Positions 1 through 64,000 of a DNA stretch of 64,000 bases are shown here, piece after piece. Source of the DNA: Halorussus marinus (lineage in GTDB: Archaea > Halobacteriota > Halobacteria > Halobacteriales > Haladaptataceae). The DNA lies in NCBI RefSeq assembly GCF_004765795.1, contig NZ_SBIV01000001.1, forward strand, positions 62,001 to 126,000, read 5' to 3'. The notes beneath the pieces were generated by a model, which was given only the letters and a program-made list of their open reading frames with translations, did no database searches and was not told the DNA's origin. Within the stretch, counting starts at the first letter, position 1. Every line of letters begins with the position of its first letter. The position numbers and the translations under genes are program-made.

Positions 1-954
1 GCGCTCGGCGTCGACGCGGAGCTCTGTTATTTCGGAGAGATCTCCCACCAGGAGAACCGGGCGTTCGTCAATCTCCTCGAGATCGACCTCCGGCACCTCG
101 ACCCCGAGGACTTCGACCGCTCGGAGTTCGGGGGGATCGCGCTGGTCGACCACTCCAGACCGGGGGTCAACGATCAGCTTCCGGCCGACACCCCCGTCGA
201 CATCGTCGTCGACCACCACCCGCCGAAAGAGCCGGTCGAGGCGACGTTCGTCGACCTGCGGCGCAACGTGGGCGCGACCTCGACCCTGCTCGCCGAGCAC
301 GTCCAGCGGTTGGGGATCGAACTCACCGAGGACGTCGCGACGGGACTGCTGTACGGTATCCGAGTCGACACCAAGGACTTCGCCCGCGAGGTCTCGATCG
401 CGGACTTCGAGGCCGCCTCCTTCCTGTTGCCCCACGCCGACACCGGCGTCCTCGACCGCGTCGAGAGCCCCTCGGTCAGCGCCGACACCTTCGAGACGAT
501 CGCCCGAGCCATTCGAAATCGACGCATCGAGGGCACCGTGCTCGCGAGTTGCGTCGGGTCGCTCTCCGATCGGGACGCGCTGGCCCAAGCCGCCGACCGA
601 CTGCTCGACATGGAACAGGTGACGACCACCCTCGTCTACGGCTTTATGGACGGGACGGTGTTCGTCTCCGCGCGCTCGCGGGGGACCGACATCGATCTCG
701 GCGAGACGGTGCGGGCGGCGTTCGGCCAGATCGGGAGCGCCGGTGGTCACGCCGACATGGCGGGCGCCCAGATCCCGCTGGGACTGCTCGGGGAAGTCGA
801 AGACGAAGAAGAGTCGTCGCTGACCGAGGTGGTCAGCGAGGTGATCACCGACCGCTTTTTCGAGACGGTGCGTTCGATCCCCGAAGATGACGGGGAGTAC
901 GCCCGCGAGGGCGAGATGCGGTTCGACACCCCGGTCGCCGAACCCGAGGACTGA
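1..954 (+). CDS. DHH/DHHA1 family phosphoesterase, 5'-truncated by window edge
   Basis: The frame is open from base 1, so the N-terminus lies outside the window; 317 residues are visible. A DHH motif followed by PP occurs at visible residues 71-75 (D71, H72, H73), after an ALVDHS strand, as expected for the metal-binding DHH domain. A GGH motif near residue 250 marks the DHHA1 substrate domain. This family (NrnA, RecJ and exopolyphosphatase relatives) hydrolyses phosphodiester or phosphoanhydride bonds with Mn2+, typically short oligonucleotides, cyclic dinucleotide products or pAp. Which substrate applies here cannot be told, because upstream regulatory domains (for example a TrkA-N domain) would be off the edge. 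It converges with acs, only 21 bp away. Confidence 0.9.
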   Translation, partial: ALGVDAELCYFGEISHQENRAFVNLLEIDLRHLDPEDFDRSEFGGIALVDHSRPGVNDQLPADTPVDIVVDHHPPKEPVEATFVDLRRNVGATSTLLAEHVQRLGIELTEDVATGLLYGIRVDTKDFAREVSIADFEAASFLLPHADTGVLDRVESPSVSADTFETIARAIRNRRIEGTVLASCVGSLSDRDALAQAADRLLDMEQVTTTLVYGFMDGTVFVSARSRGTDIDLGETVRAAFGQIGSAGGHADMAGAQIPLGLLGEVEDEEESSLTEVVSEVITDRFFETVRSIPEDDGEYAREGEMRFDTPVAEPED

Positions 955-975
955 GCCGGCCCGGCGCCCGAGCGA

Positions 976-2964
976 TCAGTCGCCGACCTTCGTCTGGATG
1001 TCCTCGACGACGTCGGGGTTGCGTAGCGTCGAGGTGTTGCCGAGTTCCTCGCCGTTCGCGATGTCTTCGAGCAGTCGGCGCATGATCTTGCCCGATCGAG
1101 TCTTCGGCAGTTCGGGCGTGAACACGACCTGTTCGGGGCGGGCGATCGGACCGATCGCGTCCTCGACGCCCTCGACGATCCGCGAGCGCATCTCCTCGTC
1201 GCCCTCGTAGCCGTCCTCGGTGATCACGTACGCGTAGACGGCCTCGCCTTTGATCTCGTGGTCGCCCCCGACGACCGCGGCCTCGGCGACGCCCTCGACG
1301 CCGACGATCGCCGACTCGATCTCCATCGTCCCCAGCCGGTGGCCCGAGACGTTGAGCACGTCGTCGACCCGGCCCAGTACCGTGATGTAGCCGTCGTCGT
1401 CGATCTTCGCGCCGTCCTCCGGGAAGTACACCCAGTCGTCGGGGTCCTCGGAGTCGGTGTCCGAGTACTCCGCCCAGTACTCGTCGACGTAGCGCTCGTC
1501 GTTGTCGTAGAGGGTGCGGAGCATGCCGGGCCAGGGCTTGTTGACGGTGAGATAACCCGCGCGGCCCGCCTCGACCTCCTCGCCCTCGGTGTCGACGATC
1601 CGGACGTCGACGCCCGGGAGCGGCGGGCCCGCGCTTCCGGGCTTCATCGTTTTGACGCCGGGCAGCGTGGTCACCATCATGCCGCCGGTCTCGGTCTGCC
1701 ACCATGTATCGACGATGGGACACGACTCGTCGCCGATGTGCTTGTAGTACCACTTCCACGCCCGCGGGTTGATGGGTTCGCCCACCGTCCCGAGCAAGCG
1801 CAACGACGAGAGATCGTGGTCGTCGGGGTACTCGGTGCCCCACTTCATGAACGCCCGGATGGCGGTGGGCGCGGTGTACAGCTGGGTCGCCTCGTACTCC
1901 TCGACGATCTCCCAGAGGCGGTCGCGCTCGGGGTAGTCCGGGGTGCCCTCGTACATCATCGTCGTCGTCCCCAGCGCGAGCGGGCCGTAGACGATGTACG
2001 AGTGGCCGGTGATCCAGCCGATGTCCGCCGAGCAAAAGTACGTGTCCTCGGGCTTGATGTCCAGTACGGCCTGGGAGGTCCAGGCGGCCCAGGACAGGTA
2101 GCCGCCGGTCGTGTGCTTGACGCCCTTTGGCTTGCCGGTCGTGCCCGAGGTGTACATCAAGAACAGCATGTCTTCGGCGTCGCGGGCGACCGGCTCGACC
2201 GTCGCGCCCTCGTGGTCGGCGACGAGGTCCCGATAGTAACGTTCGCCGTCAGCCAGCTCGTGGCCGTGGTCGTCCTCGCCCAGTCGGTCGACCACCACGA
2301 TGTCCGACACCTCGTGGCCGACGTCGGCGAGCCCCTCGCGGGTCTTCTCGTAGTGGTCGAGGGGGTCGCCCCGCCGGTAGTAGCCGTTTGCGGTGACCAG
2401 ATACTCCGAGTCGGCGCTCTCCATCCGGGTCGCGAGCGCTTCGGCGGAGAACCCCGCGAACACGACGCTGTGGGGCGCGCCGATGCGAGCGCACGCCAGC
2501 ATCGCGATCGGGAGCTCGGGGATCATCGGCATGTACATCGTCACGACGTCGTCCTCGCCGACCCCGAGGTCGCGAAGCGCGGCCGCGAACTCGTTGACCT
2601 CCCGGTGAAGCTCCTCGTAGGTGTAGGTGCGGTCGTCCTCGTCGGTGGGCTCGCCGACCCACTCGATCGCGGGCTCGTCGCCGCGCTCCTCGAGGTGCCG
2701 GTCCAGACAGTTCGCGGAGGCGTTCAGCTCCCCGCCGGTGAACCACTCGTAGAACGGCGGGTTCGAGTCGTCGAGTACCGTATCGTACTCCTCGTCCCAG
2801 TCGAGGAGGTCGGCGGCCCGCTCCCAGCACTCGGGCCAGTTCTGTTCGAACTCCTCGTAGATCGACTCGTCGGCGACGTTCGCCTGCTCGACGAACTCGG
2901 CCGGCGGCTCGAACGCGTCCTGTTCTGCCAGTCGCGCTTCGAGTTCCACGGTATCGTCAGACAT
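976..2964 (-). CDS. acs: acetate--CoA ligase (AMP-forming)
   Basis: Predicted acetyl-CoA synthetase of 662 residues, the usual length for the family. It makes acetyl-CoA from acetate, ATP and CoA through an acetyl-adenylate. Visible motifs are the P-loop-like YTSGTTGKPKG at residues 271-281, an N-terminal ACAS extension with the FTGGELN segment around residue 75, and a C-terminal PKTRSGK motif whose lysine (about residue 626) is the catalytic and regulatory acetylation site in characterised Acs proteins. The start ATG lies about 27 nt from a TATA-like element, consistent with a nearly leaderless mRNA. In haloarchaea this enzyme activates acetate for growth. It stands alone, convergent with the DHH gene. 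Confidence 0.97.
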   Translation of the reverse strand: MSDDTVELEARLAEQDAFEPPAEFVEQANVADESIYEEFEQNWPECWERAADLLDWDEEYDTVLDDSNPPFYEWFTGGELNASANCLDRHLEERGDEPAIEWVGEPTDEDDRTYTYEELHREVNEFAAALRDLGVGEDDVVTMYMPMIPELPIAMLACARIGAPHSVVFAGFSAEALATRMESADSEYLVTANGYYRRGDPLDHYEKTREGLADVGHEVSDIVVVDRLGEDDHGHELADGERYYRDLVADHEGATVEPVARDAEDMLFLMYTSGTTGKPKGVKHTTGGYLSWAAWTSQAVLDIKPEDTYFCSADIGWITGHSYIVYGPLALGTTTMMYEGTPDYPERDRLWEIVEEYEATQLYTAPTAIRAFMKWGTEYPDDHDLSSLRLLGTVGEPINPRAWKWYYKHIGDESCPIVDTWWQTETGGMMVTTLPGVKTMKPGSAGPPLPGVDVRIVDTEGEEVEAGRAGYLTVNKPWPGMLRTLYDNDERYVDEYWAEYSDTDSEDPDDWVYFPEDGAKIDDDGYITVLGRVDDVLNVSGHRLGTMEIESAIVGVEGVAEAAVVGGDHEIKGEAVYAYVITEDGYEGDEEMRSRIVEGVEDAIGPIARPEQVVFTPELPKTRSGKIMRRLLEDIANGEELGNTSTLRNPDVVEDIQTKVGD

Positions 2965-2992
2965 AGGGTCGTCCTAAACCTCTCTAAGGAGA

Positions 2993-3000
2993 GTAATAAA
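2993..3000 (-). promoter_or_regulatory. TATA box of acs
   Basis: On the minus strand TTTATTAC is centred about 27 nt before the expected transcription start, just upstream of the acs ATG at 2964. The local AT-richness stands out in otherwise GC-rich DNA. Confidence 0.6.
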
Positions 3001-3079
3001 GCTTGCCGAGAAGTGCCACACTGTCGGAGGGGGCCGGCTTCGAGCCGCCGGTCGCGGGAAACGGGCGGTTGCGCGTCGC

Positions 3080-3298
3080 TCAGTTGAGCGCGTCCACTTC
3101 CTCGGTGAGGTCTTCGGGGCCGTCGACCGGCCCCCTGACGAACAGCCCGTGCCCGATCAGCGCCGCGGCGAGCAGGCCTGCGAGGGTGATCGCGGTCGGC
3201 AGCGCCAGCGCGGTCAGGTAGCCGACCGCGGCGCCGCCGGCCATCGTCGCGATGATGGCGACGAGCACGAGATCGTAGTACTGGACGGTGTAGCTCAC
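3080..3298 (-). CDS. small two-helix membrane protein
   Basis: A 72-residue protein read from a GTG at 3298. It has two hydrophobic segments (about residues 9-29 and 32-50) and an acidic C-terminal tail rich in D and E. No family is recognised. The start was chosen because the frame upstream runs antisense through the methylmalonyl-CoA mutase gene and is not plausible there; the GTG gives a compact protein 41 bp downstream of the mcmA1 stop on the same strand. It may be co-transcribed with mcmA1. Function is unknown. Confidence 0.6.
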   Translation of the reverse strand: MSYTVQYYDLVLVAIIATMAGGAAVGYLTALALPTAITLAGLLAAALIGHGLFVRGPVDGPEDLTEEVDALN

Positions 3299-3339
3299 AC
3301 CGAGACTGTGATCGCCGCCTCGGAAAACCGTTTGGACTG

Positions 3340-5040
3340 TCAGGCCACGTTGACGGTCTCCTGATAGCTCCCGTACTCGGCCTCGAACACCTGCATGATC
3401 TCGCCCATCGTGGCGTAGGCCTTCACGGCGTCGACGATCGACGGCATCACGTTGCGATCGTCGTCGATCGCGTCCTGCAGGTCGGCCAGCGCCGCCTCGA
3501 CCGCCTCGTCGTCGCGTTCGTCTTTGACCGCGGCCAGCCGTTCGCGCTGGCGCTGTTGGACCGTCTCGTCGACCTTGAGGATGTCCGGCCGGGTGTCCTC
3601 GTCGATCTCGTACTTGTTGACCCCGACGACCGTCTCCTCGCCGTCCTCGACGCGTTCTTGGTACTCGTAGGAGGCGTCCTGTATCTCGCGGTGGAAGTAC
3701 CCCTGCTCGATGCCCGCGAGCACGCCGTCCCGGACCGACCCGTCGCCCATCTCTTTGATCTCCTCGATGTACGCCATCGCCTTCTCCTCGACCTCGTCGG
3801 TCAGGCTCTCGACCGCGAACGACCCGCCGAGCGGGTCGACCATGTCGGCGGCGCCCGACTCCTCGGCGATTATCTGCTGGGTCCGGAGCGCGACCCGGAC
3901 CGCCTTCTCGGACGGGAGCGCCAGCGCCTCGTCGAAGCTGTTGGTGTGGAGGCTCTGGGTGCCGCCCAGCACCCCGGCGAGCGCCTGAATCGTCACTCGC
4001 ACGACGTTGTTGAGCGGCTGTTGGGCGGTCAGGCTCTGGCCGGCGGTCTGGGTGTGGAACTTGAGTTGTTTGCTCGCCTCGGCCTCGGCGCCGTACCACT
4101 CGCCCATCACGGTCGCGTAGATCCGCCGGGCGGCCCGGAACTTCGCGACCTCCTCGAAGATGGCGTTGTGGGAGTTGAAGAAAAAGGACAGTTGGGGCGC
4201 GAACTCGTCGACGTCGAGCCCGCGGTCCAGACAGTCCTCGACGTACGCGAACCCGTCGGCGAGCGTGAACGCGAGCTCCTGGACCGCGGTCGAGCCCGCC
4301 TCCCGGATGTGATAGCCCGAGATGGAGATCGGCTTGATATTGGGAGTCTCCTCGACCGCGAACTCGACGGTGTCGGTCACGATGTCAAGCGAGGGCTCGG
4401 GGGGAATCACCCACTCTTTCTGGGCGATGAACTCCTTGAGCATGTCGTTTTGCATGGTGCCCCGGAGCTCCTCGCGGGGGATCCCCTGCTGGTCGGCAAG
4501 CGCGATGTACATCGCGTAGATCACGGGCGCCGAGGGGTTGATCGTAAAGGAGGTCGAGACCTCCGAGAGGTCGATGCCGTCGAACAGAATCTCCATGTCC
4601 CGGAGGGTGTCGACCGCGACGCCCTCCTTGCCGACCTCCCCGTCCGAGAGGGGGTCGTCGGAGTCTTTGCCCATCAGGCTCGGCATGTCGAACGCCGTCG
4701 AGAGGCCGGTCTGGCCCTCGTCGATCAGGTAGTGGAACCGCTCGTTGGTCTCCTCGGCGGTGCCGAACCCCGCGAACTGTCGCATCGTCCACGTCCGGCC
4801 CCGATACATCGTCGGGTACGGCCCCCGGGTGTAGGGCTCCTCGCCGGGAAAGCCCAGATCCTCTTCGTAGTCGAGGTCGGCGACGTCGTCGGGCGTGTAC
4901 AGCCGGTCGACTTCGAGGTTCGAGACGGTCGCGAACCGGTCTTTGCGCTCGCCGTACGCGTCGAGGACCGGACCGAGGGTCTCGTCTTCCCACTCGTCCT
5001 TCGCGTCGCGTATCTCCGCGAGGTCGTCCTCGTCGTACAT
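3340..5040 (-). CDS. mcmA1: methylmalonyl-CoA mutase, catalytic (large) chain
   Basis: 566 residues, the size of the separate catalytic chain of archaeal methylmalonyl-CoA mutase. It interconverts (R)-methylmalonyl-CoA and succinyl-CoA using adenosylcobalamin, feeding propionyl-CoA into the TCA cycle. Diagnostic segments are RGPYPTMYRGRTWTMRQ (about residues 73-89), the FDMPSLMG loop (about 117-124), SGYHIREAG and GGTQSLHTNSFDEAL. The C-terminal cobalamin domain (HxDxxG) is absent, so a separate B12-binding subunit must be encoded elsewhere; that split is normal in haloarchaea. A TATA-like AT-rich element sits about 25 nt upstream of the ATG. Confidence 0.96.
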   Translation of the reverse strand: MYDEDDLAEIRDAKDEWEDETLGPVLDAYGERKDRFATVSNLEVDRLYTPDDVADLDYEEDLGFPGEEPYTRGPYPTMYRGRTWTMRQFAGFGTAEETNERFHYLIDEGQTGLSTAFDMPSLMGKDSDDPLSDGEVGKEGVAVDTLRDMEILFDGIDLSEVSTSFTINPSAPVIYAMYIALADQQGIPREELRGTMQNDMLKEFIAQKEWVIPPEPSLDIVTDTVEFAVEETPNIKPISISGYHIREAGSTAVQELAFTLADGFAYVEDCLDRGLDVDEFAPQLSFFFNSHNAIFEEVAKFRAARRIYATVMGEWYGAEAEASKQLKFHTQTAGQSLTAQQPLNNVVRVTIQALAGVLGGTQSLHTNSFDEALALPSEKAVRVALRTQQIIAEESGAADMVDPLGGSFAVESLTDEVEEKAMAYIEEIKEMGDGSVRDGVLAGIEQGYFHREIQDASYEYQERVEDGEETVVGVNKYEIDEDTRPDILKVDETVQQRQRERLAAVKDERDDEAVEAALADLQDAIDDDRNVMPSIVDAVKAYATMGEIMQVFEAEYGSYQETVNVA

Positions 5041-5061
5041 ACGTCAACATTTGCCCGAGGG

Positions 5062-5072
5062 CTAATTAATAT
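5062..5072 (-). promoter_or_regulatory. TATA box of mcmA1
   Basis: The minus strand reads ATATTAATTAG between 5072 and 5062, roughly 25-30 nt before the ATG at 5040. It is the only AT-rich stretch in this gap and fits a leaderless promoter. Confidence 0.6.
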
Positions 5073-5125
5073 GAGTGGGTCGTTGCGGTCCGTCGGCGTC
5101 GCGGAACACAGCCGGTGGCCGGCCG

Positions 5126-5953
5126 CTACTGGAGGCGCTTGGTCGTCTCGACCAGCGGGTGGCGGGCGTAGTCGACCACCTTCACGTCGTCGATCGTTTC
5201 GAGACCCTCCTTCTCGGCGGTCTTCTCCATCCCGAGCTCGACCACCTCGTCGACCACGATCACGTACGCGTCCATCTCCTCGATGTCGAGGCGGTCGGCC
5301 GCCAGCGCCCGGTGGTGGCCGTCGGCCAACAGGAAATCGGTTCCCTCGCGCGTCGCGTGTTCGATGACGACCAGCGGCTCGGCGAGCCCGCGTTCGAGCT
5401 CGTAGGACCGACCTTCGAGCTCGTCGGCGTACACCTTCCCCTGCGTGGGAGTGAGTTCGTCGAGCGGGATCTCGCGGCGGGTCTGTTCGACCTCGGTGTC
5501 GTGGATCGATTCGAGGGTCCGCATCAGCTTTCCGACCTTCTCGGGGGTCGCGCGCTCGATCTGCGAGCGGATCACGTCGGTGTTCGAGATGATCCCGACG
5601 AGGTTGCCCGCGTCGTCGACCACCGGGAGCTTCTGGATGCCCGACCGGAGGATCACTCTGGCGGCGTCGTTGACGTCCATGTCGGGGTGGGCGACGATGA
5701 GCTCCTGGCTCATCACCTTGAAGATCGGCTCCTGCGGGTCGGCCAGCAGCATGTCGCGGGCGGTGATGAACCCCTCGACGCGCCGTCCGTCACACACCGG
5801 AAAGCCGTTGTGCTCGTTGCTCTCGGCGATGCGACGGGATACCTCCTCGACGCTGTCGTCGGGCGTGACCGTCGCCACGTCGCGGGTCATGTAGTCTTTG
5901 ACCTTCGGTTTGCTCCCGGAGAGGCCGCCGTCTGCCACTGCCGACACGTCCAT
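5126..5953 (-). CDS. tandem CBS domains fused to a ParB/sulfiredoxin-fold domain
   Basis: 275 residues. Residues 15-70 and 80-135 form two CBS repeats (VKDYMTRDVATVTPDDSV and the LPVVDDAGNLVGIISNTDV strand pair), a module that binds adenine nucleotides or similar ligands. Residues about 155-275 resemble the ParB/sulfiredoxin N-terminal fold, with the hallmark DGHHRALAA at 211-219. In that fold the DGxHR motif binds phosphate or nucleotide, and some members act as kinases or nucleases. A nucleotide-sensing CBS pair joined to a phosphotransfer-type domain suggests a ligand-gated enzyme, but no substrate can be assigned. A monocistronic unit between mcmA1 and a small membrane gene. Confidence 0.85.
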   Translation of the reverse strand: MDVSAVADGGLSGSKPKVKDYMTRDVATVTPDDSVEEVSRRIAESNEHNGFPVCDGRRVEGFITARDMLLADPQEPIFKVMSQELIVAHPDMDVNDAARVILRSGIQKLPVVDDAGNLVGIISNTDVIRSQIERATPEKVGKLMRTLESIHDTEVEQTRREIPLDELTPTQGKVYADELEGRSYELERGLAEPLVVIEHATREGTDFLLADGHHRALAADRLDIEEMDAYVIVVDEVVELGMEKTAEKEGLETIDDVKVVDYARHPLVETTKRLQ

Positions 5954-6018
5954 ACCGCAACGTTGTGCCGGCCGGTGAAAAGGTTATCCCGAGCGGTTCG
6001 CCGGCCGGGGCGGGCCTC

Positions 6019-6291
6019 TCAGCTCTGTTCGCCGGCCCGTTCGGCGTCGACCCGTCGCGAGACGTACGCGACCAGCCCCAGCAGGACTCCGAGTATCAGA
6101 CCGATGGTGGTCGCGCCGTAGACCGCCAGCCCGAGCGGCGTGGGCTGGATGTCGACCAGTCCGAACAGCGCGACCGGGGTGAGGTCGTCGGGTCCGAACG
6201 CGCCGAGTATCGCGCCGACGACGCCGGTGATCCCGACGATGACGGCGTAGAGCGCGACCACGATCGACCGCCCGCGGAGCGTCCCAGTCAC
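6019..6291 (-). CDS. small membrane protein, unknown function
   Basis: A 90-residue protein from a GTG at 6291. It has two predicted transmembrane helices (about residues 10-32 and 47-70) and ends in a short charged tail containing RRVDAERAG. An in-frame ATG at 6330 would add 13 residues, but the AAAGGCTAA element that looks like its TATA box lies about 30 nt upstream of the GTG, favouring the shorter form. No family is recognised. It lies back to back with a 28-residue reading frame on the opposite strand. Confidence 0.6.
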   Translation of the reverse strand: MTGTLRGRSIVVALYAVIVGITGVVGAILGAFGPDDLTPVALFGLVDIQPTPLGLAVYGATTIGLILGVLLGLVAYVSRRVDAERAGEQS

Positions 6292-6318
6292 GGCCGAACG
6301 TCGGGCGGGCGGAAGGAT

Positions 6319-6327
6319 TAGCCTTTT
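6319..6327 (-). promoter_or_regulatory. TATA-like element deciding the start of the 6019-6291 gene
   Basis: The minus strand reads AAAGGCTAA here, centred about 32 nt before the GTG at 6291. If it is the TATA box, the ATG at 6330 lies upstream of transcription and cannot be the start. Confidence 0.4.
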
Positions 6328-6352
6328 CATCCGGTCGGCGCGTAGCACGAAC

Positions 6353-6439
6353 GTGACCGAAAAAGACCTCCTCGCCCTGCTGTTGGGGGGACTCGCGATC
6401 CTCATGTTCGCCATGGGGATCATCCTCGCGGTGACGTGA
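6353..6439 (+). CDS. 28-residue single-helix membrane peptide
   Basis: GTG at 6353 to TGA at 6439 encodes 28 residues: MTEKDLL, one hydrophobic helix of about 19 residues (ALLLGGLAILMFAMGIILA), then a two-residue end. The charged N-terminus followed by a single clean transmembrane span, ending directly after the helix, is typical of genuine small membrane proteins. It fills the gap between the divergent 6019-6291 gene and coxA. It could be an accessory peptide of the adjacent oxidase, but no homology can be claimed. Conservation in related genomes would decide. Confidence 0.5.
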   Translation: MTEKDLLALLLGGLAILMFAMGIILAVT

Positions 6440-6509
6440 GCCTCCCGGTCGCCGGTGGAGACCAGCGGCGAGACGAGACGAACTGAAACGACGGAAAAAC
6501 GCGGCCGCG

Positions 6510-8318
6510 TTACTCTTCTTCGCTACGCCGACCGGAGCGAGAGCCGGTCTCCTCGCCGCTCGGCTCGCCGCCGTCGGTGCGGACGTCCTGCTCGTTCGGT
6601 TCGCCGCCGTCGGTGGCGATGGCGGTCTCGCGCTTGCGCTCGAACCACGTCCACTCCTTGGTCTTGAGCCCGTCGTCTTCGAGGTCCCACGGGTCGCCCG
6701 AGCCGACGCGGGGGCCTTCGAGCCACGACGTCACGAGGTTCCAGACGAAGACCAGCTGGCCGAACGCCATGATGAAGGCGCCGACGGTCGCGACGAGGTG
6801 CCAGTCGGTGAACTGCGGGAGGTAGGTGGCGTACCGCCGGGGCATCCCGCCGTACCCCAGGAACAGCATCGCGAAGAACGTCAGGTTCGAACCGATCATG
6901 GTGGTCCAGAAGTGCACCTTCGCGAGGGTCTTCTGGTACATCCGGCCGGTGAAAAGCGGGAACCAGTAGTAGATACCCGCGAACCCGGCGACAGCGATCG
7001 CGCCCATCACGATGAAGTGGAAGTGCCCGACCACGTAGTAGGTGTCGTGGAGCACGAGGTCGACGGGGACCGACGCGAGGAAGACGCCGGTCACCCCGCC
7101 GATGATGAAGTTCTGGACGAATCCGATGCAAAACAGCATCGGGGCGGTCAGCCGGAGCCGGCCGTTCCACATGGTGGTGATCCAGTTGAAGGTCTTGACC
7201 GCCGACGGCACCGCGATCGCCAACGACACCGCCATGAACGACGCCCGGATCCGGGGGTCCATCCCGGTCGAGAACATGTGGTGGGCCCACACCCCGAACG
7301 AGAGGACGCCGATCGCCAGCGTCGAGTAGACCACGAACTTGAATCCGAACAGCTTCCGGCCCGCAAATCTGGGCAAGATCAGGCTCACCAGTCCCATCGG
7401 CGGTAACACGAGGATGTACACCTCGGGGTGGCCGAAGAACCAGAACAGGTGTTGCCACAGCATCGGGCCGCCGCCCTCGACCGCGAAGAACATCGTCCCG
7501 AAGTTCCGGTCGAGGAGCAACATCACCAGCGCGCTCCCCAGCAGCGGGAACGAGAACAGGATGAGCCCCGACTGGGTCAGCATCGTCCACGAGAAGATGT
7601 CGAGGCGCTCCCAGCCGACCTCATCGCCGCGCTCGGTGAAGATGGTCGCGATGAAGTTGATCGCACCCATCGTCGCCGACACTCCAGAGAGGTGGAGTCC
7701 GAGCAACATCAGGTCGACCCCGGGGTTGGCCTGCTCGACCGACAGCGGCGTGTACATCGTCCAGCTGGTCTCGGCGGGCGCGATGCCGATGTCGGTCGCC
7801 GCCAGCGGGAAGCCGATCCAGATGAGGATGGCGGCCGGCGGGAGCAACCAGAACGCGATGGCGTTGATCCGGGGAAACGCCATGTCGTCGGCTCCGATCA
7901 AAAGCGGGATGAAGTAGTTGCCGAACGCCGCGATGATCGGCGTTCCGAACAGGAACAGCATCGTGATCCCGTGGGTCGTCAGCAGGGCGTTGTAGAAGTT
8001 CGCACCGATGATGGCCTCGGTCGGCGTGGCCAGTTCGGTCCGCATCAGCAGGACCGCGATGCCGCCCCACGCGAACGCGGTGAGGCCGTAGAGCCCGTAG
8101 AGAATGCCGATGTCCTTGTGGTCGACCGTGGTCAGCCAACGGCTGATCCCGGATGGCTTCTCTTGGTGTGCTTGCCCAGTCTGTTCGCCGACGTAGCCGC
8201 CACCGCTCGCGATGGGGGCGTACGACCGCCAGTCCTCGAAGCGCGTGAGGAACGCGGCGACCGCGAGGAGGAACACCCCCATGACGACGGTAAGTGCTAT
8301 TTGCCCGGCTTCTACCAT
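6510..8318 (-). CDS. coxA: haem-copper cytochrome oxidase subunit I (A-type)
   Basis: 602 residues, about twelve membrane spans. It reduces O2 to water at a haem-CuB centre and pumps protons. Metal ligands are visible: H116 in THGITMLF (low-spin haem), H297 in GHPEVYI with cross-link tyrosine Y301, H346-H347 in WAHHMF (CuB), and H432 and H434 in VGHFHFIVMG (haem ligands). E299 in the HPEVY motif marks an A-type oxidase with a D-channel. An N-terminal helix precedes the SRWLTTVDHKDIG start seen in other homologues. The hydrophilic C-terminus (about 60 residues) is Gly, Asp and Glu rich. Subunit II is not adjacent, so it must be encoded elsewhere. Confidence 0.97.
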   Translation of the reverse strand: MVEAGQIALTVVMGVFLLAVAAFLTRFEDWRSYAPIASGGGYVGEQTGQAHQEKPSGISRWLTTVDHKDIGILYGLYGLTAFAWGGIAVLLMRTELATPTEAIIGANFYNALLTTHGITMLFLFGTPIIAAFGNYFIPLLIGADDMAFPRINAIAFWLLPPAAILIWIGFPLAATDIGIAPAETSWTMYTPLSVEQANPGVDLMLLGLHLSGVSATMGAINFIATIFTERGDEVGWERLDIFSWTMLTQSGLILFSFPLLGSALVMLLLDRNFGTMFFAVEGGGPMLWQHLFWFFGHPEVYILVLPPMGLVSLILPRFAGRKLFGFKFVVYSTLAIGVLSFGVWAHHMFSTGMDPRIRASFMAVSLAIAVPSAVKTFNWITTMWNGRLRLTAPMLFCIGFVQNFIIGGVTGVFLASVPVDLVLHDTYYVVGHFHFIVMGAIAVAGFAGIYYWFPLFTGRMYQKTLAKVHFWTTMIGSNLTFFAMLFLGYGGMPRRYATYLPQFTDWHLVATVGAFIMAFGQLVFVWNLVTSWLEGPRVGSGDPWDLEDDGLKTKEWTWFERKRETAIATDGGEPNEQDVRTDGGEPSGEETGSRSGRRSEEE

Positions 8319-8486
8319 ACCGCAGAGTCAGGACTACAACGTAAAGAAAGGTTAGGTTCCGTCGCCGCCAGTGCGGCGGGCGATTACGAGATGAAAGAGC
8401 ACGGACGGTATCCGATCGAGTAGATCGCTCGCTCGTCCGTCAGGTCGTAGACTCGCGAACCTAGAGCGGTCGCGTCGACGCGGCGA

Positions 8487-8711
8487 TCAGGCCTCGGCGC
8501 CCTCGATGAGCGAGGCCGCGATGTAAGTGAGATACGCCAGCAACAGGAAGGGGACGATCAGCAGGCCGTAGCCGATGACGGAGGTCAGCCCCTCAATCTC
8601 CCAGGGCGTGGCGACCGTAAACAGCGCGATGAAGAACCCGATGATGAGAAGCGGGATGATGTTGACCGAGATGTCGAGCCACGTCTCGCGTTCGAACAGC
8701 GGTGTTGCCAT
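8487..8711 (-). CDS. small two-helix membrane protein of the oxidase locus (DUF6684-like)
   Basis: 74 residues with two transmembrane helices (about residues 13-33 and 45-66). It starts MATPLFERETWLDISVNIIP. From memory it resembles the short DUF6684 proteins that neighbour coxA in haloarchaea; that name is not verified here. The position just upstream of coxA on the same strand, separated by 168 bp, suggests an assembly or accessory role in the terminal oxidase, which is an inference. Confidence 0.7.
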   Translation of the reverse strand: MATPLFERETWLDISVNIIPLLIIGFFIALFTVATPWEIEGLTSVIGYGLLIVPFLLLAYLTYIAASLIEGAEA

Positions 8712-8760
8712 GCTCGGGTGTTACGAGCGGGGTCTCAAATAAATTGCCGATTCGTCCGGG

Positions 8761-9120
8761 TCAGGCGGCGGCCGGCTCCCAGAACGAGCCGAACACGCCC
8801 GCGAGCAACACTAACAGCCCGCCGACCAGCACGGCAATCCCCCGGAGACGGACGGCGTTCGTCGTGGTCAACGCGACCGCGCCGCCGACCGCGAGACAGA
8901 TCACCGACGCCGTGACCAGCCCCTTCCACGGGTCCGCGACGTACCCGGATTCGCGCAGGATGCCCACGACGCTCCCGACGAACAGCAAGAGACCGCCGAC
9001 CGCGACTGGGAACAGCGCCATGACGATGCCCACTTCGAAGATTGCGAGTCCGAACGCCACGAACACCGGCCACGGGCTGGCCTTGCGATACTCGTCGCTC
9101 AGTCCCGGTTGCTCGTCCAT
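8761..9120 (-). CDS. four-helix membrane protein of the oxidase locus
   Basis: 119 residues with four hydrophobic segments (about 18-38, 40-53, 66-85 and 93-111). The cytosolic N-terminus begins MDEQPGLSDEYRKASPW, a signature I associate with a haloarchaeal family of unknown function next to cytochrome oxidase genes (DUF7541 from memory, unverified). It lies 49 bp upstream of the DUF6684-like gene on the same strand, so co-transcription is likely. Role unknown, perhaps oxidase assembly or stability. Confidence 0.7.
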   Translation of the reverse strand: MDEQPGLSDEYRKASPWPVFVAFGLAIFEVGIVMALFPVAVGGLLLFVGSVVGILRESGYVADPWKGLVTASVICLAVGGAVALTTTNAVRLRGIAVLVGGLLVLLAGVFGSFWEPAAA

Positions 9121-9144
9121 ACCAGTAGTTGCGGACGGCGCCGA

Positions 9145-9480
9145 CTAAAGCGCTCCGACTATCGGCCCGCGAGCGGTCGCGACCATCCCGGCGCTGATGG
9201 GGTCGGTCGTCACGTACGAGTAGACGAATAGGAACGCGAAGTAAAGCACCACCAGCAGGCCCAAGAGCTTGAGCCGGAAGCTCCGAAGGCTCTCGCTTTC
9301 GGCCGCGTAGGTCTCGCGGAACCGCTCGCGCTCGTCGTCGTCGAGTCGCTCCCAGTGGTCGAGGCCCTTGTGGAGCGTGAGCAACTCGGCGCTCTCCAGC
9401 GGGCGCTGACAGTACGGGCACTCCGCGGGCGATTCGTCCGGCGGGACGCGGGTCTCGTGGGTGGCTGTCTCTGAGCTCAT
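9145..9480 (-). CDS. membrane-anchored C2H2-type zinc-finger protein
   Basis: 111 residues. An N-terminal finger-like module carries CPYC at 21-24 followed by H37 and H42, spaced like a C2H2 zinc finger. A charged linker rich in D, E and R follows, then one transmembrane helix (about 72-91) and a short tail. Such single-finger membrane proteins recur in haloarchaeal cox clusters (I recall the label DUF7410, unverified). Its ATG overlaps the stop of the upstream 456-residue gene by 4 bp, indicating translational coupling. Possibly a metal-handling or assembly factor for the oxidase, by inference only. Confidence 0.75.
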   Translation of the reverse strand: MSSETATHETRVPPDESPAECPYCQRPLESAELLTLHKGLDHWERLDDDERERFRETYAAESESLRSFRLKLLGLLVVLYFAFLFVYSYVTTDPISAGMVATARGPIVGAL

Positions 9481-10847
9481 ACGAACGGGGGTGTGACGTC
9501 GGGCGCGGACACGATCCAGAGGCTACTCATGGTGTAGAGGACCATCACGACGACGAACGGGTACTGGCTCCGGACCGCCTGCAGGCGGCCGGGAAACACC
9601 TCGTAGGCGGTCGCGTGGGCGACCCAGACCGCCACGAGGTGGCCGACGAGCACGAACGCCACCGCGAGCCCGCCGAACCAGCCGGGGAGCACGATCAACA
9701 CCGGATTGAGCGGCGGCGACAGCGGGCTGGTCACCGCGGCGGTCAGCGCGGGCGATAGCGAGAGGAAGTATCCGAGGAAGTGCGCGAGGTGGTAGCCGGC
9801 CGCGATCGGGAGCAGCGAGGGTGCGAACCGGCGTGCGATCGCGTCGGGGGTGAGGTAGGTCTCGGCGGTCTCGCGCGCGGACCGCGAGGCGAGGCGGTAG
9901 GCGCCGAGGAACGCGGCGAACCCGATCAACAGCCCCGCGGGGTAGACCGCGACCGCGGGCACCCCGAGTCCGACGGCGCCGCGGGCGAGGTCGGCCCAGA
10001 CGGGCGTCCCGACGAAGCCGTCGTAGGTGGTCACCCACAGGAGCGCGACGACGAACGCGATCTCGTCGCGGCCGTCGACGAGACGGGGCTCGGTCAGCGC
10101 CGCGCCGGGCGGCCGGAGTTCGAGGCGGTCGTCGGTGCGCTGGAGCGGGGCGACCCGGCCGTAGTACCGGAACACCCGCGAGACGGGGTCGACGCGGTCG
10201 AACCACGCGTCCGAGCCGTAGACGGCGGCGCCGGCGAGCGTCGCGACCGAGTAGCCGACGACGACGCCCGCGAGCAGTCGCGGCTCGTCGGCCAGCGGGC
10301 TCACGACTTCGAGCCAGATGAGCGCGAGCAGTCCGACCACGCTTGGCCACGCGCCGAACCGCTCGGGGTACGCGCGGTCGAGCGACGGGAGCCATTCGGC
10401 GAGCGCCCGCCAGGGGTTGAGCGCGGGCCAACTGTTGCCCAGTAGGTAGACGGTCGCGACGTAGCCCGCCCACCAGCCGACCCACACTACCAGTATCGCG
10501 GCGTTGCGGAGCGGGTCGGTCGGGCCGAGGAAGCCGACGGCCACGACGCCGAACAGCGCGACCACCGACACCGCTCTGGTCGCGCGCCGGGCGACCGCCA
10601 GCGGGGCGTCCGCGACCCGGCGCCACTCGTGGACCGCCCGGATGAACGCCCGGTCGGTCACGAAGCTGGCGAGCAGGAACGACGCGCCCACCACCCCGCC
10701 GCCGGTCAGCAAGAACAGCCACGTCGGGATCGAGAGCGACCCCGTGGCCGCCCGCAAGCTCCCGCCGTGGGCGAGCGCCCGCCCGACGAACCCGACCGTC
10801 GTCGCGAGCGCGACGCCGAGGCCGCGCCGGAGCCACCGCGTTCTCAT
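9477..10847 (-). CDS. large polytopic membrane protein in oxidase cluster
   Basis: 456 residues from the ATG at 10847 (MRTRWLRRG); a longer reading from 10913 would run into the promoter region. About ten to twelve transmembrane helices are seen. Notable features are an N-terminal helix ending in ALAHGGS, then SIPTWLF, a GNSWPALNPWRAL motif in the second quarter, and histidines in the C-terminal helices (YHLAHFLGYF and GHLVAVWVAH). This pattern recalls actinobacterial membrane proteins that databases label fenitrothion hydrolase, a label with little functional support; the comparison is from memory. The paired histidines hint at metal or haem binding. It is coupled to the zinc-finger gene by an ATGA overlap. 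Confidence 0.75.
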   Translation of the reverse strand: MRTRWLRRGLGVALATTVGFVGRALAHGGSLRAATGSLSIPTWLFLLTGGGVVGASFLLASFVTDRAFIRAVHEWRRVADAPLAVARRATRAVSVVALFGVVAVGFLGPTDPLRNAAILVVWVGWWAGYVATVYLLGNSWPALNPWRALAEWLPSLDRAYPERFGAWPSVVGLLALIWLEVVSPLADEPRLLAGVVVGYSVATLAGAAVYGSDAWFDRVDPVSRVFRYYGRVAPLQRTDDRLELRPPGAALTEPRLVDGRDEIAFVVALLWVTTYDGFVGTPVWADLARGAVGLGVPAVAVYPAGLLIGFAAFLGAYRLASRSARETAETYLTPDAIARRFAPSLLPIAAGYHLAHFLGYFLSLSPALTAAVTSPLSPPLNPVLIVLPGWFGGLAVAFVLVGHLVAVWVAHATAYEVFPGRLQAVRSQYPFVVVMVLYTMSSLWIVSAPDVTPPFV

Positions 10848-10953
10848 GACCGACGCTTGGGCCGAGGCGAACTTGGAGCTTCCGACTCCCAGACGGCACC
10901 GGGGCGCCGGCAAGGTTTTACCGGACGGGGTGGTACGAGGCGTGGGGGTTATC

Positions 10954-11205
10954 GTGGAACGTCAAGGCACACCGACAGGACCAGACGAGCGAGGCCAGCA
11001 CGATCCGACCGAGCCGGCCCAGCCCGAGGACATCGCGGAGATGGACATCACCGAGCCCACAGTGACGTGGCTCGAACTGTCCCATCCCCAACAGCCGATC
11101 CCGATCGGCGAGAAAGACCGCGTGCTGGACAGCCACTTCAACGAGCAGTACGACGTGTGGGAAGTGCTGTTAGTCGCGCTTCCCGAGGAAGAGGACGACG
11201 AGTAG
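10954..11205 (+). CDS. small acidic soluble protein, unknown
   Basis: An 83-residue protein from GTG 10954; an in-frame GTG at 10930 would add 8 residues. The AAGGTTTTACC element at about 10911-10921 sits some 35 nt upstream of the GTG at 10954, which favours that start. The sequence is hydrophilic and ends in PEEEDDE. The central part, WLELSHPQQPIPIGEKDRV, looks folded and conserved, but I do not recognise the family. It is divergent from the large membrane gene and convergent with the MTH865-like gene, immediately adjacent to it. Confidence 0.65.
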   Translation: MERQGTPTGPDERGQHDPTEPAQPEDIAEMDITEPTVTWLELSHPQQPIPIGEKDRVLDSHFNEQYDVWEVLLVALPEEEDDE

Positions 11206-11466
11206 CTACAGCATCTCCTTGTCTTTCAGGCCCTGAATCAGGTCCTCGACCAGCGTGTCGACGTCGTCGTAGGGGAAGTCCTGCGCGTCGGACATCTTCG
11301 TGGACAGCTCCATCGCGGTGAAGCTCACGTCGCCGGCCTCGAACTTCGTGCCCGGCCCGTCGGGGAGCGCGGGCACCAGATCCATCGGATTGGTGACCGG
11401 GTAGTCTGCGCCCTCGAAGGCGTCTGTGAACTGCGACCGGAGCTCGGCTTCGGTTTCGTCTGCCAT
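11206..11466 (-). CDS. MTH865-like family protein
   Basis: 86 residues from ATG 11466 (MADETEAELRSQ). The order of segments AFEGADYPVTNPMDLVPALP, GPGTKFEAGDVSFTA and FPYDDVDTLVEDLIQGL matches the MTH865-like family (an EF-hand-like small protein known from Methanothermobacter). In that family the core GADFPI / ALPNGPDT / GDVEL / FPF motifs occur in the same order, as here. Biochemical role is unknown across the family. The ATG was preferred over one 9 codons upstream because all homologues I know begin close to the helix. Confidence 0.8.
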   Translation of the reverse strand: MADETEAELRSQFTDAFEGADYPVTNPMDLVPALPDGPGTKFEAGDVSFTAMELSTKMSDAQDFPYDDVDTLVEDLIQGLKDKEML

Positions 11467-11616
11467 ACCCGTCCAATGTGTCGTTCCGGGCAAAAACGTT
11501 CCGGAACAACCGAAAACTCATTGTGTGTTTATTCGTCGACGGGCCGCCTGCCCCGTGTGGGTTCGCGGCCAGTGGACACTTCTCGGTCTGGCCGGTAGGT
11601 GTCGGCGGGTGGGACC

Positions 11617-12198
11617 GTGACACCGCTACCTGCACTCATCGACATCCGCGACGACCTCGCACGAGCGATCGAGGAGACCGACGGGGACGACGACCTGCGA
11701 TCGGAGCTTCGGACGGTGAGCGACCGGCTCGACGCCTTCGAGGAGCGCGACCGCGCCGACCGCGGCGGCATCGTCGACGAAGTCGACAATCAACTGCTCC
11801 GGGTCGAAGAACGACTCGACGACGAGGCGGCCGCCCGCGCGGTGCAGTCGGCGCGCAATCGGCTCCACATCTACCGCGAGAGCCGCCAGCAGACCGACGC
11901 GAACCTCGCGGTCGTCGATTCGACCGTCCGGGATTCTGGCGGTCCCGGTGCCGACGAGGTGGTCCCGGTCGGGGAGGTAACGGTGGCCGTCACCGTCGCC
12001 AACACGGGCGCGGACACCGAAATCGTCCCGATCGTCACGTTCTACGACGATCGGGCCGCCGAGGTGGAGTCGGTCCGGGGGCCGGAGTTCGCCCTTGCGG
12101 GCGGCGAGCAAGCACAGTTCGAGTTCGACGCGGACGCGCCCGCGGACGCGACCACACATGCGATCTCGATTTCGGACACCGGGGAGGTGCGAACGTAG
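11617..12198 (+). CDS. coiled-coil plus beta-sandwich-like protein, unknown
   Basis: 193 residues from GTG 11617; a GTG at 11599 would add 6. Residues about 8-95 form charged helices with heptad character (DLRSELRTVSDRLDAFEERD, then LLRVEERLDDEAAARAV). Residues about 105-190 are beta-rich and look like an immunoglobulin-like or CARDB-like extracellular domain, with EVTVAVTVANTGAD, a pattern of archaeal surface proteins. There is no signal peptide, so the protein may be cytosolic. Not a family I can name with confidence. It is followed by the halocyanin gene 99 bp downstream. Confidence 0.65.
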   Translation: MTPLPALIDIRDDLARAIEETDGDDDLRSELRTVSDRLDAFEERDRADRGGIVDEVDNQLLRVEERLDDEAAARAVQSARNRLHIYRESRQQTDANLAVVDSTVRDSGGPGADEVVPVGEVTVAVTVANTGADTEIVPIVTFYDDRAAEVESVRGPEFALAGGEQAQFEFDADAPADATTHAISISDTGEVRT

Positions 12199-12262
12199 CA
12201 GGTCGCCGGCGCCGGCGCTCGTTTCGAGGGACGACGCGGTCGGGCGCCGAAAGGTCGGATCG

Positions 12263-12271
12263 AAAGTATAG
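12263..12271 (+). promoter_or_regulatory. TATA box of the halocyanin gene
   Basis: AAAGTATAG is centred about 30 nt before the ATG at 12298, the standard spacing for a leaderless haloarchaeal mRNA. Confidence 0.55.
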
Positions 12272-12297
12272 AGTACCCGCCACCGCTACCATCACGC

Positions 12298-12888
12298 ATG
12301 ACGAACACGGAATCGAGCGAGTCGGTCACTCGCCGCGGCTTCATGCGGACCGCCACGGGCGCAGCGGCGGCCGCGGGGGCGGCCGGAACCGCAGCGGCGC
12401 AAGACGAGGGCGGCGAGGAATCGGGCGGCGGCGGCGGTGGCGGGGCCACGAAGGAAGTGACCGTCGGCCCCGGCGGCGACCTCGTGTTCGAACCCGCCGA
12501 GATCGAGATCCAGCCCGGGACGACCGTCAAGTGGGTCTGGGACTCGGACAACCACAACGTGGTCGCCGACTCGACGCCCGAGGGCGCGGACTGGGAGGGG
12601 ACCGAAGGCGGCGACAGCGAGACGTACAACACCGGCCACGAGTACAGCCACACTTTCGAGATCGAAGGCGACTACGAGTATTACTGTACGCCCCACCGGA
12701 GCGCGGGCATGGTCGGGACGATCACGGTGTCGCCCGACGCGGGCGGGGGCGGCGAGGCGGCCGGGCCGGCCATCCCGTCGACAGCCAAGACCCTCGGCGT
12801 CGCGACGACCGCCGCGATGGTGTTCACGCTCGGACTCGCGTACTTCTTCCTCAAGTACGGCGGCGATTACGGCGACGCCGGCGAGTAA
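12298..12888 (+). CDS. halocyanin-type blue copper protein with C-terminal membrane anchor
   Basis: 196 residues. A twin-arginine signal (TRRGFMR at 11-17 followed by an Ala-rich helix) exports the folded copper protein. A Gly-rich linker follows, then a plastocyanin-fold domain with all four type-1 copper ligands: H86 (DNHNVV), C130, H133 and M138 (CTPHRSAGM). After the domain a transmembrane helix at about 166-186 anchors it to the membrane, whereas many halocyanins are N-terminal lipoproteins. It would carry electrons at the outer face of the membrane, plausibly to the terminal oxidase encoded nearby. Confidence 0.93.
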   Translation: MTNTESSESVTRRGFMRTATGAAAAAGAAGTAAAQDEGGEESGGGGGGGATKEVTVGPGGDLVFEPAEIEIQPGTTVKWVWDSDNHNVVADSTPEGADWEGTEGGDSETYNTGHEYSHTFEIEGDYEYYCTPHRSAGMVGTITVSPDAGGGGEAAGPAIPSTAKTLGVATTAAMVFTLGLAYFFLKYGGDYGDAGE

Positions 12889-13419
12889 TCACACGGCGTC
12901 GGGGGCCTCGTGAAGCGTCAGCTCGACCGCTCGGGGCTCGCCTTCGAGGTCCGCGACGATGCGCTCGACCACCCGCTCTGCTTCCTGTAACACGATCGGT
13001 TTCACCTTCTCGACGACCCAACTCAGCGAGACGAGCCGCGGCAGATCGAGCATGTCGGAACTCGCCGAGTCGGCGTCGAACCGGATGACGAGCCGGACCC
13101 GCGAGGCCGACCCGCGGTCGGGCGGCGCCTCGTCGGGCGCGGGTTCGACGACCCAGCGCCCGTGGGCGTTCAGGTCCTTGACGAGCCGCCAATCGATGGT
13201 GTTCGGGCGGTCGAGTTCGGTCACCGCCGACCGGACGGTGTATTCGAGTTTCCACCACGAGAGGCGGATGTCGTACTCGGTTCCCGGACCGCCGTCGCCG
13301 TGCCGATCGACGCCGTCGAGGTGGTTCGAGTAATCGGCGTACCCCTCGAAGTCCGCGAGAAAATCGTAGGCCTCCTCGGGCGGCACGTAGACGACGGTGC
13401 TGATTTCGACGCTGTCCAC
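12889..13419 (-). CDS. SRPBCC (START-fold) family protein
   Basis: 176 residues with the polyketide-cyclase/COQ10 pattern: an N-terminal strand VEISTVVYVPPEEAYDFLADFEGYADY, a central beta region around EYTVRSAVTELDRP, and a long C-terminal helix. These helix-grip proteins bind hydrophobic ligands such as quinones or lipids. In haloarchaea similar proteins occur near redox genes; a quinone chaperone role is possible but inferred. It ends exactly next to the halocyanin stop (convergent). Confidence 0.85.
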   Translation of the reverse strand: MDSVEISTVVYVPPEEAYDFLADFEGYADYSNHLDGVDRHGDGGPGTEYDIRLSWWKLEYTVRSAVTELDRPNTIDWRLVKDLNAHGRWVVEPAPDEAPPDRGSASRVRLVIRFDADSASSDMLDLPRLVSLSWVVEKVKPIVLQEAERVVERIVADLEGEPRAVELTLHEAPDAV

Positions 13420-13491
13420 GCTGGGGCCTTCGGGTGAGCGGAGCCTAAAAGTTCCGGCGAGCGGCGGGGATCGGCGGCGGGGGACCGCGAC

Positions 13492-13857
13492 TCAGGCGTT
13501 CAGCTCCGAGGCCCGTCGCCCCGAGGTCCGACCGGCGTCGGAGTCCGAGATCGACGCCAGATACGGTTCGAGGTCGCTGACCCCGTCGGTGAGTTCGACC
13601 GTGCCGCGCTCGGAGTCGTACTCGACGACGCCCGCGTCCGCGAGCTTTGGCAGGTGGGTGTGGCGCAGGGATAACGCGACGGTCGAGGCGTCGGGGTCGC
13701 CCAGCCAGGTCGCGATGCGTTCGGCCAGCGCTTCGACGGACGTCTCCGTCCCCCGGTCGGCCGCGTAGAGGACGCCCCGGCGGCGGGCGCTCGACAGCAG
13801 TTCGAAAGCCGCGCTTACGTCGTCGGCACGTTCGTCGGCGAGGGCGTATTCGGGCAT
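13492..13857 (-). CDS. winged-helix transcriptional regulator (DUF7344-like)
   Basis: 121 residues from ATG 13857 (MPEYALADERADD). The helix-turn-helix pattern is visible: AFELLSSARRRGVLYAAD, then LAERIATWL, and the recognition-helix segment LRHTHLPKLADAGVVEYD, ending in a wing with GTVELTDG. This is the haloarchaeal DUF7344 class of small one-domain DNA-binding proteins (family label from memory). The target is unknown. It lies divergent from coaBC across about 200 bp; its own TATA (GATATACCC on the minus strand near 13885) fits a leaderless start. Confidence 0.8.
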   Translation of the reverse strand: MPEYALADERADDVSAAFELLSSARRRGVLYAADRGTETSVEALAERIATWLGDPDASTVALSLRHTHLPKLADAGVVEYDSERGTVELTDGVSDLEPYLASISDSDAGRTSGRRASELNA

Positions 13858-14058
13858 ACAGTGTGACGGTGACGCCGAGGGTATATCAACTGGGTCCACG
13901 TTCCCGGTGCGTTCGGTGCGTTCTGCCGGACCGTTGCAACCGTTTCAAGGATTCCTTTCAGTTTATTATCTCTCTGTTTCCGCGGCGTAGCGCCCCGATT
14001 CGGGAGTCGCCGACCCGAACCCCCTCCCATTTAACGTGGGCCGGCCCCAAGATCCGCC

Positions 14059-15249
14059 ATGCTCGCGGGAGTCAACGTCGCGGTGGGCGTGACCGGCAGT
14101 ATCGCGGCGGTGAAGGTAGTCGAGTTGGCCCACGAACTCCGGAGGCGGGGCGCCGCTGTCCGGGCGGTGATGACCGACAGCGCCGCCGGAATCGTCCACC
14201 CGTGGGCGGTCGAGTTCGCGACCGACGCGCCCGTCGTCACCGAGATCACCGGCGGCGTCGAGCACGTCGACCTCTGCGGACGCGACGGGTGGGCAGACGT
14301 GTTCCTGATCGCGCCAGCGACCGCCAACACCGTCGGCAAGGTGGCGGCCGCGATCGACGATACGCCGGTCACGACGACCGCGACCACCGCGCTCGGCGCG
14401 GATCTGCCGGTCGTCGTCGCGCCCGCGATGCACGAACCGATGTACGACCATCCGGGCGTGCTCGACGCGATCGAGCGCGTCGAGTCGTGGGGCGTCGAGT
14501 TCGTCGCCCCTCGGATCGAGGAGGGAAAGGCCAAGATCGCGACTGCCGACGCGATCGCGCTGGCGGTCGCACGCGCGGCCGCCCCGGACGCCCTCTCGGG
14601 CGCGCACGTAACGATCACTACCGGGGCGACCGCCGAACCGATCGACCCCGTGCGCGTGCTGACCAACCGATCGTCGGGCAAGACCGGCCGGGCGGTCGCC
14701 CGCGCCTGCTACGCGCTCGGTGCGGACGTGACGCTGGTCCATGGCCCGGTCGGCCCCCACCCGGTCGACCGCGAGACGATCGGCGGCCCGATCCCGTACG
14801 CCGATCTCGTCTCGGTCGAATCCGCCGCGGAGATGCTCGGGGCGGTCCGGGAGTCGGTCGCCGAGGGCACGGACGCGCTCGTCTCGGCGGCCGCGATCGC
14901 CGACTACACCGTCGACCCCGCCGACGAGAAGCTCCGCTCGGGTCGAGAGCGATCGCTCGATCTCGCGCCCACGCCGAAGCTCATCGACGAGATCCGGGCC
15001 GACAGCGACCTCCCGATCGTCGGCTTCAAGGCCGAGACCGCCGGCGACGACGCCGCGATGGTCGAGCGCGCCCGCGAGACGCTCCGGCGCGCGGACCTCT
15101 CGTTCGTGGTCGCGAACGACGCCAGCGTGATGGGCGGCGACGAGACCCGAGCGCTTTTCGTCCGCGAGCACAGCGTCCGGACCTACGAGGGCTCGAAGGC
15201 CCAACTGGGTCGGGCGGTCGCCGACGGGATCGCCGCCGAACTCGACTGA
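14059..15249 (+). CDS. coaBC: bifunctional phosphopantothenoylcysteine decarboxylase/phosphopantothenate--cysteine ligase
   Basis: 396 residues. The N-terminal CoaC half is an FMN flavoprotein with GVTGSIAAVKVVELAHELRR, the catalytic histidine in HPWAVEF and the APATANTVGK loop; PAMHEPMYDHP ends the domain. The C-terminal CoaB half begins at ITTGATAEPIDPVRV with LTNRSSGKTG, the nucleotide site. Together they make 4'-phosphopantetheine from phosphopantothenate, cysteine and a nucleotide triphosphate in CoA synthesis. A TTTAACG element about 30 nt upstream supports a leaderless start. Confidence 0.95.
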   Translation: MLAGVNVAVGVTGSIAAVKVVELAHELRRRGAAVRAVMTDSAAGIVHPWAVEFATDAPVVTEITGGVEHVDLCGRDGWADVFLIAPATANTVGKVAAAIDDTPVTTTATTALGADLPVVVAPAMHEPMYDHPGVLDAIERVESWGVEFVAPRIEEGKAKIATADAIALAVARAAAPDALSGAHVTITTGATAEPIDPVRVLTNRSSGKTGRAVARACYALGADVTLVHGPVGPHPVDRETIGGPIPYADLVSVESAAEMLGAVRESVAEGTDALVSAAAIADYTVDPADEKLRSGRERSLDLAPTPKLIDEIRADSDLPIVGFKAETAGDDAAMVERARETLRRADLSFVVANDASVMGGDETRALFVREHSVRTYEGSKAQLGRAVADGIAAELD

Positions 15250-15323
15250 CCTGCCGGCGGCCCGGTCCGGTCGCGCGATTCGCGATCCGGCCGTGCCACC
15301 GGGTCTCGGGAAACCGAAGCAAT

Positions 15324-15330
15324 CTTTATA
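15324..15330 (+). promoter_or_regulatory. TATA box of the Mrp antiporter operon
   Basis: CTTTATA lies in an AT-rich stretch of the gap between coaBC and mnhE. Transcription would start near 15354, giving a leader of about 70 nt before the ATG at 15426, unusual here where most genes are leaderless. Confidence 0.5.
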
Positions 15331-15425
15331 CACTGGCTACCCTTTTCAGATAGGACTCTCACGATGGTCGGCCACCTACCGGTGTATCGTCGTTCCGGAC
15401 GAATCAGTTCGAGCGGCCCACTCCG

Positions 15426-16475
15426 ATGACGGGGACCCAGATTCTGGTCCCGGTTCGGGATTCGGTCACGCTCCGCAACACGGTGGCGTACGCCGCCGAG
15501 AGCGCCGTCGACGCCGAGCCGGGCGCGGCCCCGACGCTTCACTTCGTCTATCCGGTCTCCGAGCGGGTCACGGTCGGTGACCCGCCCGAGGACGCGACCG
15601 AGCTGCTCGATCGGGTCCGCGCGTGGGTCGCCGAGGACCTCGGCGACAACGCGGCGTCGATCGGCGTCGAGACCGCGCTGGTCGGCCCCGACGAGTACCT
15701 GTTCAACCCCGGCGACTACGCCGACGTGTTGGGCCGGTACGCCGCCGAAAACGACGTCGAAACCGTGGTGCTCGACCCCGAATTCAACCCCTCGGGGATG
15801 ACGCCGCTGTTGCCGCCCCTGGAGACCGAACTCGAACGCGCGGGCCTCGCGGTCGAGATCGCGCCGGTCGAGCGACCGACCCGGCGGTTCCCGCTCGCCC
15901 GCCGCGCGGGGCTCGGCCAGTTCGCGGTGCTGTTCGGGTGGGCGTACGGCTTCTATCTGCTCGTCGGGGGAACGCTGTCGACCTTCGATCTGGCGACCGG
16001 CGCGATAAGCGGCCTCGTAGTCGCCGGGCTCCTCTGGCGGATCTCGCTCAGCGGGTTCGTCGACGTGTCGCGGCTCGCGGGGCGGCTCGGACGTCTGGTG
16101 GTGTACGCGCCGTTCCTGCTGTGGGAGATCGCGAAGGCCAACTTCCAGATCGCGTACGTCGTCCTTCACCCGGACCTCCCGATCGACCCCGAGGTCGTCG
16201 AGTTCGACGCCGCGGTGTGGTCGGAGCTCCCGGTGACGACGCTGGCGAACAGCATCACCCTCACCCCGGGGACGCTCACGATCGACGTCTCCCGGCGCCA
16301 CTTCACGGTACACGCGCTCACCGACGGCGCGCGCGAGGACCTGCTCGGCGGGACCCTAGAGCGGGCGGTCCGGTTCGTCTTCTACGGCCGGTCGGCAGCT
16401 CGCATCCCGAGCCCCGCCGAGCGCGACGCCGACTCGGACGACGCCGAGCGACCGACGGAAGGTGAGAACGCGTGA
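15426..16475 (+). CDS. mnhE: Mrp-type cation/proton antiporter subunit E with N-terminal UspA-like domain
   Basis: 349 residues. Residues 1-140 resemble a universal stress protein fold (TQILVPVRDSVTLRNTVAYAA, then TLHFVYPV and ETVVLDPEF). Residues about 150-330 are MnhE/MrpE, with two N-terminal helices and the LPVTTLANSITLTPGTLTID motif typical of subunit E. The Usp part might sense nucleotide or stress; this is inference. It starts the nine-gene operon; its stop overlaps mnhF by 4 bp. The complex exports Na+ or K+ in exchange for protons across the cytoplasmic membrane. Confidence 0.93.
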   Translation: MTGTQILVPVRDSVTLRNTVAYAAESAVDAEPGAAPTLHFVYPVSERVTVGDPPEDATELLDRVRAWVAEDLGDNAASIGVETALVGPDEYLFNPGDYADVLGRYAAENDVETVVLDPEFNPSGMTPLLPPLETELERAGLAVEIAPVERPTRRFPLARRAGLGQFAVLFGWAYGFYLLVGGTLSTFDLATGAISGLVVAGLLWRISLSGFVDVSRLAGRLGRLVVYAPFLLWEIAKANFQIAYVVLHPDLPIDPEVVEFDAAVWSELPVTTLANSITLTPGTLTIDVSRRHFTVHALTDGAREDLLGGTLERAVRFVFYGRSAARIPSPAERDADSDDAERPTEGENA

Positions 16476-16747
16476 CGTTCATCAGTACCGCGCTGTTGAC
16501 GGCCGCCGGTGCGTTCGTCCTCGTCTCGCTGGCGGTCGTCTACCGGCTGGTCCGGGGGCCGACGATGCAGGACCGCGTCATCGCGGTCAACGTCATCGGC
16601 ACGAACACCGTCATCGTGATCGCGCTCGTCGCGGCCGCCCTCGGCGAGTCGTCGGCGCTCGACATCGCGATCGTCTACGCGCTGTTGAACTTCCTGATGA
16701 GCATCGCCATCTCGAAGTTCACGGTCGAGCGGGGTGGTGTGCTGTGA
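16472..16747 (+). CDS. mnhF: Mrp antiporter subunit F
   Basis: 91 residues from a GTG that overlaps the mnhE stop (GTGA). Three transmembrane helices and the RLVRGPTMQDRVIAVNVIGT segment identify the MnhF/MrpF family. It sits in the membrane of the antiporter complex; Mrp is a hetero-oligomer in which all subunits are needed. Confidence 0.93.
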   Translation: MTFISTALLTAAGAFVLVSLAVVYRLVRGPTMQDRVIAVNVIGTNTVIVIALVAAALGESSALDIAIVYALLNFLMSIAISKFTVERGGVL

Positions 16748-17061
16748 CGCCCCGAGAGATCGCGATCGCCCTGCTCGCGGCCGGCGGGGTGTTCTTCGCG
16801 TTCGTGGCCGCCGTCGGCATCCTCCGACTGCCCGACCTCTACACCCGCTCGCACAGCGCCTCGAAGAGCGATACCCTCGCGGCCGGCCTCTCGCTGGCCG
16901 CGGTGGCGCTGACGTTCGGCTCCGACCTCTCGACGATCAAGGCACTGCTGTTGTTGTTGTTCATGTTCATCACGAACCCGACCGCCGCCCACGCCATCGC
17001 GCGGGCGGCCGCCGAAGAAGGTATCGAGCCGTGGACCCGCGAGGAGGAGGTGGACGAATGA
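16744..17061 (+). CDS. mnhG: Mrp antiporter subunit G
   Basis: 105 residues from GTG 16744, overlapping the mnhF TGA. It contains the MnhG signature GILRLPDLYTRSHSASKSDTL, followed by hydrophobic helices and MFITNPTAAHAIARAA. The C-terminus is acidic (EEEVDE). It overlaps the next start by ATGA. Confidence 0.93.
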   Translation: MTPREIAIALLAAGGVFFAFVAAVGILRLPDLYTRSHSASKSDTLAAGLSLAAVALTFGSDLSTIKALLLLLFMFITNPTAAHAIARAAAEEGIEPWTREEEVDE

Positions 17062-17591
17062 TCGGCCTGGAGTTTGCGCTGCTCGGATTCGTCTTCGCCT
17101 GCGCGCTCGCGACCGCGGTGTTGCGGGACGTGCTCGGCTCCATCATCGCGTTTGCGGCGTACAGCCTCGGGATCGCGATCATCTGGGTCGTGTTGCAGGC
17201 CCCCGACGTCGGGCTCACCGAGGCCGCGGTCGGTGCGGGCGTGACCACGGTCCTGTTCTTGCTGACGATCACCAAGACCGTGCGGCCGTCGGGCGAGCGC
17301 ACGCTCGAACGTCTCGACCTGCCCGCGCTTGGCGTCTCCGTCGTGCTGGTTGGCGTGCTCGCGACCACGCTCGGGGCGCTCCCACCGATCGGCGGCGCCG
17401 AGACCCCGGTCGCCACCTCCGAAGTGACCGGCTACTACCTCGAACACGCCTACAAGGAGGCCGGCGTGAAAAACGCCGTCACCGCGGTGCTTGCGGCTTA
17501 TCGAGGGTTCGACACCCTCGGCGAGGCGGTCGTGGTCTACTCGGCGGGGGTCGGAATCCTGGTCGTGCTCCAGCGGGAGGTGTTCGCATGA
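17058..17591 (+). CDS. DUF4040-domain Mrp subunit (MrpA C-terminal-like / MnhB-type)
   Basis: 177 residues from ATG 17058. It has five to six helices and the DUF4040 segment LGIAIIWVVLQAPDVGLTEA, the region that in bacteria lies in the C-terminal part of MrpA. In haloarchaea MrpA is split, so this gene supplies that portion as a separate chain. The C-terminal part (YRGFDTLGEAVVVYSAGVG) is the MrpB-linked hallmark FDTxGE motif found in MrpA and MbhE-type proteins. It overlaps the next gene by 4 bp. Confidence 0.9.
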   Translation: MIGLEFALLGFVFACALATAVLRDVLGSIIAFAAYSLGIAIIWVVLQAPDVGLTEAAVGAGVTTVLFLLTITKTVRPSGERTLERLDLPALGVSVVLVGVLATTLGALPPIGGAETPVATSEVTGYYLEHAYKEAGVKNAVTAVLAAYRGFDTLGEAVVVYSAGVGILVVLQREVFA

Positions 17592-18073
17592 GCGACGCCC
17601 ACCCGACCGAGGCCGACGCCGAGGCGGAGCCGACCGAACGGGGGGCCTACGTCGAGAGTCCGATCATCATGGCGACGGTGCGAGTCGTCGCGCCGTTCGT
17701 GTTCACGTTCGGGCTGTTCATCATGTTCCACGGCGCCGACTCGTCGGGCGGGGGCTTCCAGGGCGGGGTCATCGTCGGCACCGTCATCCTGATGCTCGGC
17801 ATCGCGTTCGGCATCGAGCCGACCCGCGAGTGGGTCGACCCCTCGACGCTGGTGGCGATCGTCGGGGTCGGGACGCTCGGGTTCGTCTCGATCGGCGTCG
17901 CGACGGTCGCGCTGGGCGGGGCCTTCCTCGACTACCCGGCGTTCGGCATCCATCACGCGAGCAAGTACGGCATCGAACTCGTGGAACTGCTCATCGGCGT
18001 CATCGTCGCCGGCATCATCACCGGGCTGTTTTTCGCCATCGCCGGCGGGATGGAGGGAGGTGAGTCGGCGTGA
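17588..18073 (+). CDS. mnhB: Mrp antiporter subunit B (MnhB)
   Basis: 161 residues. After a hydrophilic, acidic N-terminus of about 27 residues the MnhB domain follows: RVVAPFVFTFGLFIMFHG, then the DSSGGGFQGGVI loop that is the family signature, and further helices with GFVSIGVATVALGGAFLDYP. Overlaps mnhC by 4 bp. Confidence 0.93.
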   Translation: MSDAHPTEADAEAEPTERGAYVESPIIMATVRVVAPFVFTFGLFIMFHGADSSGGGFQGGVIVGTVILMLGIAFGIEPTREWVDPSTLVAIVGVGTLGFVSIGVATVALGGAFLDYPAFGIHHASKYGIELVELLIGVIVAGIITGLFFAIAGGMEGGESA

Positions 18074-18426
18074 TCGACGTGATCGCCACCCGGTACTACT
18101 ATCTGGCGACGTTCCTGCTGTTGGGCGTCGGTACGTACATGATGATCGGCAACCGCAACATCGTCAAGAAGGTGATCGGCGTGAACATCTTCCAGACCGG
18201 CATCTTCCTGTTCTTCATCGCGTCGGCGTACCTCGAGGGCGCGAACCCGCCGGTGCTGACGACCGAGGCGCCCCACGTCAGCCCGTTGCCCCACGTCCTC
18301 ATCCTGACCGCCATCGTCGTCGGGGTGAGCCTCACCGCGGTCGCGCTGGGGCTGGTCGTGCGCATCTACGACGAGTACGGCACCCTCGACGCCGACACCC
18401 TCTGGGAGGTGCGAGCCGATGAGTGA
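18070..18426 (+). CDS. mnhC: Mrp antiporter subunit C (NuoK-like)
   Basis: 118 residues from GTG 18070. A three-helix NuoK/MnhC protein; helix-linking motifs include YYYLATFLLLGVGTYMMIG, NIFQTGIFLFFI and PLPHVLILTAIVVGVS. The last is the MnhC/NuoK hallmark with the conserved proline-histidine-leucine turn. Its C-terminus overlaps mnhD by 8 bp. Confidence 0.93.
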   Translation: MIDVIATRYYYLATFLLLGVGTYMMIGNRNIVKKVIGVNIFQTGIFLFFIASAYLEGANPPVLTTEAPHVSPLPHVLILTAIVVGVSLTAVALGLVVRIYDEYGTLDADTLWEVRADE

Positions 18427-19951
18427 CCTCGTTCCGTTCGCGGTCGCCGTACCGATCGTCGGATCGGTGCTCGCGTTGCTCGCCGGACTCGTCCGATCGA
18501 AAAGCGGGTGGCCCGTCGCGGTCGTCGCCTCGGCCGTCCACGTCGGCGTCGCGGCCGAACTCGCCCGGCGCGCGCTCTTCGAGGGGACGGTCAGATACGT
18601 CGTCGGCGGCTTCGAAGTCCCCTACGGCATCGAACTCGTCGTCGACGGGCTGTCGGCGACGGTGCTCGGACTGGTGGCGGTGGTCTCGCTGGGCGTACTC
18701 GCCTACGCCCGCGTCGCGGGGCCTCGCTCGAACCCCTTCTACGCGGCCTACCTGCTGTTGGTCGCGGGGCTGACCGGGCTGACGATCACCGGCGACCTGT
18801 TCAACATGTACGTCTTCCTCGAGATCACGGGGCTGGCGGCGTACGTGGTCGTCGCCAGCGGCGACGGCGGCCGGTCGGCGGTCGCGGCGCTCCGGTACCT
18901 GCTGATCGGCACCGTCGGGGCGTCGCTGTTCTTGCTGGGGCTCGGCTACGCCTACATCGCCACCGGGACGCTCAACATGGGCGACCTCGCGACCCTGCTG
19001 GCCGAGTACGGCCACACCACGACGCTCGTCCAGACGGCGTTCGCGTTCGTCGTGGTCGGCCTGCTCATCAAGATCGCGGTGTTCCCGCTCCACACCTGGC
19101 AGCCCGAAGCGTACGCCGCCTCGCCGGACTCGGTCAGCGGCCTGATCTCGGCGCTGGTGTCGACGGTGTCGGCCTACGCGCTGATCCGGGTGGTCTACAC
19201 CGTCTTCACCCCGGAGTTCCTCGCGGCCAACCCGCTCGCGCGGGACCTGCTCGGGGTCGCCGCGGCGGTCAGCATCGTCGCCGGGAGCGTGCTCGCGGTC
19301 GCCCAGACCGAGGTCAAGCGGATGTTGGCCTACTCGTCGGTCGCCCAGTACGGGCTCGTGATCGCGGGCGTCTCGCTCGTCAACGAGACCGCGATGATCG
19401 GGGCGCTCGTCCACCTCGTCGGCCACGCGATCATGAAAGGCGGGCTCTTTCTGACCGCGGGGCTGGTCGCGACCGCGACCGGCGCGCGCACGGTCGACGA
19501 CTACGAGGGGCTGGCCGAGCGGCTCCCGGCGGGCGCGACCGCGTTCGGCGTGCTCGCGCTCGCGATGGTCGGAATCCCGCCCGCGGTCGGCTTCGTCGGC
19601 AAGTGGTACATCGCGCTCGGCGCGGTCGAAACCGAGTCGTGGGTGCTGACCGCGGTCATCGTCGGGAGCACGCTGTTGACGCTGGCGTACTTCGCCCGAC
19701 TTGTCGAGCGGATGTTCTTCCGCGAGACCCCGGTCGCCGCCGGCGACGCGGAGGCGGCCCGCGACGACGCAGACGTCGGCGCCGACGTGACCGCCGCCGA
19801 CGGCGGCGACCGACTGCCCGCTCCGGGGACCGTCTCGCTCGGGATGTACGCGGTCGTCGTCGCGGCGGCCGCGCTGGCGGTCGCGCTCGGCGCGGCCGTC
19901 TTCGAGTACGCAGCGCTCGTCGAACCGACCGTGACCAGTCTCCTCTCCTGA
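18419..19951 (+). CDS. mnhD: Mrp antiporter subunit D (first proton-conducting subunit)
   Basis: 510 residues with about fourteen helices of the NuoL/M/N antiporter fold. Key segments are LFNMYVFLEITGLAAYVVV (conserved Glu on TM5), KIAVFPLHTWQPEAYAASP (conserved Lys), SSVAQYGLVI and the VHLVGHAIMKGG broken helix. These charged residues form the proton path. The region about residues 438-470 (DAEAARDDADVGADVTAADGG) is a hydrophilic acidic loop. Confidence 0.94.
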   Translation: MSDLVPFAVAVPIVGSVLALLAGLVRSKSGWPVAVVASAVHVGVAAELARRALFEGTVRYVVGGFEVPYGIELVVDGLSATVLGLVAVVSLGVLAYARVAGPRSNPFYAAYLLLVAGLTGLTITGDLFNMYVFLEITGLAAYVVVASGDGGRSAVAALRYLLIGTVGASLFLLGLGYAYIATGTLNMGDLATLLAEYGHTTTLVQTAFAFVVVGLLIKIAVFPLHTWQPEAYAASPDSVSGLISALVSTVSAYALIRVVYTVFTPEFLAANPLARDLLGVAAAVSIVAGSVLAVAQTEVKRMLAYSSVAQYGLVIAGVSLVNETAMIGALVHLVGHAIMKGGLFLTAGLVATATGARTVDDYEGLAERLPAGATAFGVLALAMVGIPPAVGFVGKWYIALGAVETESWVLTAVIVGSTLLTLAYFARLVERMFFRETPVAAGDAEAARDDADVGADVTAADGGDRLPAPGTVSLGMYAVVVAAAALAVALGAAVFEYAALVEPTVTSLLS

Positions 19952-19954
19952 ACA

Positions 19955-21673
19955 ATGACAGAGATACACTCTCTCCGACCGGTCGCAGCGGTGTTGATTT
20001 CGCTCCTCGCAACCGTCCCCATCCTCGCGTCCCGCGGGCGCCCGAACGTCCGGGAGACCTGGACCATGCTGGCGGCACTGGGGACGTTCGGGGTCGTGGC
20101 GAGCATGGTCCCCGGCGTGCTCGCCGGCGACACGTACGTCACCGACTTCGGGACGTTCGTCCCCGAGGTGTCGTTCGCGCTCCGGGCCGACCCGCTCGGT
20201 ATCCTGTTCGCGCTGCTCGCGAGCACGCTGTGGGTGGTGACCAGCCTCTACAGCATCGGGTACATGCGCGGGCTCGACGAACACGACCAGACGCGGTACT
20301 TCGCGGCGTTCGCGGGGAGCGTGGCGTCTGCGGTCGGCGTCGCGTTCGCGCACAACCTCATCGTGCTGTACGTCTTCTACGAGCTGTTGACCGTGGCGAC
20401 CTATCCGCTGGTCGCCCACGACGAGACCGACGAGGCCCGCGCGGCCGGCCGGAAGTACCTCGCGTACACCTTCGGCGGCGGCGTCGCGGTGCTGGCGGGC
20501 ATCCTGCTGGTGTTCGTTCTCACCGGGACTACCGACTTCACCGCGGGCGGCATCGCCGGACTCGCGGGCGCCGACCCCGCCCTCGCGCGGGCGGCGTTCG
20601 GACTGCTGGTCGCGGGCTTCGGCGTGAAGGCGGCGCTGATGCCGATGCACTCGTGGCTCCCCGACGCGATGGTCGCGCCCACCCCTGTCTCGGGGCTACT
20701 CCACGCAGTCGCGGTCGTCAAGTCCGGCGTGTTCGGCATCGCCCGCGTGGTGCTCGACGTGTTCGGCCCCGACCTCGTGGGCGACCTCGGGATGGGGCTC
20801 CCGCTCGCGGTCGTCGCGGCGCTCACGCTCGTGATCGCCAGCGTCATCGCGCTCCGCCAGGACAACCTCAAGCGCCGGCTCGCGTTCTCGACCGTGAGCC
20901 AGCTGTCGTACATCGTGCTCGGGCTGGCGGTGCTCCACCCGATGTCGCTGACCGGGGGACTGCTCCACATCCCCGCCCACGCGTTCATGAAGCTCACGCT
21001 GTTTTTCTGTGCGGGCGCGATCCACGTCGAGACCCACACCGACGACATCTCGAACATGGCGGGCATCGGCAAGCGGATGCCCCTGACGATGACCGCGTTC
21101 GGGATCGCGGCGCTCGGCATGGCCGGCATCCCGCTGGTCGCGGGGTTCGTCAGCAAGTACTTCCTGCTGATCGGCACCGTCTCGGCGGGCCAGATGGTGT
21201 TCACGGCCGCTCTGCTGGTCTCGGGCGTGCTCAACATCGCGTACTTCTGGCCGGTCGTCTACGCGGCGTTCTTCGAGACCCCCGACCGGAGCGACGAGAA
21301 GCCGGTGATCGGGGCCGCGCTCGGCGGCTGGGTGGCCCGCGACGGCGCCGACCAGTGGCTCGCGTCCGACGGCGGCGCCGGCGGGCGTGACGGCGATCCC
21401 ACCGACGACCACGGCTACGCCGACGACCACGAGGGGCAGGGCCCGGTCGACAGCGCGGCGGCGGCCGAACACATCGACCGGGAGCACGGCCCCGACTACC
21501 GTCCCGAGTGGGAGCACCGCGGCTGGACCGGCGAGGAGTCGACGTGGTTCATGCTCGGACCGATCCTGTTCGCGGCCGCCGGATCGCTCACGCTCGGCGT
21601 CGTTCCCGACGCCGCGGTGTTCCTCCGGATCGTGCGTCTCGTCGTCGCGGGCGCGACGGGGGTGAGCGTCTGA
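19955..21673 (+). CDS. Mrp proton-conducting membrane subunit with large hydrophilic insert
   Basis: 572 residues, second NuoL/M-like chain (MnhA N-terminal-like or MnhD-like). Visible motifs are YVFYELLTVATYPLVAHDE (Glu), KAALMPMHSWLPDAMVAPTP (Lys) and HIPAHAFMKLTLFFCAGAI. Residues about 443-528 form a strongly acidic, histidine-containing loop between the last two helices, with DDHGYADDHEGQG and EHIDREHGPDY, much longer than usual. It starts 3 bp after mnhD and overlaps the next gene by 1 bp (TGATG). Confidence 0.92.
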   Translation: MTEIHSLRPVAAVLISLLATVPILASRGRPNVRETWTMLAALGTFGVVASMVPGVLAGDTYVTDFGTFVPEVSFALRADPLGILFALLASTLWVVTSLYSIGYMRGLDEHDQTRYFAAFAGSVASAVGVAFAHNLIVLYVFYELLTVATYPLVAHDETDEARAAGRKYLAYTFGGGVAVLAGILLVFVLTGTTDFTAGGIAGLAGADPALARAAFGLLVAGFGVKAALMPMHSWLPDAMVAPTPVSGLLHAVAVVKSGVFGIARVVLDVFGPDLVGDLGMGLPLAVVAALTLVIASVIALRQDNLKRRLAFSTVSQLSYIVLGLAVLHPMSLTGGLLHIPAHAFMKLTLFFCAGAIHVETHTDDISNMAGIGKRMPLTMTAFGIAALGMAGIPLVAGFVSKYFLLIGTVSAGQMVFTAALLVSGVLNIAYFWPVVYAAFFETPDRSDEKPVIGAALGGWVARDGADQWLASDGGAGGRDGDPTDDHGYADDHEGQGPVDSAAAAEHIDREHGPDYRPEWEHRGWTGEESTWFMLGPILFAAAGSLTLGVVPDAAVFLRIVRLVVAGATGVSV

Positions 21674-23427
21674 TGGTCGACCCCGTCGTTCCCCCGTTCG
21701 TCCCCGTGCTGTTAGCGGCGCTGGTGCTCCCGTTCGTCGGCCGGCGGCTCGGCCACGCGCTCGGCGTGCTGGCGACCGCGGTCGTGGTCCCGTACGTCTG
21801 GCTCGTCCCCGAAGGCACCCATCTGGCGACGCGGCTGTTCGGCTTCGACGCCGTGCTGTTCAACCTCGATCCGTTCTCCCAGCTGATGGGGCTCATCTTC
21901 GGCTTCATCGGCGCGGTCGGGGTGGTGTACTCGTGGGCGAGCGACGCCGACAGCCTCCAGACCGCGTTCGCGCTCTCGTACGTCGGGACCAGCCTCGGCG
22001 CCGTCTTCGGCGGCGACTGGCTCACCCTCATCTTCTTCTGGGAGCTGATGGCGGTCACCAGCACCCTGCTGGTGTGGTACTACGGCGGGCGCGCGATCCG
22101 GGCCGGCTACCGGTACGCCCTGCTCCACGGCGTCGGCGGCACGCTCCTGCTCGGCGCGGTGGTCTGGCACTACGTCGCGGCCGGCACCTTCCTGTTCACC
22201 GGCGACGGGATGGCCGGGCCGGTCGCGCCGGTGCTCGCGGGCATCGGCATCGGCGTCAACGTCGGGTTCGTCGGGCTCCACGCGTGGCTCCCCGACACCT
22301 ACCCGCGCCCGCATATCGCCGCGAGCGTCTTCCTCTGTGTCTACACCACCAAGACCGGTGTCTACGGCATGTACCGGGCGTTCCCCGACGGCAACGTCGC
22401 CATCGCCTATATGGGGGGCATCATGGCGGTGTTCGGCGCGACGTACGCGCTGTTCCAGAACGACATGCGCCGGTTGCTGTCTTACCACATTCAGTCGCAG
22501 GTCGGCTACATGATCGCCGGCGTCGGCATCGGGACGGCGCTGGGTCAGGCCGGCGCGATGGCCCACGTCTTCAACCACATTCTCTACAAGGGCCTGCTGT
22601 TCATGACCGCCGGCGTCGTGGTCTACCGGACCGGCAAGGAGAGCCTGAAGAAGTTGGGCGGACTCGGCCGGGAGATGCCGGTCACGGCCGTCGCGTTCAC
22701 GGTCGCCGCACTCTCGATCGCCGGGTTCCCGCTGTTCAACGGCTTCGTCAGCAAGGGCATCGTCATCTCGGCCAGCCACTACGACTTCCCGGCCGGACCC
22801 GTCGCAGTCGGCGACTTCCACACTCTCGAACTCCTCCTCCTCGTCGGGGGCGTCGGCACGTTCCTCTCGTTTATCAAGTTCGGCTACTACGCCTTCCTCC
22901 ACGGCGAGTACGACGGCAGCGTCGCCGACGCCAACCGCGGCCAGACCGTCGCGATGGTCGCCGTCGCCGCGCTCTGTGTCTTCTACGGCATCTTCGACGG
23001 CGCGCTGTTCGCGATCCTGCCGTTCGACGTGACCAGCGAGGCGGTCGTCTCGCACGTCTACCACACCTACACCGTTCCCCACGTCGTCGAAGGGGTGGCG
23101 CTGGCGGTCATCGGCCTCGTCGGGTTCGTCCTCATCAAGAAGCCCCTCGAACGGTACGGCGGGGACGTCCCCGACGTCGACGCCATCTACAACCCCGCGG
23201 CGTTCTACGGCACCCGCGGTCTTGTCGTCGGGGTCACCGAACTGTACGCCGCGGTCGATCGGCTCGCGGTCGGACTCGCGACCGGGTCGGCGAGCGCGGT
23301 CCAGCGGCTCGGCGGCGGCGTCGTCGCGGTGGTCGGGGGCCGTCCGGTCGAGGCCCGGACCGACATCCGAAACGGCGTGCTCCTCATCATCGTGGCACTG
23401 GTCGCCACGCTGGTCGTCGTGCTCTGA
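21673..23427 (+). CDS. Mrp proton-conducting membrane subunit (third D/A-like chain)
   Basis: 584 residues from ATG 21673, whose A is also the last base of the upstream TGA. About fifteen helices; motifs include FFWELMAVTSTLLVWYYGG (Glu), NVGFVGLHAWLPDTYPRPH and HVFNHILYKGLLFMTAGVV. It differs from the other two D chains by an extended C-terminal membrane region including HVVEGVALAVIGLVGFVLIK and a soluble tail. It ends the nine-gene operon. Confidence 0.92.
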   Translation: MVDPVVPPFVPVLLAALVLPFVGRRLGHALGVLATAVVVPYVWLVPEGTHLATRLFGFDAVLFNLDPFSQLMGLIFGFIGAVGVVYSWASDADSLQTAFALSYVGTSLGAVFGGDWLTLIFFWELMAVTSTLLVWYYGGRAIRAGYRYALLHGVGGTLLLGAVVWHYVAAGTFLFTGDGMAGPVAPVLAGIGIGVNVGFVGLHAWLPDTYPRPHIAASVFLCVYTTKTGVYGMYRAFPDGNVAIAYMGGIMAVFGATYALFQNDMRRLLSYHIQSQVGYMIAGVGIGTALGQAGAMAHVFNHILYKGLLFMTAGVVVYRTGKESLKKLGGLGREMPVTAVAFTVAALSIAGFPLFNGFVSKGIVISASHYDFPAGPVAVGDFHTLELLLLVGGVGTFLSFIKFGYYAFLHGEYDGSVADANRGQTVAMVAVAALCVFYGIFDGALFAILPFDVTSEAVVSHVYHTYTVPHVVEGVALAVIGLVGFVLIKKPLERYGGDVPDVDAIYNPAAFYGTRGLVVGVTELYAAVDRLAVGLATGSASAVQRLGGGVVAVVGGRPVEARTDIRNGVLLIIVALVATLVVVL

Positions 23428-23555
23428 GCCGGCCGGCATTTTTTCGAGGTCCGAACGCGCCGCCGAGCGCCCCGCCTCGCGAACGCCGAGTCACGCCCGG
23501 GCTACGTGAACGGCTCCCGTGAAACCCTCGACCACGGCCGGCCCCAGACCGTCAC

Positions 23556-23563
23556 CTTTTATT
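23556..23563 (+). promoter_or_regulatory. TATA box of the purine phosphoribosyltransferase gene
   Basis: CTTTTATT lies about 26 nt upstream of the ATG at 23585, matching a leaderless transcript and deciding the start against the upstream in-frame ATG at 23519. Confidence 0.6.
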
Positions 23564-23584
23564 CGCAGGTCGAGTACCTCCGAC

Positions 23585-24151
23585 ATGGATAAGCTGAGGC
23601 GATCGCTGCTCGACGCGCCGATCATCGAGAAGGACGGCTACCACTACTTCGTCCACCCCATCAGCGACGGCATCCCGATGCTCGAACCGGGGCTCCTCCG
23701 CGAGATCGTCATCAAGATCATCCGGAAGGCCGAACTGGAGGACGTGGACAAGATCGTCACGCCCGCGGCGATGGGGATCCACATCTCGACCGCGGTGTCG
23801 CTGATGACCGACATTCCGCTGGTCGTCATCCGGAAACGCGAGTACGGTCTCGACGGCGAAGTCGCCCTCTCCCAGCAGACGGGCTACTCCGAGAACGAGA
23901 TGTACGTCAACAACGTCGAGGACGGCGATCGCGTGCTGTTGCTCGACGACGTTCTCAGCACGGGCGGGACGATGAAGGCAATCACGGAGGCGCTCGAACA
24001 CATCGGCGCGGACGTGGCCGACGTCGTCGCGGTCATCAAAAAACAGGGTCCGAACGAGCTCGACGACACCGATTACGACGTCAAGACGCTGATCAACGTC
24101 GACGTCCGGGACGGCGAGGTCGTCATCGTCGACGAGAACGGCGACGGGTAA
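23585..24151 (+). CDS. hpt: hypoxanthine/guanine phosphoribosyltransferase
   Basis: 188 residues, the length of archaeal-type HGPRTase (the apt-like clade). The PRPP-binding signature [17 protein letters not shown] (around residues 118-134) is complete, with the two aspartates. Upstream [13 protein letters not shown] is the flexible loop and [10 protein letters not shown] the purine-binding region. It converts hypoxanthine or guanine and PRPP into IMP or GMP in purine salvage. A few haloarchaeal members have other substrates, so the base specificity is inferred. Confidence 0.92.
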
Positions 24152-24172
24152 GTCACTGATCTCTCGCGGCCC

Positions 24173-24330
24173 CCCGCCGGCCGCGGTCAGCGCCGACGGG
24201 AGGCTCGTTCCGAGCGGGATGCGGGCGGTCCGGTCGGTCAGCGTCGGCGCGAGCACGACGATCGAAAAGGCGCTTCCGGCCAGAAAGACGAGGTCTTGCC
24301 AGATCGTCGTCCCATCGCCGTCGTATCGAG
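24173..24330 (-). pseudogene. truncated remnant of a small membrane protein gene
   Basis: On the minus strand codons for DGDGTTIWQDLVFLAG, then a hydrophobic helix (FSIVVLAPTL) and the segment TDRTARIPLGTSLPSALT are legible. From memory this resembles the N-terminal half of a conserved haloarchaeal small membrane protein (IWxDxVFLxG ... PTLRDxTARVPLGTSLP). There is no start codon in a sensible place upstream, and downstream the frame runs antisense into the hpt gene with no second helix. I read it as a decayed fragment, not an expressed gene. Confidence 0.4.
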
Positions 24331-24504
24331 AGAGTTCGTCGTCATCGCTTCTTCGTAGGCACGGTGGTTGCGTAACGCTGGTCGCTATACGTATTCGGGT
24401 GTCGTTCACCCCCCCTTCGATAGTTGCTGTTGTCAACGACTTCCGTGGCGACTTCTGAAGTGACTGGGAAATACGGCGGTGTTCTGGAACCCGAACCCAA
24501 CCCA

Positions 24505-24579
24505 ATGCGGTAGCTGTGCAGTGGCGGTAGTGCGGTGGCTGTGCAGTGGCGGTAGTGCGGTGGCTGTGCGGTGGCGGGG
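24505..24579. repeat. three tandem copies of a 25-bp repeat
   Basis: Three head-to-tail units of 25 bp at 24505-24529, 24530-24554 and 24555-24579. Units one and two differ at two positions; the third has decayed at its right end. The unit contains a core GGCTGTGCAGTGGCGGTA. It lies in the non-coding gap between hpt and tRNA-Arg(CCU), directly before the half-element. Confidence 0.85.
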
Positions 24580-24595
24580 CGGTTGCGCACGAGAC

Positions 24596-24703
24596 ATTGT
24601 ACCGCGAGCGAACGCAGTGAGCGGAGCGAACGGTGCGAGGAGCGCGGGTTTCATCGACGTTTTACAAGCGAGCGCCGCTCGGGGCGCGAGCGCACTAAAA
24701 GGT
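24596..24703 (+). repeat. half copy of the AACCTTTT-tipped repeat element
   Basis: The stretch shares the order of segments with 30732-30876: GTACCGCGAGCGAACGCAGT, then a GAGCG-rich part, TTTCATC(A/G)ACGTTTT, AAGCGAG and CGAGCGCA(C/G)TAAAAGGT. Only the right half is present; the left inverted-repeat arm seen at 30501 is missing. On the minus strand it gives a T-run (ACCTTTTAG) downstream of the tRNA-Arg(CCU) region. Confidence 0.75.
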
Positions 24704-24705
24704 CG

Positions 24706-24724
24706 ACGGGCGTGACGGGATTCG
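24706..24724 (-). repeat. duplicated 3' end of tRNA-Arg(CCU) (probable att scar)
   Basis: Nineteen bases identical to 24837-24855, which is the 3' end of tRNA-Arg(CCU) with its discriminator. It lies 131 bp downstream of the real tRNA end, and similarity continues imperfectly into the T-arm. Integrases that use tRNA genes leave exactly this kind of direct repeat. Confidence 0.7.
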
Positions 24725-24782
24725 GAACCGGAGCAAGACGGTCCGGGCGTGCGGCCCTGCGGGCCGTTCCGGGCTGTGGCTT

Positions 24783-24801
24783 GTGGGGTTCGAACCCGCA
24801 C
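24783..24801 (-). other. tRNA T-arm-like remnant between the direct repeats
   Basis: On the minus strand GTGCGGGTTCGAACCCCAC forms a T-stem and TTCGAAC loop resembling the T-arm of a tRNA, without any acceptor or anticodon arm. It sits between the two copies of the tRNA-Arg 3' end and may be a second tRNA fragment carried by the lost element. Confidence 0.45.
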
Positions 24802-24837
24802 GCTTCGTTCTCGGTCTCGCGTTGCTCGACACGAGAA

Positions 24838-24910
24838 CGGGCGTGACGGGATTCGAACCCGCGGTCGGGAGGTTAGGAACCTCCCGCCCTCTCCACTAGG
24901 CCACACGCCC
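24838..24910 (-). tRNA. tRNA-Arg (anticodon CCU)
   Basis: The minus strand folds into a full cloverleaf: 7-bp acceptor stem GGGCGTG/CACGCCC, D-stem GCCT/GGGC, anticodon stem GGAGG/CCTCC with loop TTCCTAA (anticodon CCT, decoding AGG), 5-nt variable loop and T-arm with TTCGAAT. The discriminator is G and CCA is not encoded. The 5' end is 13 bp from the tatA stop, so it may be released from a tatA transcript. Confidence 0.93.
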
Positions 24911-24923
24911 CGCGAAAAATCGG

Positions 24924-25172
24924 TTATTCGGTGGTCCGCTCGGCGTCGGTCTCGCTCGTCGTCGTCTCGGCGTCGACGCCGCCTTCCTGCATCTCCTTGA
25001 GCTCCTCCTCGACTTCCTGGCGCCCCTTCTTGAACTCGCCCATCGCCTCGCCGGTCGAGCGGGCGAGCTTCGGAATCTTGTTCGCGCCGAACAGCAGGAC
25101 GGCGATGAGGAGGATCACCATCATCTCCATCCCGCCGGGAATCGGGCCGAACAGTGGAATCATCTGTACCAT
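24924..25172 (-). CDS. tatA: twin-arginine translocase subunit TatA
   Basis: 82 residues. One membrane helix (about 14-33: GMEMMVILLIAVLLFGANK) followed by the LFGANKIPKLARSTGEAMGEFKKG amphipathic helix, the defining TatA/E signature with its FG hinge. A charged, Glu-rich tail follows. TatA polymerises to form the translocation pathway for folded proteins such as the halocyanin encoded in this window. It is 13 bp upstream of tRNA-Arg(CCU) on the same strand. Confidence 0.95.
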   Translation of the reverse strand: MVQMIPLFGPIPGGMEMMVILLIAVLLFGANKIPKLARSTGEAMGEFKKGRQEVEEELKEMQEGGVDAETTTSETDAERTTE

Positions 25173-25196
25173 CTCTGTTCGGAGATAGCCGATTCT

Positions 25197-25212
25197 GGAC
25201 TATATGCTTTTT
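25197..25212 (-). promoter_or_regulatory. TATA box of tatA
   Basis: The minus strand reads AAAAAGCATATAGTCC, an AT-rich block whose CATATA core is about 30 nt before the tatA ATG at 25172. Confidence 0.55.
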
Positions 25213-25295
25213 GCTCGGTGTAGCGCCTCGGGAACCGACCCCGCGGCGTCGACTCCGGAACTGTCTTGTCTCCGACACCGAGACGTCTACACACG

Positions 25296-25775
25296 ATGGT
25301 AGACGTAGGCGATCACGCACCCGACTTCACCGCACCGCTCGCCGACGGCGACGTCTCGGAGTTCACCCTCTCGGACCACCTCGACGAAGCGCCGCTCGTG
25401 CTGGCGTTCTTCCCCGGCGCGTTCACCAGCGTCTGCACGGCGGAGCTCTGTACGTTCGAGTCCGAGCTCGCCGCCTACGAGGACGTCGGCGCGACGGTGT
25501 ACGGCATCAGCGTCGACTCGCCGTTCGCGCTGAACGAGTTCCGCGATCGGGAGGGACTCAGCTTCGGGTTGGTCAGCGACTCCAACAAGGGGATCGTCGA
25601 CGACTACGACGTCGTGATGGATTTCGCCGACCTCGGCTACTACGGGGTCGCCAAGCGCGCCGTCTTCGTCGTCGACGGGGACCGAACGGTCACCTACCGG
25701 TGGGTCAGCGACGACCCGGGCGTCGAACCCGACTACGACGCGGTCGAGGCGGCCGCCGCCGACGCCGCGGAGTAG
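25296..25775 (+). CDS. peroxiredoxin, BCP/PrxQ type
   Basis: 159 residues from ATG 25296 (MVDVGDHAPDF). The peroxidatic cysteine is C47 in PGAFTSVCTAEL; C52 lies five residues on, the spacing of the resolving cysteine in BCP/PrxQ enzymes. It reduces peroxides with thiols in the cytosol. The rest follows the thioredoxin fold, with VYGISVDSPFALNEF and RAVFVVDGDRTVTYRWV. It is divergent from tatA. Confidence 0.94.
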   Translation: MVDVGDHAPDFTAPLADGDVSEFTLSDHLDEAPLVLAFFPGAFTSVCTAELCTFESELAAYEDVGATVYGISVDSPFALNEFRDREGLSFGLVSDSNKGIVDDYDVVMDFADLGYYGVAKRAVFVVDGDRTVTYRWVSDDPGVEPDYDAVEAAAADAAE

Positions 25776-25809
25776 CCGCCCCGACCGGTCGCCGGCCGCG
25801 GGCCGAGAG

Positions 25810-25817
25810 CTTTTATC
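25810..25817 (+). promoter_or_regulatory. TATA box of the HD-domain gene
   Basis: CTTTTATC lies about 28 nt before the ATG at 25841, supporting that start over the in-frame ATG at 25832. Confidence 0.55.
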
Positions 25818-25840
25818 CGCTGGCGACCGAGATGCACCGT

Positions 25841-26662
25841 ATGAGCGAAATCGACGAGACCGACGACCGGCGGCGGGTGTACGACCCCGAGGACGACCAC
25901 CCGTTCCCGGACGAGCGACTCAACGAGGTGTTGGCGTTCATCGACGACGACCCCGAGATTCAGACCTACCTCCGCGCCCAGAACGTCAATCCGGTCGATC
26001 GGAAGGGGTACAACGACCACGGGAGCAAGCACATCGAGATCGTTCGCGACCGGGCGCTTGCTCTCTACGAACTCCTCAAGGACGGCGGCGTGGAGTTCAA
26101 CGGCGCGGCCGATCAGGGCCTGACCGAGGCCGACGAGAGCGTGATCATCGCACTGGCGGCGACGATCCACGACATCGGCCACGTCGTCCACCGCGACGAC
26201 CACGCCTACTGGTCGATCCCGCTCGCCGCGGACCTGCTCGATCGCGTGTTGCCCGAACTCGGCTTCTACGACACCGAGGAGACCGTCCGCGTGAAAGGCG
26301 AGATCCTCCACGCGATCCTGTGTCACCACACCGAGGAAGACCCCCTGACGACCGAGGCCGGCGTGCTCCGGGTCGCAGACGCCCTCGACATGGAGATGGG
26401 CCGCTCGCGGATCCCCTACGAACAGGGCGGCCGGGGGATCAACACCGTCTCGAGCCAGGCCATCCAGCGGGTGTCGCTGATGGAGGGCGGGTCGGTCCCG
26501 GTGCTCGTCGAGATCGAGATGCTGAACGCCGCGGGCGTCTTCCAGGTCGACAACCTCCTGAAGGCGAAGTTGCAGGACTCCGGGCTCGAAGAACTGATCC
26601 GGATCGTCGCGGTCAACATCCGCGAGGACGGCAACCAACTGGTCGAGCGCGTCGAACTCTAG
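25841..26662 (+). CDS. HD-domain phosphohydrolase
   Basis: 273 residues from ATG 25841. Metal ligands of the HD fold are visible: H64 (GSKHIEIV), H110-D111 with H114 in TIHDIGHVVH, the CHHTEED segment near 161-167 and D180 in RVADALDME. Such enzymes dephosphorylate nucleotides or cyclic nucleotides; the substrate is unknown here. The C-terminal part, with VLVEIEMLNAAGVFQVD, is conserved in haloarchaea. It shares a CTAG palindrome with the convergent glycosyltransferase stop. Confidence 0.88.
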   Translation: MSEIDETDDRRRVYDPEDDHPFPDERLNEVLAFIDDDPEIQTYLRAQNVNPVDRKGYNDHGSKHIEIVRDRALALYELLKDGGVEFNGAADQGLTEADESVIIALAATIHDIGHVVHRDDHAYWSIPLAADLLDRVLPELGFYDTEETVRVKGEILHAILCHHTEEDPLTTEAGVLRVADALDMEMGRSRIPYEQGGRGINTVSSQAIQRVSLMEGGSVPVLVEIEMLNAAGVFQVDNLLKAKLQDSGLEELIRIVAVNIREDGNQLVERVEL

Positions 26663-27768
26663 CGGACCGACTCGTAGACGCTCCGGAGCCGTTCGACCGC
26701 TCGCTCGACGCTGGTCGCCTCGCGTCGGTCGAGACACGTCTCTCGGAGCTCCTCGCGGGCCCCCAGTGTCCGACGGATCGCCGCCCGGAACCCCTCGATG
26801 TCGCCGCTCTCGTAGTGGAATCCGGTTTCGCCCTCCCGGATCGTGTCGGCGAGCGCGCCCGCGTTCGCGCCGACGACCGGCGTGCCACACGCGTTGGCTT
26901 CGAGCGCCACCAGCCCCTGCGTCTCGACCGGGCTCGGGAACGCGAAGGCATCGAGCGCCGAGTAGAACGCGGGGAGGTCCTCGCGGTCCAGAAAGCCGAG
27001 GAACCGGGCGTCGGCACCCAGCCTCTCGGCCTGTGCTTCGAGGTCGTCGCGGGCCGGCCCGTCGCCGCCGAACACGACGGTCACGTCCATGTCGGCCGCC
27101 GCCATCACGAGCTCCGAGAGGCGCTTCTCGTAGCCGTGGCGCCCGGTGTAGCCGATCAGCGGGCGGTCGTCGTCGCCCGGGAGGTCGTAGCTGTCGAGGA
27201 AGTCATCGGTCTCGACGGGGCGGAACCGCTCGGTGTCGACGCCGTTCGGGACCACCTCGACGGGGGTGTCGACGCCGACCTCCTCGCGCAGGTGGTCGCG
27301 GGTCGACCCGGAGGGCGCAAGCACCGCGTCGGCGCGGCCGAAGAACCACCGCTCGTACACCTCCGAGAGCCGACCGACCAGCGACGCCACGGTCTCGGTC
27401 GGGGCGACGTACTCGGCGTACTCGCTGGTCGGCGTGTGGTACGAGGCCACCAGCGGGACGTCCCGGTCGCGCGCGAGCCGGAGCCCGCCCAGCCCGATGC
27501 TGAACGGCGTGTGAGCGTGGACGACCTCGGCGTCCCTGACCGCCTCGGGAATCGTGGGCGTGCCGAGTCGGAACCCCTCGTAGAACGGGAACGGGAGGCT
27601 CCCGACGGGGTGTTCGCCGTCGGTCGGTCGGTGGCCGTCGGCGCTCGGGTAAACCACGTCCATCCGCCCGCCTGCCCGCTCCCAGCGGTCGCGCCACGAC
27701 GCGATCGTGTAGGTCACGCCGTTGACGGTCGGGAGATAGGTGTCGGTGAACGCGGCGACCTGTTCCAT
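26659..27768 (-). CDS. glycosyltransferase family 4 protein
   Basis: 369 residues with a GT-B fold. N-terminal acceptor half: FTDTYLPTVNGVTYTI and VHAHTPFSIG; the C-terminal nucleotide-sugar half shows the FPSPVETQGLVALEANACGTP motif with the EX7E glutamates. The N-terminal part resembles GT4 enzymes that glycosylate diacylglycerol or archaeol, so a glycolipid role is plausible, by inference. It is 33 bp downstream of a second GT4 gene on the same strand. Confidence 0.92.
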   Translation of the reverse strand: MEQVAAFTDTYLPTVNGVTYTIASWRDRWERAGGRMDVVYPSADGHRPTDGEHPVGSLPFPFYEGFRLGTPTIPEAVRDAEVVHAHTPFSIGLGGLRLARDRDVPLVASYHTPTSEYAEYVAPTETVASLVGRLSEVYERWFFGRADAVLAPSGSTRDHLREEVGVDTPVEVVPNGVDTERFRPVETDDFLDSYDLPGDDDRPLIGYTGRHGYEKRLSELVMAAADMDVTVVFGGDGPARDDLEAQAERLGADARFLGFLDREDLPAFYSALDAFAFPSPVETQGLVALEANACGTPVVGANAGALADTIREGETGFHYESGDIEGFRAAIRRTLGAREELRETCLDRREATSVERAVERLRSVYESVR

Positions 27769-27801
27769 TGTCGGCCTCTTTGGGAACCGATAGTTAAGAC
27801 C

Positions 27802-28821
27802 TTATGAAGTCTGGCCGGCGCCGGAGTCGCCAGCGAGGTCGCGGTACAGTTCGACGAGGTCGTCGCCGACCGCTTCGATGGTGAACGCCTCGCTTTTGGC
27901 CGCGGCGTTGGCCCCGATGCGTTCGCGCAGGTCCGGATCGCGCATGGCGTCGAGTTCGGCCTCGAAGTCCCCGGTCGCCTTCAGGCAGTGAGTCCCGTCT
28001 TCGAGCCAGTCGTAGGTGGGGATGTCCCGGATCACGAGCGGCTTGCCACAGCCCATCGCTTCGAGGAGCGCGATGCCCTCGTTCTCGTTTTTCGACGGCC
28101 AGAAGAAGACGTCGCCCGCGGCGAACCCGCCCCGGACGTCCTCGATGTAGCCGGTGAACGTGCAGTTGTCGGGCGCGCTCTCGACCAGCCGCTTGGTGTC
28201 GCGGCTCTTGAGGACCCGATCGAGTTCGCCGCCCGCGGGGTTGAGATAGCCGAACCACACGAAGTCGAGGTCGGGCATCGCCCGCGCGGTCTCGACGAAC
28301 GCCTCCAGTCCCTTGCGCTTGATGACGTGGCCGACGTTGAACACCACCGGCGGATCGAGGTCGTAGCGGTCGAGATACTCCTCGCGGAGGTCCTCGAACC
28401 CCGCGAGCGCGTCGGGGTCGAACCCGTTGCTGATGACCGTCTTCGGGGCGTCCGCGTACCCCGCGACGACCTCGCGGTTGTGGTCGGAGGGACACACGAG
28501 GTGGTCGGCCAGCGAGTAGGCGTACTCCAGATACGGCCCCATGGGCTTTGCGAGGAGATTCGAGAACGCGAAGCTCTCCCGGAAGTCCTCGGCGGTCTGG
28601 TGGGCGTGGACGAGGACGGGGACGCCGCGCTGTCGGGCCTTCCGCGCGTAGTAGATCGACTTCGGGCCCATGTTGTTGAGGTGGAGCAGGTCGGCGTCGA
28701 GCGTCGGCTCGGTGGTGTACGCGACGCCCCGGCGGTCCATGATCTCGCGCTGGTTCGCGACCGACTGGGCGTGGCCGCCGGTGATGTACGCCTCCCACTC
28801 GAAGTAGTGGCTCACCTTCAT
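27802..28821 (-). CDS. glycosyltransferase family 4 protein
   Basis: 339 residues, GT-B fold. The N-terminal half starts MKVSHYFEWEAYITGGHAQSV; the motif PKSIYYARKA and VLVHAHQTAEDFRESFA follow. The donor half contains FNVGHVIKRKGLEAFVE, then VFFWPSKNENEGIALLEAMGC with the EX7E glutamates. It forms a two-gene unit with the 26659-27768 transferase, suggesting two successive sugar additions to one acceptor, perhaps a membrane glycolipid. Confidence 0.92.
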   Translation of the reverse strand: MKVSHYFEWEAYITGGHAQSVANQREIMDRRGVAYTTEPTLDADLLHLNNMGPKSIYYARKARQRGVPVLVHAHQTAEDFRESFAFSNLLAKPMGPYLEYAYSLADHLVCPSDHNREVVAGYADAPKTVISNGFDPDALAGFEDLREEYLDRYDLDPPVVFNVGHVIKRKGLEAFVETARAMPDLDFVWFGYLNPAGGELDRVLKSRDTKRLVESAPDNCTFTGYIEDVRGGFAAGDVFFWPSKNENEGIALLEAMGCGKPLVIRDIPTYDWLEDGTHCLKATGDFEAELDAMRDPDLRERIGANAAAKSEAFTIEAVGDDLVELYRDLAGDSGAGQTS

Positions 28822-29023
28822 AGTCGTTCGCGGCCGGCGAACCGGCCGTCGGTGTGGGGGCGAAGACGCGGCCCGGCCAAAATCCTACCGGAACGCACCC
28901 GCCCGACCCGGAAGAAATCGAAAACTATTTACGTTGTTCGTAGGATGACCCCCATGGGGCAACTCAGGATACCTTCTATCCTTGTCCTGGTTCGCCCCGG
29001 AAACCCCCACCCCCCATTCCCAC

Positions 29024-29302
29024 ATGTCCATAGCCGAAGAACGCATCGAGCGCCTCGCCGGCCTCGCTCGCGACGCCGCCGCCGAGTGTCGCGACGACCG
29101 CGCCCGGGAGTACGTCCGACTCGCCCGCCGACTCGCCGAGCGCAATCGCCTCTCGCTCCCCCGCGATTTCCAGCGGTTCGCCTGCGACGCCTGCGACGCC
29201 TACCTCCGCCCCGGGAAAAACGCCCGGGTCCGCCTCCAGGACGGCCACGTCGTCCTCACCTGCGACTGCGGGTCCCACGCCCGATACCCCTACGACTCCT
29301 GA
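29024..29302 (+). CDS. rnp4: ribonuclease P protein component 4 (Rpp21/Rpr2 family)
   Basis: 92 residues. An N-terminal helical region (IAEERIERLAGLARDAA, ARRLAERNRLSLPR) precedes the four-cysteine zinc ribbon: C72-x2-C75 (ACDACDAYLRPG) and the CDCGSH pair. This is the archaeal Rpp21 arrangement, a subunit of RNase P that trims tRNA 5' leaders. It lies before a CRM-domain RNA-binding gene, forming a small RNA-processing cluster. Confidence 0.93.
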   Translation: MSIAEERIERLAGLARDAAAECRDDRAREYVRLARRLAERNRLSLPRDFQRFACDACDAYLRPGKNARVRLQDGHVVLTCDCGSHARYPYDS

Positions 29303-29373
29303 GTTCGCGCCGTCGCGTCGCGGTCGTCACCCGTTCCATGCCCTTTAAGCCGCTTCGTTTCCCAGAACGGGGT

Positions 29374-29619
29374 ATGACCGACGAGGACCTCCGTAAACAG
29401 GCCCACGACCTCGACGTGACCGTCTGGGTCGGCAAGGCCGGCATCGACTCGGTGACAGACGAACTCGCCGACCAACTCCAGGACCGCGAGCTCGTGAAAG
29501 TCAAGTTCCTCCGGGCGGCTCGGGGCGGCACGACGACCGACGACCTCGCCGAGGAGCTCGCGGACGCGGTGAACGCCGACCTGATCGAGACGCGCGGGAA
29601 CACCGCGACGCTCCACTGA
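29374..29619 (+). CDS. YhbY/CRM-domain RNA-binding protein
   Basis: 81 residues from ATG 29374. It matches the CRM (YhbY) fold: LRKQAHDLDVTVWVGKAGI, the GxxG-like VGKAG loop, and ELVKVKFL followed by a C-terminal ETRGNTATLH. These proteins bind pre-rRNA or intron RNA and assist ribosome assembly. It lies 71 bp downstream of rnp4 and overlaps mscS by one base. Confidence 0.93.
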   Translation: MTDEDLRKQAHDLDVTVWVGKAGIDSVTDELADQLQDRELVKVKFLRAARGGTTTDDLAEELADAVNADLIETRGNTATLH

Positions 29620-30497
29620 TGGTCGAAGCCCTCCCGTTCCTCGAATCCGCGCTCGGAAGCTACGCGCTCGCGGTGACCCAAGCCCTCTACTTCGTCGTCT
29701 CGTTCGCCGCGATCTATCTGGCCGGCCGGCTGACGGTCGTGCCGCTGGTCGGGCGCTTTCTCGATCGGCGCGACCTCGACAGGCACGCACGGCGACCGCT
29801 GGTGAAGCTGACGAAGTTCGCCGTGGTGTTCGTCGCGGTCTCGGTGGCCTTCGGGTTCGCCGACTACGGCAACTTCCTCACCTCGCTGGCGACGATCGCG
29901 GCCGCGGCCACCCTCGCCATCGGCTTCGCGATGCAGGACGTCATCGCCAACTTCGTCGCGGGCGTGTTCATCTACACCGACGGGCCGTTCAAGATCGGCG
30001 ACTGGATCGAGTGGGACAACGGCAGTTACTCGGGGGTCGTCGAGGACATCGGCCTCCGGGTCACCCGGGTCCGGACCTTCGACAACGAACTGCTGACGGT
30101 GCCAAACTCCCAGCTCACAGACGGCGTGATCAAGAACCCGGTCGACGGCGAGCGCCTCCGGCTGAAGTTCCTGTTCGGGATCGGGTACGACGACGACATC
30201 GATCGTGCGACCGAGATCATCGTCGAGGAGGCACGATCTCACCCCGACATCTTGGACGACCCCGCGCCGTCGGTCCGACTGACCGAACTCGGCGACTCGT
30301 CGGTCGGCCTCCAGTCGCGCATCTGGATCGACGATCCGAGCCGGGCCGACTACGTCAAGACTCGCGGCGAGTACGTCACGAGCGTCAAAGAGCGGTTCGA
30401 CGAGGAGGGAATCGACATTCCGTACCCGAACCGCACACTCGAGGGCGGACTGGAGCTGACGAACGTCGAGGGACAGATCGAGCCCACCGACGACTAA
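29619..30497 (+). CDS. small-conductance mechanosensitive channel (MscS family)
   Basis: 292 residues. N-terminal helices, then the pore-lining segment with LATIAAAATLAIGFAMQDVI, followed by the VFIYTDGPFKIGDWIEW beta domain signature of MscS and GVVEDIGLRVTRVRTFDNE. The C-terminal cytoplasmic alpha/beta domain ends at DIPYPNRTLE. It opens under membrane tension, releasing solutes on hypo-osmotic shock. ATG overlaps the upstream TGA. Confidence 0.94.
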   Translation: MVEALPFLESALGSYALAVTQALYFVVSFAAIYLAGRLTVVPLVGRFLDRRDLDRHARRPLVKLTKFAVVFVAVSVAFGFADYGNFLTSLATIAAAATLAIGFAMQDVIANFVAGVFIYTDGPFKIGDWIEWDNGSYSGVVEDIGLRVTRVRTFDNELLTVPNSQLTDGVIKNPVDGERLRLKFLFGIGYDDDIDRATEIIVEEARSHPDILDDPAPSVRLTELGDSSVGLQSRIWIDDPSRADYVKTRGEYVTSVKERFDEEGIDIPYPNRTLEGGLELTNVEGQIEPTDD

Positions 30498-30500
30498 CAC

Positions 30501-30876
30501 AACCTTTTGCAGCGGTCGGCGCGTGAACGCGCCTCCCTTGGAAAACGTTGATGAAAAACCTGCGTCACCCTTTCAGTCGCTTCGCTCCTTCGGGGGTTCC
30601 TCGGTCCGCTCGCTCGGGCTTCGCCTTCGCTCGCGGCGGATGACCGTGTACGACGGAGAAGGGACGAGCCAAGCGAGAGTAGGATGCGTCTCGGCTGGTG
30701 TCGCGTTCCGTTGCGGTAGAGTACGAGTCGCTGTACCGCGAGCGAACGCAGTGAGCGAGCGGACAAAGCGACGACCGGAGCGAAGCGGAGGGAGGAGCGC
30801 CGTGTTTTTCATCAACGTTTTCCAAGCGAGGGAGTGACGAGCCGACGGCTCGCCCTCCCGAGCGCAGTAAAAGGTT
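30501..30876. repeat. AACCTTTT-tipped inverted-repeat element between mscS and SRP RNA
   Basis: The two ends are inverted copies: the left end AACCTTTTGC ... GGAAAACGTTGATGAAAAAC (30501-30559) is matched by the reverse complement of the right end, TTTTTCATCAACGTTTTCC ... AGTAAAAGGTT. The arms are about 60-75 bp with gaps; the middle is rich in GCGAGCGAACGCAGTGAGCG. It has no ORF of credible quality. Each tip offers a T-run to the transcript running into it: mscS from the left and SRP RNA from the right. Confidence 0.75.
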
Positions 30877-30884
30877 GTATGAAT

Positions 30885-31197
30885 AGGTGGACGGCCGGCG
30901 TTGCCCGGCGTTCCGCGTCGGGGAGTCCCGGTCGCGTCCTCCACCCCGCAACCCTGCGAGCGATAGCTGTCCAGTGGTCCGGTGCTCACTTCCGTGCCTG
31001 ACGGATTGCCACCGGCTAACCTCGACTGCGACGCTCCTGCGAGCGTCCGCCGAGGACCGCTATCCCCGCAGGACGAGGCTTCGAAGTCGGCTTCCGGGGC
31101 CCGGCGCGGTCTGACCGGACGCCTCCGGGGTTCGGCCCCCGCTAAAGACCATAGTGCGGGTGGAGAGCAGGGCCTAACTGCCCGACCTAGTCCATCT
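30885..31197 (-). ncRNA. ffs: signal recognition particle RNA (7S RNA)
   Basis: On the minus strand the helix-8 signature GTCAGGCACGGAAGTGAGCAC (30982-31002) matches the SRP54-binding loop, and near the 5' end CTAGGTCGGGCAGTTAGG matches the archaeal SRP RNA 5' domain. The first bases AGATGGAC pair with the last, GTCCACCT, to form the terminal helix 1, which fixes the ends at about 31197 and 30885 (313 nt, normal for haloarchaea). It guides membrane-protein ribosomes to the translocon. The 3' end runs into the AACCTTTT T-run. Confidence 0.92.
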
Positions 31198-31215
31198 CGG
31201 AGTAGTCGCCCCGGA

Positions 31216-31221
31216 CTTAAG
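31216..31221 (-). promoter_or_regulatory. TATA-like box of SRP RNA
   Basis: CTTAAG lies about 20-25 nt upstream of the inferred 5' end of the SRP RNA, in the only AT-rich sequence between it and the upstream gene. Confidence 0.45.
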
Positions 31222-31234
31222 GACCTTTCGCAAA

Positions 31235-31690
31235 TCAGACGAGGGCGACGCCACCGACGACCGCAATGAACCCCGCGACCCCGACGAGCGCGTCCGGAAG
31301 GGCGCCCGCTCGGCGGTGGCGTCCCGAACAGGTCCCGGTTGTCGCCACCACGAGGACAGCGGCGACCCCCACCTTCGCGGCGAGCAGGCCTCGGAGCCCG
31401 ACCGCCGCGATGGCGGGCGGGAGGAACGCGAGCGCGTCCCGTCCGCTCGCGGTCGCGGCGAGGATCGCGGTCACGTCGGCGACCAGCAGACCGACGAGCG
31501 CCCCGACCGCGAGCGCCGATAGCGACGAGAGCCACGGCCACCCGTCGTCGCGGACGACGTACTCGCGGTCCGCCTCCGAGAGGAACTCCTCGTCGCGGAG
31601 CACCCAGGGCTCGCCGGACGCCGTCTCGCGGTCGCCGAGCGCGTCCGGGCCGGGGGCGTCGGCGGGGTCGGTCGCGTCGTTTCGTCTCAC
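31235..31690 (-). CDS. membrane protein with acidic N-terminus, unknown
   Basis: 151 residues from GTG 31690. About 60 hydrophilic residues (containing GEPWVLRDEEFLSEADREYV) precede four transmembrane helices. No family is recognised. It sits directly upstream of the SRP RNA gene on the same strand, 38 bp away, and 62 bp downstream of another small membrane gene. Confidence 0.65.
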   Translation of the reverse strand: MRRNDATDPADAPGPDALGDRETASGEPWVLRDEEFLSEADREYVVRDDGWPWLSSLSALAVGALVGLLVADVTAILAATASGRDALAFLPPAIAAVGLRGLLAAKVGVAAVLVVATTGTCSGRHRRAGALPDALVGVAGFIAVVGGVALV

Positions 31691-31752
31691 GCCGCCATCT
31701 CCGGCCGCCCGGGGCTTTGTTATGGGGCGGCTGTCGTCGGCGTAACCGTCGG

Positions 31753-32172
31753 TTACACCACTTGGCCGGCGTACCAGCCGGCGCTTCCCGCGACCGCGAG
31801 CGCGGCGCCGAACAGGGCCCACCGGTGGTAGTCAAAGGCGGCGTCGGTCGGGAAGCTTCCGACCACGTCGCCGGCGGCGATCGCCCACCACAGCGAGAGG
31901 ACGGCCATGAAGCCCCCGAGCACGACCGCCACACCCGCGGCGGTCTGCGGGTCCGTGCGGTCGTTCCGGCCGGCGGCGAAGACGATGACCGCCACGGCGG
32001 CGAACAGTCCGACGACGAGGTGGATCGGCACCGGGACCGGGACGCCGTAGTAGACGCTCGCCTCGGACGGCGAGATGAGGAAGTACGGTGCGACCACGGC
32101 CGCGAGGACCGCAAGCGCGGCGAGGACGCCCGCGGTCGGCGCGGCCGTCTCGGGGGAGCGTTCGCTCGACAT
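31753..32172 (-). CDS. four-helix membrane protein, unknown
   Basis: 139 residues from ATG 32172 (MSSERSPETAAPT). Four helices (about 15-35, 52-70, 82-103 and 122-139) with short loops. PYFLISPSEASVYYGVPVP lies between the first two. From memory it resembles a haloarchaeal family of unknown function (DUF7548), unverified. It is divergent from the coiled-coil gene at 32253. Confidence 0.65.
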   Translation of the reverse strand: MSSERSPETAAPTAGVLAALAVLAAVVAPYFLISPSEASVYYGVPVPVPIHLVVGLFAAVAVIVFAAGRNDRTDPQTAAGVAVVLGGFMAVLSLWWAIAAGDVVGSFPTDAAFDYHRWALFGAALAVAGSAGWYAGQVV

Positions 32173-32252
32173 ACCCGGGAGTTCCGGCCGGCTCTTAAAA
32201 AGGCCGGCGGTCGAGTCGGAAAAGTCACGTATCGCCGAACGCACTGTAGGGT

Positions 32253-32564
32253 ATGGGATTCGGAAGCACGGCCAAGAAGGTCCAGAAGCTCGCCGACACC
32301 GCAGAGAAGCTGTACAGCAAGCTCAACGAGCTCCGCGAGCAGGTCGTCGAGATGCGCGAGTCGGTCGACGCCACGACCGAGCGCGTCGAGACCCTCGAAC
32401 GCGAGATGGCCGAACAGCGCGCGCTCCTCGATGCCATCGCCCGACAGCAGGGCGTCGACGTCGACGACGTCGACGTCGAGTATCCGGCCGACACGACCGA
32501 AACGGACACAACTGGGGCCGGCGGAGCCGACGAGTCGGACGCGGCCGACGCCGCCGACGCATAA
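32253..32564 (+). CDS. DUF5798-like coiled-coil protein
   Basis: 103 residues: MGFGSTAKKVQKLADTAEK, then a continuous coiled coil of about 55 residues (EKLYSKLNELREQVVEMRES and further), and an acidic, Asp- and Thr-rich tail. This pattern matches the haloarchaeal DUF5798 family (label from memory). Function is unknown; the coiled coil suggests self-association. Confidence 0.75.
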   Translation: MGFGSTAKKVQKLADTAEKLYSKLNELREQVVEMRESVDATTERVETLEREMAEQRALLDAIARQQGVDVDDVDVEYPADTTETDTTGAGGADESDAADAADA

Positions 32565-32600
32565 AAAGCGTTAACAGCGACAGCAACTTTTGGCCAGACG

Positions 32601-33581
32601 ATGACGGACTACCGCACGCCGCTGGACTCCGTGCTGGAGACGGTCGGCGAGACGCCGCTGGTTCGCGTGCAGGCCGCACCGCCGGAGGTGCCGGTGTACG
32701 CCAAGCTCGAATCGTTCAACCCGGGCGCGAGCATCAAAGACCGCATCGGCAAGTACATGGTCGAAACGATGCTCGACCGCGGCGAGTTAGAGCCCGGCGG
32801 GACGGTCATCGAGCCGACCGCGGGCAACACCGGCATCGGGTTCGCCGTCGCGGCGGGCCAGCTCGACGTGGACGCGGTGTTCGTCGTTCCCGAGCGGTTC
32901 AGCGTCGAGAAACAGCAGTTGATGGCGGCGCTCGGCGCCGAAGTCATCAACACGCCCACCGACGAGGGGATGGGCGGGGCGATCGAGCGCGCTCACGAAC
33001 TCGCCGCCGAGTTGGACGATGCGGTGGTCCCCCAGCAGTTCTCGAACCCCCTGAACGTCGAGGCCCACTACGAGACCACCGGCCCGGAGATCTTCGAGGC
33101 GCTGGACGGCGAGGTCGGCGCGGTGGTCGCGGGGTGTGGAACCGCGGGCACCCTGATGGGGATCGCCGAATACGCCCTCGAACAGGACCCGGACGTCCAC
33201 GTCACCGCGGTCGAGCCCGAGGGGTCGCTGTACGCCGAGACGAAGGGCGAGGACCCCGAGGAGGCCGACTACAAGATCGAGGGCATCGGGACCCACGATC
33301 CCGCGACCAACGAGCTGTTCGATCCCGACCTCGTCGACGAGGTGGTTCAGGTCCCCGACCGGCGGGCCCACGAGGAACTGCGCCGGCTCGCCCGCGAGGA
33401 GGGCCAACTGGTCGCCTCCAGCGCGGGGGCGGCCAGCGCCGCGGCGCTCCACGTCGCCGAGCGGATCAGAGACGGCGAGATCGACGCGCCCCACGACAGC
33501 GTCGCGACGGTGTTCGCCGACTCCAGCGAGCGCTACCTCTCGAAGGGCATCTACCGGTCGTTCGAGGAGTGGGACGGGTAG
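32601..33581 (+). CDS. cysteine synthase / cystathionine beta-synthase family PLP enzyme
   Basis: 326 residues, fold type II. The PLP lysine is in FNPGASIKDRIG (about residue 45), and the phosphate loop in CGTAGTLMG (about 178-186). TAGNTGIG corresponds to the substrate loop. These features fit O-acetylserine or O-phosphoserine sulfhydrylase or cystathionine beta-synthase; the GASIKDR and TAGNTG spellings are common to all, so the exact substrate is not fixed. An upstream ATAAAAAGC element about 30 nt away supports the start. Confidence 0.88.
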   Translation: MTDYRTPLDSVLETVGETPLVRVQAAPPEVPVYAKLESFNPGASIKDRIGKYMVETMLDRGELEPGGTVIEPTAGNTGIGFAVAAGQLDVDAVFVVPERFSVEKQQLMAALGAEVINTPTDEGMGGAIERAHELAAELDDAVVPQQFSNPLNVEAHYETTGPEIFEALDGEVGAVVAGCGTAGTLMGIAEYALEQDPDVHVTAVEPEGSLYAETKGEDPEEADYKIEGIGTHDPATNELFDPDLVDEVVQVPDRRAHEELRRLAREEGQLVASSAGAASAAALHVAERIRDGEIDAPHDSVATVFADSSERYLSKGIYRSFEEWDG

Positions 33582-33658
33582 GGGCGGCGACCCCGGTCGA
33601 TCGCCGGGGCGACGCGGCCGGCGCGCCATTTTTCGGTCCCGAGCGGCTACGCTCGCGT

Positions 33659-33823
33659 ATGTCGCTGTCGACCTACCGGTGTCCCTGCGGGGCGACCCTC
33701 CGGTTCAGACAGGACCTCGCCAAAGAGCAGGCGACGACCCGCCCGCGGTGGAAGTGCGGGGACTGCGGGACGCCGGTGCCCGGACAGACCGCCGAGAAGC
33801 TCCGCCATCAGCACCCGAGCTGA
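33659..33823 (+). CDS. 54-residue zinc-ribbon protein
   Basis: ATG 33659. Four cysteines: C8-x-C10 in YRCPCGATLRF and C34-x2-C37 in KCGDCGTPVP form a zinc ribbon in a 54-residue protein that ends with LRHQHPS. Too short to have a second domain; likely a small nucleic-acid or metal binding protein. The frame is open far upstream but this start gives a compact protein, 77 bp after the cysteine synthase gene. Confidence 0.7.
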   Translation: MSLSTYRCPCGATLRFRQDLAKEQATTRPRWKCGDCGTPVPGQTAEKLRHQHPS

Positions 33824-33827
33824 GCCG

Positions 33828-34487
33828 TCACGTCCACGGCGGCGTCCGGAGTTCGCCCATCGAGTTGATGGTGTGTTCGGAGGTGACCGCGACGGGTTCG
33901 TCGGCCGTCGAGAGCCACACCGCCTCGACGCCCGCGGCCTGAGCGCCGGCCACGTCCGAGCGCAGGGAGTTGCCGACGTGGACCGCCTCGGACGCCGAGA
34001 CCCCCATCGTCGCCAGCGTCCGGTCGAACGGGTCGGGGTCGGGCTTGACCGGGCGGCCGGGCTCGGCGAACGTGGTCGCCTCGAAGCGGTCGGCGATCCC
34101 GAGCGCCGCCAGCTTCGCGGTCTGGGTCTCGCGGCCGCCGTTTGTCACCAGCGCGAGGTCGTAGTTCGCCCCGAGCGCGCCGAGGGCCGCCTCGGCGCCC
34201 GGGAGGAATCCGACGGCCTCGGGATCGGGGTCCTCGTAGGCGCGGGCCACCGCGAGCGCGTCCGCCCGGTCGCGACCCAGTTCGTCGGCGATCCCTCCGA
34301 AGCACCGCTCGCGGAGTTCGAGTTCCGTCTCGGCGGTCACCCGCGCGAGCCACGGGCGGACGTCAGCGACGTCGAAAAACGGCTCGACGCCGGCCCGCCC
34401 GAAGGCGTCGGCGAGTCGGGCCTCGGGCGACCCGGGATGCGCACAGATGGTGTCGTCGAGATCGAGGAGGACCGTAGAGACGCTCAT
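33828..34487 (-). CDS. HAD superfamily hydrolase
   Basis: 219 residues. Motif I is LLDLDDTICAHP (D9 nucleophile, D11 acid), motif II LVTNGG near 115-120, a lysine in PVKPDPDPF near 146-154 and the VHVGNSLRSDVAGA motif IV near 170. It has a C1-type helical cap. This is a phosphatase of the haloacid dehalogenase superfamily with unknown substrate. It converges with the zinc-ribbon gene. Confidence 0.92.
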   Translation of the reverse strand: MSVSTVLLDLDDTICAHPGSPEARLADAFGRAGVEPFFDVADVRPWLARVTAETELELRERCFGGIADELGRDRADALAVARAYEDPDPEAVGFLPGAEAALGALGANYDLALVTNGGRETQTAKLAALGIADRFEATTFAEPGRPVKPDPDPFDRTLATMGVSASEAVHVGNSLRSDVAGAQAAGVEAVWLSTADEPVAVTSEHTINSMGELRTPPWT

Positions 34488-34524
34488 CGAGTTCCCTACG
34501 CGCCCGACGGCTAAAAGCGCCCGG

Positions 34525-34935
34525 TCACCCGACCAGTCGGCCGTGTTCGACCTTGAGACACCGGTCCTGTACGACGCGCTTGCCGGCGGCCTCCGCGCGC
34601 TCGGCCGCCTCGTCGTCGGCGATGCCGAGCTGGGTCCAGATCACCCTCACGTCGTCGCGTTCGAGCGCCTCGTCGACGATGTCCGCGACCTCCTCGCTCG
34701 GCCGGAACACGTCCACGATGTCCACCCGCTCGTCGACGTCCGACAGCGAGTCGTAGGCCTCCCGCCCGAAGATCTCGTCGGCGTGGGGGTTGATCGGGAT
34801 CACCTTGTAGCCGTGCTCGCGCAGGTACTTCGGGATCTCGTGGGCGTCTTTGCCCGGCGTGGACGAACAGCCGACGACCGCGATCGTCTCCAGCCCGAGA
34901 ATTTCGCGGAGTTCGGGGTCGCTCTCGACTGGCAT
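34525..34935 (-). CDS. CoA-binding domain protein (YccU-like)
   Basis: 136 residues. A Rossmann fold with VVGCSSTPGKDAHEIPKYL, then VIPINPHADEIFGREAYDSL and VFRPSEEVADIVDEAL. This order matches the CoA-binding domain family (YccU), which binds CoA or its thioesters in the cytosol. It is co-directional with the HAD gene, 37 bp upstream of it. Confidence 0.9.
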   Translation of the reverse strand: MPVESDPELREILGLETIAVVGCSSTPGKDAHEIPKYLREHGYKVIPINPHADEIFGREAYDSLSDVDERVDIVDVFRPSEEVADIVDEALERDDVRVIWTQLGIADDEAAERAEAAGKRVVQDRCLKVEHGRLVG

Positions 34936-35048
34936 GCGACCGCAACGACGGAGCGTGCGGCCAAAAGCGTGTGGGTCGCCGAGAACGCCGCCGCGGTCGG
35001 CGACGCGCCCGGCCCCGCCAAGCTATTACTACCCGCGTTTCCTCGGTA

Positions 35049-36023
35049 GTGACTGTGTCACACGAGATCGTCATCAGCGACGACAAGACGCTCGACGAAC
35101 CCACCAAAGACGAGGTGCTCGCCGACGTCGACGCCTCGCTGTCGGTGCTCGACGAGAAGACCGTCGATGGGGTGATCGCGGCCGTCGCCGACGCCGACGG
35201 GCTGATCGCGGACGCGGCGACCCCGGTCCCCGGGGACGTGTTCGCCGAGAGCGACCTGACCGTGGTCGGGCGCGCCGGCATCGGCGTCGACAACATCGAC
35301 GTCGAGGCCGCGGCCGACCACGGGGTCACGGCGATCCACGTCCCGGACTACTGCGTCGACGAGGTCTCGACCCACGCGCTGGCGCTGTTGCTCGGGGTGG
35401 CCCGAAACGTCCAGACCTACGACCGAGACACCCGCGACGGCGGCTGGGACTGGCAGGCGGGCCGGCCGATCCACCGCCTTCGGGGCCGGACCCTCGGGCT
35501 GGTCGGCTTCGGCAAGATCCCCCGGCGACTCGCTCGGAAAGTCGACGGGTTCGGCCTCGACGTGATCGCCACAGACCCCAACGTCACCGAGACCCAGATG
35601 GCCCACTTCGGGGTCGAACGCGTCCGGTTCGACGAACTGCTCGACCGATCCCACTTCGTCTCGGTCCACGCCCCGCTGTACGAGGCGACCCGGGGGTTGT
35701 TCGACCGGGCGGCGTTCGACGCGATGCGCGAGGACGCCCTACTTGTCAACACCGCCCGCGGCGCGGTCGTCGACGAGGCGGCGCTGGCCGACGCGGTCGC
35801 CGACGGCGACATCGCGGGCGCGGCCCTCGACGTGATGGCCGAGGAGCCGCCGGGCGACTCGCGGCTGTTCGATCTCGATCGGGTCGTCGTGACTCCACAC
35901 ACCGCGTGGTACTCCGAGGAGTCCAGACACGAACTGAGCCGTCGGGTCGCCGAGGACGTCGCGCGCGTGCTGGAAGGCGAGCCGCCCCGTTCGCCGGTCG
36001 ATCCCGGCCTCGAGTGGGTGTGA
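35049..36023 (+). CDS. D-2-hydroxyacid dehydrogenase (C-terminal-binding protein type)
   Basis: 324 residues from GTG 35049 (an alternative GTG at 35055 is two codons in); the TATA-like GCTATTAC about 25 nt upstream supports this region. The NAD-binding motif GLVGFGKIPRRLARK (about 155-169) and catalytic RxE/H elements (NTARGAVVDE, TPHTAWYSEES) are present. It oxidises D-2-hydroxyacids or reduces the keto acids; phosphoglycerate dehydrogenase is possible but the ACT domain is absent. Confidence 0.9.
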   Translation: MTVSHEIVISDDKTLDEPTKDEVLADVDASLSVLDEKTVDGVIAAVADADGLIADAATPVPGDVFAESDLTVVGRAGIGVDNIDVEAAADHGVTAIHVPDYCVDEVSTHALALLLGVARNVQTYDRDTRDGGWDWQAGRPIHRLRGRTLGLVGFGKIPRRLARKVDGFGLDVIATDPNVTETQMAHFGVERVRFDELLDRSHFVSVHAPLYEATRGLFDRAAFDAMREDALLVNTARGAVVDEAALADAVADGDIAGAALDVMAEEPPGDSRLFDLDRVVVTPHTAWYSEESRHELSRRVAEDVARVLEGEPPRSPVDPGLEWV

Positions 36024-36044
36024 GCGCCCGGCGACCCCGCGACC

Positions 36045-36698
36045 CTACTCCGGGACGGGTCGCCAGTCGGTCTCGCGGCCGATGCCAGACAGTTTGAGCT
36101 CCGACTCGCCGTCGTCGTCGGTCCGGACGGTTATCTTGCCGTCGAACAGTTGCTGGAGCGTGCTCATCGTCTGCTGGTCGTGGGCGGTCGAGTCGATGAC
36201 GAACACGCCGAGCGCGTCGGCGCTCTGGACCCGTCCGGTGAACACATGGAGAAATCGAAACACGGTCTGGAGGTTCGAGTACATCAGGAGGGTCGACAGC
36301 GAGTGGAGCATGATTCGGTTTCGCTTGACCCCTCGCTCGGAGTAAAACGACTGGAGGAACTCCGAGAGCTGGATCCCGATCCCGGTCATGTCGACCGGCG
36401 AGGAGGTGTAGGCGATCTCCTCGGACGGGGTCGGGTTCGTCCCCTGCTGTTTGGAGACGCAGTCGACGATCCCGATCGGTCCACCCTCCTCGCGGCCGAG
36501 TAACTCGCGGAGGGACGCGCGTATGTCCTCGCCGTCGTCTTTCGTGGTGACGACGATCGACCCGTCGCCCCGACGGCTACCGTATGCGAGAACCTCCAGA
36601 GCGAGCCGTCGTTTACCCGTCATCGGGGGGCCGGCGACCAGGAGATTCGTCCCCGGATCGACCTCGACCTCCGGACAGGCGTCACCCAGTTCGTACAT
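36045..36698 (-). CDS. RecA-like ATPase (RAD55/KaiC-related, DUF7504-like)
   Basis: 217 residues from ATG 36698 (MYELGDACPEVE). Walker A is GPPMTGKR at 23-30; a Walker-B-like VFVIDST lies in the second half, and IMLHSLSTLLMY is the sensor strand. The fold is that of KaiC/RAD55-type ATPases, with no DNA-binding module. A possible TTG start at 36761 would add 21 residues but lies close to the predicted transcription start. Similar proteins occur near haloarchaeal signal-transduction genes; the function is unknown. Confidence 0.8.
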   Translation of the reverse strand: MYELGDACPEVEVDPGTNLLVAGPPMTGKRRLALEVLAYGSRRGDGSIVVTTKDDGEDIRASLRELLGREEGGPIGIVDCVSKQQGTNPTPSEEIAYTSSPVDMTGIGIQLSEFLQSFYSERGVKRNRIMLHSLSTLLMYSNLQTVFRFLHVFTGRVQSADALGVFVIDSTAHDQQTMSTLQQLFDGKITVRTDDDGESELKLSGIGRETDWRPVPE

Positions 36699-36773
36699 GG
36701 CGGTTTCTCGTGGCCGAAACGCCGGGAGCGCCGCGGCGGCGTCCCCGATAGTGCCTGCCAATAAGATACTGTG

Positions 36774-36783
36774 TTCCGCTTAT
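36774..36783 (-). promoter_or_regulatory. TATA box upstream of the RecA-like ATPase
   Basis: The minus strand reads GAATATAAGC. A start of transcription near 36750 would give a leader of about 50 nt to the ATG at 36698. Confidence 0.5.
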
Positions 36784-36794
36784 ATTCTTTTTGA

Positions 36795-37946
36795 TTAGTT
36801 GGCCGGGTCGCCGGGTCGCGTCGACAGCGACCCGATCCGGTCGAGCGACTGCTGGCGGATGTACTCGATCGCGATCCGGGTCAGGTGGTCGTCGGGGTCG
36901 GCGCAGGCATCGGCCCTGTCGAGGTATGCCTCGACGATCGCCCGGACCCGCTCGACCCCCGACTCGGCGTCGTCGGCGAGGTTGAGTTCGGCAGTCACGG
37001 GCGTGAGCTGGGTCCCCCTGTCCTCGGGGTAGTCGTCGGTGTCGTCGAGGCCGATCTGGGCGCCGATCACCATCAACACGACGGCGCGCTTGAACCCCTC
37101 GCCCAGCGCCGTCCCGAGGTCGGCCTCGTACATGTTGAGCATGTCCTCGTAGAGGATGCCCACCCGCGCGTACTGGGTCGCGAAGTACGGCAGGTCGGCG
37201 TCGGCCTCGAACAGATCGCCGTCCGCCAGTTCGGCGTCGCGGTAACGCTCCCGGATAGCGTCGCCGGCCGCCGCCCGGGCGTCGGGACCGTCGGCCGACA
37301 GATAGTCGTCGAGCAGCGAACGGAAGGCGTCGTCCTCGTCCTGGTGGCGTTCGGAGAGTTCGACGGCGTGGTCGTAAGACGACCGGACCGCCTCGGGGGT
37401 GTCCGAACGGTCCAGCCACCGTTCGACGCCGGCTTCGAGGTGCCGTTGGGCGACCTCGGCGACCGTCTCGGTCGGCCGGAGGTTCGACTCGAAGTCCTCG
37501 TACTCGTCGTCGTTGATCGCATCGCGCATGTCGCCGTCGAGCAGGGCCCGGACCACGTTTCGCGTCGTCTCGCGGCCGCGCGCGACGAAGTCGCGGTCCA
37601 CGTCCCTGACGAGTCGCGCGACCGGGAGGTCGCCGGCGGCGGTGTGGATTCGCCCGAGGGTGAGGAGTGCGGGCAGGACCAGTCTGGTGTCGTAGTCGAA
37701 CCGGGCGGACTCGCCCGCCGCGCCGGGGACGGGCTCGAGTTCGCCCGCCTCGCGCGCCCGATCGAGCGCGCGCTCGACGCCCAGAAACAGTTCCTCGGTC
37801 ATCGACTCGATCTCCGACTCGACCTCGCTGCGGAGCAACACGACCGAGGCCACCCGCGGGTCGGGCGACTCCGCGAGGTGGTTCGCCAGCGCCCGCGCCA
37901 CCGCCGGGACCCGTCGCCCGACGGTCTCGACCAAACCCTGTGTCAC
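36795..37946 (-). CDS. conserved helical protein, unknown function
   Basis: 383 residues, predicted almost all alpha-helical, acidic and soluble, with no signal peptide or membrane helix. It contains clustered Asp/Glu and Arg (NDDEYEDFESNLRPTETV and DADLPYFATQYARVGILYED). No motif known to me. The next gene downstream on this strand, 96 bp away, is the RecA-like ATPase; they may act together, but this is only proximity. Confidence 0.7.
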   Translation of the reverse strand: MTQGLVETVGRRVPAVARALANHLAESPDPRVASVVLLRSEVESEIESMTEELFLGVERALDRAREAGELEPVPGAAGESARFDYDTRLVLPALLTLGRIHTAAGDLPVARLVRDVDRDFVARGRETTRNVVRALLDGDMRDAINDDEYEDFESNLRPTETVAEVAQRHLEAGVERWLDRSDTPEAVRSSYDHAVELSERHQDEDDAFRSLLDDYLSADGPDARAAAGDAIRERYRDAELADGDLFEADADLPYFATQYARVGILYEDMLNMYEADLGTALGEGFKRAVVLMVIGAQIGLDDTDDYPEDRGTQLTPVTAELNLADDAESGVERVRAIVEAYLDRADACADPDDHLTRIAIEYIRQQSLDRIGSLSTRPGDPAN

Positions 37947-38034
37947 GTCCGTGAGTCGCTCGCGCCGTCACATGAGTATTGTGGAACGCCGGTCGCGAGC
38001 CCAGCGTCACGCGGAGCCGATCGGGGAGCGAGCG

Positions 38035-38041
38035 ACTTATG
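38035..38041 (+). promoter_or_regulatory. TATA-like box of the GGGP-synthase paralogue
   Basis: ACTTATG lies about 28 nt before the ATG at 38066, consistent with leaderless expression and with that start. Confidence 0.5.
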
Positions 38042-38065
38042 TGGGTCAAGCGACCCCTCGGAGGT

Positions 38066-39370
38066 ATGACGACCCGCGACGAGGTCGCCGGGTTGCTCGG
38101 CCGTCTCGGCCGGGCCGCCTCGCTGGGCGCGCGCACGGTGTTGCCTCTCGACACGAACCCCGTGCCCGCCGAGTGGACCCACGTAACCAAGGTCGACCCG
38201 GAGCGCGAAAAGCGGCTCCCGGTGTTGTTCCCGTGCTACCTCCAGCACACGAGCGCGGTGTCGGTCGGCGGCTCGGCCGACGTGACCGCCGCGAACACGG
38301 AGGCGACGTTCGACGCGCTGGCGCCCGCCTCGGTGCCGACCTTCCACGAACCCAGCGACCCCCGCCACGTCACCCCGAAGACTCGCGAGCGGGCCGACCT
38401 GCTCGCGATCCCCGAAGTGCTGAACGGCGACTCGGCGTCGCTGATCGGCCGGCTCGGGGCCGGCACCGAGTACATCCGCGAGGAACTGCTCCCCGAGATG
38501 GTGGCCGACAGGCTCCCGCTCGCTCCCGAGTCGGTCGCCGACGCCGTCGCAGACTTCGCGACGTCGTGGCTCCTCGCCGAGGCGGTGTTCGAGGCGTACA
38601 TCATCCAGAACCCCGACAGTGCCGCCGCCCGGGAGGCGAACGTCGGCGAGGACGATCTGCTGGCGGCTCGGGCGGCCAAACGCCGGGCGATGGCGGCCGA
38701 GCGCCACCTCGGGAGCGAACTCGTCTACCTCGAATACTCGGGGACGTACGGCGGCGAGACCGCCGCCGAGGCCCTGTCGGCCATCGACGACGGACTGACG
38801 TGGTCGCGGCTCTGGTACGGCGGCGGCCTCGACTCTCGGGAGCACGCCGCGGCGATGCTCGAAGCCGGCGCCGACGCGGTGGTCGTCGGCGACGTCTTCC
38901 ACCGGATCGCCGACGAGGAGGCGGACCTGTGCGCGGCGGCGACCGACCTCGACGCCGAAGCCACCGCGTCGGCGGCCACCGAGTGGGTCCGAGACCGCCT
39001 GGACGTCGGGGAGTCGGCCGCCGCGTCGTACCTCGCGACGATCCCGTCGGTCGAAGACCCCGAACGGCTCGCCACGCGCTATCTCGGCGCGACAGTGCGG
39101 GTCTCTCTCGGGGTCCGAGCGCTCGCCGACGACCTGCGGGGCGACGTTTCGACGCCGGGGACGATCCGTCGCCGCCTCGCGGACCGCGACGCGCCGTGGC
39201 TCGACGACGCGATCGCCCTCGCGCCCGACGACGACGCGCTCGTCCGCCGAGCGGTCGTCTCGCTGCTCGCCGACGCCACTGGGGTTCCTGCTCCCGACGG
39301 CGTCTCGCCGGCCCAGTTTGCGGTCGCGACGGCACCCGACTCGTCGTCGGGGGCGGACCCGCGACCGTGA
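38066..39370 (+). CDS. GGGP/heptaprenylglyceryl phosphate synthase-like protein with C-terminal extension
   Basis: 434 residues. Residues about 37-300 follow the PcrB/GGGPS TIM-barrel: THVTKVDPE (39-47), SVGGSADVT (66-74), AYIIQNPDSAA (178-188), VYLEYSGTYGG (220-230), LWYGGGLDSREHA (249-261) and VVVGDVFH (272-279). The barrel joins an isoprenyl diphosphate to glycerol-1-phosphate in archaeal lipid synthesis. About 130 more residues follow, of unknown fold, making it much longer than the canonical enzyme (about 230-250). Likely a second, divergent paralogue; whether it is active is unknown. Confidence 0.8.
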   Translation: MTTRDEVAGLLGRLGRAASLGARTVLPLDTNPVPAEWTHVTKVDPEREKRLPVLFPCYLQHTSAVSVGGSADVTAANTEATFDALAPASVPTFHEPSDPRHVTPKTRERADLLAIPEVLNGDSASLIGRLGAGTEYIREELLPEMVADRLPLAPESVADAVADFATSWLLAEAVFEAYIIQNPDSAAAREANVGEDDLLAARAAKRRAMAAERHLGSELVYLEYSGTYGGETAAEALSAIDDGLTWSRLWYGGGLDSREHAAAMLEAGADAVVVGDVFHRIADEEADLCAAATDLDAEATASAATEWVRDRLDVGESAAASYLATIPSVEDPERLATRYLGATVRVSLGVRALADDLRGDVSTPGTIRRRLADRDAPWLDDAIALAPDDDALVRRAVVSLLADATGVPAPDGVSPAQFAVATAPDSSSGADPRP

Positions 39371-39500
39371 CGGTAACGCGTATCGGCGGGATGGCCTCCG
39401 TCGTTCCCGTCTCGGTAGGGATGGCTTGCCGTCCCACTGGGACGGTGCCGTCGCCGAGTGACGATCGCCACCGGGTCACACGTCGGACTCGAATCGCGGC

Positions 39501-39510
39501 GTTTAAAACC
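39501..39510 (+). promoter_or_regulatory. TATA box of tRNA-Arg(UCG)
   Basis: GTTTAAAACC is centred about 28 nt before the mature 5' end at 39534, as expected for an archaeal tRNA promoter. Confidence 0.65.
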
Positions 39511-39533
39511 AGCGAGGCAGTACGATATCTCGC

Positions 39534-39608
39534 GGGCGCTTAGCTCAGTCTGGACAGAGTACTTGGCTTCGGACCAAGCTGTCGCGGGTTCAAATCCTGC
39601 AGCGCCCA
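39534..39608 (+). tRNA. tRNA-Arg (anticodon UCG)
   Basis: Cloverleaf: acceptor GGGCGCT/AGCGCCC, D-stem GCTC/GAGT, anticodon stem CTTGG/CCAAG with loop CTTCGGA (anticodon TCG, decoding CGA), 5-nt variable loop, T-arm GCGGG/CCTGC with loop TTCAAAT. The discriminator is A at 39608 and no CCA is encoded. It stands alone with its own promoter. Confidence 0.95.
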
Positions 39609-39804
39609 TCACGCCGCATACCGAACAGAGATCAGTAGCTTTCGACGAAGGTGTTTTACGTGGCTCTCCACTCGATAACGCCTGATGAGTATCCCGATAC
39701 CGCTCGGACGGAACTGACCTGAACCGACAGTCGTCCTCTCGTCGATCGCAGTTCGTTCGCCGACTCTGTCCAGCCACGTCCATCTGGGCCGTCGCGGGAG
39801 GTAC

Positions 39805-40224
39805 TCACCGAACGACGATCACCGGCACCGGAGACTGTCGGAACACTTTCTGGGCGACGTTACCGACGAACAGTCGGTCGGCGACCGATCCGCCGTGGCT
39901 CCCGATCACGACCGCGTCGAAGTCGTCGGCGCGGTTCAGAATCGCCCGAGCCGGCTGTCCCAGTCGAACGTCGGTGGTGATCTCGACGTCGCGGTCGGCG
40001 GCGAGATCCCTCGCGCGGTCGAAGACCTCCTTCGCGCGCTCCTCGGCGGCTTCTTCGAGGTCGTCTTCGACGGCGAGCGCCGTGGCCGTTCCCCCCATCG
40101 GTGACGGTTCGCCAACGACGTGCATGACGGTGATCTCGGCGTCGGGGTGGTTTTCGAGGGCGTATTCGAGCGCTCTCTCGGCCATCTCCGAGTCGTCCAT
40201 CGGAACGAGGATTCGTGAGATCAT
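39805..40224 (-). CDS. universal stress protein (UspA family)
   Basis: 139 residues from ATG 40224, which is 27 nt from a TATA-like element. USP fold with ILVPMDDSEMAERALEYA, and the ATP-binding G2xG9xG(S/T) motif VIGSHGGSVADRLFVGNVAQ followed by VPVIVVR. These ATP-binding proteins act in stress responses; the specific role is unknown. It marks the edge of a stretch with decayed genes to its right. Confidence 0.92.
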   Translation of the reverse strand: MISRILVPMDDSEMAERALEYALENHPDAEITVMHVVGEPSPMGGTATALAVEDDLEEAAEERAKEVFDRARDLAADRDVEITTDVRLGQPARAILNRADDFDAVVIGSHGGSVADRLFVGNVAQKVFRQSPVPVIVVR

Positions 40225-40246
40225 GTGATGCCTACGGTCAGCGGCC

Positions 40247-40257
40247 GGATAAAACGG
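40247..40257 (-). promoter_or_regulatory. TATA box of the usp gene
   Basis: The minus strand reads CCGTTTTATCC, centred about 28 nt before the ATG at 40224. Confidence 0.6.
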
Positions 40258-40490
40258 GAGGCCGCCCGCTTCGAGTCGCGGTAGACTCCGTTTTGTCATC
40301 CACCGCATCCGGCCCCGACAACTATCGGAATTTGAATACTTTTGGCGATCGCCCGTCTGAGTCGTACGTGAGTCCTCGGAGTGGTTGGGTCTGCTCTGTC
40401 GACGCCCTCGAACGCGCCACGTTCTGGCGCGGCGGTCGGGACAGGCGAGTCACCGGCACGTACATTCGACACGAACGAGAGTCTCGTCGT

Positions 40491-40633
40491 ATGAGCGACG
40501 AGCAAGATAATCCGGGGACGCTGAACGGGTGGCGGAAGCGATCGACGAAATCGGCGTCGAGCGGCTATCGGACATCCTCACGGACGTCTTTTCTGAAGCG
40601 CTGAAAGCGGAGCGAGCGGACGACCCAGAGTGA
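40491..40633 (+). pseudogene. small open frame with an internal frameshift
   Basis: ATG 40491 gives MSDEQDN, after which the frame becomes unlike protein. In the other frame, after a one-base shift near 40510, a fluent helical sequence follows: GDAERVAEAIDEIGVERL, then SDILTDVFSEALKAE, to TGA at 40633. A single base missing near GATAATCC would join both into a protein of about 47 residues. Alternatively translation begins at the GTG inside the second frame. Not a family I recognise. Confidence 0.4.
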
Positions 40634-40710
40634 ACGGGACACCTCGTCCGTAGTGGCCGTCGTGGCGGTCGCGACCTGCTGGCAGTTGGGTTCGAGCCGA
40701 CCAGTCGACA

Positions 40711-40717
40711 TTTTATT
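40711..40717 (+). promoter_or_regulatory. TATA box of the 40743 gene
   Basis: TTTTATT about 29 nt before the ATG at 40743, leaderless. Confidence 0.55.
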
Positions 40718-40742
40718 CCAGTTGGGCGTCGTACACCCGGCT

Positions 40743-40997
40743 ATGGCGCCCTCCGACGGACTCACCGAGGAGCGGGTTCGCGAGATCGTCCGCGACGAGG
40801 TGATCGACACGGGCCGGAGTCTGGTCGCGACCGCACTCTGGACGGGGCTGTCGGTCGTCGCGCTTCTCGTCGGCCTCCAGTTGTTCCAGCTCGCGCTCTA
40901 CGCGCTGTCGCCGCTCGCGATCGCGGGCTACGTTCTCGGCGGCGCGCTCGTCACCGGATCGAGCCTCTATCTCCTCTACGTTCTCTACCGGACGTAG
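40743..40997 (+). CDS. small membrane protein, unknown
   Basis: 84 residues. A short charged helix (LTEERVREIVRDEVIDTG) precedes two transmembrane helices that end in LYLLYVLYRT. The amphipathic N-terminus followed by a two-helix hairpin is a shape seen in many haloarchaeal orphan genes. No family named. The TATA box gives a leaderless mRNA. Confidence 0.6.
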   Translation: MAPSDGLTEERVREIVRDEVIDTGRSLVATALWTGLSVVALLVGLQLFQLALYALSPLAIAGYVLGGALVTGSSLYLLYVLYRT

Positions 40998-41041
40998 CGA
41001 ATCGGTCAGATAGGTGGAGGAGTCGGAGAGATGTAGAGTGC

Positions 41042-41052
41042 TAAAAATATAC
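41042..41052 (+). promoter_or_regulatory. intact TATA box of the DUF3592 pseudogene
   Basis: TAAAAATATAC lies about 30 nt upstream of the ATG at 41077, so the promoter has survived although the gene is broken. Confidence 0.55.
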
Positions 41053-41076
41053 CCACGTTGTACATTTCTACTCGCT

Positions 41077-41541
41077 ATGGAGTTCGACGGTCCCCTCCGG
41101 AACGGTTCGGCTCGTCGTGATGCTACTCGTCGGGGTCGCCACGATCGGGTACGGGGCGTACAGCTACACCACCCAGTCCTCGGCGCTGGCCTCCGCGGTC
41201 TAGGTGGACGCGACTATCGCTTCGACCGCGGTGACAGAACAGAAAGCGAGCAAGGGGAGTAGATACAGGCCTCGTGTGACGTTCGACTACACCTACGAGG
41301 GAGGGTCGTACACCTCCACGAACGTCTACCCCGGCGAACTTCCGAGGGAGTTCGGAAACGAAGACGAGGCCAGAGCCCAACTGGCCGACGACGGGCCGGG
41401 CGACACCGTCACGGCGTACGTCCCACCGGACTCGCCCGGCGAGGCGTTTCTCAAGCACACGACCACCGGCAAGCCGTTTCTCGCGATCGGGGCGGCGTCC
41501 TGATTCTCCCGGGCGGGCTCTACTCGACGCGCACCGACTAA
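41077..41541 (+). pseudogene. DUF3592 domain gene inactivated by two frameshifts and one nonsense codon
   Basis: The intact product would begin MEFDGPSGTVRLVVMLLVG, continue with a membrane helix (ATIGYGAYSYTTQSSAL), and then a beta-rich DUF3592 domain with YRPRVTFDYTYEGGSYTS, TNVYPGELPREF and GDTVTAYVPPDSPGEAFL. Lesions seen: an extra C in the run at 41092-41095 shifts the frame; a TAG at 41201 replaces an expected sense codon (GAG likely) before VDATIAS; and a one-base shift near 41496 separates the last helix and tail (ILPGGLYSTRTD). The first part of the gene remains readable, so decay is recent. Confidence 0.8.
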
Positions 41542-41605
41542 CGTCGCGGAGGGCCATCCACCGGCTCCTGAAACTCATCGTCCGCCCGATCGGCGATAGC
41601 CGTCA

Positions 41606-42130
41606 CTACCGCAATCTGCGGACGACACTGGGCCGCCGGACCGCGACGCCAGATTGTCGACTCCCCGGACGAGTCGTGAGTCCGGCGACGTCGGAGATCG
41701 AGTCGGCTCCTGTGGTGTCGGTCCGGTTTCGCGAATCGGGCGGGTCGAGCCGATACACGACGACCAGTCCGTCCTCGTCGAACGATCGCACCGAGTAGTT
41801 GCCGAACTGCGCCGGGAACGTGTCGGGTCCCGCCTCCTTGAACCGGACGAACCAGACCGTCGTATCGGTCCGCGTGATCACGTCGAGCTGTTCGGTGTGG
41901 CGCTGTTCGAGACTGCCGCTCGGCGCGATCGGCACGACCCGGACCGACGGGCCGTCGTAGTAGTAGTCGACGAGGTTTCGAGATTCGATCCAGTTTGGCT
42001 GGACCACGATCACGTCGTCCGACGAGACTCGCTTTTCCATCGCATCGATGTCGCCCCGCCAGTCTTCGGTCGTTTCGCCGCTGTAGTGAACCGCCTCGGG
42101 GTCAAGCCCCGAGGCACTCGCCTTGCTCAT
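41606..42130 (-). pseudogene. C-terminal fragment of a membrane glycosyltransferase-like gene
   Basis: 174 residues, soluble, no start context of its own. DDVIVVQPNWIESRNLVDYYYDGP and VRVVPIAP, followed by LDVITRTDTTVWFVRFKEAG and YSVRSFDEDGLVVVYRLDPP, resemble the extracytoplasmic C-terminal domain of GT39-like membrane glycosyltransferases, while the many membrane helices that should precede it are missing. I read it as a 5'-truncated remnant; alternatively it is a short unrelated protein. After YRLDPP the tail (SRNRTDTTGADSISDVAGL) looks uncoded. Confidence 0.45.
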
Positions 42131-42418
42131 CTGTAGACCAACTCCCGAACGCTCGCGCTTCCGAGAGCGGGGACGGTAATTTGAACTATCGAAAGTGACT
42201 CGATTGGCCGGACCACTTAGACGCCCTTATTAATAGATCCCATATAAAATTGTCGAGTAGTACACCCCGTCACGTCGAGACCACTCGATCGTCGCTCGGC
42301 GTCACTCGCGCTGACGCCGCGAACCGCCGGTGGGCGCGTACAGCCGGGTGCCGAAAGAGTCACTCGTTGGTCCGACGGCGCCGAGTGACGCCACCCGAAC
42401 GAGGAACCTACCGGACGA
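42131..42418. other. AT-rich gap with nothing recognised
   Basis: 288 bases between the glycosyltransferase-like fragment and a STAS-like gene. It contains an AT-rich patch (CATATAAAATT around 42241) that could be a promoter in either direction but has no plausible gene downstream. No repeats or RNA structures noticed. Confidence 0.5.
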
Positions 42419-42784
42419 CTACGCTTCGACCGCCCAGTCGAACGCCTCGTCGGGGTCGCTGAACGATCGAACGTCGGCCTGGTTCGCGTCGAGGTTCGCG
42501 TTGATCGCTCTGGACTTGATTCCCGGTGCGACGAGCGCGAGGCGGTCCACGCCGACGTCGTCGGCCGCCTGTGCCCACACTTCGGCGAAGTGCTCTTTGC
42601 TCTCGTCGTCGAGCAGGATTCCGTCGCCGAACTTCGTCACGGCCCCGTGGATATGGGACTGTCCCGCGAGGTCGATCCACTCGGCCTCGAACTCCTCGGA
42701 CTCGTCCGGATCGCCGTCCCAGTCGGTGATGTCCTGAATCAGCACGCCGTTTCGCTCCTCGTGGCTGTAATCTACGTCTCCCAT
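42419..42784 (-). CDS. SpoIIAA/STAS-like domain protein
   Basis: 121 residues from ATG 42784 (MGDVDYSHEERNGV). The layout (strand-helix, then HIHGAVTKFGDGILLDDESKEHFAEVW, VGVDRLALVAPGIKSRAINANLD and a closing DPDEAFDWAVEA) resembles the SpoIIAA-like STAS fold, seen in signalling and lipid-sensing proteins. No phosphoserine position is evident. A TATA-like CAAATAAAAA block 28 nt upstream supports the start. Confidence 0.65.
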   Translation of the reverse strand: MGDVDYSHEERNGVLIQDITDWDGDPDESEEFEAEWIDLAGQSHIHGAVTKFGDGILLDDESKEHFAEVWAQAADDVGVDRLALVAPGIKSRAINANLDANQADVRSFSDPDEAFDWAVEA

Positions 42785-42807
42785 CACACGGGTGTCGTGC
42801 GCAACTT

Positions 42808-42817
42808 CAAATAAAAA
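42808..42817 (-). promoter_or_regulatory. TATA box of the STAS-like gene
   Basis: The minus strand reads TTTTTATTTG, 24-33 nt before the ATG at 42784. Confidence 0.55.
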
Positions 42818-42854
42818 CTCGGGTCCGATTATACCAGGTGATACTTGCACCCAA

Positions 42855-42862
42855 TTCTTATG
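42855..42862 (+). promoter_or_regulatory. TATA-like box of the transducer gene
   Basis: TTCTTATG about 31 nt before the ATG at 42890, divergent from the STAS-like promoter. Confidence 0.4.
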
Positions 42863-42889
42863 CGACGCGTTTGCTTCCTACTAAACAGA

Positions 42890-44272
42890 ATGTCAGAGGC
42901 AACAAGCGGTGAGCGTGCGACCTACTTTTTGGACGTGGCGGATCGTGGGGACTCAGACGGGGAAAAGAGCCGCGACCAGTTACGCCGCGAGCGCGACGAG
43001 TGGCGTCACCTCTTCTCGCAACTGCTCGAACAGTTGCCCGAACCGGTGTGCAGCGTCGACACGGACGGCGTGGTTCGCCAGTCCAACGACGCCGCCGACA
43101 CGACGTTTCAGCACGCCACCGAGGACGGTGACGTTCAGACACTGGTCGACGCCACGACTCGCCCAGACGGCGGCCCCGACGAAGGCGACGACAGCGAGAC
43201 GCTCGTCGAGACTGCTCTGGACACCGGGGCGGCGGCGAGGTGCGACGCGGCCCGGAAGGTCTCGGACCCGACGGGCGACCGCTGGGTGCGGCCGGTGGCG
43301 GTCCCGCTGGAGACCCTCGACGGGGAGTCGGTCGGCGCGGTCCAGATCGCCCCGGAGGTCACCGAGCTCGTCGAGAACCGAGACAGGGCCGCCGACGCGG
43401 TGGAACTGATGGTCGACGAGATCCCGTTCCTGGTCGAGCGATTGGAGGAGGACTTCGAGGAGGTCGTCGACCACCTCGAATCGACGGCCGCCACGACCGA
43501 CGAACAGAACGACAAGATGGGCCAGATCAGCGACGAGATCTCGACGCTCAGCGCGAGCGTCGAGGAGGTGGCCGCCACGACCGATCAGGTGGCCTCGACG
43601 AGCCAGGAGACCCGCGACCTCGCCGTCGAGAGCCGGGAGGAGGCAGACGAGGTGATCGACGTCCTGAACACGGTCCGGAACTCGGGCGGGGAGATGGTCG
43701 AGGACGTCGAACGTCTGAACGAGACGGTCGACGAGATCGACTCGGTGCTCGAAGTGATCAACGACATCGCCGACCGAACGAACGTCCTCGCGCTCAACGC
43801 CTCGATCGAGGCCGCGCGTGCGGGGGAGGCCGGCGAGGGCTTTGCGGTCGTCGCCGAGGAGGTGAAGTCGCTCGCCGAGCAGTCCCAGGAACAGGCCGCC
43901 GAGATCGAAGAGTTGATCGCCGACGTCGAAACGAAGGCCGCGAACACGATCGAGGGCGTTACCGAGACCTACAGCGAACTCGAAGAGGGGATCGAAAGCA
44001 CCGAGACCGTGATGGATCGGCTCACGGACATCGTCGACGCGACCGAGAAGACCGCCGACGGCGTCACGGAAGTCTCGAAGGTGACCGAGGATCAGGCTAC
44101 CTCGATCGAGCAGGTCGCGGCGGTGGTCGACGAGCTATCGGAGACGACCGCCAGCCTCGCCTCGGACTCGACGATGATCTACGAGGCGAGCCAGTACCAG
44201 CACGAGGTCATCGACGACATCCAGGCCGAACTGACGAACGCCGCCGAACTGGTCGACGAGACCGACGAGTAA
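42890..44272 (+). CDS. soluble methyl-accepting chemotaxis transducer with PAS-like domain
   Basis: 460 residues from ATG 42890. Residues about 40-170 form a PAS-like sensor ([18 protein letters not shown], then [19 protein letters not shown]). The rest is an MCP signalling domain: long coiled coils joined at the hairpin [20 protein letters not shown] (about 300-320), where CheA and CheW bind. There is no transmembrane helix, so this is a cytosolic transducer of the haloarchaeal Htr class. No methylation or flagellar genes are adjacent. Confidence 0.92.
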
Positions 44273-44465
44273 CCGGTCGAGTTCGCCGTCGATCGGATCT
44301 CGCTGGCGGACGCCCCGTATCTGGGATCCCGAGCGACGTGCCGGACGACTTCTCGTTGCCTCGCGTCGGATTCGCCGCGACGCCTCGGAGTCGCCGACTG
44401 CCGCCACCGAAAGGAATATGTCCGAATGCCTGCCTGTTTCACGAACGATTGAGGATGAGTACCAC

Positions 44466-46061
44466 ATGCCGCGACTGACCGGCGGAGAGGCGGTCGTCGC
44501 ACAGCTCGAGCGGGAGGGCGTCGACGTCGCGTTCGGGATCCCGGGTGTGCACACGCTCGACGTCTACGACCCGCTCCTCGACAGCGACATCGACCACGTC
44601 ACGACCCGCCACGAACAGGGCGCCGGCTTCATGGCCGACGGGTACGCCCGAACGACCGGACGGATCGGGGTCGCGCTGGTCATCACCGGCCCCGGGCTGA
44701 CGAACGCCGCGACGCCGATCGGGCAGGCCTACTCGGACTCCTCGCCGTTGCTCGTCGTCTCCAGCCAGAACGAGACCAACGAGGACGGGCGGGGGAAAGG
44801 CTACCTCCACGAGCTCAAAGACCAGCAGGGCGCGATGGAAAGCATCGCGGCTTACAGCGAGCAGGTGACGCGGGTCGCCGACGTCCCCGAGGCGATCTCG
44901 GACGCTGTCGAGTACCTCCGGACCCGTCGGCCCCGTCCCGTCCACGTCCAGATCCCGACCGACGTGCTGGCCCGCGAAGAACGGGTCGAACTCGCGGCGC
45001 CTGTCGGCGAGCCGTCTCCCGACCCGGTCGACGAGACCCGGCTCGCGGCGGCGGTCGACCGGCTCGCGGAGGCCGACCGGCCGCTACTCGTGGTCGGCGG
45101 CGGCGCGTCCGGTGCGGCCGACGCGGTCCGCCGGCTCGTCGACGCCGCCGGCGTCCCGGTCGTCTCGACGGTCGCGGGCAAGGGCGTCGTCCCGGCCGAC
45201 CACCCGCTCGCGCTCGGGGCGACCACCGGTCGCGAGCCGGTCGCCGAGTTCGTCGAGTCCCGGGACCTCGCGATCGCGATCGGCACCGAACTCAGTCCCC
45301 GGGAGTTCGAGTCGGTCGACCTGCCCGAAACCCTCGTCCAGATCGACATCGACTACCGAACCCTCGGCAAGACCTACCCGACCGAGGTCGGCATCGTCGC
45401 CGACGCGGCGGCGGCGGTCCCCGAGCTCGCCGACCGCGTCGAATCGAGGGGCGTCGAGTTCGGCGACGACCAGCGCGAGGCGGTCGCCGACCTCCGGGCG
45501 CGTATCGAGTTGGGGCCCGACGACCGCGACGGCCGCCACCGGATCCTCGCGGCGCTCCGGGCGGCGCTCGACGACGACGCGGTGGTCGTCAACGACATGA
45601 CGAAGGTGTCGTACGCGGCGTCGAGCGAGTTCCCCGTCCGCGAGCCCGACACCTTTCTGTTCCCCCGGGGGTTCGGGACGCTCGGGTTCGGGCCGCCCGC
45701 GGCGTTCGGCGCGGCGGTCGGCTCGCCCGACACGCAGGTCGTCGGGCTGGTCGGCGACGGCGGGTTCCTGTTCACGGTACAGGCGCTCGCGACCGCAGTC
45801 AAGCACGACCTCGCGGTGCCGATCGTGGTCGTCAACGACGACTGCTACGGCGTCCTCGAAGAGATCCAGGCGCGAGACTACGACGGCCGGATCGTCGGGA
45901 CCGACATCGAGAACCCCGAGTTCGTCCCGCTGGCCCGGGCGTTCGGCGCCGCCGCCGAGCGGGTCGACGCCGACGCGGTCGAGACGGAGTTGCCCGCCGC
46001 GCTGGAGGCGGCGTTCGCGCGCGACCGACCGACGGTCGTCGAGATACCGGTCGACTTCTGA
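44466..46061 (+). CDS. thiamine-diphosphate enzyme, probable 2-ketoarginine decarboxylase (AruI-like)
   Basis: 531 residues with three TPP domains. The catalytic glutamate is E50 in HVTTRHEQGAGFMADGYAR; the TPP-Mg site is GDGGFLFTVQALATAV near residue 429 with the final ND motif in VVNDDCYG. The FGIPGVHTLDVY start, the RHEQGAGFMADGYARTTG block and ITGPGLTNAATPIGQAYSDS agree, from memory, better with 5-guanidino-2-oxopentanoate decarboxylases (AruI) than with acetolactate synthases. It would convert 2-ketoarginine to 4-guanidinobutyraldehyde. An aminotransferase follows after 9 bp, as aruH pairs with aruI in Pseudomonas. Confidence 0.8.
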   Translation: MPRLTGGEAVVAQLEREGVDVAFGIPGVHTLDVYDPLLDSDIDHVTTRHEQGAGFMADGYARTTGRIGVALVITGPGLTNAATPIGQAYSDSSPLLVVSSQNETNEDGRGKGYLHELKDQQGAMESIAAYSEQVTRVADVPEAISDAVEYLRTRRPRPVHVQIPTDVLAREERVELAAPVGEPSPDPVDETRLAAAVDRLAEADRPLLVVGGGASGAADAVRRLVDAAGVPVVSTVAGKGVVPADHPLALGATTGREPVAEFVESRDLAIAIGTELSPREFESVDLPETLVQIDIDYRTLGKTYPTEVGIVADAAAAVPELADRVESRGVEFGDDQREAVADLRARIELGPDDRDGRHRILAALRAALDDDAVVVNDMTKVSYAASSEFPVREPDTFLFPRGFGTLGFGPPAAFGAAVGSPDTQVVGLVGDGGFLFTVQALATAVKHDLAVPIVVVNDDCYGVLEEIQARDYDGRIVGTDIENPEFVPLARAFGAAAERVDADAVETELPAALEAAFARDRPTVVEIPVDF

Positions 46062-46070
46062 ACTACACAC

Positions 46071-47294
46071 ATGCAAGACAACGAGCGGACGGGTGCGTTC
46101 GATCACCTGTTCACCGAGACTGTACGAGACGGACTGAACGAAGAGGGGTACGGAAGCTGGCGGTCGATAAAGGCCCCCGGTGCGGTGTCGCTGAGCTTCG
46201 GCTTTCCATTCCCCGAATCGTTCCCCGAGGACCAGCTCGTCGCGGCCGCCGAGGCCGTGTTCGAACAAGAGGGCGAGCGCGCGCTCCAGTACGGCGGCGG
46301 CGAGTACGTCGACCGTCTCACCGAAACGGTCGTCGAGCGCGAGCGCGAGCGAGGCATCGACTGCGACGAGGAGAACGTCCTGTTGACGAACGGCTCGACC
46401 CACGCGATCGACGTGGTCTGTCACACGTTCCTCGAACGCGGCGACGAGGTGTTCGTGGAGGCGCCGACGTTCATGGGCGCGCTCAAGTTGTTCGCGAACT
46501 ACGGCGTCGACGTGACCGGCTTCGAGGCCGACGCCGACGGCCTCGACGTCGACGCGCTCGCGGCGGAGCTAGACGCCCGGCGGGCCGACGGCCGGCCCCT
46601 CCCGAAACTGCTGTACACCATCCCGACCTTCCAGAACCCCGGCGGGACCACCATGTCGCGCCCGCGCCGCGAGCGCCTCCTGGAGCTGGCCGAGGAGTAC
46701 GACTTCGTCGTGCTCGAAGACGACGCCTACGACGACCTGCGGTACCGCGGCGAGCCCGTGGCGCCGCTCGCGGCGCTCGACGACTCCGGCCGGGTGGTCC
46801 GGGTCAACACGTTCTCGAAGACCATCGCGCCCGGGGTCCGGACGGGATGGGTGCTCGCCGACGCGGAACCGCTTGCCGAGATCACCCGGATGCGGGCCGG
46901 CGGGACCAACACGTTCACCCAGAGCGTGCTCGGGCGCTACTGCGCCGAGGGTCGCTTCGAGGCCGACGTCGAGGAGCTCCGGGCGGCCTACGAGCGCCGG
47001 TGTGATCACATGCTCGACCTGCTCGACGAACACATGCCGCCGGGCGCCGAATGGACCGAGCCAAACGGCGGCTTTTTCGTCTGGGTCGAACTCCCCGAGG
47101 GGATCGACGCCGAGGCGCTGCTCCCGACCGCCGCCGACGAGGGGGTCACCTACCTCCCGGGCGAGCAGTTCTTCCCGGACGACGGCGGCGAGAACTGCCT
47201 CCGGCTCTCGTTCAGCCACGTCTCGCTCGACGAGATGGAGCGGGGAATCCGGGCGCTGGCCCGAGCGACCGAGTCGACGCTGGCGGACCACTGA
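46071..47294 (+). CDS. class I/II PLP aminotransferase
   Basis: 407 residues. PLP lysine is K250 in VNTFSKTIAPGVRTGW; the DDAYDD segment supplies the aspartate that pairs with the pyridine nitrogen; YTIPTFQNPGGTTMS is the substrate-phosphate region of the 2-aminoadipate/MocR-like aminotransferase subgroup. No DNA-binding domain precedes it. Nine bp separates it from the decarboxylase, indicating an operon; a role as arginine:pyruvate transaminase is inferred from that partner. Confidence 0.9.
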   Translation: MQDNERTGAFDHLFTETVRDGLNEEGYGSWRSIKAPGAVSLSFGFPFPESFPEDQLVAAAEAVFEQEGERALQYGGGEYVDRLTETVVERERERGIDCDEENVLLTNGSTHAIDVVCHTFLERGDEVFVEAPTFMGALKLFANYGVDVTGFEADADGLDVDALAAELDARRADGRPLPKLLYTIPTFQNPGGTTMSRPRRERLLELAEEYDFVVLEDDAYDDLRYRGEPVAPLAALDDSGRVVRVNTFSKTIAPGVRTGWVLADAEPLAEITRMRAGGTNTFTQSVLGRYCAEGRFEADVEELRAAYERRCDHMLDLLDEHMPPGAEWTEPNGGFFVWVELPEGIDAEALLPTAADEGVTYLPGEQFFPDDGGENCLRLSFSHVSLDEMERGIRALARATESTLADH

Positions 47295-47341
47295 GTCGGC
47301 GACGGTCCGGGAAAACCGGACGCCTACCGGGGCGACGCATA

Positions 47342-47348
47342 GATTTAT
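47342..47348 (+). promoter_or_regulatory. TATA-like box of the deiminase-like gene
   Basis: GATTTAT lies about 30 nt before the GTG at 47376, suggesting a separate leaderless promoter despite being in the cluster. Confidence 0.45.
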
Positions 47349-47375
47349 GCCATCCTACGGACACGTACGCCCATC

Positions 47376-48626
47376 GTGACACACCACTCCGCAACGGCCG
47401 AGTACGACGCGCTGAACGCGGTCCGGGTCCACACGCCCGGCCCCGAACTGCTGACCGGGAGCCTCGACCCCGAGCGATCGCTGTTCTTCGAGCCGGTGGC
47501 GCCCGAACGTGCCCGCCGGGAACACCGACGCCTGATCGAGACCTTCGAGCGTGCGGGCGTCGAGGTCCACCAGCTCGCCGACGACCTCGCCGCGGCCGGA
47601 GCGCTCGACGAGCTGGTCCGAGAGGTCGCGGCCGCGACCGAGTCGACGCCGGGGGACGTCCGCCCGATTCCGGACGTCGACGCCGTCCTCGATGCGTTCG
47701 ACGCCCGCGAGAAGCTCGGGCTGGTGTTGAGCCGCCCGCGATTGCTCGACCGCGACGCCGGGGCGGGCGAGGCCAACTGGTGGGGCCGGTCGGCCGAGTC
47801 GACGGTCGCCGACGTCCGCTTCGAGCGCCCGATCTCGAACATGTACTTCCAGCGCGACCACAACCTGCTCGGCGACGAGGGGCCGATCGTCGCCAACATG
47901 TACGACGCGGTCCGCCAGCCCGAGATCCCGCTGGTCCGGACCGCGTGGGAGGGCGTCGGGGCCGACGTCGCCCATCAGGTGACCGACGAACCAATCGAGG
48001 GCGGGGACTTCGTACCGGCCGGCGACTTCGCGCTGGTAGGCACCTCGGCGGTGGTCGACGGCGAGGAGGAGATCCTCCGGACCAGCTACGCCGCCGGCGA
48101 ACAGTTGCTCGACGCCGGGGCGATCGGGTTCGAGGAGGTCGGACTGGTGCGTGCGCCCCTCGAAGCCGGCCGGGCGATGGCCGAGGAGTACGGCACCGGC
48201 TCGCGGGTCCTCCACCTCGACGGGTGGCTCAACGTCGCGGCTGAGGGGCTGGCGGTCACCCGCGAGCGCCTCGCGGCCGCCGCCGAGGTCGACGTCTACG
48301 AGCGCCGCGGCGACGAGTACCGCCGGCGCGAAACCACGACGGTGCTGTCGTACCTCGACGAGAAGGGCTACGACACGATCAATCCCGACTGGCTCGAACG
48401 CTGGCCGACGAACTTCCTGACCGTCGACGACGGGACGGTGGTCGCGATCTACCGCGACGACGCCGAGGGGACCGGCGAGTACCGCCCCGAGCGCAACCAC
48501 ACCATCGAGGCGCTGAAAGAACGAGGCGTCGAGGTGTTGCCCGACGGTACCGGCCTCCTGCCGAGCGCGCTCACCGCCGGCGGCGGCGGGGTCCACTGCA
48601 TGACGACGCCGCTGTCGCGGGGGTAG
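47376..48626 (+). CDS. arginine deiminase-fold enzyme (guanidine-modifying superfamily)
   Basis: 416 residues from GTG 47376. Catalytic residues of the superfamily are in place: E208 and D211 in PIEGGDFV, H280 in VLHLDGWLN and the nucleophile C408 in GGVHCMTTPLSR at the C-terminus, with ISNMYFQRDHN in the N-terminal part. In arginine deiminases this fold hydrolyses arginine to citrulline and ammonia. Here the gene follows a predicted 2-ketoarginine route, so arginine, 2-ketoarginine or guanidinobutyrate are candidate substrates. It has its own promoter. Confidence 0.87.
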   Translation: MTHHSATAEYDALNAVRVHTPGPELLTGSLDPERSLFFEPVAPERARREHRRLIETFERAGVEVHQLADDLAAAGALDELVREVAAATESTPGDVRPIPDVDAVLDAFDAREKLGLVLSRPRLLDRDAGAGEANWWGRSAESTVADVRFERPISNMYFQRDHNLLGDEGPIVANMYDAVRQPEIPLVRTAWEGVGADVAHQVTDEPIEGGDFVPAGDFALVGTSAVVDGEEEILRTSYAAGEQLLDAGAIGFEEVGLVRAPLEAGRAMAEEYGTGSRVLHLDGWLNVAAEGLAVTRERLAAAAEVDVYERRGDEYRRRETTTVLSYLDEKGYDTINPDWLERWPTNFLTVDDGTVVAIYRDDAEGTGEYRPERNHTIEALKERGVEVLPDGTGLLPSALTAGGGGVHCMTTPLSRG

Positions 48627-48659
48627 CCGCGTCGCCGACGCATCGATTTGTTTCGTGAC

Positions 48660-49709
48660 TCATTCGCCGATCCCCCGAGTCGCGACCAGCCGCCGGAGCG
48701 CGGCGTAGCCGGCGAGCCCACAGACCACGTAGGCGGCCACCATCGCGCGGGTGAGCGGCTGTGGACTGCCGATGGCGAGTTTCGCCACGGTGTTCGCGGG
48801 CGGTTCGGGCAGGAGGTAGGTGGCGCTGAACACGACCAGAATCCCCATCGAGAAGAGGAACTGGGCCTGTTTGCGGTCGCGGAACCGGAGCGCGGCGAAC
48901 GCCCCCATCGCGACCACGCCGACCGAGAAGCCGGTTACGACCAGCAGAATCTCAGCGACGTTCGAGATGTCGGTCCCGTTGAGCGACAGCAGGGCCAGCC
49001 ACGCGCCCGCCTGGAGCGGCGCGAGCGCGCCCATCGCCGCCAGCTTCCCGTCGACGATGTCGGTGGCGGTCAGCGGCGTCACCCGGAGGAGTTCGAGCGT
49101 CCCGCGGTCGTACTCCTCGGCGATGGCGTCGACCGCGACGCTCCCGCTGAGAAACACCGGCAGGAACATCAACAGCGGGAGCAACACGGTGTAAGTGAAC
49201 CCGAAGTACGGGCTCGACTCGCCGTCGCGGGGCAGATCGATCGGCGTCCGTTCGAGTTGGGCCCGGAGGCGCTTCCGCTCGGCGCGCTCGAAGGCGTCGA
49301 GGGCGTCTCGGACCTGCGTCACGACCAGCGTGGTCCGGATGTTGCCGTCGGGGACGACCGCCTCCACGTCGGCCTGTCCGCTCGGGAGCCGGTCGACGTA
49401 GAGGACGGCGTGAACCTCACCACCGCGGAACGCGTCCATCGCCGAGCCGTAACTGCCGTACTCGACGGCCCGCCAGCCGCCCTCGCGCTCGATGACGGGC
49501 GCGATATCGTCGCCGGCCTCACCGGTCACCGCGAACTCGACGACGAACCCCTCCGAGACCGACCCGGGGTCGTACAGCGAGACGAGCCCGACCGCGAGGA
49601 ACGACGAGAACGCCGCGATGAAAAGCTGGATCAGGATCGCGAGCACGATGGTCTTCTCGCTCCGGAGCGACGCCAGCTCCCGGCGCGCGACCGTCAGGCG
49701 CTTACCCAA
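48660..49709 (-). CDS. ABC-2 type transporter permease
   Basis: 349 residues with six membrane helices: one near the N-terminus (KTIVLAILIQLFIAAFSS), then a large extracytoplasmic domain (about 40-165), and five helices ending near VCGLAGYAALRRLV. Typical ABC-2 exporter permease (NatB-like), with DAIAEEYDRGTLELLRVTPL, the coupling-helix loop that meets the ATPase. It overlaps the large permease fusion gene by 8 bp and forms the end of a three-gene export operon. Confidence 0.9.
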   Translation of the reverse strand: MGKRLTVARRELASLRSEKTIVLAILIQLFIAAFSSFLAVGLVSLYDPGSVSEGFVVEFAVTGEAGDDIAPVIEREGGWRAVEYGSYGSAMDAFRGGEVHAVLYVDRLPSGQADVEAVVPDGNIRTTLVVTQVRDALDAFERAERKRLRAQLERTPIDLPRDGESSPYFGFTYTVLLPLLMFLPVFLSGSVAVDAIAEEYDRGTLELLRVTPLTATDIVDGKLAAMGALAPLQAGAWLALLSLNGTDISNVAEILLVVTGFSVGVVAMGAFAALRFRDRKQAQFLFSMGILVVFSATYLLPEPPANTVAKLAIGSPQPLTRAMVAAYVVCGLAGYAALRRLVATRGIGE

Positions 49710-51702
49710 GGTAGCTCACCACCGTTAGGTTGTAGCCGGCATGAACCAGCGTCGCGACAGCGAGGGTCCCGAAGTACCACCGCCGATCCCTGCTCGCGCC
49801 GGCGGCGGTGATCGTCGCGGTGACCGCGTGGAGCGCCAGCGGCGCGAAAAACAGCCCTACCAGCACCAGCGGCGACGACTGGATCCCGAGCCCCGTGACG
49901 GTGCCAAACGCCGCCCGGCCGAGTTCGAGGTTCGGGAGCCCGACCAGCTGGGCGACCGCGGTCGCCTTCTCGCCGACGAAAAAGCCAAGCCCCGAGAGGA
50001 ACCCGAGCCACCCGATCGACCGGGCCGACCGGCCGAACCGCTCGTGGGCGAACCCGGCGTAGATCCCGACGCTCTTGGCGACCTCCTCGACGAGCGCGAT
50101 CGCGACCAACAGCGCGGGGATCGACACCGAGACCGGGAGCGCAAAGAGGAGCGCGACCGCCAGCAGTTCGGCGACGAAGACGAACGGGATCGAGAGGGCG
50201 CTCAGCTTCGCGAGGCTCCGGGGGCTCGACAGTTGGCTGTCGAGCGCGTCGAGGAACTTGAGCGGCACCGACCGCTGGGTGAACATGTCCTCCTCGCGGT
50301 AGACGCCCGCGCCCAGCGCGAACAGCGTCCCGGCGGTCAGCAACAGCGGGAGCGTCGAGAACGCGTAGTCGGCGAGCGGGACCGCCCCGCCCCCGAGCGC
50401 CCGGACCACCAGCGTCAGCGGCGAGATGGCCGCGATGGGGTGGACGTCGGTGAAGATCGCGGGGATGAACGCGTAGGAGGTCAGAAGCACCGAGAGGGTG
50501 ACGGTGACGAAGGTGAGCTCCTTGAAAGACCGGGCGAACATCCCGCCGACGAACGCGCAGGCCAGAAACAGCAACGCGATGGGCGCGACCGCCGCGACCG
50601 ACACCGCCGCGGTCGACACGATTTCGAGCGGCGCGTCGCCGCCGGCCGGGGTCAGCCCCGCGATCCCGAGCGCGGTGAGGGTCGCGATGGCGATCATCCC
50701 GACGAGGTACGGGAGGGTCTTGCCCGCGACGATGTCGCCCCGCGAGACCGGCGAGACGAGCAGGAGCTCGCCGCGGTCGTTGATCCGCTCGTTCAGGATG
50801 CTCGACGCGTACGCCTGGATCACGAAGTTCATCGGGAGCACGAACGCGAACGCGAGCACCAGCGACTCGAAGGGGAACGGCGGCGCGATGTCGGCGGGCG
50901 TGCCGCCTCGGGTCTGGTCGGTGAACAGCGACGAGCCGCTCCCGACCGACGGCGCGCCGGCCGGCCCGTCGCCGACAGCGCCGCCGTCGTCGCCTCCGGC
51001 ATCCCTATCGGTGGCGCCGACGGTGTCGCCCCCGCCAGACTCGCCGCCGGCTCCATCGCTGTTGGACTCGCCACTATCGATCTCGTCTCCATTGTCGGTC
51101 GGTCGGCTGGTCGCCTGAAGATCCGCGTCGTCAGTCTCGCCACCGGTGTCGCCCCCGCCGGATTCGCCGCCGCCGAGTCCGACCTCGTCCTCGTCGGTCG
51201 GCCGGGTGGTCGCCGGAGGCTCCGAGTCGTCGGTCCCGGCGCCGGTCGTCGAGACGTTCTGGGCGACGTACCGGAGCGAGACGTTCACCGGGAACGCGGC
51301 GGTCCGGTTTCGCTCGAAGCCCATCAGGTCGTCGTTGTACGCCTGCACCGTCGCGCGCAGTTCGGAGATCGCCGCCTGCCCCTTCTGGGTCGGGGCCGGG
51401 ACCGGCGGTCGGCCGGGCAGGATCAGCACGTCGATCTCGCCGTTGCGGAACGCGCGGGCGTCGGGCTCGACCGCGACGAACGTCGAGTCGTTCGCGACGG
51501 GGCCGCGGTACGGGCTGTCGTCGGCGACGCCGACCTGATAGATACCGTCGTCGAGCGCGATGCCCTTGCTGGCGACCAGCGGCGTGAGCGCGGCCACCAA
51601 CACGAGCACGACCCCGATCGCCGCCAGCGTCCGGCGGTCGAGCTGGCCCGCGTTCTTCGAGACCTCCCATCGGGCGATTCGGAGGGTCTTGTCGGCCTTC
51701 AC
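49702..51702 (-). CDS. ABC-2 permease fused to PrsW-like intramembrane protease domain
   Basis: 666 residues from GTG 51702, overlapping the ATPase TGA by 4 bp. Residues 1-470 are an ABC-2 permease: first helix at 26-46, a long extracytoplasmic region (50-280) and five helices with the coupling segment LNERINDRGELLLVSPVS (303-320). Residues about 500-666 form a further polytopic domain with the PrsW/rhomboid-unrelated metalloprotease motifs EEVAK (539-543), FFVGE (574-578), H625 and H654. Between residues 156 and 260 is a low-complexity linker of Gly, Ser, Asp and Thr with an internal duplication. The protease fusion is unusual; substrate unknown. Confidence 0.85.
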   Translation of the reverse strand: MKADKTLRIARWEVSKNAGQLDRRTLAAIGVVLVLVAALTPLVASKGIALDDGIYQVGVADDSPYRGPVANDSTFVAVEPDARAFRNGEIDVLILPGRPPVPAPTQKGQAAISELRATVQAYNDDLMGFERNRTAAFPVNVSLRYVAQNVSTTGAGTDDSEPPATTRPTDEDEVGLGGGESGGGDTGGETDDADLQATSRPTDNGDEIDSGESNSDGAGGESGGGDTVGATDRDAGGDDGGAVGDGPAGAPSVGSGSSLFTDQTRGGTPADIAPPFPFESLVLAFAFVLPMNFVIQAYASSILNERINDRGELLLVSPVSRGDIVAGKTLPYLVGMIAIATLTALGIAGLTPAGGDAPLEIVSTAAVSVAAVAPIALLFLACAFVGGMFARSFKELTFVTVTLSVLLTSYAFIPAIFTDVHPIAAISPLTLVVRALGGGAVPLADYAFSTLPLLLTAGTLFALGAGVYREEDMFTQRSVPLKFLDALDSQLSSPRSLAKLSALSIPFVFVAELLAVALLFALPVSVSIPALLVAIALVEEVAKSVGIYAGFAHERFGRSARSIGWLGFLSGLGFFVGEKATAVAQLVGLPNLELGRAAFGTVTGLGIQSSPLVLVGLFFAPLALHAVTATITAAGASRDRRWYFGTLAVATLVHAGYNLTVVSYLG
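51007..51213 (-). repeat. duplicated low-complexity linker in the permease fusion
   Basis: In the protein, ATTRPTDEDE (164-173) plus GGESGGGDTGGETD (178-191) recurs as ATSRPTDNGD (197-206) plus GGESGGGDTVGATD (219-232). The two copies lie in one extracytoplasmic linker; replication slippage or tandem duplication is likely. Confidence 0.8.
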
Positions 51703-52586
51703 GGCCGGCCCTCCACGTCGGGCGACTCCTCGGCGAGATCGAGGAAGATGTCCTCCAGGCTCGGGGTGTGAGTCTGGATGTCGGTCACTTCGCCGCCGGA
51801 CGCGGCCGCCAGCTCGCGGGTCTCCTCGACGCCGTCCATGCTCTCGACGATCCGGCGGTACGCGCCGTTCTCCGCGACCGCGCCCTCGATGTCGACGGTG
51901 GTGTAGACGTGGTACTCCGTCCGGCCGTGTTCGGCGCGGATCTCCTCGACGGCGCCCCGCGCGACGATCCGACCGTCGTTCATCACGACCACCCGGTCGC
52001 AGATGCTCTCGACGTGAAAGAGGTTGTGCGCGCTGAACACCACCGTCTTGCCCGACTCGGCGAGCTCGCGCGTGAACTCGATGATGTAGTTGGTGGTGAG
52101 CGGATCGAGCCCGCTTGCCGGTTCGTCGTAGATCAGGACCTCGGGGTCGTTGACCAGCGACCGCGCGATGGCGACCTTTCGGCCCATCCCCTTCGACATG
52201 TCGCCGAGCTTGCGGTCGCGGTGGTCGAGATCGAGCCGATCGAGGGTGTCGTGGATGCGCTCGCGGGCGGTCGCCCGGGGCACGTCGTAGAGATCCCCGA
52301 AGAACTCGAGGTACGAGACCGGCGTCATGTCCTCGTAGAGGGGCGACTCCTCGGGGAGAAAGCCGAGGTAGTTGCGCATCTCGGCGTCCTGGGCGTCGTA
52401 GCCGGCGACGGTCGCGGACCCGCTCGTGGGCTCGATGAGCCCCGCGAGCATCTTCAGGGTCGTCGTCTTGCCCGCGCCGTTCGGGCCGATGATGCCGAAC
52501 ACCTCGCCGTCGGGGACCGAGAAGGTGCTTCCCTCGACAGCGGTAAAGCCGCCGTACTCTTTCCGCAGGCTGTCGACGTCTATCAT
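51699..52586 (-). CDS. ABC transporter ATP-binding protein (NatA-like)
   Basis: 295 residues. Walker A is IGPNGAGKTTTLK (about 33-45), the signature is MSKGMGRKVAIARSL (LSGGQ replaced by MSKGM, seen in export ABC ATPases), Walker B is EVLIYDEPASGLDP and the H-loop SAHNL. It powers export with the two permease genes; the order is ATPase, permease-PrsW fusion, permease, all coupled by overlaps. A CATAAAATC element on the minus strand near 52622-52630 is about 40 nt upstream of the start. Confidence 0.94.
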   Translation of the reverse strand: MIDVDSLRKEYGGFTAVEGSTFSVPDGEVFGIIGPNGAGKTTTLKMLAGLIEPTSGSATVAGYDAQDAEMRNYLGFLPEESPLYEDMTPVSYLEFFGDLYDVPRATARERIHDTLDRLDLDHRDRKLGDMSKGMGRKVAIARSLVNDPEVLIYDEPASGLDPLTTNYIIEFTRELAESGKTVVFSAHNLFHVESICDRVVVMNDGRIVARGAVEEIRAEHGRTEYHVYTTVDIEGAVAENGAYRRIVESMDGVEETRELAAASGGEVTDIQTHTPSLEDIFLDLAEESPDVEGRP

Positions 52587-52698
52587 TCGAGCTGTCCGAC
52601 AGTCGATACCCCGGTGACTTGATTTTATGGGTTACGGGCGCCCGAGACAACCGGGTACGACCGTCCCGATTCGGCCGGGGCGATCGGGGTTCGGACCC

Positions 52699-53088
52699 TC
52701 ACGCCTCCTCGACCGTGTCGAGGACGCGCTGGGAGAGTTCGACGTCCGAGATGTCGCCGTCGTCGTGGGCCGCCAGCCACTCGGCGTCGGCCCGCCAGCT
52801 CCCGCGGACGCCCGCGGCGGGGTCGGGCTCCCCGTCGGCCGACGGCTCCGGGTCGTCGATGTCGTGGACCGTCGCCCGCACGTCGACGGGCTCCCACTCG
52901 CCGTCGGCGAGCGCGTCGAGCAGGAGGTTGAGCACCCGCCCGATCTCGCGGTCCGGAACCGCCTCGCCGGGCGTCGCGGTCTCGTAGTCGAGGGCGAGGC
53001 CGGCGTCGGTTCGCTCCAGGGAGGTCACGTAGACGCCGTGGCTCATCAGTCGCGCTTCGAGTCGTTCGCGGAGATCCTCGGGGTCCAT
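52699..53088 (-). CDS. conserved haloarchaeal soluble protein, unknown
   Basis: 129 residues from ATG 53088 (MDPEDLRERLEARLMSHG). It is acidic, with a folded N-terminal half (VYVTSLERTDAGLALDYET) and an acidic linker (DDPEPSADGEPDP) before WLAAHDDGDISDVELSQRV. The first part resembles the ferredoxin-like or MTH-type small domains but I cannot name it. It is upstream of a three-gene ABC operon on the same strand. Confidence 0.6.
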   Translation of the reverse strand: MDPEDLRERLEARLMSHGVYVTSLERTDAGLALDYETATPGEAVPDREIGRVLNLLLDALADGEWEPVDVRATVHDIDDPEPSADGEPDPAAGVRGSWRADAEWLAAHDDGDISDVELSQRVLDTVEEA

Positions 53089-53119
53089 GGGTCCCCGTTC
53101 GGGGTCGAGGCGGTAGTGG

Positions 53120-53341
53120 CTACCGGAAGTCCTGTGAGTCTCGCGGGGTGACACAGCCGCAGGTCACCGCCGGATCGAGCACGTCGTCGACCGGCATCGA
53201 CTCGCCACATTCGGTACAGACGACGCTCGCGGACGGCGTCGTTCGGTAGCGTCGAAGCGCGCCGAGCCCGATCGCGGCGCCGGCGGCGACGCCGACCACC
53301 CCCGCCAACGTCTTGTCGAACAGCGCAGTATCGCGTGCCAT
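53120..53341 (-). CDS. small membrane protein with zinc ribbon tail
   Basis: 73 residues from ATG 53341 (MARDTALFDKTL). One transmembrane helix (about 12-28) precedes a C-terminal zinc-ribbon: CTECGESMP (42-50) and CGCVT (62-66). Possibly a membrane-tethered metal-binding peptide. Adjacent to the 52699-53088 gene (31 bp) on the same strand. Confidence 0.65.
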   Translation of the reverse strand: MARDTALFDKTLAGVVGVAAGAAIGLGALRRYRTTPSASVVCTECGESMPVDDVLDPAVTCGCVTPRDSQDFR

Positions 53342-53450
53342 GCGCTCGGGAGGTTCGGCCAGAACCTTAAAGCCACTGACGCGCACGACCCGACAGAATT
53401 CGATCCGGCGGGGGTGAAACTTTTTGGCGATCGTCGACTTACCCGGGTGC

Positions 53451-53858
53451 ATGGTCGACTCGCTGTCGAGCACCGGCGTCGAATCCGACGAGAGCGGCGA
53501 CAACACCGCGACCCAGGTCGCGTCGCTGCTCGTGGTCGGACTCGGCCTGCTCGGGCTGTTCGCCGGGATCGAGGGGTTCTGGCTGGTGTTCGTCATCGGG
53601 TTCGCCGTGGTCGTCCCGCTCGTCGACACGCTGTTGGGCGACGACGAGGCGTCGGCCGATCCCGACGCGTCGGTCGAGGCCCCGGAGTCAAAGCAGGAGG
53701 CGCTCGACACCTTGCGGGACCGCTACGCCCGAGGGGACCTGAGCGACGCGGAGTTCGAGCGGAAGGTCGAGCGACTGCTCGAAACCGAGACGCCCGAGAG
53801 CGCTCGCGACCACGTCGCCCGCGAGCGCGGGGGCGAACGCGTCCGCGAGCGCGAGTGA
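53451..53858 (+). CDS. SHOCT-domain membrane protein
   Basis: 135 residues from ATG 53451. Two transmembrane helices (about 22-59) then an acidic linker and a SHOCT-like helical hairpin: DTLRDRYARGDLSDAEFERKVERLL, with the conserved YARGDLSDAEFE. SHOCT motifs are short helical oligomerisation modules. Divergent from the zinc-ribbon gene; a TATA-like CTTTTTGG at about 53420 sits 30 nt upstream. Confidence 0.85.
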   Translation: MVDSLSSTGVESDESGDNTATQVASLLVVGLGLLGLFAGIEGFWLVFVIGFAVVVPLVDTLLGDDEASADPDASVEAPESKQEALDTLRDRYARGDLSDAEFERKVERLLETETPESARDHVARERGGERVRERE

Positions 53859-53892
53859 GTTCGGGGCCGGTTTCGAGCGGCTGACAGACGCC

Positions 53893-53902
53893 ACATATAA
53901 AA
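53893..53902 (+). promoter_or_regulatory. TATA box of the 53926 gene
   Basis: ACATATAAAA lies about 29 nt before the ATG at 53926. Confidence 0.6.
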
Positions 53903-53925
53903 ACCGGTCGAGACAGTTACTACCC

Positions 53926-54300
53926 ATGGTAGAGTTCCTGAGTTACCTCGTGGGGTTCGTCGTGAGCCTCCTCATCGGCGCGTTCGGTATCTACGTCGGT
54001 GCGAGAGTCATCGCTGACCGTGACGACTACGAATACGCAGTGCTCACCGCTATCGTCGGCGCGCTGGTCTGGTGGGTCGTCGCCGGACTGTTCGGACTTA
54101 TTCCGTTCGTCGGGTCGTTCATCGGCGCGGTTCTCGGCCTCCTCGCGTGGGTCTGGGTGATCAATGCGCGCTACCCCGGCGGGTGGGGGACGGCCATCGG
54201 CATCGGACTCGTTGCGTGGCTGTCGGTCTGGGTCGTGCTCGTGTTGCTCGAAGGGATCGGATTCGTCGAGGCGGGTGCGCTCGGGGTCCCGTTCCTCTGA
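53926..54300 (+). CDS. four-helix membrane protein, unknown
   Basis: 124 residues with about four helices: VEFLSYLVGFVVSLLIGAFG, then VLTAIVGALVWWVVAGLFGL, IPFVGSFIGAVLGLLAWVWV and a last one ending at VEAGALGVPFL. Between helix one and two is a short loop (ADRDDYEYA). No family recognised. Ends one base before the FAD dehydrogenase stop. Confidence 0.65.
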   Translation: MVEFLSYLVGFVVSLLIGAFGIYVGARVIADRDDYEYAVLTAIVGALVWWVVAGLFGLIPFVGSFIGAVLGLLAWVWVINARYPGGWGTAIGIGLVAWLSVWVVLVLLEGIGFVEAGALGVPFL

Positions 54301-55440
54301 TCAGTCGGCTAATTCTTTGTTGACGAGTTCGGCGGCGTTGCGGATCGCACCCACCGACGAGAGGTAGCCGGCGCCGACGGTCGCCTTGAGCGTCTTCGCG
54401 GCCGCCCCGGTGACGACGGTCGGGCCGACCTGCGCGACCGCGCCGTCGCCGATCGACACCAGCCATCCCGGCGAGTCGAACGCGAACGGTTCGAGCCGGG
54501 GCTCGAAGATGTCGCCGCCGTCGCGATCGGCGTCGACGAGCCGGCCGATGTTTTCGGCGACCGTCCGGGCCTCCCGGATCGCCGACTGGGCGCTCGCCGG
54601 GACGGGCTCGCCGTCGGCGTCCACCACGCGGGCGGCGTCGCCGACGACGAACGTCGAGTCCGAGACCCGGAGGTTGTTCTGGACCTCGGGGCGCTCGCCG
54701 TCGAGGGCGGCCGGCCCCCGGATGCCGCCGGTCCAGACGAACTGGTCGTACGCCAGCGACGCGCCCGACTCGAGGTCGATCGCGTCGTCGGTCGCCTCCG
54801 CGACCGCGGTTCCGGTCCGGATCTCGACCCCGCGGGCTTCGAGGGCCTCCCGGACCGCCCGCTGGAAGTTCTCGGGGAAGGCCGGGGCGACGGTGTCGTA
54901 CTGTTCGAGCAGGGTGACGGTCACGTCGTCGCCGGCGCCCTCCTCGTCGGCGAACGCCGCGAGTTCGCCGGCGACCTGCACGCCCGACAGCCCGGCGCCG
55001 CCGACCACGACCCGGCCGCCGGCCTCGAGCGCGGCGAGGAACTCCGCGCGGATGGCCTCGGCGTCGGGAATCGACTTCAGCGGGGTGGCGTGGTCCTCGA
55101 CGCCCGGCAGGTCGTAGAAGGCCGTCTCGGCGCCGAGACACACCGCGGCGTAGTCGTAGGCCAGTTCGTCGCCGTCGGCGAACGTGACGACGCCGGCCTC
55201 GGGGTCCACGTCGGCGACCTCCGCCTTCCGGAGTCGGGCGCGGTCGAGCACCGCCTCCAGCGGGACCTCGATGTCGTCGGCCAGCGAGGGCCGGCGGATC
55301 ACGCGGTGGATCTCGTGTTGGACGAGGTGGCTCCCCGTCCGCTCGACCACCACGAGTTCGACGTCGTCGGGAACGGTGCGCTCTAGCTTTCGGGCGAGGC
55401 TCAGTCCGGCGTACCCCGCGCCGAGGATGGCGATTCGCAT
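54301..55440 (-). CDS. NAD(P)H dehydrogenase, FAD-dependent (NDH-2-like)
   Basis: 379 residues. The FAD motif GAGYAGLSLARKLE lies at 7-20; a second dinucleotide fold is at GGRVVVGGAGLSGVQVAGEL (about 140-160) and the FAD/isoalloxazine contact VVGDAARVVDADGEPVPASAQ near 270. These match type-2 NADH dehydrogenases, which pass electrons from NADH to quinone without pumping protons. It joins the electron-transport theme of the window (oxidase and halocyanin). Confidence 0.87.
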   Translation of the reverse strand: MRIAILGAGYAGLSLARKLERTVPDDVELVVVERTGSHLVQHEIHRVIRRPSLADDIEVPLEAVLDRARLRKAEVADVDPEAGVVTFADGDELAYDYAAVCLGAETAFYDLPGVEDHATPLKSIPDAEAIRAEFLAALEAGGRVVVGGAGLSGVQVAGELAAFADEEGAGDDVTVTLLEQYDTVAPAFPENFQRAVREALEARGVEIRTGTAVAEATDDAIDLESGASLAYDQFVWTGGIRGPAALDGERPEVQNNLRVSDSTFVVGDAARVVDADGEPVPASAQSAIREARTVAENIGRLVDADRDGGDIFEPRLEPFAFDSPGWLVSIGDGAVAQVGPTVVTGAAAKTLKATVGAGYLSSVGAIRNAAELVNKELAD

Positions 55441-55519
55441 TCGTCCGGACCTAAGAACCCGGAGGGCTTAGTAGTGGGTGGGAGGGTTCGGGCGATCGAA
55501 CGACCGCCGAGTACGAACG

Positions 55520-55528
55520 CTTAAAAAG
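55520..55528 (+). promoter_or_regulatory. TATA box of the 55550 gene
   Basis: CTTAAAAAG lies about 26 nt upstream of the ATG at 55550. Confidence 0.55.
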
Positions 55529-55549
55529 TGTTAGGTATGTAACTACAAC

Positions 55550-55768
55550 ATGGATCGCGAGCGACTCGTCGGCCTGCTGGCCCACTGGCGGACGTGGTGG
55601 GACCTCGCGACGGTCGTCTTCGGCGTCTGGCTACTAGCGGTCCTCTTCGGGACGTCCCATCCGGCGATTCCGGCGGTCGCCTTCCGGCTCGGACTGCCCG
55701 CGTCCGTCGGCCTGTTTTTCGTCGGGTTCGGGTGTCTCGCGTGGCGCCAGCGCGGCGACCGAGAGTGA
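55550..55768 (+). CDS. small two-helix membrane protein
   Basis: 72 residues. Two transmembrane helices (about 19-34 and 46-62) with an Arg-rich ending (WRQRGDRE). Similar short proteins occur near NDH-2 in other halophiles, but I cannot name a family. It is divergent from the dehydrogenase and convergent with a zinc-finger gene. Confidence 0.6.
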   Translation: MDRERLVGLLAHWRTWWDLATVVFGVWLLAVLFGTSHPAIPAVAFRLGLPASVGLFFVGFGCLAWRQRGDRE

Positions 55769-55796
55769 GGGCGCCACTCTCCTCGGGTGCGACGGG

Positions 55797-56072
55797 CTAC
55801 GCCTCGTTCTCCGCGTCGGACGTGTAGGCGAGTTCGAGTCGGAGCCGCGCGGTACACGAGACGTTCGAGACGTCGAAGTCCAGCCCCTCGACCTGCTCGT
55901 CGAGGTAGCCGTTGCACCGGCCGTGCTGGACGAGGTTCTCGACGGTCGCGGGCGAGCCACACTCCGGGCAATCGAAGTAGTAGCCGCTCTCGCTCTCGTG
56001 GAGCGCGTCGGGCTCCAGATCCATGCGCACGGCCGCTTCCCAGTCGGTGTCGGGCGCGTCGGTGTCTGCCAT
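55797..56072 (-). CDS. zinc-finger-like small protein
   Basis: 91 residues from ATG 56072 (MADTDAPDTDWEAAV). A Cys/His cluster, YFDCPECGSPATVENLVQHGRC, gives C35-x2-C38 followed by H50 and C53, a zinc finger or ribbon. The remaining part, GLDFDVSNVSCTARLRLEL, is strand-rich. It is divergent from the NSUN-type methyltransferase. Confidence 0.7.
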   Translation of the reverse strand: MADTDAPDTDWEAAVRMDLEPDALHESESGYYFDCPECGSPATVENLVQHGRCNGYLDEQVEGLDFDVSNVSCTARLRLELAYTSDAENEA

Positions 56073-56180
56073 GCCACAGACGACGGGCCATCGACGGGTA
56101 ACAGCTACGGCCGTCTCCCGTCGCCGCGCCGGTCCGGCGTTCCGAAACCCACAAGCGCGGCTCGCGCGAACGTCCCGTCG

Positions 56181-57134
56181 ATGGAGCCACTGGAGCGCTA
56201 CGAACCGATCGTCGACGACTTCGACGCCTTCCGGGCGGCCTGCGAGCGGCCGCTCCCGACGGCGGTCCGGGTCAACACCATCGAGGCGACCGTCGAGCGC
56301 GCCAAGCGCGCGCTCGAAGCCGACGGCGTCGAGTGGACCGACCGCGAGTGGTCCGACGAGGTGCTTTCGGTCGACACCGACAGCCCCGGGAGTACGTGGG
56401 CCTCCTTCCACGGCTGGATCCACGGCCAAGAGGAGGTCTCGGCCATCCCGGCGACGGTGCTCGCGCCCGAACCCGGCGAGCGCGTCTGGGACGCCTGCGC
56501 CGCGCCCGGGAGCAAGACCACCCAGCTCGCGGCGCTGATGGACGACGAGGGGCTGGTCGTCGCCAACGACAACAACCTCGGGCGGCTCTCGGCGCTCCGG
56601 TTCAACACCGAACGCCTCGGCGTGACCAACACGGTGGTCGTCAACAGCGACGCCCGGCACTTCTCGTTGAAGCCGTTCGACGCCGACGAGCGAAACGCAT
56701 CGGGCTCCGAGGCGCGGTCCCAGAACTTCGACGCCTTCGATAAGGCGCTGGTCGACGTCCCCTGTTCGTGCGAGGGGACCATCCGGAAGAACCCGACTGT
56801 GCTCGACGAGTGGACCATGGACCACGTCCGGAGCGTCGCGGGCGTCCAGAAGGGGATCCTCCGGCGGGCGGTTCAGGCGACCCGCGAGGGCGGAACGGTT
56901 GTCTACTCGACCTGCACGTTCGCTCCCGAGGAGAACGAGGCGGTGCTCGACCACGTCCTCGACGCCGAGGACTGTCACCTCGTCGAGTTCGACGTCGACC
57001 TCGATTCGCGGCCCGGCGTCACCGAGTGGGACGGCGAGCGCTACGACGACAGCGTTCGGAAGGCCCGGCGGTTCTACCCACACCACAACGACACCGGCGG
57101 GTTCTTCTGCGCGAAGTTGGAGGTGGACGCATGA
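56181..57134 (+). CDS. tRNA/rRNA cytosine-C5 methyltransferase (NOL1/NOP2/Sun family)
   Basis: 317 residues. SAM motif I is DACAAPGSKTTQLAALM (104-120); motif IV is VDVPCSCEGTIRKNP with the first cysteine C195 (the PCS turn) and motif VI is YSTCTFAPEENE with the catalytic C245. The final GGFFCAKLEV is the last strand. It methylates cytosine-5 in tRNA or rRNA. The following gene, overlapped by 4 bp, supplies a PUA-like domain that is often fused to these enzymes in bacteria (RsmF). Confidence 0.93.
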   Translation: MEPLERYEPIVDDFDAFRAACERPLPTAVRVNTIEATVERAKRALEADGVEWTDREWSDEVLSVDTDSPGSTWASFHGWIHGQEEVSAIPATVLAPEPGERVWDACAAPGSKTTQLAALMDDEGLVVANDNNLGRLSALRFNTERLGVTNTVVVNSDARHFSLKPFDADERNASGSEARSQNFDAFDKALVDVPCSCEGTIRKNPTVLDEWTMDHVRSVAGVQKGILRRAVQATREGGTVVYSTCTFAPEENEAVLDHVLDAEDCHLVEFDVDLDSRPGVTEWDGERYDDSVRKARRFYPHHNDTGGFFCAKLEVDA

Positions 57135-57646
57135 CCGACGGCTCGGCCACCAACGACGGCCAGCGCTTCGACCGCCTGCCCGCGACGCCCGCCGACCGCG
57201 AGGTCGAGGGCCGGGCGAGCCGTCGGGAGGTCCTCGACTGGTGGGACGAGCGGTTCGGCGTCCCGCCCGAGACGTTCGAGGACTTTTCGCTCTGGGAGAA
57301 GGGCAAGGGCAAGATCTGGCTCCTCCGCGGGGACCTCGCGTCCCCGGTCGACGTCGAGGCGCTGGGCATGACGTTCCTGCGGACCCGCCAGAAACACTGG
57401 AAGCCGACGATGAACGCGGTCCAGCGGTTCGGCGCCGAAGCCACCCGGAACGTCGTCGAACTCACGCGCGAGCAGGCCCGCCGGTTCGCCCGCGGCGACG
57501 ATCAGGAACTCGACTGGGACGGCGACTGGGGGTATCTCGTGGTGACTCACGACCTCGCCGGGGGTGAGGCGCCGCTCGGGGTCGGTCTCTACGTCCACGG
57601 CGAACTCCGGAGCCCGGTGCCGAAGGGCCGCCAGCGCGACCTCTAG
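57131..57646 (+). CDS. PUA-like accessory domain protein (NOP2/RsmF C-terminal-like, DUF7122)
   Basis: 171 residues, the ATG overlapping the methyltransferase stop (ATGA). It resembles the C-terminal PUA-like domain of RsmF-type enzymes: EDFSLWEKGKGKIWLLRG, GMTFLRTRQKHWKPTMNAVQ (GxxxxR..K..KP pattern) and VVTHDLAGGEAPLGVGLYV. Here it is a separate chain, probably binding the RNA substrate for its upstream partner. Its stop overlaps the convergent bax1 stop by 4 bp. Confidence 0.8.
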   Translation: MTDGSATNDGQRFDRLPATPADREVEGRASRREVLDWWDERFGVPPETFEDFSLWEKGKGKIWLLRGDLASPVDVEALGMTFLRTRQKHWKPTMNAVQRFGAEATRNVVELTREQARRFARGDDQELDWDGDWGYLVVTHDLAGGEAPLGVGLYVHGELRSPVPKGRQRDL

Positions 57647-59211
57647 GCCTTCGGCCGGACGGTCCCGCCGGTCAGCCCCTCCCACTCGACGGCGTACCCC
57701 AGTTCCGACAGCACCGCGCTCGCGTCGTCGATCCCGCGCTCGGCGAGCCGCTCTTCGGCCGCCGCGAACGCCATCCCGGCCTCGATCTCGCTCCGGAGGT
57801 CCTCGAGCACCCCCGGCCGGACGAGGGTCCGTCCGACCCGGTCGTGGTCCGGGAACGACTTGCCCTCGATCGCGTCTGTGCTGACGCCGTACTCGGCCGC
57901 GAGCGCATCGAGGCCGACGGCGTCGGCGTCCGGGACGAGTTCGTCGGGGAGTCGGCTGGCGCTCTCGGCCGCGAGGTCGTCCTCGTAGCCCCGGAGCGCG
58001 TCCCGGACGTCCTTGAGCCGGACGGTCCCGGAGTAGGGGATCGCGCGGTGGTCGCGGGCCGCGATCTCCTCGCCGACGCCGAGGCTCTCGTCGACCGCCA
58101 CGAGGAGCTCTACGTCCTCGACGGTCTCCAGTTGCGAGAGCTTCTTCTCGACGTACTCGGGCGTCCAGAACCCCATGATCTCGAAAAACACCCGGAAGTC
58201 GGCGTGGCCGCCCCCGGCGTCCCCAGCGGTCTCGCCTGTCGAGTTCGCGGGGCGGTACTCGAACGCGAAGTCCGGGATCATCACCCGCGCGCCGGTTTCG
58301 AGCGGTTCGGGCTCGCGGACGAGCTCCCAGTCGAGATCGAGCGCCCCGAACCGGCCGGCGAAGTCGGCCTCGACGCCGCTGTCGAAGCTCACCGACGCGA
58401 CCGGCTCGGTGCCCGGCACCGCCACCGGGTCGTCGTCGGACAGCGAGAGGGTCCGGTCGGTGCCGTAGTCGTCGATCGTCGCCGAGAGGGTCCACGCCTC
58501 GGCGCTCGCCACGGTCCGGAGCAGTCGCGCGAACCGGGTGCCGTACCGCCGGGTCGACCGGAAGAGCGCGTCGGGGCCGGTCACCACGACCTCGCGGTCC
58601 GAGACGCCCTCGGGGCCGCCCTCGACCGTCCGGATCTCGTACATCAGTCGGAGGCGCTTGACCGCAGAGACCAGCGCCTTCGGGTCGGCGGTCCGGACCC
58701 GAAGCTCGGTCGCGTCGAACAGCGCCGTCTGAGCCAGCGAGAGATTGTACTGGGCCAGCAGTTCGTCGGGGTCCCACCGGGCGTCGAACGACGCGAGGAC
58801 CTGGCGCTCGTCGAGGTCGGCGTACAGCGCGTCGGCGAGCGCGTCGGACTCGACACCGAGGCGCTCGCCCGCCTCGCCGAGCGCCGCCTCGCGGTCGGCC
58901 TCGGCGACGACGCCCACCCGCTCGGCGGCCTCGAAGGCGGCCCGTCTGGCGCGCTCGGGGTCGACCGGCGCTCGGGTCTCGAAGGCGGCCTCGCGTTCGA
59001 GGAGCTTGGCGAACCCCCTGACCAGCTTGAAGTGGTCGGCGTCGGCTTCGAGGTCTCCGAGCGCCGCGTCGAGCGCCGACCGGGGCTCGCCGACGTGGCC
59101 CTGAAACGTGCCCAGGACCCGCGCGGCCAGCGGGCGGTGGCTCCGGTCGGCGAATGCCGGCCGATAGCCCCCGCCGGCCCGGGAGACCCGAAGCAGGTCC
59201 TTGGTCAGCAT
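57643..59211 (-). CDS. bax1: Bax1 nuclease (DUF790 family)
   Basis: 522 residues from ATG 59211 (MLTKDLLRVSRAGGGYRP). The PD-(D/E)xK nuclease core is visible as MIPDFAFEYR (311-320), FFEIMGFWTPEYVEKK (342-357) with the D313, E344 and K356/K357 pattern. Bax1 binds archaeal XPB and cuts DNA bubbles for repair. The XPB gene lies upstream on this strand, but separated by a divergently oriented lipoprotein gene. Confidence 0.93.
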   Translation of the reverse strand: MLTKDLLRVSRAGGGYRPAFADRSHRPLAARVLGTFQGHVGEPRSALDAALGDLEADADHFKLVRGFAKLLEREAAFETRAPVDPERARRAAFEAAERVGVVAEADREAALGEAGERLGVESDALADALYADLDERQVLASFDARWDPDELLAQYNLSLAQTALFDATELRVRTADPKALVSAVKRLRLMYEIRTVEGGPEGVSDREVVVTGPDALFRSTRRYGTRFARLLRTVASAEAWTLSATIDDYGTDRTLSLSDDDPVAVPGTEPVASVSFDSGVEADFAGRFGALDLDWELVREPEPLETGARVMIPDFAFEYRPANSTGETAGDAGGGHADFRVFFEIMGFWTPEYVEKKLSQLETVEDVELLVAVDESLGVGEEIAARDHRAIPYSGTVRLKDVRDALRGYEDDLAAESASRLPDELVPDADAVGLDALAAEYGVSTDAIEGKSFPDHDRVGRTLVRPGVLEDLRSEIEAGMAFAAAEERLAERGIDDASAVLSELGYAVEWEGLTGGTVRPKA

Positions 59212-59289
59212 ACCAGTGGCTCCGGGCCGGACCGACAAAAGCGGTCGGAAGGCAGAAGACTCATACCGTCCGGCCGACCACCGGCTGGT

Positions 59290-59664
59290 ATGCGACGCCG
59301 TGACGTTCTCCGAACCTGCGGCGCGGCTGGGTCGGTCGCGGGCCTCGCGGCCCTCGCGGGGTGTTCGAGCGGCGACGACGCCGAATCCGACGCGGGGTCG
59401 GTCGCCCTCGAACTCGCGGAGTTCGACCACGCCGAGAGCGACTCGGGCGACCTCCTCGTCACCGCGACCGTCGAGAACGCCGGCGACGCCGAGGGATCCG
59501 GAACTCTCTACGTCACCGTCGAGGCGGGCGAGGACGTCACCCGCGAGTCCCGGGCGGTGACCGTCGCGGCCGGCGAATCGACGACGGTCGAGATCGAGGT
59601 CGGGTTCGCCTACGAGCGGTTCCGGAGCGGCGGGAGCCTCTCGTTCGACCTCCGAACCGACTGA
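59290..59664 (+). CDS. Tat-exported lipoprotein with CARDB-like domain
   Basis: 124 residues from ATG 59290 on the opposite strand from bax1 and XPB. Its N-terminus has RRRDVLRTCGAAGSVAG followed by lipobox LAGCSS (C26 acylation site), a Tat lipoprotein signal typical of haloarchaea. The rest is a beta-sandwich: VALELAEFDHAES, LLVTATVENAGDAEGSG and VAAGESTTVEIEV resemble CARDB or FxLYD domains of surface proteins. It splits the XPB-Bax1 pair. Confidence 0.8.
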   Translation: MRRRDVLRTCGAAGSVAGLAALAGCSSGDDAESDAGSVALELAEFDHAESDSGDLLVTATVENAGDAEGSGTLYVTVEAGEDVTRESRAVTVAAGESTTVEIEVGFAYERFRSGGSLSFDLRTD

Positions 59665-59679
59665 ACTCGCCCGACTCGG

Positions 59680-61017
59680 TCACTTGCGGCGTCGAGCGAC
59701 GCTCTCCTCGGCGGTCTCGGCGCTCACGACCTCGTACAGCAGCGCCGGCCGGCCGTCGTCGTTCGGCCGGAGGATTCGGCCGAGCCGCTGGGTGAACTCC
59801 CGCTCGCTCGCGCTGCCCGAGAGCACGACCGCGACGTTCGCGTCGGGGACGTCGACGCCCTCGTCGAGGACGTTCGAGGTGACGACCCGCGAGTACTCGC
59901 CCTCCCGGAACCGTTCGAGGATCTCGCGGCGTTCTGGTGCCCCGGTCTGGTGGGTCACTGCCGGGAGCAGGAACCGCTCGGAGAGCCGGTAGACGAGGTC
60001 GTTGTGGGCGGTGAACACGATGATCCGATCGCCGCGGTGGTCGTCCAGGATCCGGGCCAAGGCCTCGACCTTCGCGTCGCTGTTCATCATCACCTCGCGG
60101 GCGCGCTGTTTGGCTAACAGCGCCTCGCGGGCCCGCGGGTCCGACCCCGAGCGCTTGACCAACTCCTGATAGTCGCTCCCGCTTTGCATCCGGATGTCCG
60201 ACCGCGCGAGGTAGTCGGTGAACACTTGGTTTGCGGCCTCGTAGCGCTCGCGCTCCGCGGGGGTAAGCTCGACCTCGACGCGCTTTATGTCGTAGGGCGC
60301 GAGGTGTTCGCCCGCCAGCGCCTCGGGGTCGATGGCGAAGACCTTCTCGCCGACGAGGTCGGCGACGACCTCGTGGGCGCCGTCCGGGCGCTCGAAGGTC
60401 GCGGTCAGCCCCATCCGGGCGGGCGCGGCCAGCAGTCGGGCGATCTCTCGGTACCCCTCGCCGCCGAGGTGGTGGACCTCGTCGAAGATCACGAGCCCGA
60501 ATCGGTCGCCCAGCTCGTCGGCTCGGAGGTACGCCGAGTCGTAGGTCGAGACCGTGAGCGGTTCGACGGTCTGCTCGCCGCCGCCCAACTGCCCCACCGG
60601 AACCGCGAACTCCGATTCGAGCTCGCGGCGCCACTGCTCGAGCAGGTCGATGGTGGGGACGACCACGAGCGTCGCGGTCCCGAGCGACTCGATAGCCTTC
60701 AGCCCGATGACGGTCTTGCCGCTCCCGGTCGGAAGCTCCAGCACGCCCCGTCGGCCGGCCTCGTCCCACGCGTCGAGGGCCTCGCGCTGGTACTCTCGAA
60801 GCTCGTAAGTCGAGGCGAGCTCGGGCACCTCCGGGGCGTCGAGGACCGCGTCCTCGTAGCCGATCGCCTGCTCGTCGAGGTACGCCCGGACGGCGGCGTA
60901 CCGGAACGCGGGCGCTCGCCGGGTCTTCGACCGGGCGTCGGCGTCGGTGTACGGGAGCTGGCGGTCGGTCTCGACCCGCAGCGTCCCCTCCTCGAAGGCG
61001 AGAGACACGTCTGGCAC
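59680..61017 (-). CDS. xpb: DNA repair helicase XPB
   Basis: 445 residues. Walker A is LPTGSGKTVIG (95-105), DEVHH (179-183) the DEAD-like box, and RQVLGR-type motif VI appears as FTQRLGRILRPND. The DRD and thumb regions are visible; the RED-motif position of XPB reads RPD (210-212) here, as seems normal in halophiles. It unwinds DNA with Bax1 in repair. A TATA (CTTATATT) about 27 nt upstream makes the mRNA leaderless. Confidence 0.95.
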   Translation of the reverse strand: MPDVSLAFEEGTLRVETDRQLPYTDADARSKTRRAPAFRYAAVRAYLDEQAIGYEDAVLDAPEVPELASTYELREYQREALDAWDEAGRRGVLELPTGSGKTVIGLKAIESLGTATLVVVPTIDLLEQWRRELESEFAVPVGQLGGGEQTVEPLTVSTYDSAYLRADELGDRFGLVIFDEVHHLGGEGYREIARLLAAPARMGLTATFERPDGAHEVVADLVGEKVFAIDPEALAGEHLAPYDIKRVEVELTPAERERYEAANQVFTDYLARSDIRMQSGSDYQELVKRSGSDPRAREALLAKQRAREVMMNSDAKVEALARILDDHRGDRIIVFTAHNDLVYRLSERFLLPAVTHQTGAPERREILERFREGEYSRVVTSNVLDEGVDVPDANVAVVLSGSASEREFTQRLGRILRPNDDGRPALLYEVVSAETAEESVARRRK

Positions 61018-61039
61018 TGTCGATCGTTCGGGGCTCGCG

Positions 61040-61048
61040 GAATATAAG
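61040..61048 (-). promoter_or_regulatory. TATA box of XPB
   Basis: The minus strand reads CTTATATTC, centred 27 nt before the XPB ATG at 61017 and abutting the stop of the upstream gene. Confidence 0.6.
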
Positions 61049-61050
61049 CG

Positions 61051-62016
61051 CTACCGGTTGGGCTCCCACTCCTCGCAGGCGTCCATGTCCTCCATCGTCC
61101 GGCCGTAGTAGCCACAGCGGGGCACCATCCCGTCGTTGGTCCGGACGTACTCGAAGTGCCGGCAGTTGCCACAGTAGGTGTCGGTGGTCCGGTCGGGCCG
61201 GTCGGTCGGCGCGCCGTCGAGCGGCGACCGGATGTCGTTGGCGGCGGTCCCGCCGTCGGACTGGGGGTCCGACGACGCCCCCAGACCGAGCGTCTGCTCG
61301 CCGCCGCGGCCCGCCGTCCCGCCCCGGTTCGTCTGGGTGGGCGTCTCGCCGTCGGGCGCGTCGCCGAAGAAGCCGACGCCGCCGAGTCCGGTCTCGGCGG
61401 GCCGGTCGTCGGCACCGTCCGCACGGTCGGCCCCGGCGAGCTGGGTCCGAACCGCGCTGAGGTCGTCGAGGTCGTCGAACTCTTCGAGGTCCTCGCGGTC
61501 GACCTCGACGGTCCGGACCTCCCCTTCCCGCGAGATTTCGAGGGTGACCGTCCCGCCGGGGTCGTTGCGCGTCTTGAAGTTGGCGACCGCGACGAACAGA
61601 CACCAGCACGTCACCAGGACGCCGAAAAAGTACGTCGCGGCGACCTGCGCGGTGAGGTCGGCGCCGTTGCCCGCGCCCGCCCACATGTAGGGGTAGGCGT
61701 GGGCGAACAGCGCGACCCCGAGCACCGCCACGCCCGCGCCGATGGCGGCCGCGGCCCGGACGCGCTGGCTCGCGGGCAGGACGGTGAACACGCCGACGAA
61801 CACCGACGGGACGCCCAGTCCCGCGAGGACGCCCGCGACCTCCCGGCCCTGCCACCACTCCAGTCCGAGCGCGGCGTGGACGCCGGTCGTCGAGACGACG
61901 ATGCCGACGACGACCAGCAGGGCGCCCACGACGAACAGCCCGACGCCGAGATAGAGTCGCCGGAGGCTCCCCACCTCGCCGACGTTCTCCTCGTAGGCCT
62001 CCGCGAGACTCGTCAT
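61051..62016 (-). CDS. membrane protein with zinc-binding C-terminus (DUF7139-like)
   Basis: 321 residues from ATG 62016 (MTSLAEAYEENVGEV). Four transmembrane helices (about 24-46, 58-80, 88-108 and 125-145), then a long acidic linker rich in Asp, Gly and Gln. The end carries a zinc motif: DTYCGNCRHFEYVRT and MVPRCGYYGRTMEDMDACEEW. Label from memory, unverified. Upstream of XPB on the same strand (33 bp), so the two may be co-transcribed. Confidence 0.8.
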   Translation of the reverse strand: MTSLAEAYEENVGEVGSLRRLYLGVGLFVVGALLVVVGIVVSTTGVHAALGLEWWQGREVAGVLAGLGVPSVFVGVFTVLPASQRVRAAAAIGAGVAVLGVALFAHAYPYMWAGAGNGADLTAQVAATYFFGVLVTCWCLFVAVANFKTRNDPGGTVTLEISREGEVRTVEVDREDLEEFDDLDDLSAVRTQLAGADRADGADDRPAETGLGGVGFFGDAPDGETPTQTNRGGTAGRGGEQTLGLGASSDPQSDGGTAANDIRSPLDGAPTDRPDRTTDTYCGNCRHFEYVRTNDGMVPRCGYYGRTMEDMDACEEWEPNR

Positions 62017-62170
62017 GTGCGGGCCATCGCACGCCATCAAGTAAACGTTGCGTCAGACGCTCGCAATCCGTCGAACGCGACGGTGGCCCGGCCCCGACTC
62101 CGGTCGGCGTCCGCGCCGGTGCGGTATCCATACGCCTTTCAGCCGGGACTCCGTACTCACGGCCACTCAC

Positions 62171-62449
62171 ATGAAGGACGACGAAGACGCGCCCATGGAC
62201 GCCGCGGACGTACAGCGACTCATCGAATCGAACCTCGACGGCGCCGAGGCCACCGTCACGCGCCCGCGGGGCGTCGACGACGACGACCACCTCGCGGCCA
62301 CCGTCGTCTCGCCCGCCTTCGAGGGCGAGTCGCTGGTCGACCAACACGAGATGGTCTACGACGCGCTGGGCCAGCACATGACCACCGACATCCACGCGGT
62401 AGAGCTGAAGACCTACACGCCCGAGGAGTACGAGGCCAGAGACGACTGA
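62171..62449 (+). CDS. BolA family protein
   Basis: 92 residues. BolA fold: an N-terminal DAADVQRLIESNLDGAEATVTRP, the HLAATVVSPAFEGESLVDQHEMVYDAL recognition segment with the conserved FEG and H..VY, and the C-terminal AVELKTYTPEEY. BolA proteins bind Fe-S monothiol glutaredoxins or nucleic acid. An in-frame ATG at 62195 is an alternative start. No partner is adjacent. Confidence 0.9.
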   Translation: MKDDEDAPMDAADVQRLIESNLDGAEATVTRPRGVDDDDHLAATVVSPAFEGESLVDQHEMVYDALGQHMTTDIHAVELKTYTPEEYEARDD

Positions 62450-62706
62450 TCGGCGCGCCGTTCACCGGGCCCGACGGACGAGTCGCCGGAGGTCGAGGTG
62501 GCCCGCGCCGTGATAGCGCTCGCCGCCGTGAGAAGCGTTTGCCTGCTACAATCTGTCATCCGACCGCACGTTGCTATCTTACCGGTATAAAATCTTTGAT
62601 TAAATGCTGACTGTGCGTAGATTAGTGGCGTAGAAGGTTGCTTCATACCTCGCGAGCGGCCGGACTCATTTCGCCGACCGGCGGAGAAAGACTGCTCGCC
62701 GGGCGC
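62450..62706. other. intergenic region, AT-rich patch
   Basis: 257 bases between BolA and the importer ATPase. An AT-rich island (62577-62606, with GGTATAAAATC) looks like a forward promoter, but no ORF follows in the right direction. It could produce a small RNA or be a relic; I see no repeat. Confidence 0.4.
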
Positions 62707-63849
62707 TCAGACGTTCGGCTCGGTGACCTCGGCCCGATCGAGCGTGCGGTTGTGGAGCGCCCGTCCGGTTTCTCGGTCGAAGACGTGGATCGCCTCCTCG
62801 GGGATCCGCGCCGCGACCTGCTGGCCGGCGTCGACCTTCCGCATGCCCGAGACGGTGACCACGACGGTCTGGGCCGACGCGTCGTCGTCGAAGGTGAGAT
62901 AGACGTTGTTCTCGTTGCCCATCGGTTCGACCACGTCGACGGTCGTGGGGTAGCTGTGGGACGCGTCGGCCGCGCCGTCGAGTTCGATGTCCTCGGGTCG
63001 GATTCCGACCACGAGACTGTCGTGGCCCTCCAGATCCGCGAGCGTCTCCTCGGAGAGGGGGTACTCGAAGGCGTCGCCGACCAGGCTCCCGCCGGCGAGT
63101 TCGACGTCGAGGAAGTTCATCGACGGCTCGCCGATGAACCCGGCGACGAACTGGTTCGCCGGCTCGTGGTAACACTCCAGCGGGGTGCCGACCTGCTGGA
63201 GCCGGCCGTCGTCGAGAATCGCGATCCGGTCGCCCATCGTCATCGCCTCGGTCTGGTCGTGGGTGACGTACATCGTCGTCACGTCGAGGTCCTCCTGGAT
63301 GCGCTGGAGCTCGGTGCGCATCTGGGCCCGGAGCTTCGCGTCGAGGTTCGAGAGGGGCTCGTCCATCAGGAACACTTCCGGGTCCCGGACGATGGCCCGT
63401 CCGAGCGCGACCCGCTGTTGCTGGCCGCCCGACAGCTCGCGAGGTTTGCGGTCAAGCAGGTCGGCGATGCCCATCATCTCGGCGGTCTCGGCGACCCGCG
63501 AGCGGATCTCGTCGTCGGGCATGTCGGTCGACTCTTCGAGCCCGAAGCTCATGTTCTCCCGGACGGTCATGTGGGGGTACAGCGCGTAGCTCTGGAACAC
63601 CATCGCGATGTCCCGGGTCGTCGGGGGCTCGTCGGTGATCGAGTGGTCGCCGAGCCGGATGTCGCCCTGCGAGACGGTTTCGAGCCCGGCGACCATCCGG
63701 AGCGTGGTCGATTTCCCGCAGCCGGACGGTCCCACGAGGACGAGAAACTCCCCGTCTTCGATCTCGACGTCGGCGTCGTCGACCGCGACGATGCGGTCGC
63801 CGCCGTCGTCGAACCACTTCGTGACTCCGTCGAGGGTCAGTTCGGCCAT
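62707..63849 (-). CDS. carbohydrate ABC importer ATP-binding protein (MsmX/UgpC type)
   Basis: 380 residues. Walker A is VGPSGCGKSTTLRM (about 39-52), signature LSGGQQQRVALGRAI, Walker B EVFLMDEPLSNLDA and H-loop VTHDQTEAMTMGD. The C-terminal TOBE region (GIRPEDIELDG and an oligonucleotide-binding-like fold) identifies the MalK/UgpC class of sugar importers. It follows a permease gene that runs off the window edge (43 bp gap, same strand). Confidence 0.95.
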   Translation of the reverse strand: MAELTLDGVTKWFDDGGDRIVAVDDADVEIEDGEFLVLVGPSGCGKSTTLRMVAGLETVSQGDIRLGDHSITDEPPTTRDIAMVFQSYALYPHMTVRENMSFGLEESTDMPDDEIRSRVAETAEMMGIADLLDRKPRELSGGQQQRVALGRAIVRDPEVFLMDEPLSNLDAKLRAQMRTELQRIQEDLDVTTMYVTHDQTEAMTMGDRIAILDDGRLQQVGTPLECYHEPANQFVAGFIGEPSMNFLDVELAGGSLVGDAFEYPLSEETLADLEGHDSLVVGIRPEDIELDGAADASHSYPTTVDVVEPMGNENNVYLTFDDDASAQTVVVTVSGMRKVDAGQQVAARIPEEAIHVFDRETGRALHNRTLDRAEVTEPNV

Positions 63850-63892
63850 CGGCTGTTCCTCCGTGATCGGGGTGGGTAATGGTTCCTCATGG

Positions 63893-64000
63893 TTAGGAAG
63901 CGACTCCTTTCGCGAACTGTTCGCCGAACAGCACGTAGACGATGAGCGTCGGGAGCGCCGCGACGAACGCGCCCGCCATCTGGGTGTTGAACGACTGGAC
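63893..64000 (-). CDS. carbohydrate ABC importer permease, C-terminal end (partial)
   Basis: The last 35 codons of a gene running past base 64000; its start lies outside. Visible end: QSFNTQMAGAFVAALPTLIV, then YVLFGEQFAKGVAS and a stop at 63893-63895. The AALPTLIVY pattern with final QFAKGV matches the C-terminus of MalG/UgpE-type permeases. It is upstream of the importer ATPase. Confidence 0.85.
   Translation of the reverse strand, partial: VQSFNTQMAGAFVAALPTLIVYVLFGEQFAKGVAS

Follow-up and report, generated by a model that had tools for sequence, protein, structure and literature searches.

Elements that lack a recombinase and are mobilised by others include cis-mobilisable elements (CIMEs), which derive from ICEs, are flanked by att sites and move in trans, and are kilobases long and gene-bearing. 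The haloarchaeal inserts described here resemble CIMEs in their att-like flanks, the lack of a recombinase and, as we infer, movement in trans, but they are gene-free, only about 100 bp long and located behind many tRNA genes. Integron cassette arrays, in which hairpin-bearing modules are stacked at one att site, might be likened, by arrangement alone, to the hairpin modules stacked behind some of these tRNAs. Among haloarchaeal repeats, the available part of the report on SMR-A of Haloquadratum walsbyi describes a palindromic element of ~110 bp that inserts into palindromes, with mobilisation unknown; SMRs cause no target duplication there and target IS605-type elements (PMC3119063). The tRNA-associated inserts share with SMR-A, as portrayed in that part, the haloarchaeal host, the palindromic structure, the size (63-251 bp in 36 cases, 108 bp in the copy studied here) and the absence of genes, but their targets are the 3' ends of genes, where they leave a second 22-nt copy. 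Fragments of tRNA genes also persist after integrations of 9-23 kb (PMC9897764), again as partial copies downstream of a whole tRNA, although in the available part of that source every copy flanks a large element. Finally, some casposons, which encode Cas1, target tRNA genes with recognition of the T-loop motif TCAAATC (PMC6614799, available part); tRNA targets and involvement of a T-loop motif are common to both systems, but casposon insertion duplicates 14-15 bp with the T-loop outside, whereas the type-B and type-C inserts repeat tRNA nt 52/53-73.

The window, a 64,000-bp stretch of the Halorussus marinus genome (G000), contains one such insert behind tRNA-Arg(CCU) (Table 1). The earlier note on this DNA described a 19-nt perfect direct repeat covering the discriminator, the 3' strand of the acceptor and part of the T-arm. 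This description is accurate: 24706-24724 and 24837-24855 are identical at 19/19 positions (92% over 25 nt), and the repeat extends one base outside the gene. The probability that a given 19-mer recurs by chance within 1.5 kb is ~5e-9. The T-arm-like fragment noted between the two copies (24783-24801) is real as well and is better interpreted as an inverted T-arm. Along its own strand, the tRNA is followed by hairpin 1, the inverted T-arm, a paired core and the displaced copy, the last being a 23-nt version of nt 52-73 with an extra C in the T-loop. The insert proper (24730-24837, 108 bp) forms a double hairpin, and the repeat unit is 131 bp. The covariance model R1, built from type-B cores of ten sequences, matches 24713-24802 (G000:C1:86713-86802) with E 1.7e-16, a value that is not independent because this copy belonged to the training set. 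The window copy belongs to a haloarchaeal insert family and has decayed slightly; Rfam gave nothing above threshold on it. The earlier note proposed to look elsewhere in the genome for integrase genes carrying a matching att site; the 17-nt tail has no additional site in G000 at 0 or 1 mismatch.

Table 1. Features of the tRNA-Arg(CCU) locus and its insert (positions in the window)
Feature	Position	Strand	Evidence
tRNA-Arg(CCU) gene, host	24838..24910	-	ARAGORN + Rfam RF00005, 65.3 bits
Tail in gene, tRNA nt 52-73, attL-like	24838..24859	-	repeat alignment
Hairpin 1 of insert, begins at first base past tRNA, 30 nt	24808..24837	-	fold
Inverted T-arm, pairs with displaced tail	24786..24798		repeat comparison + fold
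Conserved type-B core hairpin	24730..24785	-	model R1
Displaced copy of tRNA nt 52-73 + one extra C, attR-like	24707..24729	-	alignment

Several other features lie near this locus. The displaced tail is followed by a hairpin repeat, CCTTTTA(G/C)TGCGCTCG (24686-24705), which recurs at 30858-30877 and is also present behind tRNA-Arg(CCU) of relatives. At 24506-24580, 25-bp units TGCGGTRGCTGTGCAGTGGCGGTAG occur three times in tandem, the third unit being 80% identical. A tRNA-Ser(CGA) reported by ARAGORN at 25707-25782 is probably false, and an open frame on the opposite strand (25266-25775) overlaps it.

The insert belongs to a large family. R1 matches were detected in 49 of 59 relatives, the richest genome containing 38 copies, and the 30 best loci are all located behind a tRNA. 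In three genomes, where matches weaker than about E 0.003 were left out, 63 of the 84 matches follow a tRNA on the same strand at a distance of no more than 600 bp, and at least one core is present at 52 of 132 tRNAs. From the remaining 21 matches, 14 regions were examined by eye. One of these holds three tandem copies at an intron-bearing tRNA-Pro that the tRNA search had overlooked. Fragments of tRNA tails account for three more (L159, L161, L166) and the 3' end of aspS for another (L163). The other nine lie away from tRNAs and from known gene ends; they comprise another palindrome (L160), three cores nested inside a different palindromic repeat (L168-L170) and five in other DNA (L162, L164, L165, L167, L171). 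Tandem identical units are found at L158. Cores of two other types, A and C, stack behind the same tRNA in relatives and, overall, between a quarter and a half of the tRNA genes carry elements in the genomes counted. In a scan of the phylum with the core model, 50 of 294 genomes were positive, all from one order, of which three other genomes in the phylum listing were R1-negative. An exact pattern run against 84,980 species genomes occurred at 41 sites, which by title are all haloarchaeal; 38 of them immediately follow a whole tRNA, and the other 3 lie at tRNA fragments. Thus, among the genomes searched, the family is restricted to one archaeal order. In phage, viral and plasmid collections, the only matches were a weak one to a 987-kb Natrinema replicon and another, short, in Micrococcus, and Rfam searches of seven and nine insert-bearing loci returned only a tRNA and a neighbouring leader. 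We found no description of these elements in a literature search of open-licence PMC papers, nor in the available parts of PMC9897764, PMC3119063, PMC6563490 and PMC6614799, so that this family of tiny gene-free elements behind haloarchaeal tRNA genes is apparently undescribed.

Two further observations concern unusual settings of the cores. One relative (G015) contains a second palindromic repeat, GGYGGACTGAAAGGGCGAG ... GAGGGCTTTC, with 81 matches genome-wide (control 0); at least two of its copies (loci L301-L320) have type-B cores nested within them, and L311 resembles an empty site of this repeat. In Halorubrum sp. CSM-61 (L204), a tRNA-Gly fragment has a core immediately inside its T-loop, and hairpin 1 is missing.

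In the alignment of 127 core hits (118 distinct), 93.7% of the cells are paired and double-sided changes occur in 14 of 18 pairs, values reached by none of 500 shuffles, although these counts lean towards the structure because the alignment was fitted to it. Type-B cores are oriented along the tRNA strand. Folding of the core, however, favours this strand no more than composition predicts (31/118 vs 167/590 shuffled), and the changes in stem 2 include C-G to G-C flips and few non-Watson-Crick pairs (G.T 9 vs A.C 6). The lack of a strand preference beyond composition fits a DNA hairpin, or arm-to-arm copying, better than an RNA. Hairpin 1 slightly favours the tRNA strand (24/36 vs 185/360 shuffled). 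The inverted arm matches the T-arm of its own host: this is the best of 74 tails in 9 of 36 inserts, and the median rank of the own host is 0.06 compared with 0.63 in 96 unoccupied controls. No MITE-like end-to-end inverted repeats were noticed when the inserts were read by eye, though hairpins are present.

For comparisons among genomes, we used stretches around tRNAs. G000 yields 71 tRNA hits, of which 45 are chromosomal after omission of 26 on two arrays; in 13 of the 45, the tRNA's own 3' end recurs within the next 300 bp downstream (score at least 34), and the remaining 32 score 20 or less. Non-cognate tails reached the cut-off against such downstream regions in only 2 of 651 trials. Besides Arg(CCU), the hosts include Gly, Lys, two other Arg, Asp (two genes), both Met, Ser and Leu tRNAs and one displaced Gly copy. 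The two arrays (C7:31-36 kb and C11:67-75 kb; L081, L082) have many tails in common and are virus- or plasmid-like. Across three congeners (G000, G003, G010), copies are present at 36 of 133 tRNAs, counted without the array hits, a G010 tRNA that borders a contig end and a G003 hit of 29 bits, and the sets differ by genome: Ala(CGC), Phe and Asn are occupied in G010 alone and Ser(TGA) in G003 alone of the three, and Ser(GGA) and Leu(CAA) in G000 alone among the genomes where these were read. At tRNA-Arg(CCU), where the earlier note had suggested comparing syntenic loci for a full-size element, a tail copy occurs at least once in 13 of 18 congeneric genomes and is absent from the other 5, and simple patterns detect stacked cores of type A in 9, of type B in 6 and of type C in 3. 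Occupancy is patchy and fast-changing.

The boundaries of the elements are precise. In 90 elements, the tail copy runs from nt 52/53 to nt 73, with nt 53-73 identical in 72; the left edge is at nt 52 in 58, and the right edge falls 0-2 nt beyond nt 73 in 66. As in CIMEs, direct repeats flank the elements on both ends, and one of them completes the gene. Type-A modules at tRNA-Arg(CCU) of relatives (for example L005, L013 and L015) repeat the last 13-14 nt only, a length that resembles the casposase duplication. The cleanest empty-site pair is tRNA-Tyr, where the G003 flank past the displaced tail aligns from base 0 with the empty G000 flank over 220 bp, followed by Ala(CGC); only a few of the 21 occupied/empty pairs align right at the tail, the other orthologous flanks being mostly too diverged. 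Small core-bearing DNA has been inserted precisely and recurrently at gene ends. Insert similarity at the same tRNA across species (0.66, 20 pairs) gives no signal of vertical inheritance of the cores relative to other comparisons (0.665 and 0.661), which fits turnover but also shows that little sequence is conserved.

Insertion at a protein-coding gene is the most informative case because the tRNA tails are too conserved to reveal an exchange of ends: the 72 of 90 identical tails would also be expected from target duplication. A core hit in G015 drew our attention to the end of a gene that we take to be aspS from its translated end. We read 23 aspS loci, 20 of which were readable after exclusion of three where the end was not found, and a second gene end lies shortly downstream in five (G015, G004, G005, G033, G029). 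Between the gene-borne and displaced ends, 22 codons differ and 19 of the differences are synonymous (2/2, 4/4, 5/5, 7/8 and 1/3, respectively), including Ser AGC/TCG and Arg CGT/AGG; the probability of this excess is 3e-5 if 0.43 of the differences are expected to be synonymous, a rough estimate of our own, and 0.008 at 0.6. G029, with 1/3, is the weak case and may be an old insertion. The codons suggest that the two ends had separate histories as genes in different lineages before the insertion joined them. A target duplication would lose coding constraint at once, and the mostly synonymous differences therefore argue against it. At aspS, the insert appears to carry its own gene end, as in an attP x attB exchange, and the displaced end would be the old one. 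The extension from aspS to the tRNA elements relies on two cases, since a type-B core was found in two of the five aspS inserts, G015 (by the model) and G033 (by eye). By analogy with aspS, the gene-borne tail at tRNA-Arg(CCU) would be the copy brought by the insert.

We consider it most likely, with a probability of roughly 60%, that the 108-bp insert is an integrase-less miniature integrative element of a haloarchaeal family, presumably mobilised in trans. Such an element would circularise, and its attP, with the inverted arm and core on one side, the tail with the T-loop as crossover core, and hairpin 1 on the other side, would recombine with a gene end through the action of a tyrosine integrase supplied in trans by a resident or visiting larger element. 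The gene end would be restored by the element, and the cost to the host would therefore be low. All four tested integrase-like open reading frames that adjoin loci with a core and a tail fragment match PF00589 (tyrosine integrases), and G000 has 13 PF00589 hits, 11 above the cut-off; integrases adjoining the elements may, however, only reflect large elements that use the same tRNAs. Because tRNAs with different tails carry the core, the att sites must have switched often; this, and the nine core loci that lie away from tRNAs and known gene ends, count against the proposal. A tentative extension, which we would put somewhat short of even odds, is that these are a distinct class of mobile DNA, ~100-bp attP-only elements that would be the integrase counterpart of MITEs. 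They would exchange the 3' ends of tRNA genes and protein genes among haloarchaeal lineages, and a shared T-loop crossover sequence would let them move from one tRNA to another.

Alternatively, a hairpin-recognising transposase, ssDNA-acting or Cas1-like, could cut at the T-arm and the gene end and create a fixed 22-bp target duplication. The constant nt 52/53-73 repeat, the hairpin architecture, the inverted arm tailored to the host T-arm and the few copies within non-gene palindromes are all compatible with such transposition, but the aspS ends do not look like a duplication and, in the available part of PMC6614799, the 14-15 bp duplicated by the casposase leave outside the T-loop motif that here is inside; we regard this explanation as rather unlikely. 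Integrase-type entry at the 3' end of a gene is best supported given the precise repeats, the empty orthologous site and the exchanged aspS ends, so that the earlier interpretation as an integration scar is half right in mode. It is wrong in scale: instead of the scar of one lost large element, there is a family of small inserts that have conserved cores and no genes and that occupy many tRNAs in nearly all haloarchaea tested. Integrase elements do occupy such sites; in G000, an apparent 5.4-kb integrated element with a PF00589 hit (C3:370310-375892) is bordered on one side by tRNA-Gly(CCC) and on the other by a near-complete displaced copy, which is itself trailed by a tail copy. Independent decay of large elements is nevertheless improbable because every deletion would need identical stopping points, and the tandem copies, together with the common core and the similar size seen across many tRNAs of 49 of the 59 genomes, also speak against it.

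That the core is a functional structured RNA in the tRNA trailer, with a role in processing or regulation, would agree with its conserved pairing, the orientation of type-B cores and the slight strand bias of hairpin 1. This possibility is nonetheless very improbable considering that core folding shows no strand bias past composition, that G.T and A.C in stem 2 number 9 and 6, that occupancy varies among congeners and that inserts are found at aspS too. Local duplication or rearrangement of the tRNA through replication slippage, to which the tandem identical units could point, is practically untenable, given that a core common to unrelated tRNAs cannot arise locally.

If the proposed miniature integrative elements are real, a copy of a tRNA tail would not always mark the former presence of a virus or plasmid. 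At least a quarter of the tRNA genes would carry elements in many members of one archaeal order, gene 3' ends would undergo horizontal replacement by elements small enough to escape notice, and integrase systems would possess miniature parasites of their own.

Follow-up and report, generated by a model that had tools for sequence, protein, structure and literature searches.

A putative transaminase–decarboxylase module in Halorussus marinus with affinity to the arginine transaminase pathway of bacteria

Two adjacent genes of Halorussus marinus, encoding a thiamine diphosphate (TPP)-dependent decarboxylase and an aminotransferase (AT), likely form a module akin to the arginine transaminase pathway of bacteria; the deiminase-fold gene that follows them is not counted in it. 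On balance, we favour the reading that the two enzymes would act in sequence on a basic amino acid and that the deiminase would be a separate enzyme. The first-pass annotation had interpreted all three genes as a possible archaeal counterpart of the Pseudomonas AruH-AruI route. The transaminase–decarboxylase module in this interpretation was supported by the analysis, but orthology of the AT to AruH and membership of the deiminase in the module did not.

The genes lie in a window of 64 kb (contig 1, positions 62001-126000, of a genome of 3.76 Mb). All three open reading frames were found at the positions originally assigned to them and score as coding (Table 1), and the family matches of the three proteins score far above chance. 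The TPP gene has a further in-frame ATG upstream at 44418; the starts of its homologues correspond to the one given in the table. The TPP protein contains FGIPGVHT and RHEQGAGFMADGYAR as well as E50, and the lysine of the AT lies within NTFSKTIAPG. A gap of 9 bp separates the TPP stop codon from the AT gene, and 81 bp, including the TATA-like element, separate the AT gene from the deiminase-fold gene. This element suggests that the deiminase gene may be transcribed apart from the pair. The 9-bp spacing, K250, the TATA-like element and the deiminase residues E208, D211, H280 and C408 had all been described before and were confirmed; D161 and D282 can be added to the list. Likewise, the window was said to hold neither an aldehyde dehydrogenase nor a guanidinobutyrase, and indeed no match to PF00171 (aldehyde dehydrogenase) or PF00491 (ureohydrolase) was detected within the 64 kb. 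The three genes are flanked by a gene for a methyl-accepting-type protein on the 5' side and apparent ABC-2 transporter genes on the 3' side; as these were assigned by sequence inspection only, they are uninformative on the function of the three genes.

Table 1 Features of the three-gene stretch, in positions of the window.
Feature	Position	Strand	Remarks
TPP-dependent 2-oxo acid decarboxylase gene	44466..46061	+	531 aa
Aminotransferase (AT) gene	46071..47294	+	PLP fold-type I, 407 aa, Lys250
TATA-like element TTTATG	47344..47349	+	~30 bp 5' of the deiminase GTG start; recognised from sequence only
Deiminase-fold gene	47376..48626	+	416 aa, GTG start, full catalytic set

To place the decarboxylase, we compared it with 18950 NCBIfam models. 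The best was NF005712 (5-guanidino-2-oxopentanoate decarboxylase): the protein reaches 516.1 bits where 500 are required, a marginal score given that the bacterial AruI-clade members tested reach 670-880. The four full-length TPP paralogues of the same genome each score 281 bits or less with this model. The protein stays below the cut-off of the acetolactate synthase model TIGR00118 (347.7 bits, cut-off 538.35) and well under those of the other acetolactate synthase models, and no benzoylformate decarboxylase model is among the 25 best listed. In a tree of 62 proteins, the TPP protein and five other haloarchaeal sequences form one clade (support 100/100), which is the sister of the bacterial AruI clade (99/95) and falls outside rather than within it; the same join with the same support was recovered in a second tree without long branches. 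The sample was gathered by sequence patterns of the TPP protein's own family, so that other clades may be absent, and it includes no benzoylformate decarboxylase. A clade from Sphaerobacter and Chloroflexi falls outside the join of haloarchaeal and AruI sequences, and IlvB, IlvI, Gcl, PoxB and Oxc are distant, which means that the protein groups with AruI instead of acetolactate synthase, glyoxylate carboligase, pyruvate oxidase or oxalyl-CoA decarboxylase. The proposed affinity to AruI over acetolactate synthase was thus borne out by both the models and the phylogeny, which had been suggested as a check against AruI, IlvB and glyoxylate carboligase. A clustering with acetolactate or benzoylformate enzymes had been named as an argument against the idea: the former was not observed, and the latter group is absent from both the tree and the 25 best models.

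The TPP protein resembles the Pseudomonas AruI in its match to NF005712, its sister position, the common motifs FGIPGVHT and RHEQGAGF and the presence of an aminotransferase partner, but it is only about 40% identical and belongs to a separate haloarchaeal lineage. The pocket motifs also differ, with DMTK and NDDCYGVLEEIQ in the haloarchaeal proteins versus DMTQ and NNDALGQIRDDM in AruI (NDDxY..LE(E/D) versus NND..GQIRDDM). Compared with the active-site motifs of AruI, for which there is no formal criterion, K380, D458, Q468 and the stretch 463-467 deviate, and N376, D458 and Q468 partially match the Sphaerobacter/Chloroflexi clade, whose function is unassigned. Because of these pocket motifs we file the protein as a sister lineage and not as AruI proper. 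It is predicted to be a decarboxylase of 2-oxo acids that shares ancestry with the bacterial AruI stock. An acidic residue at position 466 was considered as a marker of basic substrates and dropped, since the AruI clade is itself variable there. A plasmid search with query P0001 gave no hit at 1e-80.

The AT belongs to the LysN / KAT-II / MppQ group according to both sequence models and solved relatives, the best of which are PH0207 (1wst, a multi-substrate aminotransferase), LysN and MppQ. With AruH, the arginine:pyruvate transaminase, it shares the role of the partner-transaminase gene and the fold-type I PLP architecture. However, its identity to AruH is 28% for Pseudomonas nitroreducens and 23% for Colwellia, while those two are 55% identical to each other, and the idea of an AruH counterpart by orthology was therefore abandoned. 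The comparison supports a recruitment of the AT independently of AruH, from another subfamily. Orthologues were detected in 27 of the 284 Halobacteria sampled. In genus g25, the gene stands directly 5' of argG-argH-...-argF and the remainder of the cluster for arginine biosynthesis; this neighbourhood was found in 4/6 g25 genomes, and argG, argH and the ornithine carbamoyltransferase were confirmed by NCBIfam (AT-argG-argH loci at L238:9132-19764 and L239:9130-19810). In g8, G147 and G065 the AT gene adjoins a PotABCD-like ABC transporter, for which the PotA model scores under its cut-off, mostly together with a D-2-hydroxyacid dehydrogenase gene (for example L242:10775-16133 and L235:11683-17576). 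Some of the genomes with this transporter–dehydrogenase arrangement have no close TPP homologue. In G058 (L241:7959-11050) an AT orthologue and the gene of a different TPP decarboxylase are arranged head to head; the closest model of this decarboxylase is benzoylformate decarboxylase (280 bits, under the cut-off). From this arrangement, a pairing of AT and TPP enzymes seems to have arisen twice.

The TPP and AT genes are adjacent in three genomes of the same genus (this genome, G000, together with G011 and G022) with differing flanking genes. Among 28 genomes of the family, exactly these three contain the AT, and the same three contain a close TPP homologue. Across the class (samples of 292 and 284 genomes), the TPP gene occurs in 8 of about 290 Halobacteria and the AT is present in 8/8, corresponding to Fisher p=2e-9 by genome and p=0.013 by genus, in a test that largely ignores shared ancestry. 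Both genes are present and unlinked in g25, and Natrarchaeobius likewise shows no adjacency of TPP gene and AT: at L098:533-7599 of Natrarchaeobius chitinivorans, the neighbourhood of a TPP homologue (60%) comprises an aldehyde dehydrogenase, an amidase and a deacylase of the ArgE/DapE type, with no AT match nearby. The TPP gene of G022 (L047, about 2460-2475; G022:C1) is split into two reading frames around a C run and is thus either a pseudogene or affected by a sequencing error. Bacterial members of the AruI clade are found beside AruH and an aldehyde dehydrogenase in Pseudomonas and Colwellia, and beside or between ureohydrolases in Rubrobacteraceae. A shared pathway is the best reading of a co-occurrence that is adjacent in some genomes and unlinked in others. 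The recurrence of the pair and the position of the AT beside arginine genes elsewhere also fit the transaminase route that had been suggested for it.

The substrates, reactions and downstream steps of such a route are predicted from the gene anatomy, family placement, co-occurrence and contexts established above. The AT would convert a basic amino acid, most likely L-arginine and next L-ornithine, to the 2-oxo acid, and the TPP enzyme would decarboxylate this to a C4 aldehyde (4-guanidinobutanal or 4-aminobutanal). Arginine is favoured because of the AruI relationship and the link of the AT to the arginine cluster. The aldehyde may then be oxidised by an aldehyde dehydrogenase encoded elsewhere in the genome, and a guanidino product, if formed, could be cleaved to GABA and urea by a ureohydrolase, either the agmatinase-like protein of contig C4 or agmatinase. 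Outside the window, the genome encodes eight full-length aldehyde dehydrogenases, an arginase, an agmatinase, a formimidoylglutamase and the one agmatinase-like protein, which is 41% identical to a Rubrobacteraceae ureohydrolase adjoining an AruI-like gene. This guanidinobutyrase-like ureohydrolase is present in the genome studied and in G011, and not in G022 or g25. The downstream steps are thus available, but neither proven nor constant across the carriers of the pair. Weighing against the module are this patchy ureohydrolase, the location of the TPP gene away from the AT in g25 and Natrarchaeobius, the AT loci of genomes that lack a close TPP homologue, the narrow margin over the NF005712 cut-off and the deviating pocket motifs. 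Within ~10 kb at G000:C4:331112-341183 (L183), an agmatinase-like ureohydrolase is encoded together with an aldehyde dehydrogenase and what seem to be a sodium symporter and an amidohydrolase; this region is a candidate for the use of guanidino compounds.

The claim that arginine is transaminated and decarboxylated held for the AruI-related module itself, which is likely in view of the trees, the pairing and the links to arginine genes, but arginine could not be singled out from ornithine, the pocket motifs differing from those of AruI. Arginase could deliver ornithine, which the AT would convert to 5-amino-2-oxopentanoate and the TPP enzyme to 4-aminobutanal, and neither a guanidino intermediate nor a guanidinobutyrase would be needed. 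This is in line with the absence of the guanidinobutyrase-like gene from G022 and g25 and with the precedent of Sinorhizobium meliloti, in which IlvB1, classed as AruI-like because of its homology, shows sevenfold higher activity on 5-amino-2-oxopentanoate (PMC7268258). As in the haloarchaeal pair, the genes of transaminase and AruI-like decarboxylase are neighbours there; the difference is that the transaminase AspC is AruH-like and that IlvB1 prefers the ornithine-derived 2-oxo acid (PMC7268258). All 8 genomes with the TPP gene also contain an arginase. However, nearly all members of the class have an arginase (169/194 Halobacteria over the cut-off), which was therefore dropped as a marker of an ornithine route, and no residue criterion distinguishes 5-amino- from 5-guanidino-substrates. 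Taken together, we regard ornithine as the rather less probable substrate, though one to be reckoned with.

It is unlikely that the substrate of the TPP enzyme is instead a non-basic 2-oxo acid of the branched, aromatic or hydroxy type, supplied by a matching broad-range AT in an Ehrlich-type pathway. The deviation of the pocket from AruI and its partial likeness to the Sphaerobacter/Chloroflexi clade (N376, D458, Q468) would agree with such substrates, as would the broad-range or aminoadipate/kynurenine transaminases that are the nearest solved relatives of the AT. This is countered by the AT orthologues that adjoin the arginine cluster, by the sister relationship of the TPP clade to AruI, and by the results of the model comparison, in which acetolactate models remained far under their cut-offs and none for benzoylformate appeared among the 25 best listed.

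The third gene encodes a paralogue of haloarchaeal ArcA, as judged from sequence comparison. Its product matches the Pfam arginine deiminase family (67.5 bits) and profiles of solved arginine deiminases, and its predicted structure (pLDDT 79.5) matches the fold of 2a9g with E=6.8e-18. D161/E208/H280/D282/C408 align with D166/E224/H278/D280/C406 of the Pseudomonas aeruginosa arginine deiminase (PaADI), and N155/R180 align with N160/R185 of PaADI; these two residues would be consistent with an alpha-amino acid substrate. With the ArcA model TIGR01078 the protein scores 40 bits (cut-off 489), and even the ArcA of a full haloarchaeal arc cluster reaches only 44, so that this model is ill-fitted to haloarchaea. 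We lean towards an arginine deiminase-like enzyme, separately transcribed, for which the conversion of arginine to citrulline would be the likeliest activity. A scan of the genome contigs with query P0003 alone returned no relatives.

The view that all three genes serve one guanidino pathway, with the deiminase converting 4-guanidinobutyrate to 4-ureidobutyrate or acting on arginine as a linked branch, appears quite improbable. The genes are neighbours in this genome, and the AT is present in 13/14 genomes with a non-ArcA deiminase (Fisher p=3e-14; p=5e-4 at the genus level), counts that are inflated by shared ancestry. Furthermore, the gene next to the paralogue at G000:C5 encodes an amidase of the hydantoinase/carbamoylase family (TIGR01879 over the cut-off), which could cleave a ureido compound formed in this way. 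On the other hand, the deiminase gene adjoins the TPP-AT pair in no other genome examined and has its own TATA-like element, and the retained N155/R180 are consistent with an alpha-amino acid substrate. The three-gene operon was dropped on account of the missing linkage elsewhere, the 81-bp gap and the TATA-like element, and with it the deiminase as a partner of the pair; the protein is probably a separate enzyme, functionally unlinked to the two upstream genes. That it is an ordinary, ATP-yielding fermentative ArcA is very improbable: it has the fold, the full catalytic set and 32% identity to the Halobacterium salinarum ArcA, but the genome contains no carbamate kinase (best match 22 bits, cut-off 358), which argues against the ATP step, it has no canonical arc cluster and no arcB, arcC or arcD beside the gene, and ArcA proteins from haloarchaea with arcA, arcC, arcB and arcD together form a separate clade in the family tree.

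The closest relatives of the deiminase, including a second copy in the same genome (58%), form a clade in which HLD is changed to HLL and EGGD to EGGE, while the window protein retains HLD and EGGD. The second copy (L086:9157-10407, G000:C5:259160) falls in this sister clade of 14 sequences lacking the HLD aspartate, and four g25 copies additionally show RD to SD and HCM to NCM. These changes suggest that the clade may have another substrate or has lost deiminase activity. In two genomes (L086:7778-11952, L085:7108-11896), the second copy is flanked by genes for a hydantoinase/carbamoylase-family amidase and a tryptophanase-family lyase (TIGR01879 and NF009709, both over the cut-off); a route for ureido compounds around it is conceivable.

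Arginine breakdown as described in haloarchaea is mainly the ArcA fermentation of Halobacterium, and within the open-access subset of the literature we found no publication that mentions archaea together with 5-guanidino-2-oxopentanoate. Tentatively, we propose that a transaminase pathway for arginine (or ornithine) may have been built in haloarchaea separately from that of bacteria, from an AruI-like decarboxylase and a transaminase of the LysN/KAT-II group; as this is tied to the arginine cluster in some genomes, arginine supply and GABA-type conversion may be co-regulated. If true, some haloarchaea would possess a second, oxidative route leading from arginine or ornithine to GABA and succinate, with one step taken from a different enzyme family than its bacterial counterpart. 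The AruI-type annotation gains a sister group, the substrate of which would show how far the name holds.
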